Source of the DNA: Ruegeria intermedia
GTDB taxonomy: Bacteria; Pseudomonadota; Alphaproteobacteria; Rhodobacterales; Rhodobacteraceae
NCBI RefSeq assembly: GCF_900129345.1
Contig: NZ_FQVK01000023.1
Span: 1 to 64,000, forward strand
DNA: 64,000 bases
Reading direction: 5' to 3'
Each line of letters opens with the position of its first letter. Position 1 is the first letter of the stretch. Below, one piece after another: positions 1 to 64,000 of this stretch. The notes below the pieces were generated by a model, which was given only the letters and a program-made list of their open reading frames with translations, was not told where the DNA came from and did no database searches. The position numbers and the translations under genes were made by a program.

Positions 1-236
1 TCTACACCTGTCGGGACGCTGGCGAACGTCCGATCTCGGTCGGTTCTCGCCGGTTGCCACCCGCAGCGAAGTGTTCAGGTTGCATTACATATTTTCGAGT
101 TAAATCAGTAGCTTACGGAAAATTCACCAAATCCGCGCAGTCATCAGGTTCAGAGAATATCGGCCCGGAGAGACCAATTCTGGCCATCTCGCGCCGGGTA
201 AGGTGAATAGCCCCTTCCGCATAACCCTCGAATTCA
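1..236. other. Non-coding left edge, no gene recognised
   Basis: I see no convincing coding frame, RNA or integrase remnant here. Bases about 80-130 are AT-rich compared with the rest of the window and may be a promoter for something off the left edge. No inverted repeat or attachment-site duplication of the neighbouring tRNA end was noticed. Confidence 0.4.
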
Positions 237-262
237 ACGAGAAAATCCGGCCGCAGCCGGAT
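237..262 (-). terminator. Intrinsic terminator of the tRNA-Ser gene
   Basis: On the minus strand a perfect 7-bp stem, ATCCGGC / GCCGGAT (245-262, 4-nt loop), is followed by TTTTCTCGTT. It lies 27 nt beyond the 3' CCA of the tRNA, the expected place for a rho-independent terminator. The run of T is short, so efficiency is uncertain. Confidence 0.6.
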
Positions 263-288
263 CGGGAGAACGCTTTCGCGGGGGCAAG

Positions 289-378
289 TGGCGGGGAGAC
301 AGGGATTCGAACCCTGGGGACGCTCTCACGCCCAACGGTTTTCAAGACCGCCGCATTCGACCACTCTGCCACCTCCCC
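289..378 (-). tRNA. tRNA-Ser(UGA)
   Basis: Read on the minus strand this 90-nt segment folds as a class II tRNA. The acceptor stem begins GGGGAGG and ends TCTCCCC, with discriminator G and an encoded CCA. The D-arm is GCAGAGTGGTCGAATGC, and the anticodon loop CTTGAAA carries the anticodon TGA. The variable arm is long, as in serine tRNAs, and the T-loop is GGTTCGAATCC. It decodes UCA and related serine codons. It stands alone, with a terminator just downstream. tRNA-Ser genes are common integration targets, but no integrase or repeated 3' end is visible in this window. Confidence 0.95.
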
Positions 379-583
379 GGCGCAGGCAGCGGTCTAAGGC
401 CAAGACCCGGTCGTGGCAAGCAAAAAGAGGGATTTCTTGCCGAGGCCGGTTCCTCTGTCTTTTCTTGCCGGTATGCGCGGGCTATGATCCGCGCGAGACG
501 GCTGCGGCATACTGGCATCAGAACCAGGCGGCGGCGGCTTGGACGGGGTCCAACCCGGCCATACAGGCAAGGGAACGCAAAAC

Positions 584-1738
584 ATGGAAACTGCTACACA
601 GACACGCTTTGGTCGGTGGACGGCGTCTGGTGTGATCGTGGCTTTGATGGTGTTGAGCGGTTGTGATGAGGCGCTGTTAGCTGGCGGCCAGTCCAGCAAG
701 CCGAAGCCCGATGGACAGCAAAACGGCGGAGCAACCGAGCTTCTTCCGGAAATTGCAGCCTCCTCGCAACGCGACGTCGAAGCACCGGACGTTTTTCAAG
801 TGACCGAGGCGGGCCTGTGGGACGGGCGGCCGTCATTGGGGGGCGTCTGGGTGGCCCACCCCGACGTGGCCCAACCCGAACGGGTCAAAATCACGAACAC
901 GGCCAATGACAAGTCGGTCTCGGGCGCGCTGTTCCGTCGCGAGCGGAACCTGCCCGGTCCGGCGTTGCAGGTATCCTCGGCAGCGGCCGAAAAACTCGGG
1001 ATGCTGGCCGGCGCGCCGACGCGCCTGACCGTGGTGGCGCTGCGCCGCGAGGCGGTCGAACCCCCGGCACCCGAGGCGGAACCGGCCGGTGATGTCGCCG
1101 CGGACGCCACAGTCAGCGCCACCACGGGCGAGACGCCCGACAAGACCGACGCGGAGGCAACCACTGCGACGGAAGACAAGCCCGCCAAGCGGAAATGGTG
1201 GCAAAAGAAGGAACCCGACGAAACCGCGGCGACCGGTGCAGCAGCCGGCGTGGCGGCGGGCGCTGCGGCCGTTGCCGCGACGGCGCCCCAGCAGACGACC
1301 GCCGACTCCGGCGCAACGGCCACCCTGGCCGACCCCGTCGTGACCCCGCCGGCCGAGAAACCCGCCAAGCGGAAATGGTGGCAGAAAAAGCCCAAGGATG
1401 AAATCACGCAGACGCCGCTGGACCCGATTTCCGGCGCCGCCGCCGCGATTGAAGCGTCCGACCCCACACCGGCCAAAGCCGAGACGGCGCCGACCGGTTC
1501 AAACCTGACGAAGCCCTTCGTGCAGATCGGAACGTTCAGCGAAGAGGGCAATGCCAAGGCCGCCGCCGACAAGGTCAGCAAGAACGGCCTGTCGGCGCAG
1601 GTCCAACAAGTGACGTCGGGCGACAAACAGGTCTGGCGGGTTCTCGTGGGGCCGGCTGCCACGCGGGCCGAACGCCGCGCAATCCTCAGCGACATGAAGG
1701 ATCTCGGGTTCTCCGACGCCTTCATCGCCGCGAAATAA
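584..1738 (+). CDS. SPOR-domain lipoprotein
   Basis: A 384-aa protein. The start is the ATG at 584, preceded by GGGAACG, which gives a short hydrophobic leader ending in the lipobox LSGC, so a periplasm-facing lipoprotein is expected. The middle (about residues 150-310) is a low-complexity Ala/Thr/Pro/Glu linker. It contains the basic-aromatic motif KPAKRKWWQKK twice, near residues 199-209 and 259-269. The last 75 residues (from KPFVQIGTF) match a SPOR domain, which binds denuded glycan strands of septal peptidoglycan. It lies directly upstream of the PBP gene dacC with a 15-nt gap, which supports a cell-wall role. Function beyond SPOR binding is inferred. Confidence 0.85.
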   Translation: METATQTRFGRWTASGVIVALMVLSGCDEALLAGGQSSKPKPDGQQNGGATELLPEIAASSQRDVEAPDVFQVTEAGLWDGRPSLGGVWVAHPDVAQPERVKITNTANDKSVSGALFRRERNLPGPALQVSSAAAEKLGMLAGAPTRLTVVALRREAVEPPAPEAEPAGDVAADATVSATTGETPDKTDAEATTATEDKPAKRKWWQKKEPDETAATGAAAGVAAGAAAVAATAPQQTTADSGATATLADPVVTPPAEKPAKRKWWQKKPKDEITQTPLDPISGAAAAIEASDPTPAKAETAPTGSNLTKPFVQIGTFSEEGNAKAAADKVSKNGLSAQVQQVTSGDKQVWRVLVGPAATRAERRAILSDMKDLGFSDAFIAAK

Positions 1739-1753
1739 ACAGGGAGGCCCAAG

Positions 1754-2920
1754 ATGCCGACTTTGATTCGAACCCTCATTCTTGCCCTCGGCCTGATGCT
1801 GGCGGCGCTGCCTGCCCTGGCCTTCGACACCTCGGCGCGGGCGGCCTATGTGATGGACCAGACCACGGGGACGGTTCTGCTGGCCAAGAATGCCGACGAG
1901 CCGCTGCCGCCGGCGTCGATGTCCAAGCTGATGACGCTGTATGTGGCGTTCGAGGCGCTGCGCGACGGCCGCCTGACGCTGGATGAAAAACTGCCGGTGT
2001 CGGAACACGCCATGAGCTATGGCGGGTCGACCATGTTCCTGAACACGCAGGACCGTGTCCGGGTCGAAGACCTGCTGCGGGGCATCATCGTGCTGTCGGG
2101 CAACGATGCCTGCGTGGTCATTGCCGAGGCGCTCAGCCCGGACGGAACCGAGGCGGGATTTGCCCGCTACATGACCCAGCGCGCCAAGCAGCTGGGCATG
2201 ACCAACTCGACCTTCGCCAATTCCAACGGCTGGCCCGCGGCCGGTCACATGATGTCAGTCAAGGATCTGGCCATCCTTGCGGACCGCCTGATCACCGATT
2301 TCCCGGAATATTACCCGCTGTTCGCCGAGGAAACCTTTGAATTCGACGGCCGCGCCCCGTCGAACGTGAACAACCGCAACCCGCTGCTCAAGCTCGACAT
2401 CGGTGCCGACGGGCTTAAGACCGGCCACACGCAAGAGGCCGGCTATGGCCTTGTCGGGTCGGCCCGGCAGGGCGACCGGCGGGTGATCTTCGTTCTGTCC
2501 GGGCTGGAAAGCACCGCCCGCCGCGCAGAGGAGGCCGAGGCCGTCGTTAACTGGTCGTTTCGAAATTTTGTCGAGAGGAAAGTTGCCACCGCCGAGACGC
2601 CGATAGCCCAGGCCAAGGTCTGGATGGGCGCCCAGAAGACCGTTGGCCTGGTGCCCGAGGGCGACCTGACGCTGCTGTTCCCGGTGCTGGGCGACCAGAA
2701 CGTTCCGGCCGAGGTGGTCTACCAGGGGCCGGTGAACGCCCCGATCCGGAAAGGCCAGCAACTGGCGGAACTGGTGGTCAAGCCCGAAGGCCTGCCCGAG
2801 ATCCGCCGCCCGCTCTATGCGGCCCAGGACGTGCCGCTGGGCGGGTTCGTTGTGCGTCTGATGACGGTGGGCGGCATCGTGCTGAAGGATGTTCTCAATT
2901 CCCCGCTGGAGTCGATGTGA
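1754..2920 (+). CDS. dacC: D-alanyl-D-alanine carboxypeptidase (PBP5/6 type)
   Basis: A 388-aa penicillin-binding protein that trims the terminal D-Ala from peptidoglycan pentapeptides in the periplasm. It has a signal peptide ending near residue 23 (LPALAF). All three active-site motifs are in order: SMSK at 55-58, SGN at 115-117 and KTG at 222-224. A C-terminal beta-rich PBP5_C-like region follows from about residue 265. The ATG at 1754 is preceded by GGGAGG. Its TGA overlaps the GTG start of tmk by 4 nt, so the two are probably translationally coupled. The family is certain; the exact paralogue (dacA/C/D) cannot be told from sequence alone. Confidence 0.93.
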   Translation: MPTLIRTLILALGLMLAALPALAFDTSARAAYVMDQTTGTVLLAKNADEPLPPASMSKLMTLYVAFEALRDGRLTLDEKLPVSEHAMSYGGSTMFLNTQDRVRVEDLLRGIIVLSGNDACVVIAEALSPDGTEAGFARYMTQRAKQLGMTNSTFANSNGWPAAGHMMSVKDLAILADRLITDFPEYYPLFAEETFEFDGRAPSNVNNRNPLLKLDIGADGLKTGHTQEAGYGLVGSARQGDRRVIFVLSGLESTARRAEEAEAVVNWSFRNFVERKVATAETPIAQAKVWMGAQKTVGLVPEGDLTLLFPVLGDQNVPAEVVYQGPVNAPIRKGQQLAELVVKPEGLPEIRRPLYAAQDVPLGGFVVRLMTVGGIVLKDVLNSPLESM

Positions 2921-3558
2921 GCGGGCGCAGGCTGTTCCTGACCTTCGAGGGGATCGACGGATCGGGCAAATCCACCCAGGCACGTCTGCTGGCGGAAACC
3001 CTGCGCGCCGCAGGCCATGACGTGGTGCTGACCCGCGAACCCGGCGGCTCGCCCGGCGCCGAGGAGATCCGTCGACTGGTGCTCGAGGGCGACCCCGACC
3101 GCTGGTCGGCGGAAACCGAGATCCTGCTGTTCACCGCCGCCCGCCGCGACCATCTGGAGCGCACCATCGAGCCGGCGCTGGCGGCCGGCAAGATCGTGAT
3201 CTGCGACCGGTTCGCGGATAGCACCCGGATGTATCAGGGCCTGTCGCGCGGCGATCTGCGCGCGCTGGTGGACCAGTTGCACGCTTTGATGATCCGGCGC
3301 GAACCCGATCTGACCCTGCTGATCGACATGGACCCCGACACCGGCCTGGCCCGGGCCAAGGGCCGGCAGGGCGCGGAAGAGCGGTTCGAGGATTTCGGCC
3401 CCGACCTGCAACGCCGGATGCGCAAGGGGTTCCTGGATCTTGCCAAAGAGTTTCCGAACCGGTTCCGCGTCATCGACGGCAACCGCGACGTCGACAGCGT
3501 GGCCCGCGACGTGGCGGAGATCGTGCATCAGACCCTGCGCCCCCTGCAACAGACATGA
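2917..3558 (+). CDS. tmk: Thymidylate kinase
   Basis: A 213-aa cytosolic kinase that phosphorylates dTMP to dTDP for DNA synthesis. The P-loop GIDGSGKST sits at about residues 12-20. The DRF-type motif CDRFADST and a LID segment with arginines (GRQGAEERF) follow in the expected order, and the length is normal. The start is GTG, fused into the stop of dacC (GTGA), and the stop overlaps the holB ATG (ATGA). This places it in a chain dacC-tmk-holB-tatD-MBL read as one transcript. The tmk-holB pairing is common in bacteria. Confidence 0.96.
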   Translation: MSGRRLFLTFEGIDGSGKSTQARLLAETLRAAGHDVVLTREPGGSPGAEEIRRLVLEGDPDRWSAETEILLFTAARRDHLERTIEPALAAGKIVICDRFADSTRMYQGLSRGDLRALVDQLHALMIRREPDLTLLIDMDPDTGLARAKGRQGAEERFEDFGPDLQRRMRKGFLDLAKEFPNRFRVIDGNRDVDSVARDVAEIVHQTLRPLQQT

Positions 3559-4676
3559 CCGACGATATTCTTCCCCCGGATCAGGTGCCCGGCGCGCCGC
3601 ACCCGCGTCAGACGCAGCAAGTGTTCGGTCAGGACGCGGCCGAAGGCGAGTTCCTGTCGGCCTTCGCCTCGGGGCGGCTGCATCACGGCTGGCTTCTGAC
3701 CGGGCCGCGCGGCGTGGGCAAGGCGACGCTGGCCTGGCGCATCGCCCGGTTCCTTCTGGCGACCCCTGCCCCGCAGGAGGACGGGCTGTTCGAAGCCCCT
3801 CCGGCCCCAACGTCGCTTGACGTTTCGCCCGATCATCCGGTGGCCCACCGCATGCTGGCCGGGGCCGAACCCGGGCTTGCGGTCGTGACCCGCTCGGTGA
3901 ACGAAAAGGACAAGATGCGCAACGAAATCGTGGCCGAGGACATCCGAAAGCTCGGCCGCTTTTTCGGGCTGTCCGCCACGGATGGCGGACGCCGTGTCGT
4001 GATCGTCGACACCGCCGACGACATGAACGTCACCGCGGCGAATGCCCTGCTGAAGATGCTCGAAGAGCCGCCGGCCCGCACCACGCTGCTGCTGGTCTCG
4101 CACCAGCCCTCGCGGCTGCTGCCCACGATCCGGTCGCGGTGCCGGACTCTGCGCCTGTCGCCGCTGTCGCCGCCCGACATGCAGGCGGCGCTGGCCCAGG
4201 CCGGGGCCGACCTGCCACCCAATCCCGACCATCTGGCCGCGCTGGCGGCGGGCTCGGTCGGCGAGGCCATCCGGCTGCTGAACCTGGGCGGACTGGACAT
4301 CTATGCCGAACTGATCGGCATTCTGGGCACCCTCCCCCGGCTGGACCGGCAACGCGCCCTGGCCCTGGCCGAGGCTTCCGCGCAGCGCGGAGCGGCGGAC
4401 CGGTTCGACCTGCTGCTGAACCTGATCGACATCGCCCTGTCGCGCCTGGCCCTGACCGGCGCAACCGGCATGCCCCCCAGCCCCGAGGCCGCACCGGACG
4501 AGCCGGAAACGCTCCGGCGGCTGTCGAACTCGCCGCAGATGGCCCGCCGGTGGGCCGAGGTTGCCGCGGCCATATCCGCGCGGGCCCGTCACGGCCAGGC
4601 AGTCAACCTTGACCCTGCCGCTCTGGTCCTAGATACGGTGTTCAAGATACAGGACTCCGCCGGCCAGAGCAGATGA
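3555..4676 (+). CDS. holB: DNA polymerase III delta' subunit
   Basis: A 373-aa clamp-loader subunit of the replisome. It has a Walker-A-like GPRGVGK near residues 51-57, an AAA+ core with VDTADDMN, the NALLKMLEEPP segment and the SRC sensor motif (IRSRCRTL), all typical of delta'. I do not see the four-cysteine zinc module found in gamma/tau and enterobacterial delta' proteins. The ATG overlaps the tmk stop, and its own stop overlaps the tatD ATG. The gene is essential in most bacteria. Confidence 0.93.
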   Translation: MTDDILPPDQVPGAPHPRQTQQVFGQDAAEGEFLSAFASGRLHHGWLLTGPRGVGKATLAWRIARFLLATPAPQEDGLFEAPPAPTSLDVSPDHPVAHRMLAGAEPGLAVVTRSVNEKDKMRNEIVAEDIRKLGRFFGLSATDGGRRVVIVDTADDMNVTAANALLKMLEEPPARTTLLLVSHQPSRLLPTIRSRCRTLRLSPLSPPDMQAALAQAGADLPPNPDHLAALAAGSVGEAIRLLNLGGLDIYAELIGILGTLPRLDRQRALALAEASAQRGAADRFDLLLNLIDIALSRLALTGATGMPPSPEAAPDEPETLRRLSNSPQMARRWAEVAAAISARARHGQAVNLDPAALVLDTVFKIQDSAGQSR

Positions 4677-5488
4677 ACGACACCAGCCCCCCACCCGCGA
4701 TCACCGACAGCCACTGCCACCTGGATTTTCCCGATTTCGAGGGCCAGTTGGACGAGATCATCACGCGCGCGCAACAGGCCGGCGTGACCCGCATGGTCAC
4801 GATCTGCACCCGCCTGCGCAACGAACCGACCGTACGCGCCATCGCCGAGGCGCATGCCCCGGTGTTCTATGCCGCCGGCACCCACCCCATGAGCGCCGCC
4901 GAAGAGCCGATGGCCACCGTCGATGATCTGGTCGCGCTGGCCGCGCACCCGAAATTCGTGGGCATCGGCGAAACCGGGCTGGATTACCACTATACCGCCG
5001 ACAGCGCCGAGGTTCAGAAACAGTCGCTGCGCATCCATATCGAGGCCGCCCAGCGCACCGGGCTGCCGCTGATCATCCACGCCCGCGCGGCCGATGCCGA
5101 CATTGCCGACATTCTGGGCGCCGAGTTCCGCAACGCGCCCTATTCCTGCGTGATGCATTGCTTTTCCTCCTCGGCCGAGCTGGCCCGGGCGGCGCTGGAC
5201 CTGGGGTTCTACCTGTCGATGTCGGGCATCGCGGCCTTTCCCAAAAGCCACGAGTTGCGCGACATCTTCGCCGCCGCGCCCATCGATCGAATTCTGGTCG
5301 AAACCGACGCCCCCTATCTGGCCCCGCCGCCGCATCGCGGCAAACGCAACGAACCGGCCTTCACCGCCCACACCGCCCGCGTCGGCGCGGAACTGTTCGC
5401 GCTGGACTATGCCGATTTCGCGGCCCGGACCCAGGCCAATTTCGACCGTCTGTTCACCAAGGCCGCCGCCCACGAGGCCGCCGCATGA
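4673..5488 (+). CDS. tatD: TatD-family metal-dependent hydrolase
   Basis: A 271-aa cytosolic hydrolase (TatD DNase family, two-metal TIM barrel). Metal-binding elements are in order: DSHCHLDF near the N terminus, GETGLDYH, IIHARAAD, MHCFSS and ETDAPYLAP. The family includes 3'-5' exonucleases and D-aminoacyl-tRNA deacylases, so the exact substrate is uncertain. The tmk-holB-tatD-MBL order is conserved in many alphaproteobacteria. ATGA overlaps join it to holB upstream and to the next gene downstream. Confidence 0.9.
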   Translation: MNDTSPPPAITDSHCHLDFPDFEGQLDEIITRAQQAGVTRMVTICTRLRNEPTVRAIAEAHAPVFYAAGTHPMSAAEEPMATVDDLVALAAHPKFVGIGETGLDYHYTADSAEVQKQSLRIHIEAAQRTGLPLIIHARAADADIADILGAEFRNAPYSCVMHCFSSSAELARAALDLGFYLSMSGIAAFPKSHELRDIFAAAPIDRILVETDAPYLAPPPHRGKRNEPAFTAHTARVGAELFALDYADFAARTQANFDRLFTKAAAHEAAA

Positions 5489-6291
5489 CCACGCTGCGCT
5501 GCACCATCCTTGGTTGCGGCTCGTCCGGCGGGGTGCCGCGCCTGGGCGGACACTGGGGCGAATGCGATCCCGAAAACCCGCGCAACCGCCGCCGCCGCTG
5601 CTCGATGCTGGTCGAACGCGACGGGCCGGATGGCACCACATCGGTGCTGATAGACACCTCGCCCGACATGCGCAGCCAGCTGCTGGATACCGGCACCGGG
5701 CGGCTGGACGGTGTGGTCTATACCCACTCGCACGCCGACCATGTGCATGGCATCGACGATCTGCGCATGATCGTGTTCAACATGCGCAGCCGCGTCCGCG
5801 TCTGGGCCGACGGCGACACGCAGAACGCGCTGCTCGGGCGGTTCGGCTATGCCTTCATCCAGCCCGAAGGGTCTCCGTACCCGCCGATCCTCGACCTCAA
5901 GACCATCGATGGCCCGTTCGCCGTTGACGGACCCGGCGGGCCGATCCCGTTCCGGCCCTTCACGGTCAACCATGGCTCGATCGACGCGTTGGGGTTCCGG
6001 ATCGGGGATCTGGCCTATCTGCCGGACGTGGCCGAGATCTATGACGAGGCCTGGCCCGAGTTGGAGGGCCTGGACTGCCTGGTGATCGATGCTCTGCGCC
6101 GCAGCCCGCATCCGACCCATGCCCATCTGGACAAAACCCTGGGCTGGATCGAACGGCTGCAACCCAAGCGGGCGATCCTGACCAACATGCACATCGATCT
6201 GGACTATGCCACGGTCGACAGGGAAACCCCCGACCATGTAACCCCCGCCCATGACGGATTGGTGATCGAACAGCCCTTGCCGGGCGCATGA
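5485..6291 (+). CDS. MBL-fold metallohydrolase (PhnP-like)
   Basis: A 268-aa metallo-beta-lactamase-fold phosphodiesterase-type enzyme. The ATG at 5485 overlaps the TatD stop and gives MTTLRCTILGCGSSGG. The metal motif THSHADHVHGIDDLR lies at about residues 88-102, and a late HID motif (TNMHIDLDY) is present. The family resembles PhnP/RNase Z-like phosphodiesterases. There is no phn gene nearby, so phosphonate metabolism is not implied. It is the last gene of the tmk-holB-tatD chain. Confidence 0.85.
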   Translation: MTTLRCTILGCGSSGGVPRLGGHWGECDPENPRNRRRRCSMLVERDGPDGTTSVLIDTSPDMRSQLLDTGTGRLDGVVYTHSHADHVHGIDDLRMIVFNMRSRVRVWADGDTQNALLGRFGYAFIQPEGSPYPPILDLKTIDGPFAVDGPGGPIPFRPFTVNHGSIDALGFRIGDLAYLPDVAEIYDEAWPELEGLDCLVIDALRRSPHPTHAHLDKTLGWIERLQPKRAILTNMHIDLDYATVDRETPDHVTPAHDGLVIEQPLPGA

Positions 6292-6343
6292 CCAACCCCG
6301 TCGCGACAGGCACGGCGCGGAACGAACCGAGGCGAACCGTGAC

Positions 6344-7276
6344 ATGCTGCAAAGCCTGATCGACGTCATTCTGCCGGTCTTCCTGGTCATCGGGGCCGGA
6401 TATGCCGCGACCCGCCTGGGCTATTTCAGGGAAAGCCATGTCGAAGGGTTGATGAAATTCACCCAGGGCTTTGCAATCCCGTGCCTGCTGTTTCTGGCCA
6501 TCGCCCATCTGGACCTGAGCGCCAGCTTCGACCCACGATTGCTGGGCAGTTTCTACTCGGCCGCGTGTCTGTGCTTTATCGCGGGCATGCTGGGCGCCCG
6601 GTTCATCTTTGGGCGCGGCTGGGAGGACTGCGTGGCGATCGGCTTCTGCTGCCTGTTCTCGAACTCGGTCCTGCTGGGCCTGCCGATCACCGAGCGCGCC
6701 TATGGCCCGGACAACCTGACCGGCAACTATGCCATCATCGCCTTCCATTCGCCGTTCTGCTACTGCGTCGGCATTACGGTCATGGAGTTCATCCGCAATC
6801 GCGGCCATGGTGGCCTGCGCATGGTCCGGTCCGTCCTGTCGGCGATGTTCAAGAACGCCCTCATCCTGGGCATCGCGCTTGGGTTCATCGTGAACCTGAC
6901 CGGCCTGGCCATCCCGGCCGTCGTGGACGAGGCGCTGGGGCTGATCACCCGCGCCGCCCTGCCCGGCGCGCTGTTCGCGCTGGGCGGCGTGCTGGTCATG
7001 TACCGGCCCGAGGGCGATCTGCGGACCATCGGTTATGTCTGCTGCGTGTCGCTGATCCTGCATCCCAGCCTCGTCTGGCTGTTCGGAACCGCGACCGCCC
7101 TGCCGCAGGACCTGTTCCGCTCGGGCGTTCTGAACGCGGCGATGGCACCGGGGTTCAACGCCTACATCTTTGCCAACATCTATGGCCGTGCAAAACGCGT
7201 TGCCGCCTCGTCCGTGCTGATCGGAACCGCGGCGTCGATCCTGACGGTCTGGATGTGGCTGACGGTTCTGGGTTGA
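6344..7276 (+). CDS. AEC-family membrane transporter
   Basis: A 310-aa integral membrane protein of the auxin efflux carrier family (Mem_trans). It has about ten hydrophobic segments arranged as two halves, with the characteristic N-terminal stretch IDVILPVFLVIGAGYAATRLGYF and a late APGFNAYIFANIYGRAK segment. Bacterial members move small carboxylates such as malate or malonate; nothing here specifies the substrate. It starts 52 nt after the MBL gene behind GAGGCGAACCGTGAC, so it may be co-transcribed. Confidence 0.88.
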   Translation: MLQSLIDVILPVFLVIGAGYAATRLGYFRESHVEGLMKFTQGFAIPCLLFLAIAHLDLSASFDPRLLGSFYSAACLCFIAGMLGARFIFGRGWEDCVAIGFCCLFSNSVLLGLPITERAYGPDNLTGNYAIIAFHSPFCYCVGITVMEFIRNRGHGGLRMVRSVLSAMFKNALILGIALGFIVNLTGLAIPAVVDEALGLITRAALPGALFALGGVLVMYRPEGDLRTIGYVCCVSLILHPSLVWLFGTATALPQDLFRSGVLNAAMAPGFNAYIFANIYGRAKRVAASSVLIGTAASILTVWMWLTVLG

Positions 7277-7336
7277 GGCCGGATTGACTTCGGCATCGCG
7301 CGCCGCACATATCCCCGAGGAAGACAGGAGACCGCA

Positions 7337-8032
7337 ATGCTGAACGCCGTCATCGTCGCCCACGGGCAACCCTCGGACCCGGCCCCGGCCGAGGCGGCCT
7401 TGGCGCGGCTTGCCGACGAAATCGACCAGTTGACGGACCGGGTCCGCGTGACTTCGGCCACGCTGGCCGCGCCGGGGGCGCTGGAGCAGGTTCTGGAAGG
7501 CCTGGCCGGCGCAGCGGTGATCTATCCGCTGTTCATGGCGAAGGGCTGGTTCGTGACCAGCGCCCTGCCCAAACGTGTGGACGGCCACAATGTGCGGATA
7601 CTCGACCCGCTGGGAACCGACTCGGACTTGCCCCGGATCGTGGCCACCGCCCTGTCCGAGCAGTTGGACCAGCGCGGCTGGCGCGCGGTCGAAACGGACC
7701 TGGTGATCGCTGCGCACGGGTCCGGCCGCAGCCGCAACCCGTCGCTTGTTGCCAACAGCTTTGCAGACAAACTGGCCGGGTTGGTGCCGTTCCACTCGGT
7801 CCGAACAGGCTTTGTCGAAGAGGCACCGTCAATATCCGAAGCCGCCCGCGGCGCCCGCGAAACCGCGCTGTGCCTGCCGTTCTTTGCCTGCACGGGCGGG
7901 CATGTTCTGGACGATGTGCCGACCGAGCTGGCTCGCGCGGGTTTCCGGGGGCTGCAATTGCCGGTCGTCGGTGAACTGGGTGCCGTCAAACACCGCATTG
8001 CCACGGTCTTGGAGGCCGCGGTCACGCGGTGA
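7337..8032 (+). CDS. CbiX/SirB-like chelatase-family protein
   Basis: A 231-aa protein with two half-domains of the sirohydrochlorin chelatase fold. The first begins VIVAHGQPSD, the second LVIAAHGSGRSRNPS near residue 125, and a later segment is FACTGGHVLDDVP. Family members insert Co or Fe into sirohydrochlorin. No cobalamin or siroheme gene is adjacent, so the substrate is inferred from family only. A clear AGGAG lies 7 nt upstream of the ATG. It converges on the GGDEF gene with only 12 bp between them. Confidence 0.75.
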   Translation: MLNAVIVAHGQPSDPAPAEAALARLADEIDQLTDRVRVTSATLAAPGALEQVLEGLAGAAVIYPLFMAKGWFVTSALPKRVDGHNVRILDPLGTDSDLPRIVATALSEQLDQRGWRAVETDLVIAAHGSGRSRNPSLVANSFADKLAGLVPFHSVRTGFVEEAPSISEAARGARETALCLPFFACTGGHVLDDVPTELARAGFRGLQLPVVGELGAVKHRIATVLEAAVTR

Positions 8033-8044
8033 AGCCGGCGGCGC

Positions 8045-9034
8045 TCAGTGCCCGGCCTTTTCCTGCTCGCAATAGAAGCGGTGACAGCCCCGGCCGCTGC
8101 GCTTGGCTTCGTACAGGGCCACATCCGCTGCGTTGAGAATGTCGGCCGGATCCATCGACGGGATCTGCGCGCTGAGCGCGGTGCCGATACTTGCGGAAAT
8201 GGCGCAGGTCTGGCCCTGATAGTCCATCGGCTGTTGAAGCCGTGAAATAAGCCGCTCCGCGATGCGCTGCAGGACGTCTCGGTCGGACAGGCCGCGAAAG
8301 ATCAGCACGAACTCGTCCCCGCCGATGCGGGCCACCGTATCGTCGTTGCGGGTTTCTTCCAGCATGATGCGCGCAGCTTCGCTCAGAACATGGTCGCCGG
8401 CCGCATGCCCCAGTTCGTCATTCACGGCCTTGAAGAAATCAAGGTCCAGGTGCATCAGCGCAAAGGTCGCCTTGCTGGACACGAGATGTTCAAGAATGTG
8501 GTCCATCGCCCGCCGGTTCTTGAGACCGGTCAACGTGTCGGTATAGGCCTGTTCCTCGGCCGCCAGCATCGCGCCCTGCAACCGCAGGTTCAGAGACCGT
8601 GACGCCTCCATGGCGGCCGATTTCGCTTCGACCAGGTAGAGCAGTTCGATTGCCAGATCGGTGCCGGAAAAATCCGCGCTTGTCAGCGCATAGTCGCGGA
8701 CCGCGTCCAGGATCGAAATTCCGAACGACAGGTTGATGACCGCCCCGCCATCCGGCAACGGCGAGACAAGCCCCTTGAGCGCCGTTCGCGGTTCGTCGCG
8801 GAATTTCACCGACAGTTTCACACTGTCGCTTGCCATCAGGTCGCGGAACGACGTGATGGACCGGGGGCGAACCAGATCGAAAACGTCCAGGAAGGCGCGC
8901 CCCGGCATTGGCCGGTCAGAGCGCAGTTTTTGCAGGGTCGGCCCGGCCTGGCGGATGGTTCCGTCGCCATCCAGCAGGACGAACATGGGGCACAAGGTTC
9001 CCAGCAATTCCCCCAGTTGATCGTGATTCAACAT
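8045..9034 (-). CDS. HNOBA-GGDEF diguanylate cyclase
   Basis: A 329-aa protein. Residues about 1-150 match the heme-NO-binding-associated (HNOBA) PAS-like domain: FVLLDGDGTIRQAGP early, then SADFSGTDLAIELLYL and the start of a signalling helix, VEAKSAAMEAS. Residues about 165-325 are a GGDEF domain with an intact GGDEF motif and an RNDD inhibitory I-site just before it. It should make c-di-GMP from two GTP and be subject to product inhibition. No transmembrane segment is seen. Its ATG overlaps the stop of the H-NOX gene by one base (TGATG), so the two are co-translated and presumably partners. Confidence 0.92.
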   Translation of the reverse strand: MLNHDQLGELLGTLCPMFVLLDGDGTIRQAGPTLQKLRSDRPMPGRAFLDVFDLVRPRSITSFRDLMASDSVKLSVKFRDEPRTALKGLVSPLPDGGAVINLSFGISILDAVRDYALTSADFSGTDLAIELLYLVEAKSAAMEASRSLNLRLQGAMLAAEEQAYTDTLTGLKNRRAMDHILEHLVSSKATFALMHLDLDFFKAVNDELGHAAGDHVLSEAARIMLEETRNDDTVARIGGDEFVLIFRGLSDRDVLQRIAERLISRLQQPMDYQGQTCAISASIGTALSAQIPSMDPADILNAADVALYEAKRSGRGCHRFYCEQEKAGH

Positions 9035-9621
9035 CAGCTTCGTGCCCCCAGATCGAAGTTTCGGCCCTCGGCGAATGCGCTTTCGACAAGGGTCATGGAA
9101 ATGATGTCGATTCCCTTGTCATTCGTACCGGTGCGCGTCAGAAACACCAGCGCGCCGTAGTCATCGGCCATCGCCCTCAGAAGGCCGGTCATGACGCTGG
9201 AATAGCCGTCCAACCCGGGATGACAATGCAGTTCGAACTCGTTCGGCGAACACTCGATCAGTTCCAGAGCGGGCAACGTCAGATCGGCCACCGCCAGGCG
9301 CACCCGATCCGACAGATCGTCCAGCGAATGCAGGAATTCCACGTAGGTTACGCCGCCAAACCGCAACAGACGCCGCAGCCCCTCCATATTGGGGTGAGAC
9401 ACGAGATAGGTGCCCAGATCCTCGAGAAATTCGTCACGCGGGCGCTTCAACTCGGCGCACAGCGCATCGAGCAGGCGATAGGATTTGTCGCGGTCATAGA
9501 CCAGCATGGCCTCGAACTCGACGAAGCCGAGCTCGGCCACCTCGGTGGCGCGCAGCCAGCACTCGCGCCCGTAGGTCGCACAGACAAACGACTGAATGGC
9601 CTTGTTTATCAATCCGTGCAT
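9034..9621 (-). CDS. H-NOX (HNOB) domain protein lacking canonical heme residues
   Basis: A 195-aa protein starting MHGLINKAIQSFV, the classic H-NOX N terminus. The ATG at 9621 has GAGG upstream and is preferred over an in-frame ATG at 9654. H-NOX proteins bind heme through a proximal His about residue 102 and a YxSxR motif, sensing NO or O2. Here the segment FLHSLDDLSDRV puts Ser104 where His is expected, and LHCHPGL puts Cys133, Pro135 and Leu137 at the Y, S and R positions. The fold is still easily recognised. The usual neighbour, an HNOBA-GGDEF cyclase, follows directly. Whether it still binds heme is open; His98 lies nearby but out of register. Confidence 0.88.
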   Translation of the reverse strand: MHGLINKAIQSFVCATYGRECWLRATEVAELGFVEFEAMLVYDRDKSYRLLDALCAELKRPRDEFLEDLGTYLVSHPNMEGLRRLLRFGGVTYVEFLHSLDDLSDRVRLAVADLTLPALELIECSPNEFELHCHPGLDGYSSVMTGLLRAMADDYGALVFLTRTGTNDKGIDIISMTLVESAFAEGRNFDLGARS

Positions 9622-9717
9622 GAACAGCCTCAGACTTGGTATGAGTCCGATCACAGCCCAGAAATCTTAACAAACGTCGAATCCGCGCGGCCAAGTTTCT
9701 GCAAATGCAAAGTAATC

Positions 9718-9742
9718 TCACCCTGATACGACTGCAGGGTGA
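9718..9742 (-). terminator. Hairpin just after the mttB-like gene
   Basis: A perfect 8-bp inverted repeat TCACCCTG / CAGGGTGA with a 9-nt loop begins directly after the stop codon of the minus-strand MttB homologue. The following minus-strand sequence GATTACTTTGC is only weakly T-rich, so this is a probable but imperfect terminator separating it from the H-NOX gene. Confidence 0.4.
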
Positions 9743-11302
9743 TCAAAAATCCGTCGGCGCCCCGCCCTCGGCTTTGCGTCGGGCCACGAAATCGGCCAGC
9801 TCCTCGCGGATGGCCGCATCCATAGACGGTGCGTCGAAACTGCCGATGATCTCCTTGAACAGCAGGTGTGCGCGCTCGGCGGTCCAGATGCCGCCCGCGA
9901 CCTCCCAGCCTTCATAGTTCTTCCAGTCGCTCAGGAACGGCTGATAGAAGGCCGTGGTATAGCGGTCCTGCGTGTGCTGGATGCCGAAGAAGTGACCATC
10001 GTTGCCGACCGACCGGATCGCATCCAGTGCGATTTCTTCCGGGCCCGTGGCGCACAGTTCGGGCTGCATGTAGCGCTGGATCTGCTGCAGGATCTCGCAA
10101 TCCATGATGAATTTTTCGGGGCTTGCGATCAGTCCGCCCTCAAGCCAGCCGGCGGCGTGATAGACCATGTTGGTCCCCGATTGAACCGCCGCCCACAGCG
10201 AATTCGAGGTCTCCCAGATCGCCTGCCCGTCCGGGACATTGGCGGCGCATACCCCCGACGACCGCAACGGCAAACCGTAGAACCGCGCCATCTGGCCGGT
10301 CATCTGCGTCGCGCGCATGTATTCCGGCGTGCCGAAGGCCGGTGCCCCGGACTTCATGTCGACATTCGACGTGAAGGTGCCGATCACGCAGGGTATGCCG
10401 GGGCGGACATACTGGAACAGGGCGATCGCGCTCAGAGCCTCGGCCAGCGACTGCGCCACCGCACCGGCCAGCGTGACCGGCGCCATCGCCCCGGCCAGCG
10501 TGAACGGCGTCACCACGATCGCCTGTCCCCGTCGCGCCAGCCGCAGGCAGCCGTCGATCATCGGGTGGTCATGTTTCAGGGGCGAGGTCGAGTTGATGTT
10601 GGTGTACATCCGGGGCGTCGCCTCGAACGCCTCGTGGCTCAGGCCGCCGGCGATGCGGACCATCTCCATCACGTCCTCGACCCGCTCCTTGCCCAGCGAA
10701 TAAGCGTGCATGGCCTTGTCGGTCAGGGTCAGCTTGTCATACAGCACGTCCAGGTGCCGTACGCTGGCGTGGATGTCCACCGGCTCGACCGGATAGCCGC
10801 CGGCGAAGTGGATGCAGTTGAAATACTGCGTCAGCTTCAACAGGTTCCGGCACATCTCGCGATTGCCGGGCACCTTCTTGCCAATCTCCATGTCCCAGTA
10901 GTTGGGCGGCGAGGAGACGTTTCCGAACAGCAGCCGTTTGCCGCCGATCTCGATCGTGTGGTCCGGGTTGCGTGGCGTGATGGTGAAGGTGGATGGCGCC
11001 TTGCCGACCATCTCCATCACGAAGTCGCGGCCCATCCGCACGATGTCGCCGTCGACCGTGCAGCCGGCCTCGCGGAAGATCGCGATGGCCTCTTCGTTCA
11101 GAAACTGGATCCCGATTTCCTCGAGAATGCGCATCGCGCCGTCATGGATGGCTTCGACCCCCTCGGGCGGCAGCGGCTCGGTGGGGTGGTCGATATTGAT
11201 CGGCGGGTTCCACGGCATCTGGTCGATGACGGCGGCGCCCCTGCGGGCGGCGGCACCTGCGCGCCCGCCGCTGCGGCGCCTCTGTGTCCTGGTGTCGGCC
11301 AT
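9743..11302 (-). CDS. Trimethylamine methyltransferase (MttB) family protein, non-pyrrolysine type
   Basis: A 519-aa protein of the MttB superfamily: an Arg/Ala-rich N terminus, then a TIM-barrel methyltransferase body (for example INSTSPLKHD, VVTPFTLAGAMAP and GIPCVIGTFTSNVD). The frame is continuous, with no internal amber codon used as pyrrolysine, so it belongs to the non-Pyl branch. That branch includes glycine-betaine and other quaternary-amine:corrinoid methyltransferases. The substrate is not determinable here. No corrinoid protein, activator or tetrahydrofolate methyltransferase lies in the window. It is flanked by unrelated genes. Confidence 0.85.
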   Translation of the reverse strand: MADTRTQRRRSGGRAGAAARRGAAVIDQMPWNPPINIDHPTEPLPPEGVEAIHDGAMRILEEIGIQFLNEEAIAIFREAGCTVDGDIVRMGRDFVMEMVGKAPSTFTITPRNPDHTIEIGGKRLLFGNVSSPPNYWDMEIGKKVPGNREMCRNLLKLTQYFNCIHFAGGYPVEPVDIHASVRHLDVLYDKLTLTDKAMHAYSLGKERVEDVMEMVRIAGGLSHEAFEATPRMYTNINSTSPLKHDHPMIDGCLRLARRGQAIVVTPFTLAGAMAPVTLAGAVAQSLAEALSAIALFQYVRPGIPCVIGTFTSNVDMKSGAPAFGTPEYMRATQMTGQMARFYGLPLRSSGVCAANVPDGQAIWETSNSLWAAVQSGTNMVYHAAGWLEGGLIASPEKFIMDCEILQQIQRYMQPELCATGPEEIALDAIRSVGNDGHFFGIQHTQDRYTTAFYQPFLSDWKNYEGWEVAGGIWTAERAHLLFKEIIGSFDAPSMDAAIREELADFVARRKAEGGAPTDF

Positions 11303-11358
11303 GTGGTCCTCCGGCGATGGCTTTTCTCAAGCAAGCCCCGAAGTCGGCCGTCGGGCCG

Positions 11359-11375
11359 CTCTGTCTGCGACAGAG
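11359..11375. promoter_or_regulatory. Perfect inverted repeat upstream of the mttB homologue
   Basis: CTCTGTC-TGC-GACAGAG is a perfect 7-bp inverted repeat 57 nt upstream of the MttB start, in the 122-bp gap after the HAD gene. There is no T-run on either strand, so it is not a standard terminator. It may be an operator or an mRNA hairpin, and no regulator gene is adjacent. Confidence 0.3.
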
Positions 11376-11424
11376 GTTGTCGGTTTCAAATCATGAAGCG
11401 CCGATTTTTTGGCGACCGTTCCGA

Positions 11425-12114
11425 TCAGATCCCCAACCAGGCCGGAATGTGGCCGATATCCGGCAGAACCACATCGGCCAGAGGCGCCAGGTCCTGCGCC
11501 GAGGCCATGCCCGTCAGCACACCGATCGTCGTCATGCCGGCCGCCCGACCGGCCTGCATGTCGTGCAGGCTGTCACCAACCATGGCGGTCTGCGACGGCG
11601 CGATGCCGACATGCTCGGCAAAGGCCAGCAACTGGCCCGGAGCGGGCTTGAAGCCGTGGCCGCTGTCATAGCCTGCGACGAAGTCGAACAGGTCACCGAC
11701 CCCGACCGACGCCAGGTGTTCGCGTGCCGGCATTTCACCGTCATTCGTGGCAATCCCCAGCCTTTTGCCGGCCTGTTTCAGACCGCGCAGAAATGGGGCC
11801 AGGGCGACCGCCTCGACCTGCGTCGCGCCTGCGGATTCGGCATTGAGCATCTCGATCAGACCGGCCCGCGACCATTCGGGCAGTTGCGGGGCCAGCACAT
11901 CCACGATCTCGTCGATCGTGCCCGCGATCACGATGCTGTCGGGCGCATAGGTTCCGCACACCGGATCAAATCCGATTGCCTCACCCAGCTGCGCGGCACG
12001 CGCGTCGTCGCCTCCGCTCAGCCGCCGCAGAACTGCCGCGCCGAACGCGCCCCAGGTGGCCGCAAAGTCGAACAGGGTTCCGTCCTTGTCGAACACCAGG
12101 GCTTCGATCTGCAT
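11425..12114 (-). CDS. HAD-family hydrolase (phosphoglycolate-phosphatase-like)
   Basis: A 229-aa phosphatase of the haloacid dehalogenase superfamily. It has motif I FDKDGTLFDF at residues 8-17, motif II ATNDG, and motif III/IV GHGFKPAPGQ and MVGDSLHDM. A helical cap domain lies between motifs I and II. The start was taken at MQIEALVFDK (ATG 12114), because the frame upstream adds ten residues not typical of the family. The substrate is unknown; it is a paralogue by family of the gene at 49294. It lies 26 nt downstream of the DUF3572 gene and is probably co-transcribed with it. Confidence 0.85.
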   Translation of the reverse strand: MQIEALVFDKDGTLFDFAATWGAFGAAVLRRLSGGDDARAAQLGEAIGFDPVCGTYAPDSIVIAGTIDEIVDVLAPQLPEWSRAGLIEMLNAESAGATQVEAVALAPFLRGLKQAGKRLGIATNDGEMPAREHLASVGVGDLFDFVAGYDSGHGFKPAPGQLLAFAEHVGIAPSQTAMVGDSLHDMQAGRAAGMTTIGVLTGMASAQDLAPLADVVLPDIGHIPAWLGI

Positions 12115-12140
12115 GTCGTTTTCTCCAGATTCAGGCCCGG

Positions 12141-12425
12141 TCACGTCCAGTGAACATCGGCCCTGCCCGCCAGGGCCATCCGGGCCTGCCCCGGACTGTC
12201 ATAGGGCAAGGATTTGTCGTCACAGAACGCCATGACCCACGAATCGTCAAGCATCAGAAACTCGAGCACCGACACCAGGAATTCGGGTTCCGCGGCACGA
12301 TCACGCAGATCTTCGATCGATGCGCCGGTCGAACCCAGAAAAACCGGCAGCAAATCGTCATTGCCGGCCAGCCAACCCAGCGCATTCAAGGCCAGCGTCT
12401 CGGCGTTTTCGGCGGATATCGTCAT
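12141..12425 (-). CDS. DUF3572 family protein
   Basis: A 94-aa protein with the features of alphaproteobacterial DUF3572: an N-terminal ETLALNALGWLAGNDDLLPVFLGSTG, then LEFLMLDDSWVMAFCDD. It is small, mostly helical and acidic, with no signal peptide or membrane segment. Function is unknown. It is commonly found next to a PleD-type gene in this order, and here the PleD-like cyclase starts divergently about 90 bp away, sharing the intergenic promoter space. Confidence 0.8.
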   Translation of the reverse strand: MTISAENAETLALNALGWLAGNDDLLPVFLGSTGASIEDLRDRAAEPEFLVSVLEFLMLDDSWVMAFCDDKSLPYDSPGQARMALAGRADVHWT

Positions 12426-12512
12426 AAATCTCTCGAATAGCGACGGCTGGAAAGGGTTTGTTAACCAGAGTCATAAACAGTTTGGCAACACATTCAACCA
12501 ACGGTGAAAGCC

Positions 12513-13907
12513 ATGTCCGTGCAGGGAACCATCCTGGTTCTTGATGGGGTCTCGACCAATCGCATCATGCTGAAGGTGCAGCTGACGGCTGCCTGGTATC
12601 AGGTGGCGCAGGGCGACAAGCTGGCCGGCCTGCCCGCCTTGCTGCGTCGGGTACAGCCCGATCTGGTTCTGACGGCCATGACGCTGCCGGACGGCACCGC
12701 ATCGGAAGTGAAGAAGCTGGTCCAGAGCGATCCGCAGCTTCGGGATGTTCCCGTCGTCGCGATCGCGCAGCAGAATGACAAGACCGCCCGGTTGCGCGCC
12801 CTTTCGGATGGGCTCGACGACGTTCTGCCGTATCCCTTCAAGGACACATACCTGTTGGCGCGGGTCCGCAGCCTGTTGCGTGCACGCGCCGAAACGCAGG
12901 ACCTGCGCGGCAGGAATGACGTGCAATCCATCGGCTTTTCCGAGGCGCCCGACCCGTTTGTCGCGCGTACCCGCACCGATCGGATCGCCGTTCTGGCGCG
13001 CTCGGCCTCTCGGGGTGCGATATGGCGTCGCGCGCTGGCTGAGCTATCCGGTCAGACGATCTCGGCCCACACCATTCCCAACCTGCGCGGCCTGCTGTCG
13101 GGTTCGATCCCGGATGCCATCGTCGTGGACCTGGATCGCGACGCTCAGGGCTTGAACCTTCTGACCGACCTCAAGTCACGCAAAGGCACCCGCAAGACCG
13201 CGGTGATCGGCGTCATCGCGGATGACAACGCGGCTCTGGCCGCCGATGCGCTGGACCGGGGCGCCGACGCGATCTGCATGGGCGGGTTCTGCGCGCACGA
13301 GATTTCCCTGCGGATCGGTGCGCTGATCGCGCGAAAGGCGCAGGATGATCACATGCGGGCGGCGCTTCGGCGCGGGCTGGAGGACTCTCTGATCGACCCT
13401 CTGACCGGGTTGAACAACCGCCGGTTCGCGCTGTCGGCGCTGGCCCGAATCATGGCACGGTCCAAGGAAACCGGTCGGGGATATGCGATCATGCTGGCCG
13501 ACCTGGACCATTTCAAATCGATCAATGATCGGTTTGGCCATGCTGCGGGCGATCAGATCTTGATCGAGGCAGCGAAGCGCATGAAGCGCAACCTTGGCCC
13601 CGGCGCCTTTCTGGCCCGGATCGGCGGCGAGGAGTTTCTGATCGGGATGCCCGACACCACCGAGGCCGAGGCCAAAAGAAAAGCACACGAGATCTGCACC
13701 CGCATCTCCGCCACGCCTTTTGTCCTGCCGGATGTCCCCACGCGGCTGACCGTTACGGTCAGCGTCGGCCTGAAACTGTGCGACCCGCACACCAATCCGA
13801 ATGCTGAGGGGTCCGGCGCCGCGCTCAATCTGATAAAATGCGCCGATCAGGCCCTCTATGCCGCCAAGCGGTGTGGACGCAACCAGGTGCGCCTGAGCGC
13901 CGCCTGA
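12513..13907 (+). CDS. PleD-like protein: two receiver domains plus GGEEF
   Basis: A 464-aa protein laid out as REC (1-125), REC-like (about 150-270) and GGDEF (about 290-460). The catalytic motif GGEEF is intact, so diguanylate cyclase activity is likely. The first receiver looks inert. ILVLDG replaces the acidic pair, VLTAMTLPD has Ala where the phospho-accepting Asp belongs, VVAIAQQ lacks the Thr/Ser, and LPYPFK has Tyr instead of the Lys. The c-di-GMP I-site RxxD before GGEEF is replaced by GPGA. I start at ATG 12513; an in-frame GTG at 12504 is possible. It resembles Caulobacter PleD in architecture but not in control residues. Confidence 0.88.
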   Translation: MSVQGTILVLDGVSTNRIMLKVQLTAAWYQVAQGDKLAGLPALLRRVQPDLVLTAMTLPDGTASEVKKLVQSDPQLRDVPVVAIAQQNDKTARLRALSDGLDDVLPYPFKDTYLLARVRSLLRARAETQDLRGRNDVQSIGFSEAPDPFVARTRTDRIAVLARSASRGAIWRRALAELSGQTISAHTIPNLRGLLSGSIPDAIVVDLDRDAQGLNLLTDLKSRKGTRKTAVIGVIADDNAALAADALDRGADAICMGGFCAHEISLRIGALIARKAQDDHMRAALRRGLEDSLIDPLTGLNNRRFALSALARIMARSKETGRGYAIMLADLDHFKSINDRFGHAAGDQILIEAAKRMKRNLGPGAFLARIGGEEFLIGMPDTTEAEAKRKAHEICTRISATPFVLPDVPTRLTVTVSVGLKLCDPHTNPNAEGSGAALNLIKCADQALYAAKRCGRNQVRLSAA

Positions 13908-13912
13908 CCGGG

Positions 13913-14386
13913 CTAGTGCTTTCGACCGGCCTTGCCCGAGCGTCGGTCCTTGACCACCTGTTCCAGACGATCGGCATAGGCCTTCCGCTCGGCGTCGGTC
14001 ATTTTCGTCACGCGCGACAGCCATTTTTCCTGCAGGTTCGACTGGATCGAGGCAGTGTTGGCCGCCTGCTTTTCCAACACGTCCTCGACCACGGTCGGAT
14101 CGAAAGGAACTGCGCGCAGGGCTTCGCCCAGCTCGGCAAAATCCTGGGCGCGTTGCCGGGCCCCGCGCCTGTGTTCGTCAAACAATTCACCTCGCAGGGC
14201 TCGTCGGTCGTTTTCGGGAAGAGCTCGGAACAAGGCCGGGCCGAACCCAGGGGGGACATCGTCATGATCGCCACGGAACCGCAGCACGGCGCCCAGCATC
14301 ACACCGGCAACCAACAGGTTCAGCCCCAACGAGGCCACCAGGAGGATGGTCATCCAGCGGCGCGGTTGCTTGACGGTTTCGCTCAT
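13913..14386 (-). CDS. Periplasmic heavy-metal sensor-like protein (CnrX/Spy-type)
   Basis: A 157-aa protein with one N-terminal membrane anchor (about residues 12-35) and a helical periplasmic part of roughly 120 residues, rich in Arg/Glu/Gln, resembling the Metal_resist (PF13801) family that includes CnrX and Spy-like proteins. Such proteins sense periplasmic metal and control an anti-sigma factor. Its ATG overlaps the stop of the upstream small membrane protein (ATGA), and the ECF sigma gene precedes that, so it sits last in a four-gene operon. The metal is unknown. Confidence 0.72.
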   Translation of the reverse strand: MSETVKQPRRWMTILLVASLGLNLLVAGVMLGAVLRFRGDHDDVPPGFGPALFRALPENDRRALRGELFDEHRRGARQRAQDFAELGEALRAVPFDPTVVEDVLEKQAANTASIQSNLQEKWLSRVTKMTDAERKAYADRLEQVVKDRRSGKAGRKH

Positions 14387-14742
14387 TCCAATTCCTCCAG
14401 AAAGGTGGGCTCCAACCCCAAATCCGCCACCATGTAGGACGCGTCCTGCGACACGAAGTAGCTTGCCGGATCAGGCAGGAACGAGGGCGCGGAAAAGCCG
14501 ACCCAGACCCCGGCAACGCTTGCGGCGACAAGACCGCCCAGCCCCTGCCACCCACCCAGCGCGCCGTACAGGCCGTGGAACAGGCCACGGTTTGCGGGCA
14601 CGGCCGGTCGCGCCCGTTCAAGGCGCACCGCCTCGGCATCCGTCAGGATGCGAACGGCCAGATCGTCCGGCAATTCAGGGCTGCTCCGCCGTGCCTCGGC
14701 GAACAGCAGGTCCAGATCCCTGGCATCATCTGAAATCGTCAT
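14383..14742 (-). CDS. Small single-pass membrane protein, probable anti-sigma factor
   Basis: A 119-aa protein starting MTISDDARDLDLL at ATG 14742, with AGGAG upstream. A cytosolic N-terminal half of about 60 residues contains LPDDLAVRILTDAE. One hydrophobic segment follows (about 73-92), then a short C-terminal periplasmic tail. This topology and its position, overlapping the sigma gene by 17 bp, fit an anti-sigma factor of CnrY type. Sequence similarity to known anti-sigma factors is not obvious to me, so the role rests mainly on context. Confidence 0.65.
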   Translation of the reverse strand: MTISDDARDLDLLFAEARRSSPELPDDLAVRILTDAEAVRLERARPAVPANRGLFHGLYGALGGWQGLGGLVAASVAGVWVGFSAPSFLPDPASYFVSQDASYMVADLGLEPTFLEELE

Positions 14743-15343
14743 ATCCCAACTCCTCTCGTCGGCCCGACAGGATCGCCGCCAGCGCCCGTTTTCCCCGCGC
14801 CACCAGACTTTCCACAGCTTCGACCGAGATTCGCATGATCTCGGCAATCTCGGGGTTCGACAATTCTTCTATATGTCTCAGCACCACTGCCTGGCGCTGG
14901 CGTTCCGGCAATTGCGCCAAGGCCACATTCAGGGCGTCCAACCGGGCCTTCTGCTGCATCCGCTCGACAACACCCGCGCTGTCATCCTGAGGTTCAGGAG
15001 TACCGTCAAGCGGGTCCGCCGACTTTCTGCGACGTTGGTCGATGCACAGGTTCAGGGTCACCCGGTAGAGCCAGGTAGAAATTCTCGCCTGCCCTGGCAC
15101 CCAGTCCGGCGCGACCTTCCAAAGGCGCATCATCGCCTCTTGGGTCACGTCTTCGGCCTCGGCGCGGTTGTTCAACATGCGCAAGGCCACCGAGAAACAG
15201 CGCGGCCCAAGCCGGTCGGTCAGAACCCGCGCCGCTGCCGCGTCGCCATCGGCGAACAACCTCAGCAACTGCTCGTCGCTCAGGTCTTCCGCGGCGACCC
15301 GGTCGCCGCGGAACGTCTGGGCTGAGGAGGTCAGATCCTCCAT
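14726..15343 (-). CDS. ECF-type RNA polymerase sigma factor
   Basis: A 205-aa sigma-70 family protein with regions 2 and 4 only. Region 2 spans about 25-100 (AEDVTQEAMMRLWKVAP then ISTWLYRVTLNLCIDQRRR). Region 4 spans about 130-185 (LPERQRQAVVLRHIEELSN then ISVEAVESLVARGKRAL). It directs RNA polymerase to a small stress regulon. The EF-hand gene ends 6 nt upstream, and the putative anti-sigma gene overlaps downstream, so the operon is probably autoregulated. I could not identify a convincing target promoter within the window. Confidence 0.9.
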   Translation of the reverse strand: MEDLTSSAQTFRGDRVAAEDLSDEQLLRLFADGDAAAARVLTDRLGPRCFSVALRMLNNRAEAEDVTQEAMMRLWKVAPDWVPGQARISTWLYRVTLNLCIDQRRRKSADPLDGTPEPQDDSAGVVERMQQKARLDALNVALAQLPERQRQAVVLRHIEELSNPEIAEIMRISVEAVESLVARGKRALAAILSGRREELGYDDFR

Positions 15344-15349
15344 CCCGCA

Positions 15350-15817
15350 TCACTTGTTGTCTGCGCCGGGACGACCACCTTTCCTGTGGTGCCGCCCCAT
15401 CCGGTCCTTCGCATCCGCGAACTCCTCTTCGGACAACGACCCGTTCCCGTCCGCATCCATCCGGTCGAACATCTTGTCAGCCCGGCGCGGCTTGGGCAAC
15501 TCCTCCTCGGTCAAGAAGCCGTCCTTGTCGGCATCATGCCGCTCGAACATGGCAGTCACACGTTCGTTTGCCTTGGCCTGTGCCGCCGCCTGCATTTCCT
15601 CGACGCTCAGCTTGCCATCCCCATTGGCATCGGCCGAGGTGAACTTCTGCGTGCGATGGGCCTCCATCTCGGCCTTGGTGACCTGGCCGTCGCCGTCGGC
15701 GTCCAGTTCCTGGAAGCTGACCGGAGCGCGATCCCGCGGACCTTTCGCCAGAGCGGCAGTCCCGGTGACCGCAACCGCAGACAGAACGATGGCAGAGATG
15801 AATGTTGCGCTTTTCAT
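15350..15817 (-). CDS. Secreted EF-hand protein
   Basis: A 155-aa protein with a signal peptide (cleavage near AALA-KG, residue 24) and four EF-hand loops: DADGDGQVTKAE, DANGDGKLSVEE, DADKDGFLTEEE and DADGNGSLSEEE. All have the 1, 3, 5 and 12 acidic positions expected for Ca2+ binding. The C terminus is His/Arg/Gly-rich (GRHHRKGGR). It is the first gene of the operon with the ECF sigma factor, so it may be either a regulon member or part of the signal input. It is predicted to be periplasmic. Confidence 0.88.
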   Translation of the reverse strand: MKSATFISAIVLSAVAVTGTAALAKGPRDRAPVSFQELDADGDGQVTKAEMEAHRTQKFTSADANGDGKLSVEEMQAAAQAKANERVTAMFERHDADKDGFLTEEELPKPRRADKMFDRMDADGNGSLSEEEFADAKDRMGRHHRKGGRPGADNK

Positions 15818-15905
15818 TGCTCGGTTCCTTTGTGTTGTCGCGGCCCCGTGCCGCTGTTGACATCAGTTCAAACGCCGGGCCGAGGGATTTCCGTCGCGCC
15901 AGAAA

Positions 15906-15924
15906 AATTTTTTGTCAAAAAATT
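15906..15924. promoter_or_regulatory. 19-bp AT-rich palindrome in a divergent promoter region
   Basis: AATTTTTTG-T-CAAAAAATT is a perfect palindrome with 9-bp arms, 89 bp upstream of the EF-hand/sigma operon and 112 bp upstream of the DUF983 gene. It stands out strongly against the GC-rich surroundings. A second, looser repeat, GGGGTcat...ataCCCC, follows at about 15933-15956. Likely a regulator site or an UP-like element; its assignment to either operon is open. Confidence 0.4.
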
Positions 15925-16035
15925 CGGGTTGCGGGGTCATATTTTCGGATACCCCCCGCGCAAAGCGACGCACCCCCCTTTTCGGAGCGCCGAAACAAGC
16001 GCAATATCCATTCAAACCCGAGCGCGAGTATCACG

Positions 16036-16434
16036 ATGACAGATCAAACGGTGGAAACCATGGCCCAGAACGACCGGCCAACCTGGCCTGCCTTGGCCAA
16101 GGGGTTTCGTTGCAAATGCCCCAATTGCGGCAAAGGCCGGTTGTTGCACAGCTATCTGAAGGTGAATGACACCTGCAGCGAATGCGGTCAGGAGCTGTTT
16201 CACCACCGGGCAGATGACGGCCCGGCCTATCTGACGATTCTGATCGTCGGCCACCTGCTGGCCCCGGCGCTGCACGTGTCCTATGTTCACTTCCGGCCGG
16301 ACCCGCTGACCATGGCGTTGATGTTCTCGGTGGGATGCGTGGCATTGTCCCTGTTCCTGCTGCCACGCCTCAAGGGGGCGGTGATCGGGTTTCAATGGGC
16401 ACGGCGCATGCACGGATTCGGCGATTCGAAATGA
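16036..16434 (+). CDS. DUF983 family membrane protein
   Basis: A 132-aa protein. Residues about 28-55 form a zinc-ribbon-like module with two CxxC pairs (CKCPNCGKG and CSECGQEL). Two transmembrane helices follow (about 65-85 and 92-112) and a short basic tail. DUF983 proteins are frequent in alphaproteobacteria, and no biochemical function is established. ATG 16036 was chosen because the longer frame upstream runs through AT-rich intergenic sequence. The NUDIX gene follows after 24 nt, suggesting one transcript. Confidence 0.82.
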   Translation: MTDQTVETMAQNDRPTWPALAKGFRCKCPNCGKGRLLHSYLKVNDTCSECGQELFHHRADDGPAYLTILIVGHLLAPALHVSYVHFRPDPLTMALMFSVGCVALSLFLLPRLKGAVIGFQWARRMHGFGDSK

Positions 16435-16458
16435 CACAGCCGCGGGCCTGAGCCGAGT

Positions 16459-17160
16459 ATGACTGTCGACAAATCCGCCATCCGGGACGCAGCCACCGTG
16501 ATCGTGCTGCGCGATCGCCATGAAAAACCATCGATCCTGATGGGCCAGCGCGGCGCGGCCGCGGCCTTCATGCCGAACAAGTTCGTGTTTCCCGGCGGCG
16601 CGGTTGACCCCGACGACGCCCGCGTGCCGCTGGCCACGCCCCTGCCCAAGATCTGCCACCAACGCCTGGCCGATCAAGCCCCCGACGGCCTGCAGACGGC
16701 GCTGGCCGCGGCGGCGATCCGCGAATTGTGGGAGGAAACCGGCCTGATCCTGGGGGTTCCCGGGCAATGGCCCGGACCTGCCCCGCAGGACTGGGCCAGT
16801 TTCGCCGAGCGCGGGTTCCTGCCCTCGGCACACCCGTTGCGGTTCGTCTTCCGGGCGGTCACGCCGCCAGGTCGGCCGCGCCGGTTCGACGCGCGGTTCT
16901 TCCTGGTAGACGCCGACGCGATTGCCAACGACCCGGACGATTTCAGCCAGGCCTCGGACGAGCTGTCGCACCTGCAGTGGATCCGGCTGGACCAGGCCCG
17001 CGATTTCGACCTGCCCTTCATCACCGAGGTGGTGCTGGCCGAGGTCGAGGCCCGGGTCACCGACCCGGAACCGCCTGCTTCGGTGCCCTTCTTCCTCAAC
17101 AACGAGGAAGCCAGCCTGTTTCAGCGTCTCAAAGGCCGCCCGATGCCGGAAACAGGCTGA
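16459..17160 (+). CDS. NUDIX hydrolase
   Basis: A 233-aa hydrolase of nucleoside-diphosphate-linked compounds. The Nudix box is present around residues 77-93 (AIRELWEETGLIL), preceded by the family opening DAATVIVLRDRHEKPSILMGQRG and FPGGAVDPDD. Coenzyme-A or sugar-nucleotide pyrophosphatase activity is possible, but no specificity motif is decisive. It is co-directional with the DUF983 gene and converges on rnj with a 7-bp gap. Confidence 0.88.
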   Translation: MTVDKSAIRDAATVIVLRDRHEKPSILMGQRGAAAAFMPNKFVFPGGAVDPDDARVPLATPLPKICHQRLADQAPDGLQTALAAAAIRELWEETGLILGVPGQWPGPAPQDWASFAERGFLPSAHPLRFVFRAVTPPGRPRRFDARFFLVDADAIANDPDDFSQASDELSHLQWIRLDQARDFDLPFITEVVLAEVEARVTDPEPPASVPFFLNNEEASLFQRLKGRPMPETG

Positions 17161-17167
17161 GGCCGGA

Positions 17168-18835
17168 TCACTTCATCCGGCTGATCACCACCGTCACTTC
17201 GGGTTTCTTGCCGATCTCGATCTGCGCGCTTTGGCGCACGATGCGGCGCATGGCCTCTTCCAGCTTGTCGTCGTCGCGCAGCGTCTTGACGTCGGCCCGC
17301 ATTAGGAACTGGTTCAGGTCTTCTTCCAGAACCTCGACCAGCCCGGCCCGCGACGCGCCGGTTTCCGGCAGGCCCATCGTGTCGCACCATGGCTCGCCCA
17401 GCGGCTCGTCGTCTTCGTCCAGGATCACGGTCACGATCACATGGCCGTTCAGCGCCATGCGGATACGGTCACGCACCACACCGTCCAGCGCCCCGATCTT
17501 GACGGAGCCGTCCAGGTATGTGCGCCCGGTTTCGACATAGTCGACCACCTGCGGCGCGTTGCCCGACAGGTCCAGCATGGTGCCGTTGACCGCCAGCACA
17601 CCGGCCCGTCCGCCGGCCTCGGCCAGTTTCACATGCTCGCGCAGGTGCCGGTGTTCGCCATGCATCGGGATGACCATCTGCGGGTCGACCAGCGCATGCA
17701 CCCGTTCCAGATCCGGGCGGTTGGCGTGGCCGGATACATGATACAGCCCGTTGCTGTCATCGACGACGTCCACGCCTTTCTCGCTCAGCTGGTTCATGAT
17801 GCGGATCACGCCGCGCTCGTTGCCCGGAATGGTTTTGGACGAGAACAGGAACAGGTCGCCCTCTTTCAGTTCGATCCCCCGGTATTTTCCACGCGCCAGC
17901 TGTGCGCTGGCCGCGCGGCGTTCCCCCTGGCTGCCGGTGACGATCAGCATCAGGTTCTGGCGCGGCAGGTCCAACGCCTCTTCGGCGCTGACAACGCGCG
18001 GGAAATCGGTCAGGATCCCGGTTTCGGTGGCCGCTTCGATCATCCGCCGCATGGCCCGGCCCAGCAGCACGACAGACCGCCCGGCCCGGTGGCCGGCCTC
18101 GGCCAAGGTTTTTACCCGCGCAACGTTCGAAGCGAAAGTCGTCGCCACGACCATGCCGCTGGCCTGCTCGACCAATTGCGTGATGGCGGGCCCGACCTCG
18201 GATTCCGACCGGCCGGGATGGGGCGAGAACACGTTCGTGCTGTCGCAGACCAGCGCCTTGACGCCGGGTTTTGCCACTTCGGACCACAGGGCCTCGTCAA
18301 AGGGCTCGCCGACCACAGGGGTCGTATCCAGTTTGAAGTCGCCCGAATGCACGATGCGCCCGGCGGGCGTGTCGATCACCAGCGCGGCGCTTTCGGGGAT
18401 CGAGTGCGACACCGGCAGGAACCCCACGGTGAAGGGCCCGGCCTTGACCTGTTCGGGCCAGGCCGAGACGGTGCGCACCGCATCCTCGGGGTGGCCGGCC
18501 TCTTCCATCTTCTTGCGGGCGATGTTGGCGGTGAACGCCCGCGCATGGATCGGCGCACCCAGCATTTCATGGCACAGCGCCACCGCGCCGACATGGTCTT
18601 CGTGTGCGTGGGTGATGAAAATCGCCTCGAGCCGGTCGGCGCGTTCTTTCAGCCACGAGATGTCGGCATAGATCAGGTCGACGCCCGGCGTGGTGTCCAT
18701 GTCGGGGAACGTCACGCCCAGATCGACCAGGATCAACCGTTCCTTGCCGGGCGCGCCATATCCGTAGACATAGGCGTTCATGCCGATTTCACCCGCGCCG
18801 CCCAGCGGCAAATAGATCAGTCGTTCACTGCTCAT
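17168..18835 (-). CDS. rnj: Ribonuclease J
   Basis: A 555-aa beta-CASP metallo-beta-lactamase ribonuclease acting in mRNA decay and rRNA maturation with 5'-exo and endo activity. Motif II HAHEDH is at 76-81, other metal ligands include HSGDFKLD, and a beta-CASP region contains the GSQGERRAA and SGHANRPDLE segments. A C-terminal domain follows from about residue 440. The ATG overlaps the coaX stop by 4 nt. It is the last gene of the birA-coaX-rnj series, a conserved alphaproteobacterial order downstream of nuo. Confidence 0.94.
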   Translation of the reverse strand: MSSERLIYLPLGGAGEIGMNAYVYGYGAPGKERLILVDLGVTFPDMDTTPGVDLIYADISWLKERADRLEAIFITHAHEDHVGAVALCHEMLGAPIHARAFTANIARKKMEEAGHPEDAVRTVSAWPEQVKAGPFTVGFLPVSHSIPESAALVIDTPAGRIVHSGDFKLDTTPVVGEPFDEALWSEVAKPGVKALVCDSTNVFSPHPGRSESEVGPAITQLVEQASGMVVATTFASNVARVKTLAEAGHRAGRSVVLLGRAMRRMIEAATETGILTDFPRVVSAEEALDLPRQNLMLIVTGSQGERRAASAQLARGKYRGIELKEGDLFLFSSKTIPGNERGVIRIMNQLSEKGVDVVDDSNGLYHVSGHANRPDLERVHALVDPQMVIPMHGEHRHLREHVKLAEAGGRAGVLAVNGTMLDLSGNAPQVVDYVETGRTYLDGSVKIGALDGVVRDRIRMALNGHVIVTVILDEDDEPLGEPWCDTMGLPETGASRAGLVEVLEEDLNQFLMRADVKTLRDDDKLEEAMRRIVRQSAQIEIGKKPEVTVVISRMK

Positions 18836-19611
18836 GCCGAGCCATTTTCCTTGTTGTAGCGATGGATCACGGTCAGACCGTGCATCGTCAGATCATCTTC
18901 AATTGCGTCAAAGCCCACATCGGCCTGGTCGAACAGCGGCGCCAGGCCCCCGGTTCCGACAACCTTCATCGGCATGCCGTATTCGGCCTTGATGCGGGCG
19001 ATCAGGCCTTCGATCAGGCCGGAGTATCCCCAATACACGCCCGACTGGATGCAGCCAACCGTATTCGTACCGATCACCTTTTCGGGCCGCGACACATCAA
19101 TATGCGGCAGCGCGGCCGCGCCTTGGTGCAGCGCCTCGAGGCTGAGGTTCACCCCCGGCGCGATCACGCCGCCGACATAGGCGCCATCCGCCGCAACCAC
19201 GTCGAAATTGGTGGCGGTACCGAAATCCACCACCACGACATTGCCGCCATGACGGTCGAAGGCCCCCGCGGCATTGGCCAGCCGGTCCGGGCCGGGGACC
19301 GTGCCTTCATCAATCCTTGGCGGAACCGGCAGCAAGCAATCGGGCTTGCCCACGACCAACGGCCGGCACCCAAAGAACCGGTCGGCAAAGACGCGCAGGT
19401 TAAAAACCACCCGCGGCACGGTCGAGGCGATGATGACGTCGGTGATGTCGGCCTCGATCCCGTAGTGTTTCACCAGAGTCGAGTACCAAGTGAAATAGGC
19501 ATCGGCCGTGCGCGCATGGTGGGTCGAAGTGCGCAAGGTGCACAGAAATTTCTCGCCATCCCAGATCGAGAACACGGTGTTGGTATTGCCGCAATCAATG
19601 GCCAGAAGCAT
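18832..19611 (-). CDS. coaX: Type III pantothenate kinase
   Basis: A 259-aa ASKHA-fold kinase for the first step of coenzyme A synthesis (pantothenate to 4'-phosphopantothenate). The phosphate motif DCGNTNTVFSIWDG is at residues 6-19, with PDRLANAAGAF, VVDFGTATNFDVV and the GGVIAPGV motif later. Length is normal. It sits between birA (11-nt gap) and rnj (4-nt overlap). Confidence 0.95.
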   Translation of the reverse strand: MLLAIDCGNTNTVFSIWDGEKFLCTLRTSTHHARTADAYFTWYSTLVKHYGIEADITDVIIASTVPRVVFNLRVFADRFFGCRPLVVGKPDCLLPVPPRIDEGTVPGPDRLANAAGAFDRHGGNVVVVDFGTATNFDVVAADGAYVGGVIAPGVNLSLEALHQGAAALPHIDVSRPEKVIGTNTVGCIQSGVYWGYSGLIEGLIARIKAEYGMPMKVVGTGGLAPLFDQADVGFDAIEDDLTMHGLTVIHRYNKENGSA

Positions 19612-19622
19612 CTGCGCCCCTT

Positions 19623-20372
19623 TCAGAAATAGACGTCTGCCGCCGGAATGCTGACCCGGCCCTTGGCGGTGTTTAGGACAAGGTTGCCGCCCGCGTCCAC
19701 CGTTTCAAAGGTTCCGACGGTCTCGGACGTGGCGGTACGGGCCGTGATGACCTCGCCCAGTCTTGCGGCCCGAGACAGCCAGGCCGTGCGGATCGGCTCG
19801 AACCCATAGGTCGTGAACTGCGCCTCGTATCGGGCATAGGCGGCGGCCAGTTCCGTCAGGAAATCCTCGGGCAGGACCTGAGCCCCCGTTTCCGACAGCA
19901 GCGAGACGGGGCGCAGCGCGCCGGGCTCGACGGTGTCGGGCGCAGGCGCGTCAGCCAGGTTCACCCCGATGCCGATCGCCAGATGCGACACGCCGCGCCC
20001 CTGCCCCGTGCTTTCCAGCAGAATGCCCGCCAGTTTGCCGCCGTTCAGCAGCACGTCATTGGGCCATTTCAGCGACAGCCCGGCCGCCCGCCCGGTCACC
20101 GAGACCACGGCATCGAACAGCGCAAGCGCCGCGACGAAGCTGCGCAGCGCCGCCTGTTCCGGGTGGCCTTCGGGACGCATCAGCAAGGTTGCGGCCAGAT
20201 TACCCTTGGGATTGGCCCAGACCCGGCCGCGCCGCCCCCGCGCAGCCGTCTGGTGATGCGCCATGATCCACACCGGCCCGGCCGCGGTGGGCGCTATACG
20301 GGCGGCCTCGTTCAAGGTGCTGTCCACCTCCTGCAGGATGTGCAGGCCGTATCCCTGCGGCCAGTCGCTCAT
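19623..20372 (-). CDS. birA: Biotin--[acetyl-CoA-carboxylase] ligase
   Basis: A 249-aa monofunctional biotin protein ligase, with no N-terminal helix-turn-helix, so it is not a repressor. The biotin-binding glycine/arginine loop AARGRRGRVWANPKGNL is near residues 42-58 and LKWPNDVLLNGGKLAGIL near 100. It attaches biotin to acceptor lysines such as that of MCC alpha encoded at 39658. The ATG lies only 3 nt after the T-run of the nuo terminator, leaving no free Shine-Dalgarno site; the nearest AGGA is inside the hairpin. Confidence 0.93.
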   Translation of the reverse strand: MSDWPQGYGLHILQEVDSTLNEAARIAPTAAGPVWIMAHHQTAARGRRGRVWANPKGNLAATLLMRPEGHPEQAALRSFVAALALFDAVVSVTGRAAGLSLKWPNDVLLNGGKLAGILLESTGQGRGVSHLAIGIGVNLADAPAPDTVEPGALRPVSLLSETGAQVLPEDFLTELAAAYARYEAQFTTYGFEPIRTAWLSRAARLGEVITARTATSETVGTFETVDAGGNLVLNTAKGRVSIPAADVYF

Positions 20373-20375
20373 CGC

Positions 20376-20402
20376 AAAAAGGCCCGGTCCTGCGACCGAG
20401 CC
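20376..20402 (-). terminator. Intrinsic terminator at the end of the nuo operon
   Basis: On the minus strand a 9-bp stem GGCTCGGTC / GACCGGGCC (one G-U pair, loop GCAG) is followed directly by TTTTT. It lies 24 nt after the nuoN stop. Its T-run ends 3 nt before the birA start codon, so it either blocks or meters transcription into birA-coaX-rnj. Confidence 0.78.
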
Positions 20403-20426
20403 CCTCTGTTTCGTGCGGACAGCGGA

Positions 20427-21869
20427 TCAGTTGACAAGGGTTGCCGCGGCGGCGGTGGCCGCGCCCTCGATCCCGAACTGGTAGAATACGCCGACCAACA
20501 TCAGCGCCGCCGAGCCCATCAGCGCCGCCCCCAGTACGGGCGACGACCGGGTGTCGATCGGATCTTCGTTCTCGTCCCCGAAATACATGTAGAACACGAT
20601 CCGCAAATAATAGAACGCACCGATGACCGACGAGATGGCCGAGACGATGACCAACCCGATCAGGTCGGCCTCGACACCGGCCTGCCACACGCCCAGCTTG
20701 GCGAAGAATCCCAGCATCGGCGGCACGCCCGCCAGGCTGAACATCAGGATCAGCACGGCCAGCGCCTTGCCCGGGTCTCGCTTGGAATACTGGCGCAAGG
20801 CGTCGATGTCGGTCACGGGCTTGCCGTCGCGCTCCATCATCAGGATGAAGGCGAAGGTGCCGATGTTCATGGTCACGTAGATCGCCAGATACATCAGCAT
20901 CGCCTTGATCCCCAGCGCCGTGCCCGCCGCCAGACCGATCAGCGCATAGCCCATATGCGCAATCGACGAATAGGCCATCAGCCGCTTGATGTCCCGCTGA
21001 CCGATGGCCGCGATGGCACCCAGCAGCATCGACAGGACCGACAGCAGCACGATCACCTGCTGCCAGTCTCCGACCGCGCCACCAAAGGCATCATGCAGCA
21101 CCCGCGCAAACAGGCCCATGGCCGCGACCTTGGGCGCGGTGGCGAAAAAGGCCGTGACCGGCGTGGGCGAGCCTTCGTAGACATCCGGCGTCCACATGTG
21201 GAACGGCACCGCCGACACCTTGAACGCCAGCCCCGAGATCAGCAGAACCAGCCCGATCAGCAGGCCGACCGAGACCTCGCCATGATGCACCGTGGACACG
21301 ATCCCCGAGAACAGCGTGGTTCCCGAAAAGCCATAGACCAGCGATGCCCCAAACAGCAGCAGGCCCGAGCTGAGCGCGCCCAGCACGAAATATTTCAGAC
21401 CCGCCTCGGTCGATTTGGCGCTGTCGCGGCGCAGCGCGGCCACGACATACAGCGACAGCGATTGCAGCTCGAGCCCCATGTACAGCGACATCAGATCGCC
21501 GGCGCTGACCATCATCATCATGCCGACCGCAGCCAGCGCCACCAGCAGCGGATATTCGAACCGCAGCATGTTGCGGCGCGCCATGTAGTCCTGGCTCATC
21601 AGCAGAACCGCGGCCGCCGAAAGCAGGATGGCAACCTTGGCAAAGCGCGAGAACCCGTCATCGACGAACATGCCGTTGAAGGCCGGGTTCGTTCCCTCGC
21701 CGTTTGCGGCGATCCAGAAGGCCAGCACGGCCATCAGCCCCGCCGTGGCCCAGATCAGCGCAGGGGCCAGCGCGTCCTTCGAGGTGTAGACCGCCCCGAT
21801 CAGCGCCACCATCGCATAGATCGCCAGAATGATTTCCGGCAGGATTACAATCAGATCAGCCTGGATCAT
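20427..21869 (-). CDS. nuoN: NADH-quinone oxidoreductase subunit N
   Basis: A 480-aa Mrp-antiporter-like membrane subunit of complex I, with about 14 transmembrane helices. It has the expected proton-channel landmarks, such as [19 protein letters not shown] and the lysine-containing segment [15 protein letters not shown]. It pumps protons across the cytoplasmic membrane together with NuoL and NuoM. It is the last structural gene of the operon, 15 nt after nuoM, and is followed by a terminator. Confidence 0.97.
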
Positions 21870-21884
21870 GTCTCCAAAGCTCCC

Positions 21885-23426
21885 TTAGTGCGAGGCGACC
21901 TGGGTCGCGGCCTCGGCCGCGGCCAGAGCCGTGTCATAGTTCGAAATCAGCGCGGCGGTCGAATTGCCGATCACGTCGGTGACCAGCGACGGATAGACCC
22001 CCAACAGGATGGTCATGACGATCAGCGGCGCAAAGATCAGGCGCTCGCGTGTGCTCATGTCGGTGATCGACTTGAGGCTTTCCTTGATCAGGTCGCCAAA
22101 GACCACGCGGCGATACAGCCACAGCGCATAGGCCGCCGAGAAGATCACACCGCTGGCCGCCACTGCGGTCACCCAGGTGTTGACCTGGAAGGTGCCCATC
22201 AGCGTCAGGAATTCGCCGATGAACCCACTGGTGCCCGGCAGACCCACATTGGCCATGGTGAACAGCATGAACACCAGCGCATAGGCCGGCATGCGGATCA
22301 CCAGGCCGCCATAGGCCTCGATGTCGCGGGTGTGCATCCGGTCGTAGATCACGCCGACGCACAGAAACAGCGCGGCCGAGATGAACCCGTGGCTGAGCAT
22401 TTGGAAGATCGCCCCGTCGATGCCCTGCTGGTTGGCGGCAAAGATGCCCATGGTCACAAAACCCATATGCGCGACCGAGGAATAGGCGATCAGCTTTTTC
22501 ATGTCCTCCTGCACCAGCGCCACCAACGAGGTGTAGACCACGGCGATGGCCGACATCCACAGCACCAGGTCCGTCATTACGGCCGATCCGACGGGGAACA
22601 TCGGCAGGCTGAAGCGCAGGAAGCCATAGCCCCCCATCTTCAGCAGAATCGCCGCCAGCACGACCGAGCCCGCCGTCGGTGCCTGCACGTGCGCGTCAGG
22701 CAGCCAGGTGTGCACGGGCCACATCGGCATCTTCACCGCGAAGGACGCGAAGAAGGCCAGGAACAGCAAGGTCTGCATGCCGCCGACGATATAGATGCCC
22801 AGGACGCTGAAACCCTCGGACGAAAACTGGTGCGTCATAAGCGCGGCAATGTCGGTGGTGCGTGCATCGACATACATCGCCACCATCGCCACCAGCATCA
22901 GAACCGAGCCGAGGAAGGTGTAGAGGAAGAACTTGAAGCTGGCATAGATCCGGTCTTTGCCGCCCCAGATCCCGATGATCAGGAACATCGGGATCAGGCC
23001 CGCCTCGAAGAACAGGTAGAACAGCACCAGGTCCAGCGCCATGAATACGCCCAGCATCAGCGTTTCCAGCAGCAGGAAGGCGATCATGTATTCCTTGACC
23101 CGGTCGGTCACGTTCCAGCTGGCCAGGATGGTCAGCGGCATGATGAAGGTGGTCAGCAGCACGAACAGAACGCTGATGCCATCCACGCCCATCTTGTATT
23201 TCAGGCCCATCAGCCATTCGCCCTCTTCCACCATCTGGAAGCCGGGGTTCGAGGGGGCGAACTCGGTATAGATTCCGATCGAGACCAGAAAGGTCACCGT
23301 GGTTGCAACCAGCGCGATCCACTTGGCATTGCTCTGCGCCGCCGCATCGTTCCCGTGCAGGAACAGCGCCATCAAGCCGGCGGAAATGGCCGGAATGAAG
23401 GTGACAATGGATAGGATATTGTCCAT
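21885..23426 (-). CDS. nuoM: NADH-quinone oxidoreductase subunit M
   Basis: A 513-aa antiporter-like complex I subunit. Diagnostic segments include [30 protein letters not shown] and [16 protein letters not shown]. About 14 transmembrane helices are predicted. Its ATG overlaps the nuoL stop by one base, and nuoN follows after 15 nt. Confidence 0.97.
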
Positions 23427-25552
23427 CAGTGTGCGCCTCCGCCGATCGACATCCAGGTGATCAGGGCGGCGATGCCCAGAACCATCCAGAAGGCGTAAGT
23501 GAAGATGTAGCCCGTCTGCGCCTTGCCTGCGAGGCGGGTGAAGAAGGGAACGACGCCCATTGCTACTCCGTTCAGGAAACCGTCGATCACCTTGCCGTCA
23601 CCGCCCTTCCACAGGAACCGGCCCAGTGCCACGGTCGGTTTGACAAGGATCGCGTCGTAGATTTCGTCAAAGTACCACTTGTTCTTGAGGAACAGGTACA
23701 GCGGACGCTGGTTCTCGGCCAGACGGCCCGGCAGCGCCGGGTTCACGATGTAGAACAGGTAGGCCAGCCCAAAGCCCAGAAGCATTGCGATGAATGGCGA
23801 GACCTTGACCCATTTCGGCGCCGCATGCGCGTCGTCCAGAACATGGTTGTCCGGCGCGATGTACAGCGCGCCCTCGCCCGGTTTGCCGACGAAGGCATAG
23901 TGGTGGTCTCCGCCCTTGGCCTTGTCACCGTGCGCGGCCTCTTCGCCATGGGATTCGGTGGCATGCGTGTCGTCGCCATGGTCATCGGCCTTGGCGTGGT
24001 CACCGGCCTCGGCATGCGCCTCGGCGACCGGAATGCCATAGAACTTGCCCACCTGATCGGCGTGACCGAAGAAGTTGTTGTACCAGATCATGCCCGCGAA
24101 CACGGCGCCCAGCGAAAGAACACCCAGCGGCACCAGCATGACCATCGGGCTTTCATGCGCGTGCTCATGCGTGTGCTTGTCGCCCCGCTCCTGACCATAG
24201 AAGGTCAGGAAAATCAGGCGCCAGCTGTAGAACGAGGTCATCGCGGCGGCGATCACCAGCGCCCAGAACCCGAAGGCCGACCCGCCGGCATAGGCGCTTT
24301 CGATGATGGCGTCCTTGGACAGGAAACCGGCAAAGCCGATCGTGGTCAGCGGGATGCCGACACCGGTGATGGCCAGCGTGCCGATCATCATCGCCCAGAA
24401 GGTATAGGGAATCTTCTTGCGCAGGTTGCCATAGTTCATCATGTCCTGTTCGTGGTGCATGGCGTGGATCACCGAGCCCGCCCCCAGGAACAGCAGCGCC
24501 TTGAAGAAGGCATGCGTGAACAGGTGGAACATCGCCGCCGAATACATGCCCACGCCCGCGGCCACGAACATGTAGCCCAGCTGCGAACAGGTCGAATAGG
24601 CGATCACGCGCTTGATGTCTGTCTGCACCAGACCCACGGTCGCGGCAAAGAACGCGGTCGAGGCCCCCAGCACGGTGATGAATCCGGTCGCACCCGGCGC
24701 GAACTCCATCAGCGGCGACATGCGGCAAACCAGGAACACACCGGCCGTCACCATGGTGGCCGCGTGGATCAGCGCCGACACGGGCGTCGGGCCTTCCATC
24801 GCGTCCGGCAACCAGGTGTGCAGGATCAACTGCGCCGATTTGCCCATCGCACCGATGAACAGCAGCACGCAGACAACCTCGACTGCGGTCCATTCGCCCC
24901 AAAGGAAGGTCAGCTGCGTTTCCGCCAGCCGGGGTGCGTCAGCAAAGATATCCGAGAAGTTGATACTGTCGGTCAGGAAGAACAGCGCGAAGATCCCCAG
25001 CGCAAAGCCGAAGTCACCGACACGGTTGACGATGAACGCTTTCATCGCCGCGGCATTGGCCGAGGGTTTGCGATAGTAGAAACCGATCAGCAGGTACGAA
25101 GCGACGCCCACGCCTTCCCAGCCAAAGAACATCTGTACGAGGTTGTCGGCCGTCACCAGCATCAGCATGGCGAAGGTGAAGAAGGACAGATAGGCAAAGA
25201 AGCGCGGCTTGTAGCTTTCGCCCTCGCGCCACTGCGGGTCGTGATCCATGTAGCCGAACGAATACAGGTGCACGAGCGCCGAAACCGTGGTGACCACGAT
25301 CAGCATGATCGCGGTCAGCCGGTCCAGACGGATGGCCCAAGAAGTCGACAGCGAGCCGCTTTCGATCCAGCGCATGATCTCGATCTGCTGGGTGTGCCCG
25401 TCAAAGCTGAAGAAGACGATCCACGACAGCAGACAGGCCAGAAACAGCAGGCCCGTCGCCGTCCACAGCGCAGCCTTTTCGCCGATGAATTTCCAGCCAA
25501 AGCCGCAGATCAGCGCGCCCACCAGCGGGGCAAAGAGGATTGTGGTCTCCAT
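23426..25552 (-). CDS. nuoL: NADH-quinone oxidoreductase subunit L
   Basis: A 708-aa antiporter-like subunit with the lateral helix of complex I, about 95 residues longer than the roughly 613-aa E. coli protein. The core motifs include [36 protein letters not shown] and [17 protein letters not shown]. The extra length includes histidine/acid-rich stretches near residue 456 ([10 protein letters not shown]) and about 506-552 (repeated DH/HG pairs), which could bind metals. nuoK precedes it by 6 nt. Confidence 0.97.
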
Positions 25553-25558
25553 GATCCC

Positions 25559-25864
25559 TTACCCCTTCATCATGTTGACGTCTTCAACCGCGATGGTGCC
25601 GCGGTTGCGGAAGAAGCAGACCAGAATGGCCAGCCCGATCGCAGCCTCGGCCGCCGCAACGGTCAGCACGAACAGCGTGAAAACCTGGCCGACCAGATCG
25701 CCGAGAAAACTGGAAAACGCCACGAGGTTGATGTTCACCGCCAGCAGCATCAATTCGATGCTCATCAGCAGGATGATGACGTTCTTGCGGTTCAGGAAGA
25801 GACCGAAGATGCCGATGACGAACAGCGTCGCCGCAACGGTAAGATAGTGTTCAAGTCCGATCAT
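25559..25864 (-). CDS. nuoK: NADH-quinone oxidoreductase subunit K
   Basis: A 101-aa subunit with three transmembrane helices. The second helix contains the conserved glutamate in [15 protein letters not shown], and the third has the second glutamate in [11 protein letters not shown]; both take part in the proton path of complex I. It begins with [14 protein letters not shown] and lies between nuoJ (4-nt gap) and nuoL (6-nt gap). Confidence 0.97.
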
Positions 25865-25868
25865 CGTC

Positions 25869-26471
25869 TCAAAGTCCCTGCCCCGGTTTCACGTCCTTCA
25901 ACTCCAGCGCCTTGGCCGGGTCGCGCATCATCTGGGCGATGATGTCCTGCCGCTTGATGTCTTTGCGGTGGCGCAGCGTCAGCACGATGGCGCCGATCAT
26001 GGCCACCAGCAGGATCAGGCCCGCCAGTTGGAACAGAAGGAAGTATTGATCGTAAAGGATGACACCCAGCGCCTCGGTGTTGTGGCGGTCGGCCGGGATC
26101 GGCTGGGCCAGGTTGGCCGCCGCGCCTTGCGCGCTGTCCCAGGCGCCGAAGGCCATGACGAACTGCATCAGGATCACCAGACCGATCAGCAGGGCCAACG
26201 GCATGTAGCGCGCCATCTCGGCCTTGAGCTCGGCAAAGTCCACGTCCAGCATCATCACCACGAACAGGAACAGCACCGCGACCGCGCCGACATAGACGAT
26301 GACCAGCAGCATCGCGACGAATTCCGCCCCCAGCAGAACGAACAGCCCCGCCGACGACAGGAAGGCCAGGATCAGCCACAGCACCGAATGCACCGGCTGC
26401 CGGCTGATCACGGTGAACAGCCCTCCGGTGATGGCGCTGATGGCAAAGAGGTAAAAGGCAAATACGCTCAT
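25869..26471 (-). CDS. nuoJ: NADH-quinone oxidoreductase subunit J
   Basis: A 200-aa membrane subunit with five transmembrane helices. The signature segment [20 protein letters not shown] is in helix 3, which undergoes a pi-bulge change in known complex I structures. The C-terminal 45 residues are cytosolic and Lys/Arg-rich. The ATG overlaps the stop of the CMD-like gene, giving coupling across a non-nuo gene. Confidence 0.96.
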
Positions 26472-26878
26472 TGGTCATCGTCCTCTTTTTCGCCCATGGC
26501 CTCCTGCGCCAACTCCAGCGCCCGGGTCATGGCCGGGATGCCGGCGAATACCGACATCTGACCGATCGTTTCCACGATCTCTTGTTTTCTGGCACCCGCC
26601 TCGAGGGCGTGGCGCACCGTCTGGCGCATGGCCGTATCGGCCTGCGCGCCCTGCATCGTCAGCCCGGCCAGCGTCAGCAGCAGCCGGGTCTTGGCATCCA
26701 GCCCGTCCTTGTTGACGGTGTTGCCGAACATCATTTCCATCGCCTCTTTGGGCATGGTCGGCCAGAGCGCCTCGAACTCCTTGGGAGCGAAGCTCTCAAG
26801 CGCCGGGTTGAACGCCTTGGCCATTTCATGCGCCTGTTGCATCATCAGCTCGAACGGATTCTTGGGCGCGTCGGTCAT
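26468..26878 (-). CDS. Carboxymuconolactone decarboxylase-like (AhpD fold) protein in the nuo operon
   Basis: A 136-aa, mainly helical protein. The middle region [19 protein letters not shown] and [18 protein letters not shown] resembles the CMD/AhpD fold. It has no cysteine at all, so the AhpD-type CxxC redox chemistry is excluded. The C terminus is very acidic (GEKEDDDQ). It is joined by ATGA overlaps to both nuoI upstream and nuoJ downstream, so it is translated in step with complex I subunits. A role as an assembly or accessory factor is plausible but unproven. Confidence 0.8.
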
Positions 26879-27369
26879 CGGTAGGGCGCATCCAGTTCAA
26901 GGTTGCGGGCGATCTCGGCCTCCCAGCGGTCGCCGTTCTCAAGCAGTTTCTGCTTGTCATAGAACAGCTCTTCGCGGGTTTCGGTGGCAAATTCGAAGTT
27001 CGGGCCTTCGACGATGGCATCGACTGGACAGGCCTCCTGGCAGAATCCGCAATAGATGCACTTGGTCATGTCGATGTCATAGCGCGTGGTGCGGCGGCTG
27101 CCGTCTTCGCGCGGTTCGGCGTCGATGGTGATGGCCTGGGCCGGGCAGATCGCTTCGCAAAGCTTGCAGGCGATGCAGCGTTCCTCGCCGTTGGGATACC
27201 GGCGCAGGGCGTGTTCGCCCCGAAACCGCGGCGACAGCGGGCCCTTTTCATGCGGATAGTTCACCGTGGCCTTGGGCGCGAAGAAATACTTCATCCCCAG
27301 CTTGAAACCCTGCCAGAAGTCCTGCAGCAGGAAATACTTGGCGGCGCGGGTATAGTCGATCTGGGTCAT
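26875..27369 (-). CDS. nuoI: NADH-quinone oxidoreductase subunit I
   Basis: A 164-aa ferredoxin-like subunit carrying the two tetranuclear clusters N6a and N6b: [12 protein letters not shown] and [12 protein letters not shown], each CxxCxxCxxxCP. The N terminus [19 protein letters not shown] is typical of alphaproteobacteria. ATG 27369 was chosen over upstream codons because the family starts there. It lies 2 nt after nuoH, and its stop overlaps the CMD-like gene. Confidence 0.97.
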
Positions 27370-27371
27370 TG

Positions 27372-28409
27372 TCAGCCTCCTACGCTCCAGCGGGCAAACG
27401 CGCCCCAGAACCAATCGAATTTTGCCGCGAAGGACACGAAGACCACCCACACCAGGCTGAACGGCAGGAACACTTTCCAACCCAACCGCATCAGCTGGTC
27501 ATAGCGGTAGCGGGGCGTGATCGCCTTGACCATCGCGAAGAGGAAGAAGAAGAACGCCATCTTTGCGACCATCCACAGCGCGCCATCGGGCAGGCCCGGG
27601 ATCGGCGACAGCCAGCCGCCGAAGAACAGCAGCGAGGTCAGCGCGCACATCAGGAAGATGGCGATATATTCGCCCGCCATGAACAGCAGGAAGGGCGTGG
27701 CCGAGTATTCGACCTGATAGCCGGCGACCAGTTCCGATTCCGCCTCGGGCAGGTCGAAGGGCGGGCGGTTGGTTTCGGCCAGGGCCGAGATGAAGAACAG
27801 GAACACCATCGGGAAATGCGGCAGCCAGTACCAGCTGAAGAACCCGAACGCGCCGTCCTGCGCCCGCACGATGTCGCTGAAGTTCATCGACCCGGTCGAG
27901 ATGATCACCCCGATGATGATCAGGCCGATCGAAACCTCGTAGGAAATCATCTGCGCGGCTGATCGCAGAGACCCGAGGAACGGGTATTTCGAGTTCGACG
28001 CCCAGCCCCCCATGATCACGCCGTAAACCTCAAGCGAGGACACGGCGAATACATAGAGGATGGCCACGTTGATGTCGGACAGCACCCAGCCATCGTTGAA
28101 CGGGATCACAGCCCAGGCGATCATGGCCAGCACGAAGGATGTCAGCGGCGCCAGGATAAACACCGTCCGGTCGGCGCCGGCGGGGATCACCACCTCTTTG
28201 ACGACGTATTTCAACGCGTCCGCCACCGATTGCAGCAGGCCATAAACGCCCACGACGTTGGGGCCGCGACGCATCTGGACCGCCGCCCAGATCTTGCGGT
28301 CGCCATAGACCAGGAACAGCAGCGAGATCATCACGAGGGCCACGACGGCCAGCACCTGCGCCAGTATGATCAGGGCTATTCCGCCTGGGGTGTCAAAGAA
28401 TTCAGCCAT
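27372..28409 (-). CDS. nuoH: NADH-quinone oxidoreductase subunit H
   Basis: A 345-aa membrane subunit with about eight transmembrane helices that forms much of the quinone-binding chamber. It contains the diagnostic [14 protein letters not shown], the loop [22 protein letters not shown] region and the [18 protein letters not shown] segment. GAGGACC precedes the ATG at 28409. Confidence 0.97.
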
Positions 28410-28650
28410 TGGTCCTCACACCGTGGGTATTCCGTTTGCCGCCGTTGCCGCGAAGCCCGGCCCGACGGACAGAGACTCGCACCGCAAGCGGTTGGTTTGG
28501 CGTGTCGGTGTAAACAGCATCCGCCGCCCGTACGCCACCTTTTTTCTTCCGTTTCACCGGTCGGGCACACGACACGACCGCCGCCCCGTTCCGCCGGGCA
28601 GCAGGCATCGGCACGCCGCCGTGCTGTCGTATGACCGCCGCCAGGCTCAT
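28402..28650 (-). CDS. Possible small basic protein between nuoG and nuoH
   Basis: An 82-aa frame rich in Arg, Gly and Val, with a Lys/Arg cluster (VKRKKKGG). It resembles nothing I recognise. In favour: its ATG overlaps the nuoG stop (ATGA), its stop overlaps the nuoH start by 8 nt, and it fills a 237-bp gap in an otherwise closely packed operon. Against: third-position GC is lower than in neighbours and the composition is unusual. It may instead be an untranslated spacer. Confidence 0.35.
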
Positions 28651-30632
28651 TCCGCCGCGATCTTCTGCTTGCCACGCGCCTTGGCCAACGCCGAGAGCTC
28701 GGCCATCAGCTGCGAGGCCCGCGCGATCGGGTTGGTCAGATAGAAATCCTTGATCACCGTTCGGAAGCTCGCCTGCCCCAACGGCCCGGCCTCGAGCGGC
28801 TGCACTTCGTTCTCGGGCACCTGGTCGATCAGCGCCAGATGAGGCACCGCCTCGACCAGAACCGTGCGCAGCTGCGCCAGCGAGTCATAGGGCAGCGCCT
28901 GCCCCAGCTCGGCCGACAGCGCCCGCAGGATCGCCCAGTTCTCCTTGGCCTCGCCCGGGGCGAACCCGGCGCGCATCGCCAATTGCGGGCGGCCCTCGGT
29001 GTTCACGAACAGCCCGTTTTCTTCGGTATAGGCGGCGCCCGGCAGAATGATGTCGGCGCGGTGCGCGCCGCGGTCGCCATGGCTGCCCTGATAGATCACG
29101 ACCGGGCCGTCCTCGATCTCGATTTCGTCGGCGCCAAGGTTGTAGATCACCTCGGCCCCGTCGATCGCGGCCTCGAGCCCACCTTCGCTGACGGCGCCGA
29201 CATCCATCGCGCCGACCCGCGCCGCAGCCGTGTGCAGCACGAACAGCCGGCCCGACAAGGCCTGGGCCGCAGCCAGAACGGCCAGGCCGTCGGCCTCGGA
29301 CACGGCGCCCTGCCCGACGATCACGATGGCATCATTGCCTGCCTTTGCATTGGCCAGGGCCGCGCGGTCCTCACCCAGGTGATCATAGTCATAGGTCAGA
29401 TCCACTGCCGGACCGATCACCTTGACCGTCGCGCCGGCCAGCCACGCCTTGCGGATGCGCGCGTTCAACACCGGGGCTTCGTCGCGCGGGTTGGTGCCGA
29501 TCAGAATGATCTCTTTCGCGGTATCGATCTCTTCGATCGCCACGTTGCCGACATAGCCCGAGCGGTTGCCGATGGGCAGGCGGGCATTGTCGGTTCGGCA
29601 TTCGACCTTGCCACCCAGCCCTTCGATCATCTGCTTCAGGGCAAAGGCGGCCTCGACCGGAACCAGGTCGCCAACCAAGCCGGCCACGGCCTTGCCCTTC
29701 ATCGCGTCCGCCGCGGCCGCAAGCGCCTCGGTCCAGCTGGCCGGGCGCAAACGGCCGTTCTCGCGGATGTAAGGCGTGTCCAGCCGCTGGCGGCGCAGCC
29801 CGTCCCAGACGAAACGCGTCTTGTCGGAAATCCACTCTTCGTTCACGCCATCGTGGTTGCGCGGCAGAATCCGCATCACCACGCGGCCCTTGGTGTCGAC
29901 CCGGATGTTCGAGCCCAGGGCGTCCATCACGTCGATGGACTCGGTCTTGGTCAGCTCCCACGGGCGGGCGGTGAACGCATAAGGCTTCGACGTCAGCGCG
30001 CCCACCGGGCACAGGTCGATGATGTTGCCCTGCAGGTTCGAGTCCAACGTCTGGTTCAGATAGGTCGTGATCTCGGCGTCTTCGCCGCGTCCGGTCTGGC
30101 CCATCTGGTCGACCCCGGCCACCTCGGTGGTGAAGCGGACGCAACGGGTGCAGCTGATGCAGCGGGTCATGGCGGTGCCCACCAGCGGCCCCAGATCCAG
30201 ATCGTCCACCGCGCGCTTGGCTTCGCGGAACCGGCTGGCCGAGATGCCATAGGCCATCGCCTGATCCTGCAGGTCGCATTCACCGCCCTGGTCGCAGATC
30301 GGGCAGTCCAGCGGGTGGTTGATCAGAAGAAACTCCATCACGCCTTCGCGGGCCTTCTTGACCATGGGCGAGTTGGTCTTGACCACCGGCGGCTGGCCTT
30401 CCGGCCCCGGGCGCAGATCGCGCACCTGCATGGCGCACGAAGCGGCGGGCTTGGGCGGGCCGCCCACGACCTCGACAAGGCACATGCGGCAGTTGCCGGC
30501 GATCGACAGGCGCTCGTGATAGCAGAAACGCGGCACTTCGATCCCGGCCTGTTCACAGGCCTGGATCAGGGTCATGGCACCATCGACTTCGATTTCCTTG
30601 TCGTCGATCACGATCTTGCGGAGGTCAGACAT
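28647..30632 (-). CDS. nuoG: NADH-quinone oxidoreductase subunit G
   Basis: A 661-aa iron-sulfur subunit of the peripheral arm. The N-terminal [2Fe-2S] ferredoxin domain has [15 protein letters not shown]. It is followed by a His/Cys-ligated N5 cluster region ([18 protein letters not shown]) and N4 cysteines ([10 protein letters not shown]). A molybdopterin-oxidoreductase-like body fills the rest, without a bound cofactor in known homologues. It begins 3 nt after the DUF5333 gene ends and is followed by the small frame described at 28402. Confidence 0.97.
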
Positions 30633-30635
30633 GGT

Positions 30636-31040
30636 CTAGTTCGCCCTCAAATACACGCCAATGGCGCTGTTTCTTTCGATTTCCCTGCGCCCCAGCGCAC
30701 AGAAAGTTTCGGTGTCGTCATAGCTGACGCCGTTCTGGGCCAGATACGCCTCGCCCTTGGCGCGCATCCGCGCCTTTTCGGCATCCGATTCCACATAGGC
30801 CCGGATCTCGGCATCCGAATATCCCAACTGGTTCGCCTTGGATCGCAGCCCCCACATCACGCCGATCGCCTTCAGACGGCGCCCGCTGATCGTCGGGCAG
30901 TATTCCGAAATCTCGTTTGCGATGGCGATGTAGTAGAGCGAGTCGTCGATCTCCTTGACTTCGCGCAAGGGCGGCTTGGCCCCAGCCCCGACAGGCAGCG
31001 CGACGACGCAGGCAACGGCGGCAAGTTTCACGGCTTTCAT
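30636..31040 (-). CDS. DUF5333 family exported protein in the nuo operon
   Basis: A 134-aa protein with a signal peptide (cleavage near AGA-KPPL, residue 22). It contains two cysteines in the mature part (EYCPT and TFCALG), possibly a disulfide. The family is DUF5333, recurrent in Rhodobacterales nuo operons. AGGA lies just before ATG 31040. It is located between a small lipoprotein and nuoG. Function is unknown; a periplasmic location is inferred from the signal peptide. Confidence 0.75.
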   Translation of the reverse strand: MKAVKLAAVACVVALPVGAGAKPPLREVKEIDDSLYYIAIANEISEYCPTISGRRLKAIGVMWGLRSKANQLGYSDAEIRAYVESDAEKARMRAKGEAYLAQNGVSYDDTETFCALGRREIERNSAIGVYLRAN

Positions 31041-31138
31041 GACATATCCTTTCGTCCTGGGTTCCCCAAGACGACGTCCCCCCCGACCGCTAGGCAATAG
31101 CGCGCGGCCCGGCGTGGCATGATATGACATGGCGCGGG

Positions 31139-31516
31139 TCATGGCCGTTGACACTTTCCGGCAAAAGTCAGGCTGTCATTGTCGATCCGCAGGGTCTGCG
31201 GCTCGGCATCCGGCCCGATTTTCCAGGCGATGCGCGACGACCCGAAATTCTGCACACAGAACCGCGTGGCCTCATAGCGCCCCGCCTCGCGCGCGCCGTC
31301 CAGCGAAGCCGACACGCCCTTGACGGTCACCGTGAAATCGGCCGGCGACCTTTTCTTGTCGACCGCCTTCGCCTTGGCGCGAAACGCTTGCCCGTCGAAC
31401 AGCACGCGATCCTCGGCATCGCCACTGCAAGCCGCCAGCACCGTCAGAACCGCCAAAACGCCGGCCATCGGCGGGACGGCCCGGCCACGGGCAAAAAATG
31501 GGCTAGGCCTTGCCAT
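31139..31516 (-). CDS. Small lipoprotein of unknown function
   Basis: A 125-aa protein starting at ATG 31516, which overlaps the stop of the MAPEG gene (ATGA). The leader ends in the lipobox LAACSG, so lipid attachment is expected. The mature part has VTVKGVSASLDGAREAGRYEATRFCVQNFGSS and a C-terminal GKCQRP, giving two cysteines beyond the lipidated one. I do not recognise a named domain. It lies inside the nuo cluster between nuoF and nuoG. Confidence 0.72.
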   Translation of the reverse strand: MARPSPFFARGRAVPPMAGVLAVLTVLAACSGDAEDRVLFDGQAFRAKAKAVDKKRSPADFTVTVKGVSASLDGAREAGRYEATRFCVQNFGSSRIAWKIGPDAEPQTLRIDNDSLTFAGKCQRP

Positions 31517-31932
31517 CAGAACGCCGCCACCAAAGCCATGACGCCCAGCACGGCCATGCACGCCCAGGCCACAACATACAGAACGCTTCGCAGACCGCTG
31601 TGCGGCTTGCCGATTCCACGGATGTGAACCACCAGCATCGCCAGACGTGCCAACAGCGCGATCGAAGCCAGCCAGTTCACCCAGACCGGGCCGACCCCCA
31701 GCAGCATGGCCGCCAGTGTCACGGTCAGGAACGCGGGCAGGGTTTCGGTTCCGTTCAGATAGGCCCGGTTCAGGCGATAGGCCCGGTCGGCATAGTCCTG
31801 TTCCGGCGTCGCCCCCGGCGCCAGGCCCTTGCCCTGCTTGGCCAGCGCCGAAAACGGCGCCAGCATCAAAACCACCAGCGCAAAGATCACCAGCGCGGCA
31901 ATCGCGTGCGAGTATTCGGCATATGTTTCCAT
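31516..31932 (-). CDS. MAPEG-family membrane protein
   Basis: A 138-aa protein with four transmembrane segments, matching the MAPEG superfamily (membrane-associated eicosanoid/glutathione metabolism). Diagnostic is the ADRAYRLNRAYLNGTETLPAF region, which holds the conserved Arg and Asn-x-x-E features. Bacterial members are poorly characterised, and glutathione-transferase activity is possible. It starts 5 nt downstream of the nuoF stop and is overlapped by the lipoprotein gene. Confidence 0.85.
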   Translation of the reverse strand: METYAEYSHAIAALVIFALVVLMLAPFSALAKQGKGLAPGATPEQDYADRAYRLNRAYLNGTETLPAFLTVTLAAMLLGVGPVWVNWLASIALLARLAMLVVHIRGIGKPHSGLRSVLYVVAWACMAVLGVMALVAAF

Positions 31933-31937
31933 CGGAT

Positions 31938-33236
31938 CTACTCCGCCGCCATCGCACCCATACGGCCCGATTTGCGGGCCTTGATGCGGTCTTCGATTTC
32001 TTCACGGAAGTTGCGGATCAGGCCCTGGATCGGCCAGGCCGCCGCGTCCCCCAGCGCGCAGATCGTATGGCCTTCGACCTGCTTGGTCACCTCGAACAGC
32101 ATGTCGATCTCTTCCAGCTCGGCCTCGCCGCGCACAAGGCGATCCATCACGCGCATCATCCAGCCCGTGCCTTCACGGCAGGGCGTGCACTGTCCGCAGC
32201 TTTCGTGCTTGTAGAATTTCGACAGACGCCAGATCGCCTTGATGATGTCGGTGGACTTGTCCATCACGATCACCGCCGCCGTTCCAAGCCCCGAGCCCAG
32301 ATCGTTGCGCAGATAGTCGAAATCCATGATCGCATCGCGCATGTTCTCGCCGCGCACGCAGGGCACGGACGAGCCGCCGGGGATCACCGCCAGCAGGTTG
32401 CCCCACCCGCCGCGGATGCCGCCGCAATGGGTCTCGATCAATTCTTCAAAGCTGATCGACATCGCCTCTTCGACCACGCAGGGGTTGTTGACGTGACCCG
32501 AGATCGCAAACAGCTTGGTGCCCGCGTTGTTCTGGCGGCCGAAACCCGCGAACCAGTCGGCACCGCGGCGCAGAATCGTCGGCACGACGGCGATGGATTC
32601 CACGTTGTTCACCGTGGTCGGGCAGCCATACAGACCCGCCCCCGCCGGGAACGGCGGCTTCATGCGCGGCATGCCTTTCTTGCCTTCCAGGCTTTCCAGC
32701 AGCGCGGTTTCCTCGCCGCAGATATAGGCGCCGGCGCCGTGGTGCAGGAACAGGTCGAAATCCCAGCCCGAACCGGCGGCGTTCTTGCCCAGCAAACCGG
32801 CGTCATAGGCCTCGTCAATGGCGGCCTGCAGCGCCTCGCGCTCGCGGATGTACTCGCCCCGGATGTAGATGTAGCAGGTATGCGCATTCATCGCGAAAGA
32901 CGCGATCAGGCAGCCCTCGATCAGCGTGTGCGGATCGTGGCGCATGATCTCACGGTCCTTGCAGGTGCCCGGTTCGGATTCGTCGGCGTTCACCACCAGG
33001 TAGGACGGACGGCCATCTCTTTCCTTCGGCATGAACGACCATTTCAGACCGGTCGGAAAGCCCGCGCCGCCACGCCCGCGCAGCCCCGAATCCTTCATCG
33101 TCTGGATGATCCAGTCGCGCCCCTTGGCGATCAGGTCAGCGGTGCCGTCCCAATGCCCGCGGGCCTGGGCGCCCTTCAGCGTGCGCTCGTGCATCCCGTA
33201 GATGTTGGTAAAGATCCGGTCCTGATCCTTCAGCAT
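31938..33236 (-). CDS. nuoF: NADH-quinone oxidoreductase subunit F
   Basis: A 432-aa NADH-binding flavoprotein. It has the NADH/FMN glycine-rich loop [13 protein letters not shown] near residue 55, the [12 protein letters not shown] segment near 175, and the N3 [4Fe-4S] cluster motif [12 protein letters not shown] near 345. It accepts hydride from NADH at the tip of complex I. It lies 6 nt after the DUF5337 gene. Confidence 0.97.
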
Positions 33237-33242
33237 CGCGTG

Positions 33243-33470
33243 TTACCTTTGGCTGTCCTGACGCATGCGCCAGAGTTGAAAAATGTTGACGCCCGCATAG
33301 ATGAACGCCGCGATCGCGGCGAAATCGAACAGCAGCGCATAGCGCACCGGCAGTTCCAGCGCCGGGCCGATGAACAGGTTCATGCCAAGCCAGATCACCA
33401 TGGTCACCGCGATGACCACGCCGATATGTCGGCCCTTGCGGGCGATGGCCTGTTCCTTGTCCTTGTCCAT
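33243..33470 (-). CDS. DUF5337 family small membrane protein
   Basis: A 75-aa protein starting MDKDKEQAIARKGRH at ATG 33470. It has two transmembrane helices (about 16-35 and 42-65) and a basic C terminus. The family DUF5337 recurs between nuoE and nuoF in Rhodobacterales; function is unknown. It is placed 32 nt after nuoE and 6 nt before nuoF. Confidence 0.8.
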   Translation of the reverse strand: MDKDKEQAIARKGRHIGVVIAVTMVIWLGMNLFIGPALELPVRYALLFDFAAIAAFIYAGVNIFQLWRMRQDSQR

Positions 33471-33502
33471 CACACTCCGATGCCCGTGTCGGGCACCGTC
33501 TC

Positions 33503-34651
33503 TCAGTCTTCGTAGGTGCCTTCTTTCTTGGCACGTTTGGCAAATTCGGTTTCCTCGCCAGCCGCCAGTTTGGCCGCCTGCTCGATCCAACCGTCGCGTT
33601 CGATCCGGCCCTTGAATTTCAGCCGGGCATCGACCCAGGCCACATGCTCGGGCGTCCAGGCCGCGATCTGGTCATAATGGTAGAAACCCAGCTCGTTCAG
33701 CGTCTGCTCGAGCTTCGGCCCCACACCTTTCAGCAGCTTCAGATCGTCGGGCTTGCCGTCGCGTGCGCCGCTCAGCGTTTCAGGCTGGGCCTCAGCCGTT
33801 TCCGGCTTGGCTGCGGCGCCCTCGGGCGAAGACGGCTCGGCCTTGGCGGATTTCTTGGGCGCGGCCTGGCGGGCAGCAGGCTTGCCCGGTTCGGGCGCCT
33901 TGGGCGGCTTGGGCGCGGCTTTCGCACCGGCGGCCTGGCCGTCCTTGCCCAGCCAGGGCGTCAGGATCGGAACTTCGGAGCCGTCGATGCGCTTGACCGT
34001 GTCGCCCAGATCGGTGGCCAGCTGAACGCTTGCATTGTACTTGGCCTTGCCGGCCTCGTACTCTTTCAGGCTGGTCAGGCCGCCCTTGGGCTCGGCGGCA
34101 TAGCGGCCGTTCTGTGGCCCCGGAACCGGAACCTTGCCGGAAGCCAGATCATCGATGATGCGGGCAAAGCTCTCGGCGGTCAGGTCTTCATAATAGTCCT
34201 TGCCGATCTGCGCCATCGGCGCGTTCGAGCAAGACCCCAGGCATTCGACCTCTTCCCAGCTCAGCTTGCCGTCCGCCGACAGCTGGTGCGGCTTGGGCGC
34301 GATCTTTTCGCGGCAGACCGCGATCAGGTCCTCGGCCCCGCAGATCATGCAGGAAGTGGTGCCGCAGACCTGAATATGCGCAACGGAACCAACAGGTTGC
34401 AGCTGGAACATGAAGTAGAAGGATGCGACTTCAAGCACCCGGATATAGGCCATGCCCAGCATGTCGGCCACATATTCGATGGCCGGGCGGCTCAGCCAGC
34501 CCTCCTGCTCTTGCGCGCGCCACAGCAGCGGGATGACCGCGCTGGCCTGACGGCCCTCTGGGTACTTGGTGATCTGCGCCTTGGCCCAGTCCAGGTTGGC
34601 GGGCGTGAAGGCAAAGCTTTCGGGTTGTTCAGGGTGCAGACGGCGGAGCAT
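33503..34651 (-). CDS. nuoE: NADH-quinone oxidoreductase subunit E with C-terminal extension
   Basis: A 382-aa protein. The first 230 or so residues are a normal NuoE thioredoxin-fold subunit with the N1a [2Fe-2S] ligands [10 protein letters not shown] and [10 protein letters not shown] Lys/Ala/Pro-rich linker follows (about 240-300). A C-terminal module of about 80 residues ([30 protein letters not shown]) resembles helix-hairpin-helix domains. This makes it more than twice the length of E. coli NuoE. Its ATG overlaps the nuoD stop. Confidence 0.95.
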
Positions 34652-35868
34652 TAGCGGTCAATCTCTCCAAATACGACATCCATGGTGCCGATGATGGCGG
34701 CGACGTCGGCCAGTTGGTGGCCCTTGGCGACGTGGTCCATGGCTTGCAGGTGCAGATAGCCCGGCGCGCGCAGCTTGGCGCGGTACGGCTTGTTGGTGCC
34801 GTCGGCGACCAAATAGACGCCGAATTCGCCCTTGGGGGCTTCGACGGCGGCGTAAACCTCGCCCGCCGGAACGTGGAAGCCTTCGGTGTACAGCTTGAAG
34901 TGATGGATCAGGCTTTCCATCGAGGTCTTCATGTCCGACCGTTTCGGCGGGGTGATCTTGCCGCGCGCCAGAACGTCTCCGGGGCAGTCGCGCAGCTTGG
35001 CGATGGCTTGCCGGATGATCGAGACCGACTGGCGCATCTCCTCCATGCGGACGAGATAGCGGTCATAGCAGTCGCCATTCTTGCCGACGGGAATCTGGAA
35101 TTCGAACTCGTCGTAACATTCATAGGGCTGCGCGCGACGCAGGTCCCAGGCCAGGCCCGATCCGCGCACCATCACGCCCGAGAATCCGTATTTCTGGATG
35201 TCGTCCTCGGTCACCACGCCGATGTCGCAGTTGCGCTGCTTGAAGATGCGGTTTTCGGTCAGCAGACCGTCGATATCGTCCAGAACGGCGGGGAATTCGT
35301 GGCTCCACGCCTCGATATCGTCCAGCAGTTCGGGCGGCAGGTCCTGGTGAACGCCGCCGGGCCGGAAATAGGCGGCATGCAGGCGCGCGCCGCAGGCACG
35401 CTCATAGAACACCATCAGCTTTTCCCGCTCTTCAAAGCCCCACAGCGGCGGGGTCAGCGCGCCCACGTCCATCGCCTGGGTGGTCACGTTCAGCAGGTGG
35501 TTCAGAATGCGGCCGATTTCCGAGTACAGAACCCGGATCAGCGAGGCCCGGCGCGGCACCTCGACCCCGGTCAGCTTTTCGATGGCCAAGCACCAGGCGT
35601 GCTCCTGGTTCATCGGCGCGACATAGTCGAGACGGTCGAAATACGGCAGGTTCTGCAGGTAGGTGCGGCTTTCCATCAGCTTTTCGGTACCGCGGTGCAG
35701 CAGACCGATATGCGGGTCGCAGCGCTCGACGATCTCGCCGTCCAGTTCCAGCACCAGACGCAGAACGCCGTGGGCCGCAGGGTGCTGCGGGCCGAAGTTG
35801 ATGTTGAAGTTGCGGATCTTCTGTTCGCCCGTCAGAGCGTCTTCGAAGCCCTTGCCGCCATCCATCAT
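34651..35868 (-). CDS. nuoD: NADH-quinone oxidoreductase subunit D
   Basis: A 405-aa 49-kDa-type subunit that lines the quinone site together with NuoB. It begins in the family manner with [18 protein letters not shown], containing the quinone-site HPAAHG near residues 28-33. Later come [12 protein letters not shown]-like and [16 protein letters not shown] segments, and a C-terminal DVVFGEIDR. Not fused to NuoC, which is separate here. Confidence 0.97.
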
Positions 35869-35939
35869 CGTGTCTCTCCTGTCCGGGGATCACCCCCGGC
35901 TGTTCCATCCGCGCCGGATCGGTCCGGCAAGCGAGGGCC

Positions 35940-36077
35940 TCAGCGCCGCCCCCGGTTTTTCCTTTTTGCCTCGGCCCGAACCCGGACTCTTTCGGCCTCT
36001 GCCGCTTTCACCGCCGCCCCGGCCAACAGCGCGCCCAGAGCCCCAATGACAACCAGTTCTCCAAGCATCGTCAGCAT
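35940..36077 (-). CDS. 45-aa membrane microprotein between nuoC and nuoD
   Basis: A small frame beginning MLTMLGELVVIGALGALLAG and ending in a very basic tail (RAEAKRKNRGRR). One transmembrane helix is followed by about 22 charged residues, which the positive-inside rule places in the cytoplasm. It starts two bases after the stop of the 57-aa frame upstream (TGAGATG). Function is unknown. Small ORFs at this place are typical of Rhodobacterales nuo operons. Confidence 0.6.
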   Translation of the reverse strand: MLTMLGELVVIGALGALLAGAAVKAAEAERVRVRAEAKRKNRGRR

Positions 36078-36078
36078 C

Positions 36079-36252
36079 TCAGCGGCGCTCCAGTTCCTGC
36101 AGTTTCAGTCCCATCCACCACAAAAGGGCGATCGTGCCGAAGGGAACCAGACAGGCCAGCGCCCAGTATTTGTTGATCCCGAAAAACGGCAAAAGCTTTA
36201 CCATCGGGATGATGGTCAGCGCCGAAAGGATCAGCCACCAGATGCCGCCCAT
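36079..36252 (-). CDS. 57-aa membrane microprotein downstream of nuoC
   Basis: A small frame starting MGGIWWLILSALTIIPMVKL, directly abutting the nuoC stop with no spacer. Two hydrophobic helices are likely (residues 4-20 and 29-45), with a basic/acidic C terminus ending LQELERR. The tryptophan-rich character and tight linkage argue for a translated membrane peptide. Function is unknown; an accessory or assembly peptide of complex I is a guess. Confidence 0.65.
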   Translation of the reverse strand: MGGIWWLILSALTIIPMVKLLPFFGINKYWALACLVPFGTIALLWWMGLKLQELERR

Positions 36253-36858
36253 TTACTTGGTCTCCTGCTTTTCATCCCCCGGCAGAATGTAGTTCGCACC
36301 CTCCCACGGGCTCATGAAGTCGAACTGGCGGTATTCCTGAACCAGCGAGACCGGCTCATAGACGACGCGCTTCTGCGCCTCGTCATAGCGAACCTCGGTG
36401 TAACCGGTGGTCGGGAAGTCCTTGCGCAGCGGATATCCACGGAAACCATAGTCGGTGAGGATGCGCCGCAGGTCCGGGTGGCCCGAGAACAGGATGCCGA
36501 ACATGTCGAACACTTCGCGCTCGAACCAGTTGGCCGAGGGATGCACATCGACGATCGAGGGCACCATCTCGTCCTCGCGGACCGAGACCCGCAGCCGGAT
36601 GCGATGGTTCTGATACATCGAGAGGAAGTGATAGACGACGTCGAACCGCTTGGCCCGCTCGGGATAGTCCACCGCGGTGATGTCGACGAGGGTCGAGAAC
36701 TTGCAGTTCTGATCGGACTTCAGATACTCGACGAATTCGACCAGGTTCGACGGGGCCACATCGACGTTCAACTCGCCAAAGCTCACGTCCCATGACAGAA
36801 CGCAGTCGGGCCGTTTGACTTCGATCAGCGCGCCAAGTTCCTTGAGTGCTTCGCTCAT
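36253..36858 (-). CDS. nuoC: NADH-quinone oxidoreductase subunit C
   Basis: A 201-aa 30-kDa-type subunit of the connecting module. Characteristic segments are [47 protein letters not shown] and GYPLRKDFP. It is a separate polypeptide, unlike the NuoCD fusion of enterobacteria. It lies 12 nt after nuoB. Confidence 0.97.
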
Positions 36859-36870
36859 CAGGGTTCCTCC

Positions 36871-37404
36871 TCAGCGCACGATGGTGCCGGTGCGGCGGAT
36901 CTTGCGCTGCAACTGCAACAGACCATAGAGCAGCGCCTCGGCGGTCGGCGGGCAGCCGGGAACATAGATGTCCACCGGAACGATGCGGTCGCAGCCGCGC
37001 ACCACCGAATAGGAATAGTGGTAATACCCCCCGCCATTGGCGCAGGACCCCATCGAGATCACGTAGCGCGGCTCGGGCATCTGGTCATAGACCTTGCGCA
37101 GCGCCGGGGCCATCTTGTTGGTCAGCGTACCGGCCACGATCATCACGTCCGACTGACGCGGCGATGCACGCGGCGCGATGCCGAAGCGTTCGGCGTCGTA
37201 GCGCGGCATCGAGGTGTGCATCATCTCGACCGCGCAGCAGGCCAGGCCGAAGGTCATCCAGTGCAGCGAGCCGGTGCGCGCCCAGTTGATGATGTCCTCG
37301 GACGAGGTCAGCAGGAACCCTTTGTCCTGCAGCTCGGCGTTCAGGGCCTGGGTGGCGACTTCCTTGTCGACGCCCGCGGTGTTTGCACCCGTCATCACTC
37401 CCAT
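36871..37404 (-). CDS. nuoB: NADH-quinone oxidoreductase subunit B
   Basis: A 177-aa subunit holding cluster N2, the last iron-sulfur centre before quinone. Ligands are in [10 protein letters not shown] (adjacent cysteines), [10 protein letters not shown] and [12 protein letters not shown] place the start at ATG 37404 ([11 protein letters not shown]); an alternative ATG at 37395 gives MTGANTAG and overlaps the nuoA stop as TGATG. Confidence 0.96.
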
Positions 37405-37760
37405 TCCAGGGCCCCCTTCTTCCATTCATAGGCAAAGCCGATGGTCAGAACGCCCAGGAACACCATCATCGACCAGAAGCCGACATCGCTGATGTCCTTG
37501 AAGCCCACGGCCCAGGGAAACAGGAACGCAATCTCGAGGTCGAAGATGATGAACAGGATCGACACCAGATAGAACCGGACATCGAACTTCATCCGCGCGT
37601 CGTCGAATGCGTTGAAGCCACATTCATAGGCGCTGACTTTTTCGGGGTCGGGATTGCGGACAGCCAGAACGACGGCGGCCAGAATCAGGACGATTCCAAG
37701 GCCCACGGCGACGGCCAGAAACACCAGGATCGGGAGATATTCCCGCAACAGCTCTTCCAC
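37395..37760 (-). CDS. nuoA: NADH-quinone oxidoreductase subunit A
   Basis: A 121-aa membrane subunit with three transmembrane helices. The loop between helices 1 and 2 contains the conserved [19 protein letters not shown] segment with the quinone-region cysteine, followed by [20 protein letters not shown]. It is the first gene of the operon, about 65 nt downstream of a candidate promoter. Confidence 0.97.
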
Positions 37761-37824
37761 GAGTGGCTCCTTTCCTGCGCGTCCCGGCCGGGACGCGCCG
37801 TCAATTGGCGTGTTGACTGGACAT

Positions 37825-37853
37825 TCTCTATCCGCGCGGGGTCAGAGGGTCAA
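37825..37853 (-). promoter_or_regulatory. Candidate sigma-70 promoter of the nuo operon
   Basis: On the minus strand TTGACC (37853-37848) is separated by 17 bp from TAGAGA (37830-37825), about 65 nt upstream of the nuoA ATG. The -35 box matches the consensus well, the -10 box only moderately (3 of 6). No other candidate in this gap is better. Confidence 0.45.
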
Positions 37854-37875
37854 CCGAGCAGAAGCGCGCATGGCA

Positions 37876-37887
37876 CCGAATATTCGG
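37876..37887. promoter_or_regulatory. Palindrome upstream of the nuo promoter
   Basis: CCGAATATTCGG is a perfect 12-bp palindrome, flanked by GGCA and (after CT) TGCC, which extends the symmetry imperfectly. It lies about 23 bp upstream of the candidate -35 box of nuo, a position suited to an activator or to a repressor that loops. Confidence 0.35.
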
Positions 37888-37947
37888 CTTGCCAACGCCC
37901 AGCGCTGCACTAGGCGCAAGCCCTTGGCTTCAAATGGTCGCGGGCGG

Positions 37948-38736
37948 TCAAACCTTACTATTCCATGAAGGTTTTCGCTTGTCGAAGAAAGCGCTGATTC
38001 CCTCATGCGCCTCGTCCGTTCCCCATCGGTCGACCAGCGCCCGGATCGTGTGGTCGATCACCGCGTCGTCGATGCGCGGCCCGAGGTCCCGCACCAGCGC
38101 CTTGGCCGAGGCCACGGCGCCCGGCGCACAAGAGAGATAGGGCTGCACTTCGGCTTCGATCGCGGCATCCATCTCATCCGCTGGAACGGCCCGCGCCAAC
38201 AGGCCAAGTTCCACCGCCTCGGCCGCGTCGAACAGACGGGCCGACATGAACACGCGCCGCGCGCGAGCCTCGCCCATGCGGGCGATGACGTAGGGCCCGA
38301 TGGTGGCCGGGATCAGCCCCAGCCGGGTTTCGGTCAGACCCATCTTCAGGCTGTCCACGCCGATGGCCACGTCGCAGACCGCGGCCATGCCCACGCCGCC
38401 GCCAAAGGCGTTGCCCTGCAGCGCGCCGATCAACGGTTTGGGAAGGGTGTTCAGGGCGTTCAACATCTCGGCCAGCTTGCGCGCCTCGACAAAGCGGGTG
38501 TCGGGGTCGGCAGCCATCTGGGCCTGCATCCAGCCCAGGTCGCCCCCTGCGCAGAAGCTTTTGCCCGCGCCGGTCAGAACTACGACACGCACGTCGTTGG
38601 TTTCCCCCAGCTGCACGGCGGCCTGCCTCAGCTCGGCGATCATCTGCGCCGACATAGCGTTGTGTTTTTCCGGCCGGCTCAGCGTCAGCGTAGCGACGCC
38701 GCGCAAATCGGTGGAGATCGAGATGGTTTCAAACAT
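37948..38736 (-). CDS. liuC: Enoyl-CoA hydratase family, probable methylglutaconyl-CoA hydratase
   Basis: A 262-aa crotonase-fold enzyme. Oxyanion-hole regions are VVLTGAGKSFCAGGDLGWM (near residue 60) and LQGNAFGGGVGMAAVCDVAI (near 105), with the later ETRLGLIPATI. It is last in the leucine cluster, right after HMG-CoA lyase, so hydration of 3-methylglutaconyl-CoA to HMG-CoA is the likely reaction. The specific substrate is inferred from context. Confidence 0.85.
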   Translation of the reverse strand: MFETISISTDLRGVATLTLSRPEKHNAMSAQMIAELRQAAVQLGETNDVRVVVLTGAGKSFCAGGDLGWMQAQMAADPDTRFVEARKLAEMLNALNTLPKPLIGALQGNAFGGGVGMAAVCDVAIGVDSLKMGLTETRLGLIPATIGPYVIARMGEARARRVFMSARLFDAAEAVELGLLARAVPADEMDAAIEAEVQPYLSCAPGAVASAKALVRDLGPRIDDAVIDHTIRALVDRWGTDEAHEGISAFFDKRKPSWNSKV

Positions 38737-38745
38737 GTCAGCCTC

Positions 38746-39600
38746 TTATCCCGCCCGCATCGCGCGGGCCATTTCCGCCGCTCGGTTCAGCACGGCGGCG
38801 TCCAGACCGGTGTCATAGCCCAGCCGCTCGAGATGCGCGGCCACGGCTTCGGTGGCCACATTCCCGGCCGCCCCCGGCGCGTAGGGGCAACCGCCCAATC
38901 CGCCCACGGCCGCGTCGAACACCCGGACGCCCAGCGCAAGCGACGCGTCGATATTGTCGATCGCGCGCCCGTTGGTGTCATGAAAATGCCCAGCCAGGCG
39001 GGTGGCGGGCACATATTCACGCACAGCCAGCAGCATCCGCGCGATGCTATCGGGTGTCGCCTGCCCGATCGTGTCGCCCAGCGAGATCTCGTAGCATCCG
39101 TGCGAGAACAGCAGGTCGGCCACCTCGGCCACTTTGGCGGGCGGAGTCGGCCCGTCATAGGGGCAGTCGGTCACGCAAGAGACGTACCCCCGCACGGGCA
39201 GGTCGATATGGCGCGCCGCCTCAAGGATCGGGACGAACCGCTCGATGGATTCGGCGATGGTCGCGTTGATGTTGGCCTTGGAAAACCCCTCCGACGCCGA
39301 TGCAAACACCGCGATTTCATCCGCCCCGGCTGCCAGCGCGTCCTCATAGCCGCGCATGTTCGGGGTCAGCGCGGCATAGCGCACGCCGGGGGCGCGGGTG
39401 ATCCCGGCCAGCACCTCGGCGCTGCCGGCCATCTGCGGCACCCATTTGGGCGACACGAAGCTGGCCACCTCGATCCGGCTGAACCCCGCCCGGCTGAGGC
39501 AGTCGACCAGCGCGATCTTCTCGGAAACCGGGATTTCGCGCTTTTCGTTCTGCAGCCCGTCGCGCGGCCCCACTTCGAAAATCTCGACACGTTCCGCCAT
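38746..39600 (-). CDS. liuE: Hydroxymethylglutaryl-CoA lyase
   Basis: A 284-aa TIM-barrel lyase that splits HMG-CoA into acetyl-CoA and acetoacetate, the last step of leucine breakdown. The N-terminal EVGPRDGLQNEKREI supplies metal and catalytic residues. The metal-binding His pair is in GHFHDTNGRAIDN, and the catalytic cysteine loop in GGLGGCPYAPGAAGNVATE. It lies 9 nt before liuC and 57 nt after MCC alpha. Confidence 0.95.
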   Translation of the reverse strand: MAERVEIFEVGPRDGLQNEKREIPVSEKIALVDCLSRAGFSRIEVASFVSPKWVPQMAGSAEVLAGITRAPGVRYAALTPNMRGYEDALAAGADEIAVFASASEGFSKANINATIAESIERFVPILEAARHIDLPVRGYVSCVTDCPYDGPTPPAKVAEVADLLFSHGCYEISLGDTIGQATPDSIARMLLAVREYVPATRLAGHFHDTNGRAIDNIDASLALGVRVFDAAVGGLGGCPYAPGAAGNVATEAVAAHLERLGYDTGLDAAVLNRAAEMARAMRAG

Positions 39601-39657
39601 GGCGGTGCCCTCCTGTTCAGTCCCGGCCTGCCCCTTTCAGGGCAGGCATTCACGGTT

Positions 39658-41589
39658 TCAGTCGTCTTCCAGCCGGACCAGCGCCGCGCCGGCCTCGACC
39701 TGCGATCCGGCCTCGGCCAGAACCTCGGCTACGACACCGTCGCGGGCGGCCAGCAGCGAATGCTCCATCTTCATGGCCTCGAGGATGGCCAGCCGGTCGC
39801 CTTCCTTCACCGACTGCCCCGGCGCGGCGAACACCGCCTTGACCAGCCCGGGCATCGGCGCCTCAACCACGTTGGTGTCACCGGCGGCGCTGACGTCGCG
39901 GTCCAGCGGGTCCAGCACCTCGAAGCTCACGCCATAGGCGTCGAACACGGTGACATCGTGGCCCGCAATCGCAACCGGAGGCATCGGCTGGCCGTCGATG
40001 ATCCAGCGGCCGTTGACCCGTTCGGCGATCACGCTGGTCCCGTCGACCTGCCAGTCCTGCCGGTCCGGCCCTGCGACCTGAACGTCCAGGTCCAGAACCT
40101 CGCCGTCGCGCTTCAACTGAAGCGCCCGGTGCAGCGGGGCCCAGAGGGTAAACCCGGTGTCCTCGGCGGGTTTGTCCAGCCCGGTCGCGGCCATCGCGGC
40201 CGCAACGGTCATTGCCGGGGTGACGGCGGGTTCGCGCACCAGATCGTCCAGATCGCGGCCGATCAACCCGGTATCGACATCGCCCGCCGCAAACCCGGCG
40301 TGCCGGGTCAGTGCGCCCAGGAAAGACAGGTTGGTGACGGTTCCCGCCACCTGCGTCCGGCGCAGCGCGCGGTGCAGTTGTTCCAGCGCCACCGCGCGGG
40401 TCGGGCCGTGCACAATCACCTTGGCGATCATCGGGTCATACCACGGGCTGATCGTGTCGCCCGCCCGCACGCCGCTGTCGGCGCGGCAGCCGGGCGGAAA
40501 CTCCAGATGGGTCAGAGTGCCCGTGGCGGGCAAGAACCCTTTGGGCACGTCCTCGGCATACAGCCGGGCCTCGAAGGCATGGCCGTTGATCGACAGCTCG
40601 CTCTGCCGCTTGGGCAGGCTTTCCCCGGCCGCAACCCGCAACTGCCATTCGACCAGGTCGATGCCGGTGATGGCCTCGGTCACCGGGTGTTCGACCTGCA
40701 GGCGGGTGTTCATCTCCATGAACCAGAACCGGTCGGGGCGCAGACCGTCCGAGGCATCGACGATGAACTCCACGGTGCCCGCGCCCTTGTAGCCGATGGC
40801 CTCGGCCGCGCGCACGCCCGCCTGGCCCATCGCTTCGCGCATCTCGGGCGTCATGCCGGGGGCCGGTGCTTCCTCGATCACCTTCTGGTGGCGGCGCTGC
40901 AGCGAGCAGTCGCGTTCGAACAGATGCACGGCATGGGTGCCGTCACCAAAAACCTGAACCTCGATATGGCGGGGCTTGGCCACGAATTTCTCGACCAGAA
41001 CGGCATCATTGCCAAAGGCGGTTCGGGCCTCGCCCCGGGCGCTGTCCAGGGCGGCGGCGAAATCCGCCGGCCTCTCGACCAGCCGCATCCCCTTGCCGCC
41101 ACCGCCGGCCACAGCCTTGATCAGTACCGGATAGCCGATCGTGTCGGCCGCGCCGGCCAGATGCTCGGGGTCCTGGTTGTCGCCGTGATAGCCGGGCACG
41201 ACCGGGACGCCGGCCTGCTCCATCAGCGCCTTGGCCGCATCCTTCAGGCCCATCTTGCGGATCGCATCCGCCGAGGGGCCGATGAAGGTCAGGCCCGCCG
41301 CCTGAACCGCATCGACGAAATCGGGGTTCTCGGACAGAAACCCGTAGCCCGGATGGATCGCCTGCGCGCCGGTATCCAGCGCGGCCTGAATGATCACGTC
41401 GCCTTTCAGATAGCTGTCGGCCGGAGCCGCCCCGCCGATATGTACGGCCTCATCCGCCATCTGGACATGTTTGGCGGCCGCGTCGGCATCCGAGTACACG
41501 GCAACGCAGGCCACGCCCATCTTGTGCGCGGTTTCGATGACCCGGCAGGCAATCTCGCCCCGGTTGGCGATCAGGATCTTGTCAAACAT
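39658..41589 (-). CDS. liuD: Methylcrotonyl-CoA carboxylase, biotin-containing alpha subunit
   Basis: A 643-aa subunit. Residues 1-450 are the ATP-grasp biotin carboxylase (FDKILIANRGEIACRV, then VAGGGGKGMRLVERP and FMEMNTRLQVEHPVTE). A BT-like linker domain follows. The last 70 residues are the biotinyl carrier domain with ILEAMKMEHSL, where the Lys in MKM takes biotin, presumably from the BirA encoded at 19623. It carboxylates 3-methylcrotonyl-CoA together with the beta subunit encoded at 42025. ATG 41589 gives the family start. Confidence 0.95.
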   Translation of the reverse strand: MFDKILIANRGEIACRVIETAHKMGVACVAVYSDADAAAKHVQMADEAVHIGGAAPADSYLKGDVIIQAALDTGAQAIHPGYGFLSENPDFVDAVQAAGLTFIGPSADAIRKMGLKDAAKALMEQAGVPVVPGYHGDNQDPEHLAGAADTIGYPVLIKAVAGGGGKGMRLVERPADFAAALDSARGEARTAFGNDAVLVEKFVAKPRHIEVQVFGDGTHAVHLFERDCSLQRRHQKVIEEAPAPGMTPEMREAMGQAGVRAAEAIGYKGAGTVEFIVDASDGLRPDRFWFMEMNTRLQVEHPVTEAITGIDLVEWQLRVAAGESLPKRQSELSINGHAFEARLYAEDVPKGFLPATGTLTHLEFPPGCRADSGVRAGDTISPWYDPMIAKVIVHGPTRAVALEQLHRALRRTQVAGTVTNLSFLGALTRHAGFAAGDVDTGLIGRDLDDLVREPAVTPAMTVAAAMAATGLDKPAEDTGFTLWAPLHRALQLKRDGEVLDLDVQVAGPDRQDWQVDGTSVIAERVNGRWIIDGQPMPPVAIAGHDVTVFDAYGVSFEVLDPLDRDVSAAGDTNVVEAPMPGLVKAVFAAPGQSVKEGDRLAILEAMKMEHSLLAARDGVVAEVLAEAGSQVEAGAALVRLEDD

Positions 41590-41594
41590 GGCCG

Positions 41595-42011
41595 TTACCC
41601 TTTCCCTGCCAGATCTTCCACAAGGCGAAACCGTTCGCAGACCAACTCCATCTTCGGGTCGAAGCCGCCGTTTCTTTCGAAATATCTGCGATGATCCTCG
41701 CGCCAGCCTTCCAGGCTGTCGTTCTCGCCCTCGGCCAGGGCAAACGCCTCGTCCACATCGCAATAGCGCCGGACCGTCACATCGACCGTTTCGATGACCA
41801 GCGCGGGCCGTCCGTCCCAGTCCAACGCGATGTCGCGGCGGCCTGCCTGCGGCATCGCCTCGCCACCCGCCGCAAAGTCACGCAACGCGCCACATGTCGC
41901 GGTCTTGTGCCCCGAGCGGACCAGGGCCAGCAATTCGTCGCACAATGCCCGGCTGTCGCCGAACTGAAAGGTCTCGGCCCCAGGATATCTTTCTTTCAAG
42001 CTCTCCAGCAT
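41595..42011 (-). CDS. ASCH-domain protein
   Basis: A 138-aa protein with the ASCH fold: SGHKTATCGALRDF near residues 33-46, a central DWDGRPALVIETVDVTVRRYCDV, and a C-terminal LEGWREDHRRYFERNGGFDP. ASCH domains resemble PUA domains and bind RNA or act as amidohydrolases on modified nucleosides. Lying between the two MCC subunit genes, it is co-transcribed with them but has no obvious place in leucine breakdown. Confidence 0.82.
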   Translation of the reverse strand: MLESLKERYPGAETFQFGDSRALCDELLALVRSGHKTATCGALRDFAAGGEAMPQAGRRDIALDWDGRPALVIETVDVTVRRYCDVDEAFALAEGENDSLEGWREDHRRYFERNGGFDPKMELVCERFRLVEDLAGKG

Positions 42012-42024
42012 CGAACCGTCCCTT

Positions 42025-43629
42025 CTACATACGGAACACGCCAAAGCGCGTGTCCTCAATCGGGGCATTCAACGCGGCGCTTAGCGACAGGGCCAGCACG
42101 TCGCGGCTTTTGCGCGGGTCGATGATGCCGTCATCCCACAGCCGGGCAGAGGCATAAAGCGGGTGCGACTGCTCCTCGAACATTTCCAGCGTCGGGCGTT
42201 TGAACTCGGCCTCTTCCTCGGCCGACCATGTGCCGCCTTGCCGTTCGATCCCGTCGCGCTTGACCGTTGCCAGAACACCGGCGGCCTGCTCGCCGCCCAT
42301 GACCGAGATACGGCTGTTCGGCCACGTCCACAGGAAGCGGGGCTGATAGGCGCGGCCCGCCATGCCATAGTTACCAGCCCCGAAAGAGCCGCCCACCAGC
42401 ATGGTGATCTTGGGCACGCTGGTGGTGGCCACGGCGGTCACCATCTTGGCGCCATGGCGCGCGATGCCTTCGTTCTCGTACTTGCGGCCCACCATGAAGC
42501 CGGTGATGTTCTGCAGGAAGACCAGCGGGATCTTGCGCTGGCTGCACAGTTCGACGAAATGCGCGCCTTTCTGCGCGGCCTCGGAAAACAGCACGCCATT
42601 GTTGGCGATGATGCCGATAGGGCAGCCTTTGACATGAGCAAAGCCTGTCACCAACGTCTCACCGAACCGAGGCTTGAACTCGTCAAAGCGCGAGCCGTCG
42701 ACCAAGCGCGCGATCACCTCGCGGATGTCATACGGGGTTCGCAGATCGGCCGGGACGACGCCCAGGATTTCCTCGGGGTCATAGGCCGGGTCTTCGGGGC
42801 TGGCCCATTCCACCGTCTGCGGCTTGTTCCGGTTCAACGAGCCAACGGCCCGGCGGGCCAGAGCCAGCGCGTGGGCATCATCCTCGGCCAGATAGTCCGC
42901 CACACCCGACAGGCGCGTGTGCACGTCGCCGCCGCCCAGATCCTCGGCGCTGACGACCTCGCCCGTCGCGGCCTTGACCAGTGGCGGGCCAGCCAGAAAG
43001 ATCGTGCCCTGTTCCTTGACGATGATCGTCACGTCGGACATGGCCGGAACATAGGCGCCGCCGGCGGTGCACGAGCCCATGACCACCGCAATCTGCGGGA
43101 TGCCCTTGGCGCTCATCCGGGCCTGGTTGTAGAAGATGCGGCCGAAATGGTCGCGGTCGGGAAAGACCTCGTCCTGGTTGGGCAGGTTCGCGCCGCCGCT
43201 GTCCACCAGATAGATGCAGGGCAGATGGTTTTCCTCGGCGATCTCCTGCGCGCGCAGGTGTTTCTTGACCGTCATCGGATAATAGGTGCCGCCTTTCACG
43301 GTGGCGTCGTTGCAGACCACCATGACCTCTTGCCCCTGCACCCGGCCGATGCCCGCGATGACGCCGGCACAGGGGGCCGCGCCACCATACATGCCATGCG
43401 CCGCCGTCGCGCCGATTTCGAGGAACGGAGACCCCGGGTCCAGCAGGTTGGCCACCCGCCGGCGCGGCAGCATCTTGCCCCGCGACACATGGCGTTCGCG
43501 CGATTTCTCGCCCCCGCCCATGCGCGCGGCCTCGGCGGCCTCAGAGATCTGCGCCAGCGCGTCGAGGTGCGCGGCACGGTTTTGCTTGAAGCCATCGGAC
43601 GAGGGCAAAGCGGAAGATCGCAGCTTCAT
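42025..43629 (-). CDS. liuB: Methylcrotonyl-CoA carboxylase beta (carboxyltransferase) subunit
   Basis: A 534-aa carboxyltransferase. The N half binds the acyl-CoA ([28 protein letters not shown]) and the C half carboxybiotin ([35 protein letters not shown]). It moves the carboxyl group from biotin to 3-methylcrotonyl-CoA. Its ATG overlaps the stop of the unknown gene upstream; the ASCH gene and MCC alpha follow. Confidence 0.95.
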
Positions 43630-44426
43630 CTGGTATACTCTCTCAGGAATTCGCGAACGGGGTTTTCGCTGACGCCAAAGCTCTGCATGATGCGCGCATA
43701 GCCCTGCGACACGTTGCTGGAGCAGACGGTGTCCAGCTTCTTGATTTCCGGCTCTTCGAGGAAATCCTCAAGGTCCCACATCGGAACCATGAAATAATAC
43801 TCGAACGGCTGCATCTCGGCCGCCATTTCCATCGCCTCGACGGCCTGGTCCTGTTCGCCACGGCACAGATGGGCCAGCGACAGGTTGCGATAGGCGCCTG
43901 CCAGGCTCTCGAGGTCGTCATCGGCCTCGTACTGGTTGACCGCAAGTTTGAGCCGCCCAACGACCTGACGGTCGAAATACCCGTCATCCGCCTGCGCCTC
44001 GGGCAGGAACATCGCTACATAGGCCAGCTTCTCGTCATGCCAGCCGTCAGTCTGCATCTCGTTGCTGAAGACACTGTGCAGCATCCGGATTTCCGGTTCG
44101 AATTTCAGGGTGCCATCGGAATCGGCCACAGCATCCAGATAGTTGTCGTAAAACGCGATCTTTCGTTTGTCATCGGCGTCCAGCCTGGCGACCCGATCGG
44201 CGATCTTGCGCAACTCCGAGATGGTCTCATCCGGGTAGCCGTATAAAACCAGAAGGTCGGCCAATTGCAGTTTTTCGATGACGGCGATCTTTTCTTCGAC
44301 CGCCTTGTCGATCGTGTCGTACATCCACGTTTCGAAATAGGTCTTTCCGGCCCAAACGGCCCCGATGACCGCGATGACGGTCGCGCTGAATTCAATTCCG
44401 GTCCGGACGCTGGATTTATCTGCCAT
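43626..44426 (-). CDS. Unknown membrane-anchored protein in the leucine cluster
   Basis: A 266-aa protein I do not recognise. Residues about 10-30 ([18 protein letters not shown]) form a single membrane helix. A coiled-coil-like charged stretch follows, then helical repeats. The stretch [30 protein letters not shown] (about residues 185-215) reads like a TPR pair. It overlaps the acyl-CoA synthetase gene by 11 bp and the MCC beta gene by 4 bp, so it is firmly within the operon. It could be a scaffold or sensor; no function is claimed. Confidence 0.75.
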
Positions 44427-45948
44427 TGCACATCTCCTCGGACGCGCGACGTTTCAATTCCTTGCGAATGACTTTTCCCGTCACGGTCAAAGGCAAGTCT
44501 TGCACAAAAGCCACCTCTCGCGGGTAGGAATAATGCGCCAGACGGTCCTTGACCCAATCCTGCAGCTCTTGTTCCGAAGCCTCGGCCCCCGGTTTCAACA
44601 CCACATAGGCCTTCACGATCTCGGTCCGCAGCGGGTCGGGCTTGCCGACCACACCCACGGTGGCCACCGCTGGATGGGTCAGCAGGCAATCCTCGATCTC
44701 GGCCGGGCCGATGCGATATCCGGCCGAGGTGATCACGTCATCCTCGCGGCCGACAAAGCGCAGATAATCGCCCTCCCACACGCCGCGGTCACCGGTGATC
44801 AGCCAATCACCGCGAAACTTCTCGGCCGTGGCCTGCGGGTTGTTCCAGTATTCCAGCAGCATCGAGGCCGAGCCGCGCCGGATGGCCACGTCACCCTCGG
44901 CGTCGGTCGGATTGCCGTCCGCGTCGATCACCGCGACCTCATGCCCCGGCACCGGTTTGCCGATGCAGCCCGGGCGCGCGGGGAACTCCTCGGCACAGGA
45001 CGAGACGACCATGTTGCATTCGGTCTGGCCGTAGAATTCGTTGATCGTCAGACCAAAAGCCCGCTGCCCCCACGCCAGCATTTCCGCGCCCAGCGGCTCG
45101 CCGCCCGAGGCCACGGACCGCAGGCCGGGGATCATGACGTCCGCAGCCTTGAGCATCCGCAGCGCCGTGGGCGGAAAGAACACGTTGCGTACGCCGCCGC
45201 GCGCGATCACATCAGCGCAGGCCTCGGGAGTGAACTTGTCGAGCCGCGCGGCGACAACCGGAATGCCCAGCGCCAGCCCCGGCATCAGTACGTCGAACAA
45301 CCCGCCGATCCAGGCCCAGTCGGCCGGCGTCCACAGGCAGTCGCCCGCGCGCAGGTGGTTGTGGCTGATCGAAACGCCCGGCAGATGCCCGGTCAGCACC
45401 CGGTGCCCGTGCAGCGCACCCTTGGGCTTACCCGTCGTGCCCGAGGTATAGATCAGCACCGCCGGATCCTCGGGGCCGGTGTCAGCAAAATCCACGGCAG
45501 GCCCGTCCGCCCCAAGTTCGGACACGATCAGCGGCTGCGCCAGATCGCCCAGCATATCCGCGCCCTCGCCGTCGGTCAGCACATACCCGGCCCCCGCATC
45601 ACCGATGCGCGAGGCCAGGGCATCGCGCTCGAACAGCTTGAACAACGGCACCGAGATGGCCCCGATCTTCCAGATGGCCAGATGCGCGGCCGCGCACCAC
45701 GGCGACTGGCTGAGCAGCACGCCGACCCGGTCTCCGGGTTGCACCCTGCCCAGCAACCCGCGCGCCAGCCGGTCGGTCATCTTTCCAAGTTCACCAAAGG
45801 TGATCTCGGTCGCAACCGCGGAAGACAGATCGAGGATCGCCACCTGCTCGGCGGGCCGCGACAGGCATTGGCGCGCCATGTTCAGCCTGGGCGGTATGTC
45901 CCAGCCCCCACCCTGACGCAAACCGGGTATGACCTCAGTGGGACGCAC
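44416..45948 (-). CDS. AMP-binding acyl-CoA synthetase
   Basis: A 510-aa ANL-superfamily adenylating enzyme. The A3 motif is YTSGTTGKPKGALHGH near residue 160, with A5 NEFYGQTECN, A7 ITGDRGVWEGDYLRFVGREDD and A10 LPLTVTGKVIRKEL at the C terminus, all in order. It activates a carboxylic acid to its CoA thioester. In this cluster, isovalerate, acetoacetate or another short or branched acid is a reasonable substrate. The start codon is GTG at 45948 with AAGGG upstream. Confidence 0.88.
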   Translation of the reverse strand: MRPTEVIPGLRQGGGWDIPPRLNMARQCLSRPAEQVAILDLSSAVATEITFGELGKMTDRLARGLLGRVQPGDRVGVLLSQSPWCAAAHLAIWKIGAISVPLFKLFERDALASRIGDAGAGYVLTDGEGADMLGDLAQPLIVSELGADGPAVDFADTGPEDPAVLIYTSGTTGKPKGALHGHRVLTGHLPGVSISHNHLRAGDCLWTPADWAWIGGLFDVLMPGLALGIPVVAARLDKFTPEACADVIARGGVRNVFFPPTALRMLKAADVMIPGLRSVASGGEPLGAEMLAWGQRAFGLTINEFYGQTECNMVVSSCAEEFPARPGCIGKPVPGHEVAVIDADGNPTDAEGDVAIRRGSASMLLEYWNNPQATAEKFRGDWLITGDRGVWEGDYLRFVGREDDVITSAGYRIGPAEIEDCLLTHPAVATVGVVGKPDPLRTEIVKAYVVLKPGAEASEQELQDWVKDRLAHYSYPREVAFVQDLPLTVTGKVIRKELKRRASEEMCNGR

Positions 45949-46084
45949 TGTGATTTCCCTTTGTTTTACAGCCCCTTGAGCGCAGGAGGCGATGCGCCGA
46001 AGTTGACGGGATTTGATGCAGATCAGAGTCCCGCCGCTGCCGGGCGACCACTATCGGCCTGCAAACGAAACCAAAGGCATGAAA

Positions 46085-46690
46085 ATGACCAAGAAACTCG
46101 CCATCCTTGCGCTTTCCACCGCCGTCGCCGCCCTGTCGGCCCCTGCCTTCGCCCAGTCGCAGGGCGACTGGACCCTGGGTATCGGCGTCGGGTATCTGGA
46201 CCCGAAATCCGACAACGGTACGCTGGCCGGATTCAGCGCCGAGATCGACTCGGACACTCGCCCGATCTTCACCGCCGAATATTTCATCCGCGACAACCTG
46301 GGCATCGAGTTGCTGGCCGCAACCCCGTTCAAGCATGACGTCACGCTGGGCGGAAGCGTCGATGCCGGCAACGTCAAGCACCTGCCGCCCACCCTGTCGC
46401 TGAACTATCACTTCCCGACCAACAGCGCCTGGAAACCCTATGTCGGTGCGGGTCTGAACTATACCATCTTCTTCGATGAGGAATCGCCGCTGGGCGATCT
46501 GAAGGTCGACGACTCGTTCGGCGTGTCGCTTCAGGCCGGTCTGGACTACATGGTCACGGACAAGGGCGCGGTTCGCCTGAACGTCCGCTGGTTCGACATC
46601 GACTCGGACGTCACGCTGAACGGCGCGAATATCGGCAAGGCCGAGATCGATCCGTGGCTGGTCGGCGTGTCCTACGTCCATCGCTTCTGA
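46085..46690 (+). CDS. ompW: OmpW-family outer-membrane protein
   Basis: A 201-aa eight-stranded beta-barrel porin-like protein. The signal peptide is KKLAILALSTAVAALS with an A-FAQ-S type cleavage near residue 23. Barrel strands alternate through the rest, ending in the C-terminal aromatic VSYVHRF expected of outer-membrane proteins. I start at ATG 46085, where AAAGG lies at the right distance; ATG 46079 is possible. It is read against the surrounding leucine genes and has its own terminator. OmpW proteins are linked to passage of small hydrophobic compounds. Confidence 0.9.
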   Translation: MTKKLAILALSTAVAALSAPAFAQSQGDWTLGIGVGYLDPKSDNGTLAGFSAEIDSDTRPIFTAEYFIRDNLGIELLAATPFKHDVTLGGSVDAGNVKHLPPTLSLNYHFPTNSAWKPYVGAGLNYTIFFDEESPLGDLKVDDSFGVSLQAGLDYMVTDKGAVRLNVRWFDIDSDVTLNGANIGKAEIDPWLVGVSYVHRF

Positions 46691-46705
46691 TCCTTCGATC
46701 GGAAA

Positions 46706-46740
46706 CGCCTCGCCGTGACCTCGTCGGCGAGGCGTTTTTT
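46706..46740 (+). terminator. Intrinsic terminator of ompW
   Basis: A perfect 10-bp stem CGCCTCGCCG / CGGCGAGGCG with a 9-nt loop is followed by TTTTTT. It begins 15 nt after the ompW stop. On the minus strand it lies just after the ivd stop, with a weak TTT run, so it may also slow readthrough from that side. Confidence 0.9.
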
Positions 46741-46742
46741 CT

Positions 46743-47906
46743 TCAGAGCATTTCGTTCATCAATTCGCGGCCGATCAGCATCCGGCGGATCTCGCTGGTG
46801 CCCGCGCCGATCTCCATCAGCTTGGCATCGCGGAACAGCCGGCTGACCGCCGCATCCGCCAGGAACCCGGCTCCGCCCATGGCCTGAACCGCCTGATGCG
46901 CCTGCACCATCGCTTGTTCGGAGGAGTAAAGGCAGCACGCCGCCGCATCCTGGCGGGTCACGTCGCCCCGGTCACAGGCCTTGGCCACCTCGTAGATATA
47001 GGCGCGTGCCGAGTTCATCGCCGTGTACATGTCGGCGATCTTGCCCTGCATCAACTGGAAGGTACCGATCGGCTTGCCGAACTGCTTGCGCTCGGCCAGA
47101 TAGGGCATGATCTCGTCCAGACAGGCGGCCATGATCCCAGTGCCGATCCCGGCCAGCACCACGCGCTCATAGTCGAGGCCCGACATCAGAACGGCAACGC
47201 CCTTGCCTTCTTCGCCCAAAACGTTCTCGAAAGGCACCTCGACATCTTCAAAGATCAGCTCGGCCGTGTTCGACCCGCGCATCCCCAATTTGTCGAAATG
47301 GGGCGAGGTCGAGAATCCTTTCATCTCTTTCTCGATCAGAAAGGCCGTGATGCCCTTGGACCCGGCCTCGGGGTCGGTCTTGGCATAGACGACCAGCGTA
47401 TCGGCATCCGGACCGTTGGTGATCCAATACTTGTTGCCGTTCAGACGGTAATGGTCGTTACGCTTTTCGGCGCGCAACTTCATCGACACCACATCCGACC
47501 CGGCGCCCGCCTCGGACATGGCCAGCGCGCCCACATGGTCACCCGAAATCAGGCGCGGCAGATATTTCTTCTTCTGCTCTTCGTTGCCGTTCAGCTTGAT
47601 CTGGTTCACGCACAGGTTCGAATGCGCCCCGTAGGACAAAGACACCGAGGCCGAGGCCCGCGCGATCTCCTCGACTGCCACGACATGCGCCAGATAGGAC
47701 ATGCCCGCCCCGCCGTATTCTTCGGGCACGGTGATGCCCAGCAGCCCCAGGTCACCCATTTCCTTCCACAGCTCGTTGGGAAAGGCGTTGGTCTTGTCGA
47801 TCTCGGCCGCCATCGGCTTGACCCGCTCCTGCGCCCAGCGGTGCACCATCTCGCGCAGCGCGTTCACATCTTCACCCAGATCGAATTGCATTGTCGCCGT
47901 GAACAT
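46743..47906 (-). CDS. ivd: Isovaleryl-CoA dehydrogenase
   Basis: A 387-aa acyl-CoA dehydrogenase, oxidising isovaleryl-CoA to 3-methylcrotonyl-CoA with FAD and passing electrons to ETF. It has FAD/substrate segments [20 protein letters not shown] and [18 protein letters not shown], and the IVD-typical [16 protein letters not shown], where a catalytic Glu is expected in an acyl-CoA dehydrogenase of this subgroup. The C terminus [19 protein letters not shown] is also characteristic. GGAGAG precedes ATG 47906. It is the first gene of the leucine cluster on the minus strand. Confidence 0.92.
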
Positions 47907-47926
47907 CCGCGCTCTCCTCTCTCGCG

Positions 47927-47948
47927 TTAATGAACAGGTGTTCAATAA
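47927..47948. promoter_or_regulatory. Candidate operator upstream of ivd
   Basis: TTA-A-TGAACA-GG-TGTTCA-A-TAA is a 22-bp interrupted palindrome whose inner arms TGAACA/TGTTCA match perfectly. It lies 21-42 nt upstream of the ivd ATG, where it would overlap the transcription start. This is typical of a repressor site (TetR-like dimension), but no regulator gene is adjacent in the window. Confidence 0.5.
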
Positions 47949-47998
47949 ACTGATACAGACCTTTCCCCGCGCGGTCAATCGTCGCGTGACCCAAATGA

Positions 47999-48022
47999 AA
48001 AAGCCGCCCTCGGGCGGCTTTT
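47999..48022 (-). terminator. Intrinsic terminator of the DegT aminotransferase gene
   Basis: A perfect 10-bp stem AAAAGCCGCC / GGCGGCTTTT with a 4-nt loop lies about 40 nt past the stop of the minus-strand gene. Read on the minus strand it ends in TTTTT. It is nearly symmetric and could work on either strand. Confidence 0.82.
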
Positions 48023-48062
48023 CCAGGGGTCGAGCGTGCGCCGCATGGCGCACTCGATTGAA

Positions 48063-49253
48063 TTACTGTTGGAAAACGGCGCCGACCTCGGCACGGATGA
48101 TGCCGGCAATCAGGCGGCAATCGTCCAGCGAGAAGGTCAGCGGAACGCGCATGTCGATGATCCCGCGCAGAATTCGGTCGGTCTCGGGCATCCGCTCCGA
48201 CTCGGCATAGCGCCAGCTGTCATAGCGCGAGGTGAACCCGGTCGGCTCGGCCCCGCCGAACCATTTCAGTTCAACCCCGCGATCGGCGCAGCGTCGCAGA
48301 ACCTCGGCGATCTGATCAGGCGCCCAATCCAGCAGAAGAAACTGGATCGACGAGCCGACATAGCTCTCCTCGGCGGGCCGTTCGACGATGGTCAGGCCGG
48401 GCGTGCCGCGCAGGCCCGCCTCGATCTCGGCATAGCGTTCGTTCCAGCGCCGCACCTGCCGATCCAGATCGCGCAACTGGGGGCGCAGGATCGCCGCGCG
48501 CAGATTGTCCATCCGCCCCGACACGTTCGGCGTGGTGTACTTGATCCGCTCGAACACCTCGGGGCCCGGCGCCGCAAGGTGGCGTTCGTACAGCATGTAC
48601 GAGCCCGACAGCATCGTGGCCTTGGCCGCCAGCATCTCGTCATCGGTGATCAACAAACCACCCTCGCCCGAGTTCACATGTTTGTAGGTCTGGCAGGAAT
48701 AGCAGCCGATCGCCCCCTGACCGCCGGACAACTGCCCGCGCCAGGCGGCGCCCATCGTGTGGGCGCAATCCTCGATCACCGTCACCCCGGCGGCGTCGCA
48801 CATCTGCATCAACCGGTCCATGTCACACAGATGCCCGCGCATGTGGCTGAGCATCAGAACCTTGGCGCGGTCCAGCTTGGCCGCCAGATCGTCCAGATCG
48901 ATGGTCAGCCCCTCGGTCACGCCCACGAACACCGGGCGCGCATTGACCGAGGCGATTGCCCCCGGCACCGGGGCCAGCGTGAAAGCATTGGTCAGAACCG
49001 CATCCCCCGGCTGGACACCCACGGCACGCAGGGCCGTGGCCAGCGCATAGCCGCCCGATGCCACGGCCAGGCAATATTTCGCCCCCATCTGCGCGGCAAA
49101 TTCCTGCTCCAACAGGGCGGTTTCGCTCAGCTCTCCGGGGGCCACGTTGTAGCGGTGCAGCCGCCCGTGACGCAGAACGGCCAGCGCCGCCTCGATCGCC
49201 GCGTCGGGGATCGGCTGCTGCTGGGTGAAACTGCCTGAAAATCGCTCGGTCAT
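48063..49253 (-). CDS. DegT/DnrJ/EryC1/StrS-family aminotransferase
   Basis: A 396-aa PLP-dependent enzyme of the sugar-aminotransferase fold. The PLP lysine is in SCQTYKHVNSGEGG near residue 194, with the aspartate in VIEDCAHTMGA (near 163) and the N-terminal GELSETALLEQEF. Members usually aminate UDP- or dTDP-linked ketosugars. No sugar-nucleotide genes are adjacent apart from glmU/glmS 2 kb away, so the substrate is open. The ATG at 49253 follows the family start. It lies 40 nt after the gph-like gene on the same strand. Confidence 0.85.
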   Translation of the reverse strand: MTERFSGSFTQQQPIPDAAIEAALAVLRHGRLHRYNVAPGELSETALLEQEFAAQMGAKYCLAVASGGYALATALRAVGVQPGDAVLTNAFTLAPVPGAIASVNARPVFVGVTEGLTIDLDDLAAKLDRAKVLMLSHMRGHLCDMDRLMQMCDAAGVTVIEDCAHTMGAAWRGQLSGGQGAIGCYSCQTYKHVNSGEGGLLITDDEMLAAKATMLSGSYMLYERHLAAPGPEVFERIKYTTPNVSGRMDNLRAAILRPQLRDLDRQVRRWNERYAEIEAGLRGTPGLTIVERPAEESYVGSSIQFLLLDWAPDQIAEVLRRCADRGVELKWFGGAEPTGFTSRYDSWRYAESERMPETDRILRGIIDMRVPLTFSLDDCRLIAGIIRAEVGAVFQQ

Positions 49254-49293
49254 GGCGTCGTTTGTGGGGCCAGTCGCAGCGCGGGTCAAGAGA

Positions 49294-49965
49294 TCAGGCC
49301 GCCGCGCCCACAAGCTCGGCGACGATTGCGGGCAGATCGTCGAAATGGTGCAGCAGCGCCTCGGGCTGCAGCGCGGCCATGTCATCGCCGGACGGACCGA
49401 AGGTCACAAGGATCGAAGGCACCCCGGCGGCGCGGGCCGTGTTCCGGTCGGTATCCGAGTCGCCCACCAGTATGCAGTGGTCGGGATGCCCGCCGGCCCG
49501 GCGCGCCGCTTCGCGCAGCGGCGCAGGGTCGGGCTTGCGCACCGGCAGCGTATCCGCGCCCACCAACGAGCCGAACAGCGCACGCGCGCCCAGCCGCGTC
49601 ATCAGCAGCTCGGCCAGCGCCTCGGGTTTGTTGGTGCAGATGCCGACACCGTACCCGGCGGCCTTCAGCGCCTCGACCGCCTGCAGCGCACCGGGATAGA
49701 AGGTAGTGTGGGTGTCGATCGCCTGCCCATAAGCCTCGAGCAGGACCGGGTAGTAGGCGTTCACGGTCTCTTCGTCATAGGCGCCCACGCGTTTCAGCCC
49801 GTGGGTCAGCATCATCCGCCCGCCGCGCAAAGCCACCGCCGCATCCTGCCCGTGCACCAGCACATCGCCATGCCCCATCTGCCGGAAACAGTGGTTCGCC
49901 GCCGCCAGCAGATCGCCCGACGTATCGGCCAAAGTCCCGTCCAGATCGAAGATGACCGTGCGCAT
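49294..49965 (-). CDS. gph: HAD phosphatase, phosphoglycolate phosphatase-like
   Basis: A 223-aa HAD-superfamily phosphatase. Motif I VIFDLDGTLADTSGDLL is at residues 4-20, motif II is ICTNKPEALAE, and motif III/IV are VRKPDP and ILVGDSDTDRNTARAAG. The architecture and length fit Gph, which removes phosphate from 2-phosphoglycolate. ATG 49965 was chosen because it opens directly into motif I. It is divergent from glmU over 133 bp. Confidence 0.85.
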   Translation of the reverse strand: MRTVIFDLDGTLADTSGDLLAAANHCFRQMGHGDVLVHGQDAAVALRGGRMMLTHGLKRVGAYDEETVNAYYPVLLEAYGQAIDTHTTFYPGALQAVEALKAAGYGVGICTNKPEALAELLMTRLGARALFGSLVGADTLPVRKPDPAPLREAARRAGGHPDHCILVGDSDTDRNTARAAGVPSILVTFGPSGDDMAALQPEALLHHFDDLPAIVAELVGAAA

Positions 49966-50098
49966 TCTGTCTCCTTGCTCGGCAGTTTTCCGCCATGTCG
50001 TGTTGCAAACGGCAATCTTGTTTGATGGCCGAACGGCTTGCGCCTTTGCCCTCAGCGGATAAAACGGACCGCGACAAAACAAAAGAGAAAACGCATTC

Positions 50099-51451
50099 AT
50101 GAGCACTGCCCTTGTCATCCTTGCCGCCGGAAAAGGCACCCGGATGAATTCGGATATCCCAAAGGTTCTGCACCCGATCGCCCAGGTTCCGATGCTGGTG
50201 CACGCCATGCGCGCCGGGTCGGTTCTGGCACCCGAACGCACGGTCATCGTCACCGGCCACGGCTCGCAGGCGGTGGCCAAGGTCGCGCAGGCCGAGGATG
50301 AAGACGCCCGCATCGTCGTGCAGGACCAACAGTTGGGCACCGCCCATGCTGTCGCCCAAGCGCGTGAGGCGCTGGACGGGTTCACCGGCGACGTGGTCGT
50401 TCTGTACGGTGACACCCCGTTTCTGCAGCCCGACACGCTGGAGCGCATGATCGCCGCGAGGGCTGACAACGATCTGGTGATCCTGGGCTTCGAGGCCGTA
50501 GACCCGGCCCGGTATGGCCGCTTGGTGATGAACGGCGACGCCCTGGAGCGGATCGTCGAGTTCAAGGATGCGTCAGATGAAGAACGCGCCATAACCTTCT
50601 GCAACTCGGGCCTTCTGGCCTGTGACGCGGGCACTCTGTTCGACCTGATCGACGCGGTCGGAAACGACAACGCGTCGGGCGAATACTACCTGACCGACGT
50701 GGTCGAGATCGCGCGCAACCGCGGCCTGAAGGTCACCGCCGTTTCGTGCGACCAGGCGCAGACGCTGGGCGTGAACTCGCGCGCTGATCTGGCCGCGGCC
50801 GACGCCGTGTTCCAGGCCCGCGCCCGGGCCGAACTGCTGGATCTGGGCGTCACCCTGATGGCCCCCGAGACGGTCTATCTGGCCGCCGACACGGTGATCG
50901 GCCGCGACACGGTGATCGAACCCAACGTGGTCTTCGGCCCCGGCGTCACCGTCGAAAGCGGCGCGACGATCCGGGCGTTTTCGCACCTGGAAGGCTGCCA
51001 TGTCAGCCGCGGCGCCGTAGTCGGCCCCTACGCCCGGCTGCGCCCGGGGGCGGAATTGGCCGAGAACACCCGCATCGGCAATTTCGTCGAGATCAAGAAT
51101 GCCGAGATCGCCGAGGGCGCCAAGGTCAATCACCTCAGCTATATCGGCGATGCGTCGGTGGGCGCGGGCACGAATATCGGCGCGGGCACCATCACCTGCA
51201 ACTATGACGGCGTGATGAAGCACCGCACGGTGATCGGCGAGAATGTCTTTGTCGGCTCGAACACCATGCTGGTGGCCCCGGTCACCGTGGGCGGCGGCGC
51301 GATGACGGCCACGGGCACCATCGTGACCCGCGACGTCGAGCCCGACGCCCTGGCGGTGGGCCGCGCCAAACAGGAAAACAAGCCGGGCTATGCCCGAAAG
51401 CTGTTCGAGATGCTGAAGGCGAAAAAGGCACGCCGGGACAAGGGAGCCTGA
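50099..51451 (+). CDS. glmU: Bifunctional GlcNAc-1-P uridyltransferase / GlcN-1-P acetyltransferase
   Basis: A 450-aa two-domain enzyme. The N-terminal pyrophosphorylase has LAAGKGTRMNSDIPKVLHP near residues 8-26 and LYGDTPFLQ near 102. The C-terminal left-handed beta-helix of hexapeptide repeats starts near residue 245 and contains LSYIGDASVGAGTNIGAG and TITCNYDG. It makes UDP-GlcNAc for peptidoglycan and lipid A. glmS begins 4 nt later, so both steps are expressed together. Confidence 0.97.
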   Translation: MSTALVILAAGKGTRMNSDIPKVLHPIAQVPMLVHAMRAGSVLAPERTVIVTGHGSQAVAKVAQAEDEDARIVVQDQQLGTAHAVAQAREALDGFTGDVVVLYGDTPFLQPDTLERMIAARADNDLVILGFEAVDPARYGRLVMNGDALERIVEFKDASDEERAITFCNSGLLACDAGTLFDLIDAVGNDNASGEYYLTDVVEIARNRGLKVTAVSCDQAQTLGVNSRADLAAADAVFQARARAELLDLGVTLMAPETVYLAADTVIGRDTVIEPNVVFGPGVTVESGATIRAFSHLEGCHVSRGAVVGPYARLRPGAELAENTRIGNFVEIKNAEIAEGAKVNHLSYIGDASVGAGTNIGAGTITCNYDGVMKHRTVIGENVFVGSNTMLVAPVTVGGGAMTATGTIVTRDVEPDALAVGRAKQENKPGYARKLFEMLKAKKARRDKGA

Positions 51452-51455
51452 GTAA

Positions 51456-53279
<1,824 letters not shown>

Positions 53280-53285
53280 GCCGTC

Positions 53286-53972
53286 ATGCCGGACAGCCCT
53301 CTGGACCAGATCAAGGCGTTTGCCGACCCGGACCGGGCCACCCAGATGGCGGCCTATCACAAGGTCGATCGTCCCTATCTTGGGGTACCGAACCCGGTGC
53401 TGAATGATCTGACCAAAAGCTGGCGGCAGCAGTTGGACGTGGACGCCCGTGTCGCGCTGGCCGATCAGCTGTGGCAGACCAACATCCACGAGGCCCGGCT
53501 GGCCGCCGCCAAGCTGCTGACGCAGGCGCGCATCCGCCCCGATCAGGCGGTTTGGGACCTGCTGCAAAGCTGGCTGCCCGATTTCGACGCCTGGGCGGTG
53601 GCCGATCATGCCAGCATGGCCATGCAAAAGCGCCTGTGGGCTGCCCCTTCGCGGCTGGACCAGGTCGAAACCTGGACGACGTCGGATCACATGTGGACCC
53701 GGCGCGCGGCACTGGTCGCCACCCTGCCCTGGACCAAGCAGAACCACCCCAAGCCCGAAGACCTAGAGCACCGCGACCGAATTCTGGGGTGGGCCGCCGG
53801 TTATGTCCCCGATCGCGACTGGTTCATCCAGAAGGCGGTGGCCTGGTGGCTGCGCGACCTTTCCAAACATGACCCCGACCGGGTCCGGGCGTTTCTGGCC
53901 GCGCACGGTGACGCGATGAAGCCCTTTGCCCGCAAAGAGGCCGGCAAGTACCTGAAAGATCAGTCGGAATAG
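53286..53972 (+). CDS. AlkD-like DNA alkylation repair protein
   Basis: A 228-aa all-helical protein of the HEAT-like AlkD/DNA-alkylation-repair family. It contains DRPYLGVPNPVLNDLTKSW near the N terminus, the middle DHASMAMQKRLWAAPSRLDQVETWTTS, and a repeat VRAFLAAHGDAMKPFARKEAGKYL at the C terminus. Members excise alkylated bases such as 3-methyladenine. It lies 6 nt after glmS. It overlaps the end of the convergent lipoprotein gene by 13 bp. Confidence 0.85.
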   Translation: MPDSPLDQIKAFADPDRATQMAAYHKVDRPYLGVPNPVLNDLTKSWRQQLDVDARVALADQLWQTNIHEARLAAAKLLTQARIRPDQAVWDLLQSWLPDFDAWAVADHASMAMQKRLWAAPSRLDQVETWTTSDHMWTRRAALVATLPWTKQNHPKPEDLEHRDRILGWAAGYVPDRDWFIQKAVAWWLRDLSKHDPDRVRAFLAAHGDAMKPFARKEAGKYLKDQSE

Positions 53973-54373
53973 ACGTCCAGCTCGACCAGTTCGTCAAACG
54001 GCACCAGCAGGGCGCGCATCGCCTCGAGCGACAGCCGCCCGCCGCCCCCCTCGGGGCCCGGTGCGGGAACCAGCGTCACATAGGCCTGCGCCCCGGTCTT
54101 CGCCACCACGACCCGGCCATTCCGCTCGGCCTGCACCAATGGCGTTTCCAGCCAGCGCCCCGGCTTGTTCGGATCGCCCAACCCCGCGATCGTGCGTTTC
54201 GCACCGCTCCAACCGGGTTGCGCCGCCGCAACGGGCTGCGCCGCGACGACCTCGGTTTCGGTGACCACCGCATCCGGTTGAACGGTCGGCGCTTCTGGCG
54301 ACCGGTCCAAGGTCTGCCGCACCGCATCGCAGCCGGTCAGAAACGCAGAGAGGAGAACAAACAGGTATCGCAT
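53960..54373 (-). CDS. Small lipoprotein of unknown function
   Basis: A 137-aa protein with a signal peptide ending in the lipobox LTGCDA (residues 12-17). A Pro/Val/Ala-rich linker is followed by a C-terminal region with AKRTIAGLGDPNKPGRWLETPLV and a Gly-rich stretch. It is a recurrent roseobacter lipoprotein, sometimes given an enzyme name that nothing in its sequence supports. It overlaps the end of the alkD-like gene and lies upstream of moaA on the other strand. Confidence 0.7.
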   Translation of the reverse strand: MRYLFVLLSAFLTGCDAVRQTLDRSPEAPTVQPDAVVTETEVVAAQPVAAAQPGWSGAKRTIAGLGDPNKPGRWLETPLVQAERNGRVVVAKTGAQAYVTLVPAPGPEGGGGRLSLEAMRALLVPFDELVELDVYSD

Positions 54374-54429
54374 GCGCGCAGCCTACCTCTGCCCGCGCCC
54401 GCGTTCCACCCCTCAGGCGCAGTTCTGAC

Positions 54430-54464
54430 TTGTCGCACGGCACGGTGCGCTTTACCTATTGACC
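54430..54464 (+). promoter_or_regulatory. Candidate promoter for leaderless moaA
   Basis: TTGTCG (54430-54435), 17 bp, then TACCTA (54453-54458), with the moaA ATG 7 nt after the -10 box, so transcription would begin at or near the A of ATG. No Shine-Dalgarno sequence is present. The -10 match is moderate. Confidence 0.4.
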
Positions 54465-55472
54465 ATGACTGCTCCGCTGATCGACCCGTTTGCCCGCGCA
54501 ATCACCTATCTCCGCGTCTCCGTCACGGACCGCTGCGATTTCCGCTGTGTCTATTGCATGTCGGAAAACATGACCTTTCTGCCCAAGAAAGAGCTGCTGA
54601 CGCTGGAAGAGCTGGACCGGATGTGTTCGACCTTCATCCGGCTGGGCGTGGAAAAGCTGCGGATCACGGGGGGCGAGCCGCTTGTGCGCCGTGGGATCAT
54701 GGGATTCTTCGACTCGATGACCCGGCATCTGGACAGCGGCGCGCTGAAAGAGCTGACGCTGACCACCAATGGCTCGCAACTGGCCCGGTTCGCCGACGAT
54801 CTCTATGCTGCCGGGGTGCGGCGGGTGAATGTCTCGCTCGACACGTTGGACGAGGACAAGTTCGCCCGGATAACCCGTTGGGGGCGGCTGAAACAGGTCT
54901 TGGGGGGGATCGATGCCGCGCAGAAGGCCGGGTTGCGCATCAAGATCAACGCGGTGGCCCTGAAAGGGTTCAACGAGGAAGAACTGCCCAAGATCACGCG
55001 CTGGTGCGCCGAGCGCGACATGGACCTGACCTGGATCGAGGTCATGCCCATGGGTGACATCGGCAACGAGGATCGGCTGGACCAGTACTGGTCGCTGAAA
55101 GACGTCCGGGCCGAGTATGAAAACCACTATACCGTCACCGATCTGGCCGAGCGCACGGGCGGCCCGGCGCGCTATGTCCGGCTCGAGGAAACCGGGCAGA
55201 AGATCGGTTTCATCACGCCGCTCAGCCATAATTTCTGCGAAAGCTGCAACCGGGTACGCCTGACCTGCACGGGCGAGTTGTACATGTGCCTGGGCCAGGA
55301 GGACATGGCCGACCTGCGCGCCCCCCTGCGCGACCACCCCAACAGCGAAGAGCCGTTGGAACAGGCGATCCGCGCGGCGATCACCCTCAAGCCCAAGGGC
55401 CATGATTTCGACTATTCCCGCCAGAAGATCGACGGCCAGATGACCCGTCACATGAGCCACACGGGCGGCTGA
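54465..55472 (+). CDS. moaA: GTP 3',8-cyclase (molybdenum cofactor synthesis)
   Basis: A 335-aa radical-SAM enzyme that carries out the first step of molybdopterin synthesis from GTP. The N-terminal cluster motif is C24-x3-C28-x2-C31 ([11 protein letters not shown]). The SAM motif GGEP is near residue 66. The C-terminal [4Fe-4S] cysteines are in [16 protein letters not shown] start at ATG 54465; no ribosome-binding site is visible, and a promoter ends just before it. There is no moaC beside it. waaA follows 1 nt after the stop. Confidence 0.96.
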
Positions 55473-55473
55473 C

Positions 55474-56784
55474 ATGACAGACTTGCCGGGGCGACCCACG
55501 GCGCTGTATCGGCTGTATTGCGCGCTGACTTCCGTCGCCATGCCGTTGGCCTGGCGCACCGTTCGCGCCAAGCTGCAGTCGGCCGGTGTTTCCGAAATTC
55601 GTCAGCGCGAGCGGCTGGGCCATGCGAGCCAGCCCCGGCCGGACGGTCGGCTGATCTGGTTCCATGCGGCCAGCGTGGGCGAGAGCCTGTCGGTTCTGAG
55701 CCTGATCAAGCGCATGAGCGAACGGATTGAGGATGCGCAGTTCCTGATCACCTCTGGCACCCCGACCTCGGCGGCGCTGGTGGAAAAACGTCTGCCGCCG
55801 CGGACCCGCCACCAATATCCCCCGCTGGACAGCACCGGCCCGGTGGCGCGATTTCTGGATCACTGGCGGCCCGATGCCGGCGTCTTCGTCGAAAGCGAGA
55901 TCTGGCCACGCCTGATCGTCGAGACCGCCCGGCGTGGAACGCCTCTGGCCCTGCTGAACGCGCGCCTGTCCGAGAAATCGGTGGCCGGGTGGAAGAAGCG
56001 CCCCGACACCGCCCGCTATGTCCTGAGCCAGTTCCGCCTGTTCCTGACGCAAAACGACCGAACGGCCGCAAACCTGATCGCCATGGGCGCGCCCGCCGAT
56101 CTGGTGCAGCCCGGAACCAACCTCAAGGCCATGTCCGATCCGCTGCCGGTGGATCAAGACACGCTGACGCAGATCCGCGCGCAGATCGGCGCGCGGCCAG
56201 TCTGGATCGCCAGCTCGACCCATGCCGGCGAGGAGGAGACCGTTCTGGCCGCCCATGCCGAATTGCTGAACCGCTGGCCCGACCTGCTGCTGCTGCTGAT
56301 CCCCCGCCACCCGGAACGGCGGAACGAGGTCTGCGCCCTGATCGATGCCGCGGGTCAAAGCCATGCTCTGCGCAGCGCCGGGCAGCCGATCACCCACGAC
56401 ACGCAGGTCTATGTGGCCGATACGCTGGGCGAAACCGGAACTTGGTACGCTTTGTACCCGATCGTGTTTCTGGGCGGGTCGCTGAAAGAGATCGGCGGCC
56501 ACAACCCGTTCGAGCCGGCGCAGGCTGGCGCCGCGGTGATCACCGGGCCGGGTTACTACAATTTCGCCGAGACATTTGCCCCGCTGGTGGACAGCGGCGG
56601 CGCGGTCGAAGTCGCTTCGGCACCCGATCTGGCCAAGGCGGTCGAGCTCTGGCTGTCTGACGAATCGGCGCTGGCAGCGGCGCAAGCGGCGGCGCAGTCC
56701 TGCGTGAACACCCAGAAATCGGCGCTGGATGCGGTTGCTGATACGCTATGCGACAAACTGGGTCTGGAGGACGCAGGCCCCTGA
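55474..56784 (+). CDS. waaA: 3-deoxy-D-manno-octulosonic acid transferase
   Basis: A 436-aa inner-membrane-associated glycosyltransferase (GT-B fold) that adds Kdo to lipid A precursor. The N-terminal domain holds LIWFHAASVGESLSVL and FLITSGTPTSAALVEKRLP, and ESEIWPRLI near residue 138. The C-terminal domain has the PVWIASSTHAGEE, LIPRHPERR and FLGGSLKEIGGHNPFEPA segments. It is one transcription unit with moaA, although the functions are unrelated. Confidence 0.93.
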   Translation: MTDLPGRPTALYRLYCALTSVAMPLAWRTVRAKLQSAGVSEIRQRERLGHASQPRPDGRLIWFHAASVGESLSVLSLIKRMSERIEDAQFLITSGTPTSAALVEKRLPPRTRHQYPPLDSTGPVARFLDHWRPDAGVFVESEIWPRLIVETARRGTPLALLNARLSEKSVAGWKKRPDTARYVLSQFRLFLTQNDRTAANLIAMGAPADLVQPGTNLKAMSDPLPVDQDTLTQIRAQIGARPVWIASSTHAGEEETVLAAHAELLNRWPDLLLLLIPRHPERRNEVCALIDAAGQSHALRSAGQPITHDTQVYVADTLGETGTWYALYPIVFLGGSLKEIGGHNPFEPAQAGAAVITGPGYYNFAETFAPLVDSGGAVEVASAPDLAKAVELWLSDESALAAAQAAAQSCVNTQKSALDAVADTLCDKLGLEDAGP

Positions 56785-56818
56785 CCGCCAGCGGCAGCGG
56801 GGGCCTGCACCCCCGCCA
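56773..56818 (+). terminator. Terminator-like hairpin between convergent genes
   Basis: A strong 9-bp stem GCAGGCCCC / GGGGCCTGC, whose left arm runs into the waaA stop codon, with an 18-nt loop between. No T-run follows on either strand, so it may block the convergent polymerase or need Rho. Confidence 0.4.
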
Positions 56819-56823
56819 AGGTG

Positions 56824-57987
56824 TCAGGCTGCGGGCATCCGCTGTTCGACGATCTCGGCCCACCAGCTGCACCCGGCAGGGATCGCCTCGTCGTTGAAGT
56901 TGTATTCCGGGTGGTGAACCATCGCCGTGTCACCATTGCCGACCAGGATATAGGCGCCGGGGCGCTCTTCCAGCATATAGGCGAAGTCCTCTCCGCCCAT
57001 GACCAACGGCGCCTCTTCACAATCGCCCGAGACCGACTTGGCCACCTGGGCCGCGAATTCTGTCTGTGCGTCGCTGTTCACCATGACCGGGTAGCCGCGC
57101 ATGTAGGTCACGTCGGCCGTACCGCCGAACGTGGCCGCGATGCCCGTGCAGATGTCCTTGATCCGCTTTTCGGCCAGGTCGCGCATCTCGTTGCTCATGG
57201 TGCGTACGGTGCCCTTGATCTGCACCTTCTGCGGGATCACGTTGAACGCCTTCGACGAGGTCTCGAACGAGGTGACCGAGACGACGACCTGATCGATCGG
57301 ATCGGCATTGCGCGACGCGATGGTCTGCAGCGCCAGAACCGCCTGCGCCGCCATCACGGTCGTGTCCACCGTCTCGTGCGGTTTGGCCGCGTGCCCGCCC
57401 CGCCCCTCGAAGGTGATGTCGAACTGGTCGGTCGCGGCGAAGAACGCCCCCGGCCGGATCGAGAAGCTGCCGACCGGCTTGCCCGGCCAGTTGTGCATCC
57501 CGTAGACCTCCTGGATGTTCCAGCGGTCCATCAGGCCGTCCTCGCACATCTCGCGGCCGCCACCGCCGCCTTCCTCGGCGGGCTGGAAGATCACCACCAC
57601 GGTGCCATCGAAGTTGCGGGTCTCGGCCAGGTATTTTGCCGCGCCCAGCAGCATCGCGGTATGTCCGTCATGGCCGCAGGCATGCATCGCCCCCGGCGTT
57701 TTCGAGGCATAGTCGAGGCCCGTCGCCTCGTGGATCGGCAGCGCGTCCATGTCGGCCCGCAGGCCGATCACCCGGCCCTTGGTGTCGGCCTTTCCCTTGA
57801 TCACGCCGACCACGCCGGTGCGGCCAATCCCCGTGACCACTTCGTCGCAGCCGAATTCCTTCAGCTTTTCCGCCACCACCGCGCTGGTGCGGTGGGTTTC
57901 GAACAGGATCTCGGGGTTTTCGTGCAGGTCTCGTCGCCATGCGGTGATTTCATCCTGCAATTCGGCAAATCGGTTCTTGATCGGCAT
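56824..57987 (-). CDS. M20-family amidohydrolase, copy 2
   Basis: A 387-aa metallo-amidohydrolase of the hippurate/IAA-amino-acid hydrolase group. Metal motif HACGHDGHTAMLLGA starts near residue 100, with FQPAEEGGGGG near 134 and GRGGHAAKPHETVD near 183. It cleaves N-acyl amino acids. It is the same length as the next gene upstream, and the alignment needs no gap, so the pair is a tandem duplication. It lies downstream of the ABC ATPase and argE. Confidence 0.88.
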   Translation of the reverse strand: MPIKNRFAELQDEITAWRRDLHENPEILFETHRTSAVVAEKLKEFGCDEVVTGIGRTGVVGVIKGKADTKGRVIGLRADMDALPIHEATGLDYASKTPGAMHACGHDGHTAMLLGAAKYLAETRNFDGTVVVIFQPAEEGGGGGREMCEDGLMDRWNIQEVYGMHNWPGKPVGSFSIRPGAFFAATDQFDITFEGRGGHAAKPHETVDTTVMAAQAVLALQTIASRNADPIDQVVVSVTSFETSSKAFNVIPQKVQIKGTVRTMSNEMRDLAEKRIKDICTGIAATFGGTADVTYMRGYPVMVNSDAQTEFAAQVAKSVSGDCEEAPLVMGGEDFAYMLEERPGAYILVGNGDTAMVHHPEYNFNDEAIPAGCSWWAEIVEQRMPAA

Positions 57988-58013
57988 TTTCGCTTTCTCT
58001 CTCCTTCAAAGCC

Positions 58014-59177
58014 TCAGGCCGCCGGCATCCGGATTTCGACCATTTCGGCAAACCATGAGCATCCAATCGGAATGATCTCGTCATTGAAATCGTATTCAGG
58101 GTGGTGCAGCCCGGCGCTGTCACCATTGCCCAGAACTATGAACGCACCCGGCCGTTCCTGCAACATGAACGAGAAATCCTCGCCGCCCATGACCATCGGC
58201 GCCTCGAGGCAACTGCCGCCCACGGCGATGGCTGCGGCCTCGGCATGCTGCGTGGGCGCTTCGGCGTTGATCGTCACCGGCACGCAACGGGTATAGGTCA
58301 CGCGCGCGGTTCCGCCCATCGCGGCGACCACGCCTTGCGTCACCTCGGTCAGGCGGCGCTCGACCAGATCGCGCATTTCGTTGGAATGGGTGCGTACCGT
58401 GCCCCGCACGCGCGCCGATTGCGGGATCACGTTGAACGCGGTCGAAGAGGTCTCGACCGAGGTAACCGACAGCACCGCCTGCAGGGTCGGATCGGTATTG
58501 CGCGCCACGATGGTCTGCAGGGCCACCACCAGTTGCGACAGCATGACGGTGGTGTCCACCGTTTCGTGCGGTTTGGCCGCATGCCCGCCGCGCCCGTCCA
58601 GATGGATGTCGAACTCGTCCACCGCCGCCAGCAACGGCCCCGAGCGGATGGCGAATTGCCCCGTAGGCAGGCCCGGCACGTTGTGCATGGCATAGACCTC
58701 TTGAATGCCGAAACGGTCCATCAACCCGTCCCGGCACATCGCCTCGGCGCCGTTCCCGCCCTCTTCAGCCGGCTGAAAGATCACCACCGCCGTGCCGTCG
58801 AAATTGCGCGTCTCGGCCAGGTATTTCGCCGCCCCCAGAACCATCGCCGTGTGACCGTCATGGCCGCAGGCATGCATCGCCCCCGGCGTTTGCGAGGCAT
58901 AGTCCAGCCCGGTCTGCTCCTGCATGGGCAGCGCATCCATGTCGGCCCGCAGGCCGATCACCCGGCCCTGCGTGTCGGTCTTGCCCTTGATCGCGCCGAC
59001 CACGCCGGTGCGGCCGATCCCCGTCACCACCTCGTCACAGCCGAATTCCCGCAGCTTTTCCGCAACCAGCGCACTGGTTCGGTGGGTGTCGTACAGGAGC
59101 TCGGGGTTCTGGTGAATGTCACGCCGCCACGCGGTGATTTCGGGATGCAATTCGGCAAAACGGTTTCTGACGGGCAT
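58014..59177 (-). CDS. M20-family amidohydrolase, copy 1
   Basis: A 387-aa paralogue of the neighbouring 56824 gene with the same architecture: HACGHDGHTAMVLGA near residue 100, FQPAEEGGNG and GRGGHAAKPHETVD. ATG 59177 (GGAGG at 13 nt) gives the start shared with its copy. Substrate selectivity probably differs, since residues around the lid differ (for example NGAEAMCRDG against GGREMCEDG). Confidence 0.88.
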   Translation of the reverse strand: MPVRNRFAELHPEITAWRRDIHQNPELLYDTHRTSALVAEKLREFGCDEVVTGIGRTGVVGAIKGKTDTQGRVIGLRADMDALPMQEQTGLDYASQTPGAMHACGHDGHTAMVLGAAKYLAETRNFDGTAVVIFQPAEEGGNGAEAMCRDGLMDRFGIQEVYAMHNVPGLPTGQFAIRSGPLLAAVDEFDIHLDGRGGHAAKPHETVDTTVMLSQLVVALQTIVARNTDPTLQAVLSVTSVETSSTAFNVIPQSARVRGTVRTHSNEMRDLVERRLTEVTQGVVAAMGGTARVTYTRCVPVTINAEAPTQHAEAAAIAVGGSCLEAPMVMGGEDFSFMLQERPGAFIVLGNGDSAGLHHPEYDFNDEIIPIGCSWFAEMVEIRMPAA

Positions 59178-59234
59178 GCACGTTTCCTCCACTACCAGCA
59201 TCCAAGCCGAAGGCCTTGGGCTAAAACAAAAAAA

Positions 59235-60401
59235 TCAGGCGGCCAGTTTCCGGACCAACCGCTGCATGAATTGGTGCCCGGCATCGAACTGGGCAACGGT
59301 TATGAATTCGTCGGGCTTGTGCGCTTGGGCGATGTCGCCCGGCCCGCAGATCACGGCCGAATAGCCGGCCTCCTGGAACTGCCCCGCCTCGGTGCCATAG
59401 CTGACGACATGGGTCGCGTTGTCGCCGGTCAGCGAGCGGACCAGCGCCTCGGCCTCGCCCTCGGGCTCGGGGGTCAGCGCGGGAACGGCAAAGCTGGGCA
59501 CCACGTCGATTCGCGTCTTGGGGCGGACCTGCTGCATCCGCGCCTCGACCGCGCGCACCTGCGCCAGATAGGCGTCGCGCCATGCGGCGGCGCTTTCGCC
59601 GGGTACCACGCGGAAATCCATCATGAACCGGCAATTCTTGGCCGTGATGTTGTGCGCCGTCCCACCCTCGATCATGCCCACGTGGCACGTCGTCCAAGGG
59701 GGGTCGAACGCCGCCGCAAGCGCGCCGGGTTGCGCGGCCATGTTCTTTGCATTCTGCTGATTGGCCCAGTCGATCAGGGGGGCCGCATGCATGATGGCAT
59801 TCACCCCTTCGTGCAGGCGCGAGCTGTGGACTTCGTGGCCCACCACATGCGTGTCATAGCCATAGCTGCCCTTGTGCCCGGTCACCGTCTGCATCATCGA
59901 CGGCTCGCCCACGATCACCACCGAGCCCTTGGGCAGAACCTGCTGCATCGCCGCGATCATCGGCGGAGCGCCGGTACAGCCGACCTCTTCGTCGAAACTC
60001 AGCGCCAGTTGCAGCGGACGGGCCACGCCCGCGTGATGCGCCTCGACCAATGCCCAGATCGCCAGCGCGTCAAACCCTTTCATGTCGCAGGTGCCGCGCC
60101 CGAAATACTTGCCGTCGCGCTCGGTGACCGTGAAGGGATCGCTGCCCCAGGCCTGCCCGTCCACCGGCACCACGTCGGTATGGCCCGACAGGACGACGGC
60201 ACCTTCATCCCACGGCCCGATATGGGCGAACAGTGCCGCCTTGTGCGGCTGGTCGGGATCGGGCCATCGGTGGGATTCGATACCATGACTCGCCAGATAG
60301 TCCTGGACCCAATCGATCAGGGGCAGATTGGTGTCGCGGCTGACCGTCGGGAACGCGATCAGCCGCGTCATGATTTCAAGCGGTGTCAGGCGCCGCGCCA
60401 T
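59235..60401 (-). CDS. argE: Acetylornithine deacetylase
   Basis: A 388-aa M20A deacylase, with metal ligands in LSGHTDVVPVDGQAW, GRGTCDMKGFDAL and EEVGCTGAPPMIAA. The HSSRLHEGVNA segment marks the lid/dimer domain. It removes the acetyl group from N-acetylornithine in arginine synthesis. ATG 60401 is preferred; a TTG at 60410 (MSAMARRL) would overlap the ATPase stop as TTGA. It is co-transcribed with the ATPase upstream. Confidence 0.88.
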   Translation of the reverse strand: MARRLTPLEIMTRLIAFPTVSRDTNLPLIDWVQDYLASHGIESHRWPDPDQPHKAALFAHIGPWDEGAVVLSGHTDVVPVDGQAWGSDPFTVTERDGKYFGRGTCDMKGFDALAIWALVEAHHAGVARPLQLALSFDEEVGCTGAPPMIAAMQQVLPKGSVVIVGEPSMMQTVTGHKGSYGYDTHVVGHEVHSSRLHEGVNAIMHAAPLIDWANQQNAKNMAAQPGALAAAFDPPWTTCHVGMIEGGTAHNITAKNCRFMMDFRVVPGESAAAWRDAYLAQVRAVEARMQQVRPKTRIDVVPSFAVPALTPEPEGEAEALVRSLTGDNATHVVSYGTEAGQFQEAGYSAVICGPGDIAQAHKPDEFITVAQFDAGHQFMQRLVRKLAA

Positions 60402-60406
60402 CGCGC

Positions 60407-62227
60407 TCAATACCCGCTGTCGGTGGTCAGAATGAAATGCCCCGGCTCGACCTCGCGGTATTCCGACGGCGCGGGCTGATAGTCGATCGGATGAATGGGC
60501 GACGGGATCGGTTTGAAATTCAAGTCTTTTTCCGATTTCCGCTGGTTCGGGTCCGCGATCGGAACCGCCTTCATCAGCGCCTGAGTATAGGGGTGCTGGG
60601 GGTTCTCGAACACCCGCGCCCGCGGACCCAGTTCGACGATCCGGCCCAGATACATCACACCGACATGGTGGCTGACACGTTCAACCACGGCCATGTCGTG
60701 GCTGATGAACAGATAGCTGAGCCCCAGTTCGGACTGCAGTTCCATCATCAGGTTCAGCACCTGCGCCTGCACCGACACGTCTAGCGCCGAAACGGCCTCG
60801 TCAGCGATGATCAGCTTGGGGTTCAGCGCAAGGGCGCGCGCGATGGCGATGCGCTGGCGCTGGCCGCCCGACATCTCGTGCGGGTAACGGCGCATGAAGC
60901 TGCGCGGCAGGTGCACCTTGTCGAACAGCTGCGCCACGCGGTCCTGCAGCTCCGACCCCGAGGCCACGCCATAGTTGCGCATCGGCTCGGCCACCTGGTC
61001 GACCAGCTGCATCTGCGGGTTCAACGAGGCGAACGGGTCCTGAAAGATCATCTGCATGTCCAGCCGGGCCTTGCGCAGGCCCTTCTGGTCCAGCTTCATG
61101 ATGTCGACGCCATCAAGGTCCACCTCGCCCGACAGCGGCTCGACCAACCGCAGGATCGACCGCCCCGCCGAGGACTTGCCGCAGCCGGATTCACCGACCA
61201 GGCTCAGCGTCTGGCCCCGGTTCAGCGTGAACGAGACGTCCTCGACCGCATGCACGTTCGAGATCGTGCGGCGCAGCAGCCCGCCCTTGACCGGGAACCG
61301 CGTGGTCAGGTTGCGGACCGTCAGCAGCACGTCCTCGGTTCCGGGAATCGGAGCGATGTTCTGACCCTCGACCCCCAGCAGCTTCATCGGTTCGGGCGCG
61401 GATTTGCCGCGCATCTCGCCCAGCTTGGGCACCGCGGCCAGCAAGGCCTTGGTGTAATCGTGCCGGGGGTTCTCAAAAATCTCGGTGACGGTGCCCTCTT
61501 CGACCTTGTTGCCGCGATACATGACCACGACGCGGTCGGCCATCTGGGCGACCACGGCCATGTCATGGGTGATGAACATCACCGCCGTGCCGGTTTCGCG
61601 TTTCAGCCGGTCCATCAGGGCCAGGATCTCGGCCTGGATCGTCACGTCCAGCGCCGTGGTGGGTTCATCGGCGATCAGCAGGCGCGGCTCGCAGGCCATC
61701 GCCATGGCGATCACCACCCGCTGGCGCATCCCGCCCGACAATTCGTGCGGGTACTGCTTGAGTCGACGTTCCGGTTCGGGGATGCGGACCTGTTTCAGCA
61801 GCTCCAGCGCGCGCGCCTCGGCCTGCGCCTTGGACATGTTCTTGTGGATCCGCAGGCCCTCGGTCAGTTGCCGGCCCACGGTGAAGACCGGGTTCAGCGC
61901 GGTCATCGGTTCCTGAAAGATCATCCCGATCTCGTTGCCGCGAATCTGCTTCATCAGGTCCTGATCGGCCCTGGCCAGATCCAGCTTGTTCCCGTCGCGC
62001 CGGTCGAACAGCAACTCGCCGCCCGCGATCTTGCCCCCGCCGAATTCCACCAGCCGCATCAGCGACAGCGACGACACCGATTTGCCCGACCCCGATTCGC
62101 CCACGATGCAGACGGTTTCGCCCGGATGGACCTCGAACGAGACATCCTCGACCCCCACGACCGGGCCATCCTTGGTTTGAAACTCGACCCGAAGTTTTCT
62201 GATCTCGGCAATAGGCTGGTCCAGCAC
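60407..62227 (-). CDS. Dual ATP-binding protein of a peptide/oligopeptide ABC transporter
   Basis: A 606-aa fusion of two ABC ATPases (DppD-like plus DppF-like). The first domain has Walker A GESGSGKS near residue 39 and signature LSGGMRQR. The second has GESGCGKSS near residue 340 and signature MSGGQRQR. It energises uptake of dipeptides or other small compounds through permeases not seen in this window. The start is about 280 bp from the divergent binding-protein gene. The C terminus ends in SGY. Confidence 0.92.
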   Translation of the reverse strand: MLDQPIAEIRKLRVEFQTKDGPVVGVEDVSFEVHPGETVCIVGESGSGKSVSSLSLMRLVEFGGGKIAGGELLFDRRDGNKLDLARADQDLMKQIRGNEIGMIFQEPMTALNPVFTVGRQLTEGLRIHKNMSKAQAEARALELLKQVRIPEPERRLKQYPHELSGGMRQRVVIAMAMACEPRLLIADEPTTALDVTIQAEILALMDRLKRETGTAVMFITHDMAVVAQMADRVVVMYRGNKVEEGTVTEIFENPRHDYTKALLAAVPKLGEMRGKSAPEPMKLLGVEGQNIAPIPGTEDVLLTVRNLTTRFPVKGGLLRRTISNVHAVEDVSFTLNRGQTLSLVGESGCGKSSAGRSILRLVEPLSGEVDLDGVDIMKLDQKGLRKARLDMQMIFQDPFASLNPQMQLVDQVAEPMRNYGVASGSELQDRVAQLFDKVHLPRSFMRRYPHEMSGGQRQRIAIARALALNPKLIIADEAVSALDVSVQAQVLNLMMELQSELGLSYLFISHDMAVVERVSHHVGVMYLGRIVELGPRARVFENPQHPYTQALMKAVPIADPNQRKSEKDLNFKPIPSPIHPIDYQPAPSEYREVEPGHFILTTDSGY

Positions 62228-62510
62228 GCGCGCGCTCTCCCTGAGGGCTTGTTAGATTTTGGTGTCGAACGCTAAGGCGGCAAAGCGGGAAAAGTCAAAC
62301 CCATTGCCAGATTTCGCAGCGGCAAGGCTTGCAATTTTCGAAAACTCTGTTTCGATACCCCGCGTAACCGCGCCGAAAAACCTGCGCAGGCCGCAAGAAA
62401 CGAAGTCTTTTTTCTTTTCGTCACAGCAGCTTGCCCCAGGCGCGGCAACGCCAAATCCGCAGGCCTTGCGGAAAAATCGAGACACGAATGTGTCCAACAA
62501 GGAGTGTATG
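62228..62510. promoter_or_regulatory. Divergent promoter region, ABC ATPase / binding protein
   Basis: 283 bp without a gene. It contains T-rich stretches (about 62406-62422) and a short inverted repeat GACAC-GAAT-GTGTC at 62481-62494, just upstream of the AAGGAG of the binding-protein gene. Likely to hold back-to-back promoters. No clear box could be fixed. Confidence 0.4.
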
Positions 62511-64000
62511 ATGAAAATTAAAGCCCTTTTGCTCGGTGCGATTGCAAGCACGGCACTGGCCCCGATGGCCATGGCCGAGCGCGGATCGGACGGCAATGTC
62601 AGCATCATCTATTGGCAGGCGCCCTCGATCCTGAACCCGTTCCTGTCGGGCGGCACCAAGGATGTCGAGGCGGCCTCGCTGGTGATCGAACCGCTGGCCC
62701 GCTATGACCAGGACGGCAACATGGTGCCCTATCTGGCGGCCGAAATCCCGACCGTGGAAAATGGCGGCGTCAGTGAGGATCTGACCTCGATCACCTGGAA
62801 GATCGCGCCCGGAATCACCTGGTCGGACGGCTCGCCCTTCACCGCGGCCGACGTCAAGTTCACCGCCGACTACTGCATGCATCCCGAAGGCGGCTGTGCG
62901 CAGGTGACCAAGTTCGAAGGCGTCACCAGCGTCGAGGCCCTGGACGATCTGACCGTCAAGGTCACCTTCGACAAGCCGACCCCCTTCCCCTATGGCCCGT
63001 TCGTGGGCGGGGAAAGCCCGATCATCCAGAAGGCCCAGTTCGAAAACTGCATGGGCGCCAAGGCGCCGGAATGCACCGAGCAGAACTTCAACCCGATCGG
63101 CACCGGCCCGTTCGTCGTCACCGAGTTCAAGCCGAACGACGTGATCACCTTCAAGGCCAACGACAACTATCGTGACCCGAACAAGCCCGCCTTTGCCACC
63201 GTGACCTTCAAGGGCGGCGGCGATGCCACCGCGGCCGGACGCGCCGTGATGGAAACTGGCGAGTTCGACTATGCCTGGAACCTGCAGCTGGCCCCCGAGG
63301 TGATCTCGCAGATGCAGGCCGGCGGCAAGGGCACTCCGGTGGCCGGCTTCGGCCCGCTGGTCGAGCGCATCATGCTGAACCAGACCAACCCGTCGCCTGA
63401 ACTGCCGGAAGGCGAACGTTCGACGGCCAAGCATCCGCATCCGTTCCTGACCGACCCGGCGGTGTACAACGCCATGTCTCTGGCAATCGACCGTCCGCTG
63501 CTGGTCGAGATCGGCTATGGCCAGGCGGGCAAAGTGACCTGCAACTGGGTCCCCGCCCCGGCTGCGTTCAATTCGACCACCATGACCTGCGACAAGCAGG
63601 ACATCGAAGGCGCGAAAAAGCTGCTGGATGATGCCGGCATCGTCGACACCGACGGCGACGGCATCCGCGAGAAGGACGGCGTGCCGCTGAAGATCGTCTA
63701 TCAGACCTCGACCAACGCCGTCCGCCAGGACTTCCAGGCGCTGATCAAGGAATGGTGGAGCCAGATCGGCATCGAAACCGAGCTGCGCAACATCAACGCG
63801 TCGGTCTTCTTCGGTGGTGATCCGGGCTCGCCCGACACGTTCCAGAAGTTCTATGCCGACGTGCAGATGTACGCCAACACCTTCAACGGCACCGATCCGC
63901 AGTCGTATCTGGGCAACATGCTGTGCGACAAGGCTCCGCGTCCGGAAACCCAGTGGCAGGGCGAAAACATCTCGCGCTGGTGCGACCCGGAATATGACGC
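62511..64000 (+). CDS. ABC transporter solute-binding protein, family 5 (partial)
   Basis: The first 496 codons of a periplasmic peptide/nickel-type binding protein; the 3' end lies beyond the window. A signal peptide (KIKALLLGAIASTALAPMAMA) is followed by the family features YWQAPSILNPFL, LARYDQDGNMVPYLAAE, GITWSDGSPFTAADVKF and NPIGTGPFVVTEFKPND. A DTDGDGIREKDG calcium-like loop sits near residue 381. ATG 62511 has AAGGAG at 6 nt; ATG 62508 is too close to it. It is expected to feed the ATPase encoded at 60407. Confidence 0.9.
   Translation, partial: MKIKALLLGAIASTALAPMAMAERGSDGNVSIIYWQAPSILNPFLSGGTKDVEAASLVIEPLARYDQDGNMVPYLAAEIPTVENGGVSEDLTSITWKIAPGITWSDGSPFTAADVKFTADYCMHPEGGCAQVTKFEGVTSVEALDDLTVKVTFDKPTPFPYGPFVGGESPIIQKAQFENCMGAKAPECTEQNFNPIGTGPFVVTEFKPNDVITFKANDNYRDPNKPAFATVTFKGGGDATAAGRAVMETGEFDYAWNLQLAPEVISQMQAGGKGTPVAGFGPLVERIMLNQTNPSPELPEGERSTAKHPHPFLTDPAVYNAMSLAIDRPLLVEIGYGQAGKVTCNWVPAPAAFNSTTMTCDKQDIEGAKKLLDDAGIVDTDGDGIREKDGVPLKIVYQTSTNAVRQDFQALIKEWWSQIGIETELRNINASVFFGGDPGSPDTFQKFYADVQMYANTFNGTDPQSYLGNMLCDKAPRPETQWQGENISRWCDPEYD

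Follow-up and report, generated by a model that had tools for sequence, protein, structure and literature searches.

The locus analyzed here lies in a stretch of 64,000 nucleotides from Ruegeria intermedia (contig NZ_FQVK01000023.1; hereafter the window) and comprises two overlapping genes coding for an H-NOX homolog and a diguanylate cyclase (Table 1). The H-NOX frame is intact from its ATG at 9621 to the stop codon ending at 9034, and this stop codon overlaps the cyclase start codon as TGATG. Re-reading of the open reading frames, Pfam searches and an alignment to Alr2278, a Nostoc H-NOX protein of known structure, showed that the motifs, the residue numbering and the coordinates given for both genes in the original prediction were all correct. 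A promoter scan of positions 7900–9900 returned no promoter-like and two terminator-like sites, which is near the shuffle mean.

Table 1. Features of the H-NOX/cyclase locus (window coordinates)
Feature	Position	Strand	Basis or remark
Diguanylate cyclase with HNOBA and GGDEF domains, 329 aa; both GGDEF and RNDD (I-site) intact	8045..9034	-	Pfam, model, motif reading
H-NOX-fold (HNOB) protein, 195 aa	9034..9621	-	Pfam, alignment, AlphaFold model, fold search
Codon 104 (TCG, Ser); canonical H-NOX has its proximal heme histidine here	9310..9312	-	Nostoc alignment
MTTB-family methyltransferase, upstream, recurring neighborhood	9743..11302	-	no shown role in the H-NOX/cyclase pair
HAD-like hydrolase, recurring neighborhood	11425..12144	-	neighborhood survey
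Chelatase-like protein with a CbiX domain; its gene converges with that of the cyclase	7337..8032	+	

The Pfam HNOB model matches residues 2–156 of the H-NOX homolog (81.7 bits, cut-off 25.5; 7.4e-23), and since this match spans the whole domain, the protein belongs to the HNOB/H-NOX fold family. Its alignment to Alr2278 (E 4.8e-21) has a sole gap at residue 36, and residue 1, counted from the ATG at 9621, aligns with residue 1 of both Nostoc H-NOX and the beta1 subunit of human soluble guanylate cyclase (sGC), showing that there is no N-terminal extension. Modeling of the fold, which had been proposed together with the original prediction, gave an AlphaFold model of the H-NOX fold (mean pLDDT 87.7, 17-row alignment). 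The closest structure to this model is human sGC beta1 (Z 21.9, rmsd 1.9, 178 residues aligned; Foldseek was also run), and the wild-type Nostoc H-NOX entry 2o09 follows it with a Z of 21.2.

A heme-sensing H-NOX protein is expected to carry a proximal histidine on helix F and a YxSxR propionate clamp, and both are absent from the window protein. In the alignment to Nostoc H-NOX, Ser104 stands opposite the proximal histidine (DDLS against DNLH), and C133-H-P135-G-L137 stands opposite YQSTR, so that Cys133, Pro135 and Leu137 replace the three clamp residues exactly as had been claimed and no conserved histidine falls at the heme position. Position 115 (Arg116 in Nostoc) was dropped as a further lost clamp residue because it varies in canonical relatives too. 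The only histidines of the protein are residues 2, 76, 98, 132 and 134, and its cysteines are residues 14, 21, 55, 124 and 133.

The cyclase matches HNOBA in residues 13–82 (26.6 bits, cut-off 23.4) and GGDEF in residues 163–316 (141.4 bits). Its RNDD motif starts at residue 229 and GGDEF at residue 238, leaving five residues between them, a pattern predicted for an active diguanylate cyclase, which has an RxxD motif five residues upstream of GGDEF; GGDEF, the I-site and the TGATG overlap had all been read correctly before. The model of the cyclase (pLDDT 94.1, pTM 0.67) resembles PAS-GGDEF and GGDEF structures, and human sGC beta1 appears among its structural neighbors at rank 44.

In the window's family, 394 genomes were sampled, nearly always one per genus, and 296 of them have a PF07700 match. 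By score, the matches form two sets, a high-scoring one of canonical proteins and a lower-scoring one that includes the window protein. From the latter we took 238 proteins, each from a different genome, and added the canonical protein L002 as an outgroup, giving 239 rows in all; clade counts below refer to the 238 members and percentages of conserved residues to the 239 rows. Part of the listed divergent places was taken in, and 154 genomes with unlisted places were searched in two sets, of which 79 of 80 and 74 of 74 matched. The survey omits at least ten genomes (G021, G034, G068, G147, G220, G236, G273, G329, G344 and G368), and broken, split or short copies (L042 and those of G036, G061, G176, G196 and G287) stand outside the counts. 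A class-wide sample of 385 genomes yielded ten matches at E <= 1e-10. Four of them are family members at E 1e-81 or better, and the remainder are the canonical protein of G294 and those of five genomes of other families (E 2e-14 to 9e-32); four of these five could be aligned at the site and keep the histidine and YxSxR, and the fifth, a shorter frame, has both in its sequence.

Residue 104 is a proline in 171 of the 238 clade members and a histidine in 18, followed by Gln (9), Arg (9), Asn (7), Ser (6), Ala (6), Gly (4), Glu (3), Thr (2) and one each of Tyr, Lys and Asp. His104 is thus absent from 220 members, and an alignment-free recount gave the same 18 histidines save for three rows that could not be read. 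YxSxR occurs at the clamp in none of the 238, neither in the alignment, where a clamp column is gapped in 19 rows, nor in the ungapped sequences, whose three YxSxR matches lie near residue 175 and represent another motif. Among the best 80 of 581 named relatives (Ruegeria, Tritonibacter, Tateyamaria and others) the position is occupied by Pro in 47, Ser in 23, Ala in 8 and Asn and Thr in one each. The window protein is a Ser104 member, as are many Ruegeria relatives. A sequencing error, which had been raised for the case that all orthologs kept the histidine, is rejected, as all 80 of these relatives lack it.

Other positions are far better kept. Features present in at least 90% of the 239 rows include H2, W22, E67-D68, R83-R84-R87, P117, G146 and A152-D153-D154-Y155-G156, and P117 is found in every one of the 238 clade members. 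His2, the arginine patch RRLLRF (83, 84, 87) and ADDYG (153, 154), each at about 90% or more in the clade, were not seen in the canonical sequences compared and possibly form a contact surface for the cyclase. His2 is also the best-kept histidine of the group (216 of 238); His76 (152 of 231 rows with a letter) and His98 (127 of 239 rows) are moderately kept. Two other heme ligands suggested earlier, His132 and His134, do not rank among the top four residues of their columns in the group. None of the columns has cysteine in 70% of the 239 rows or more; Cys133, in place of the YxSxR tyrosine, is kept in 133 of 238. This frequency is above what the remark on absent conserved cysteines in a 2022 review suggests (PMC8738867).

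We further compared the residues lining the former heme pocket, defined as the contacts given in a published account (PMC6225106) plus residues 5, 9 and 110–111. Hydrophobic residues persist at these positions, whose entropy averages 0.94 bits compared with 1.84 bits elsewhere. Residues 133, 135 and 137 of the clamp change freely from row to row (1.9–3.5 bits). Pocket side chains are no bulkier than in canonical relatives, with summed volumes of 1943–1952 for the group means (225 gap-free rows) and 2001 for the window protein against 2011–2140 for Nostoc H-NOX and seven canonical relatives. However, core-like hydrophobic columns outside the pocket are conserved to a similar degree (fraction 0.13 for random sets), and pocket conservation therefore fails as evidence for a ligand.

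The history of residue 104 was reconstructed on a FastTree tree of both proteins from which column 104 had been removed. The distribution of histidine and other residues requires 15 changes on this tree, compared to 17–19 (mean 18.5) in 50 shuffles, and 17 changes on a tree of the H-NOX protein. A history of losses only was rejected, being 16 log-likelihood units worse than one with gains and losses on the FastTree tree, a quick reconstruction with a single outgroup; the model with gains has an extra rate parameter and leaves the root free, and the direction of change is unsure and the root state undecided. An absence of NO chemistry as the cause of histidine loss is unsupported. His104 occurs in 9 of 74 genomes with NorB and 9 of 164 without it, a non-significant difference that ignores kinship (odds ratio 2.4, Fisher p 0.11), and nine independent pairs gave a median p of 0.25 in a sign test, the few informative ones leaning to histidine with NorB. 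A weak link between His104 and NorB thus remains conceivable; the window genome itself carries NorB though its H-NOX protein lacks His104. Likewise, the idea that a second HNOB copy has taken over was discarded, as His104 is present in 0 of 15 genomes with at least two HNOB matches and in 18 of 223 others (p 0.61; second copies as counted from profile matches).

While residue 104 varies, the gene pair does not. Each of the 239 survey rows, i.e. the 238 clade members and the outgroup L002, has an HNOBA-GGDEF gene directly after the H-NOX gene and in its orientation; GGDEF could be read in 238 of them, the contig of L095 ending inside the motif, and the I-site spacing in 233. The persistence of the pairing and of the fold motifs whatever the residue at 104 points to selection on the H-NOX protein as a partner rather than as a heme holder. 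Relatives with the histidine and YxSxR adjoin HNOBA kinases in L003, L360, L361 and L362; the neighbor in L363 is an HNOBA protein with traces of a receiver, and that in L006 a kinase to which Pfam assigns no HNOBA. As these canonical relatives adjoin mostly HNOBA proteins, an sGC-like H-NOX/HNOBA pair is the probable origin of the module. Canonical pairs of the same family (L002 and L003) and of other families (L360–L363) share with the window the fold and the adjoining HNOBA partner; they differ in keeping the histidine and YxSxR and in partners that are mostly kinases, whereas the window pair has neither ligand motif and an HNOBA-GGDEF partner. L002, from the same family (G294), combines a canonical H-NOX protein with an HNOBA-GGDEF-EAL protein and may show what the module looked like in its ancestral, heme-sensing form.

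Upstream of the pair, genes for MTTB methyltransferases, HAD hydrolases or DUF4153 proteins recur in several orders and nearly always on the same strand, none of the three being present in 17 of 170 loci. MTTB matches were found in 100 of 169 survey loci of at least 5 kb, on the same strand in 98 of 101, and these recurring neighbors fit vertical inheritance of an old locus. On the other side, the CbiX-domain protein has a match in 33 of 80 named loci and in 1 of 169 survey loci.

Lee-Lopez and Yukl (2022; PMC8738867), in the section of their review on this subject, describe a very large fifth H-NOX group ('Group 5') found with the Paracoccus denitrificans protein, in which less than 10% have the proximal histidine, most have a proline and no cysteines are conserved. 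A figure legend of the review names GGDEF, MTTB and HAD among the neighboring families, and the text calls it an open question what the majority lacking the histidine sense. The surveyed clade is like Group 5 in its few histidines (18 of 238) and many prolines (171 of 238), in its GGDEF, MTTB and HAD neighbors and in its kept fold; while proline is the rule in Group 5, the window protein has the serine that 23 of the best 80 of 581 named relatives share (8 have alanine). The ligand loss is real, and its kind is already in print as Group 5. An H-NOX homolog without heme ligands and with an HNOBA-GGDEF partner, as originally predicted, is therefore supported, but this is the usual state of a published, family-wide orthologous group and not a peculiarity of this genome.

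The nearest system studied by genetics is HnoX-DgcA of P. denitrificans, which likewise has no axial histidine and an H-NOX gene that overlaps the GGDEF cyclase gene (PMC5588039); it was analyzed in its own host, whereas the window pair is known from sequence. The relevant passages of that study state that the ligand histidine is missing in the H-NOX proteins of P. denitrificans and Rhodobacter sphaeroides, that the hnoX mutant is partly biofilm-deficient and the dgcAB (double cyclase) mutant overproduces biofilm, and its authors read the P. denitrificans protein as NO-responsive. A later report confirmed the biofilm defect and found c-di-GMP below detection (PMC12582929, in the part concerned). 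Since c-di-GMP could not be measured there, cyclase inhibition in P. denitrificans is indirect.

The window protein shares 51% identity with L218, the presumed R. sphaeroides ortholog in our survey, and 49% with the survey locus L052, which we take to be the Dinoroseobacter shibae H-NOX and which has His104 but no YxSxR. Three articles (PMC7232146, PMC6473078 and PMC8846402) cite Bedrunka et al. 2018 for the finding that the D. shibae H-NOX protein inhibits Dgc1, two of them specifying the NO-bound form, and Table 4 of PMC8846402 lists this protein among the heme NO sensors shown by direct assay. The D. shibae pair is thus of the same clade and partner type as the window pair and also lacks YxSxR; unlike the window protein, its H-NOX has His104 and a reported NO sensing via heme. 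As the presumed D. shibae protein belongs to the histidine-bearing minority, its behavior is not simply transferable to the window protein, and as it is listed as a heme NO sensor despite lacking YxSxR, loss of this motif alone does not exclude heme. An H-NOX fold that lacks heme and, as in the window, comes together with a PAS-like domain and a cyclase is also described for the pseudo-H-NOX of the sGC alpha subunit (PMC8196705, in the passage on this domain); there, an N-terminal extension fills the pocket and the cyclase is a guanylate cyclase, whereas the window protein has no extension and a GGDEF cyclase as partner.

Taken together, we judge it somewhat better than an even chance that the locus encodes a Group 5 H-NOX/cyclase module in which the H-NOX protein is a regulatory, most likely inhibitory, subunit of its own cyclase that has lost the canonical heme-NO input. 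The H-NOX protein would contact the HNOBA (PAS-like) and coiled-coil part of the co-encoded cyclase and would thereby restrain it. With the proximal histidine and the propionate clamp both missing, the canonical input would be gone in the window member, and its activity would be set by its amount, as a constitutive brake, or by a signal that is not read via histidine-ligated heme. We infer that it inhibits its partner and does not bind heme canonically; the inhibitory role is most likely by analogy to the P. denitrificans mutants, which concern a relative without the histidine, and to the inhibition of Dgc1 in D. shibae.

It is unlikely, though a case can be made, that the window protein still binds heme and senses NO, with His2, Cys133 or His98 taking over as axial ligand or with a heme that has no ligand from the protein. 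HNOBA-type canonical relatives have a tyrosine in place of His2 (Nostoc and six of seven), and in H-NOX simulations residue 2 uses its backbone N to contact the heme propionates, or it touches the carboxylates of drugs that mimic them (PMC6387030 and PMC6225106, in the parts dealing with these contacts). The frequency of Cys133, the persisting pocket residues including the invariant P117 and the presence of NorB in the window genome, which makes NO a plausible signal, point the same way. However, His2 is equally common with His104 (15 of 18) and Pro104 (155 of 171), so that it is no replacement tied to the loss, Cys133 does not track the loss either (8 of 18 with His104, 101 of 171 with Pro104), and YxSxR is missing at the clamp throughout the surveyed clade. 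Rather doubtful is a reading in which a ligand other than heme occupies the old heme pocket, making the protein a novel type of sensor that reports a small molecule to the cyclase. The conserved pocket hydrophobics are not replaced by bulkier side chains and may leave room for a ligand, with a mean summed volume below that of Nostoc H-NOX and the seven canonical relatives. The next structural neighbors after the H-NOX entries include TRAPP subunit 3 with its covalently bound palmitate (at a middling Z of 9.2), and deletion of hnox in P. denitrificans raises acyl-homoserine lactone levels, as reported in the pertinent part of PMC12582929; against this, ordinary core packing suffices to explain pocket columns that are conserved like the rest of the core. 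The more specific version, a pocket turned binding site for a hydrophobic signal such as a fatty-acyl compound or an acyl-homoserine lactone that controls c-di-GMP, with His104 lost and possibly regained several times, appears improbable.

Redox sensing through cysteines, as in the heme-free Vibrio cholerae H-NOX, could draw on the five cysteines of the window protein and is very unlikely. In the zinc site of the Shewanella oneidensis and V. cholerae proteins, the cysteines used lie from residue 139 or 149 on (according to the passage on this site in PMC7108781), whereas the three late cysteines with a His or Gln of this type are absent from the window protein, which has no cysteine past residue 133; the Group 5 section of PMC8738867 also states that conserved cysteines are absent, though Cys133 is frequent in our survey. 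A decaying gene or a sequencing error, finally, has hardly any probability. Broken relatives do exist, with two frames each in L042 and G036, in-frame stops in G176 and G196 and a split over two contigs in G061, reflecting decay or assembly faults. The window frame, by contrast, is intact, RRLLRF and ADDYG are kept above 90% at every position, Ser, Ala, Pro, Asn or Thr replaces the histidine in each of the best 80 of 581 named relatives, and hnox and dgc stand together at all 239 surveyed loci.

Beyond the published passages, our analysis adds the absence of YxSxR across the surveyed group, the pairing with the cyclase at every locus surveyed, the presence of the histidine in the presumed D. 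shibae protein and the lack of a significant link to NorB; we did not find these points in the literature consulted, which lacks several key papers. At least 238 of 394 sampled genomes of the family have a member of this clade. Group 5-type proteins are often called NO sensors, yet 220 of 238 are without the residue that makes H-NOX a heme sensor, and the one member for which the articles consulted list heme-based NO sensing from a direct assay, that of D. shibae (PMC8846402, Table 4), appears to fall within the histidine-bearing minority. The contrast between the D. shibae and Ruegeria proteins makes the signal of the majority without the histidine directly testable.
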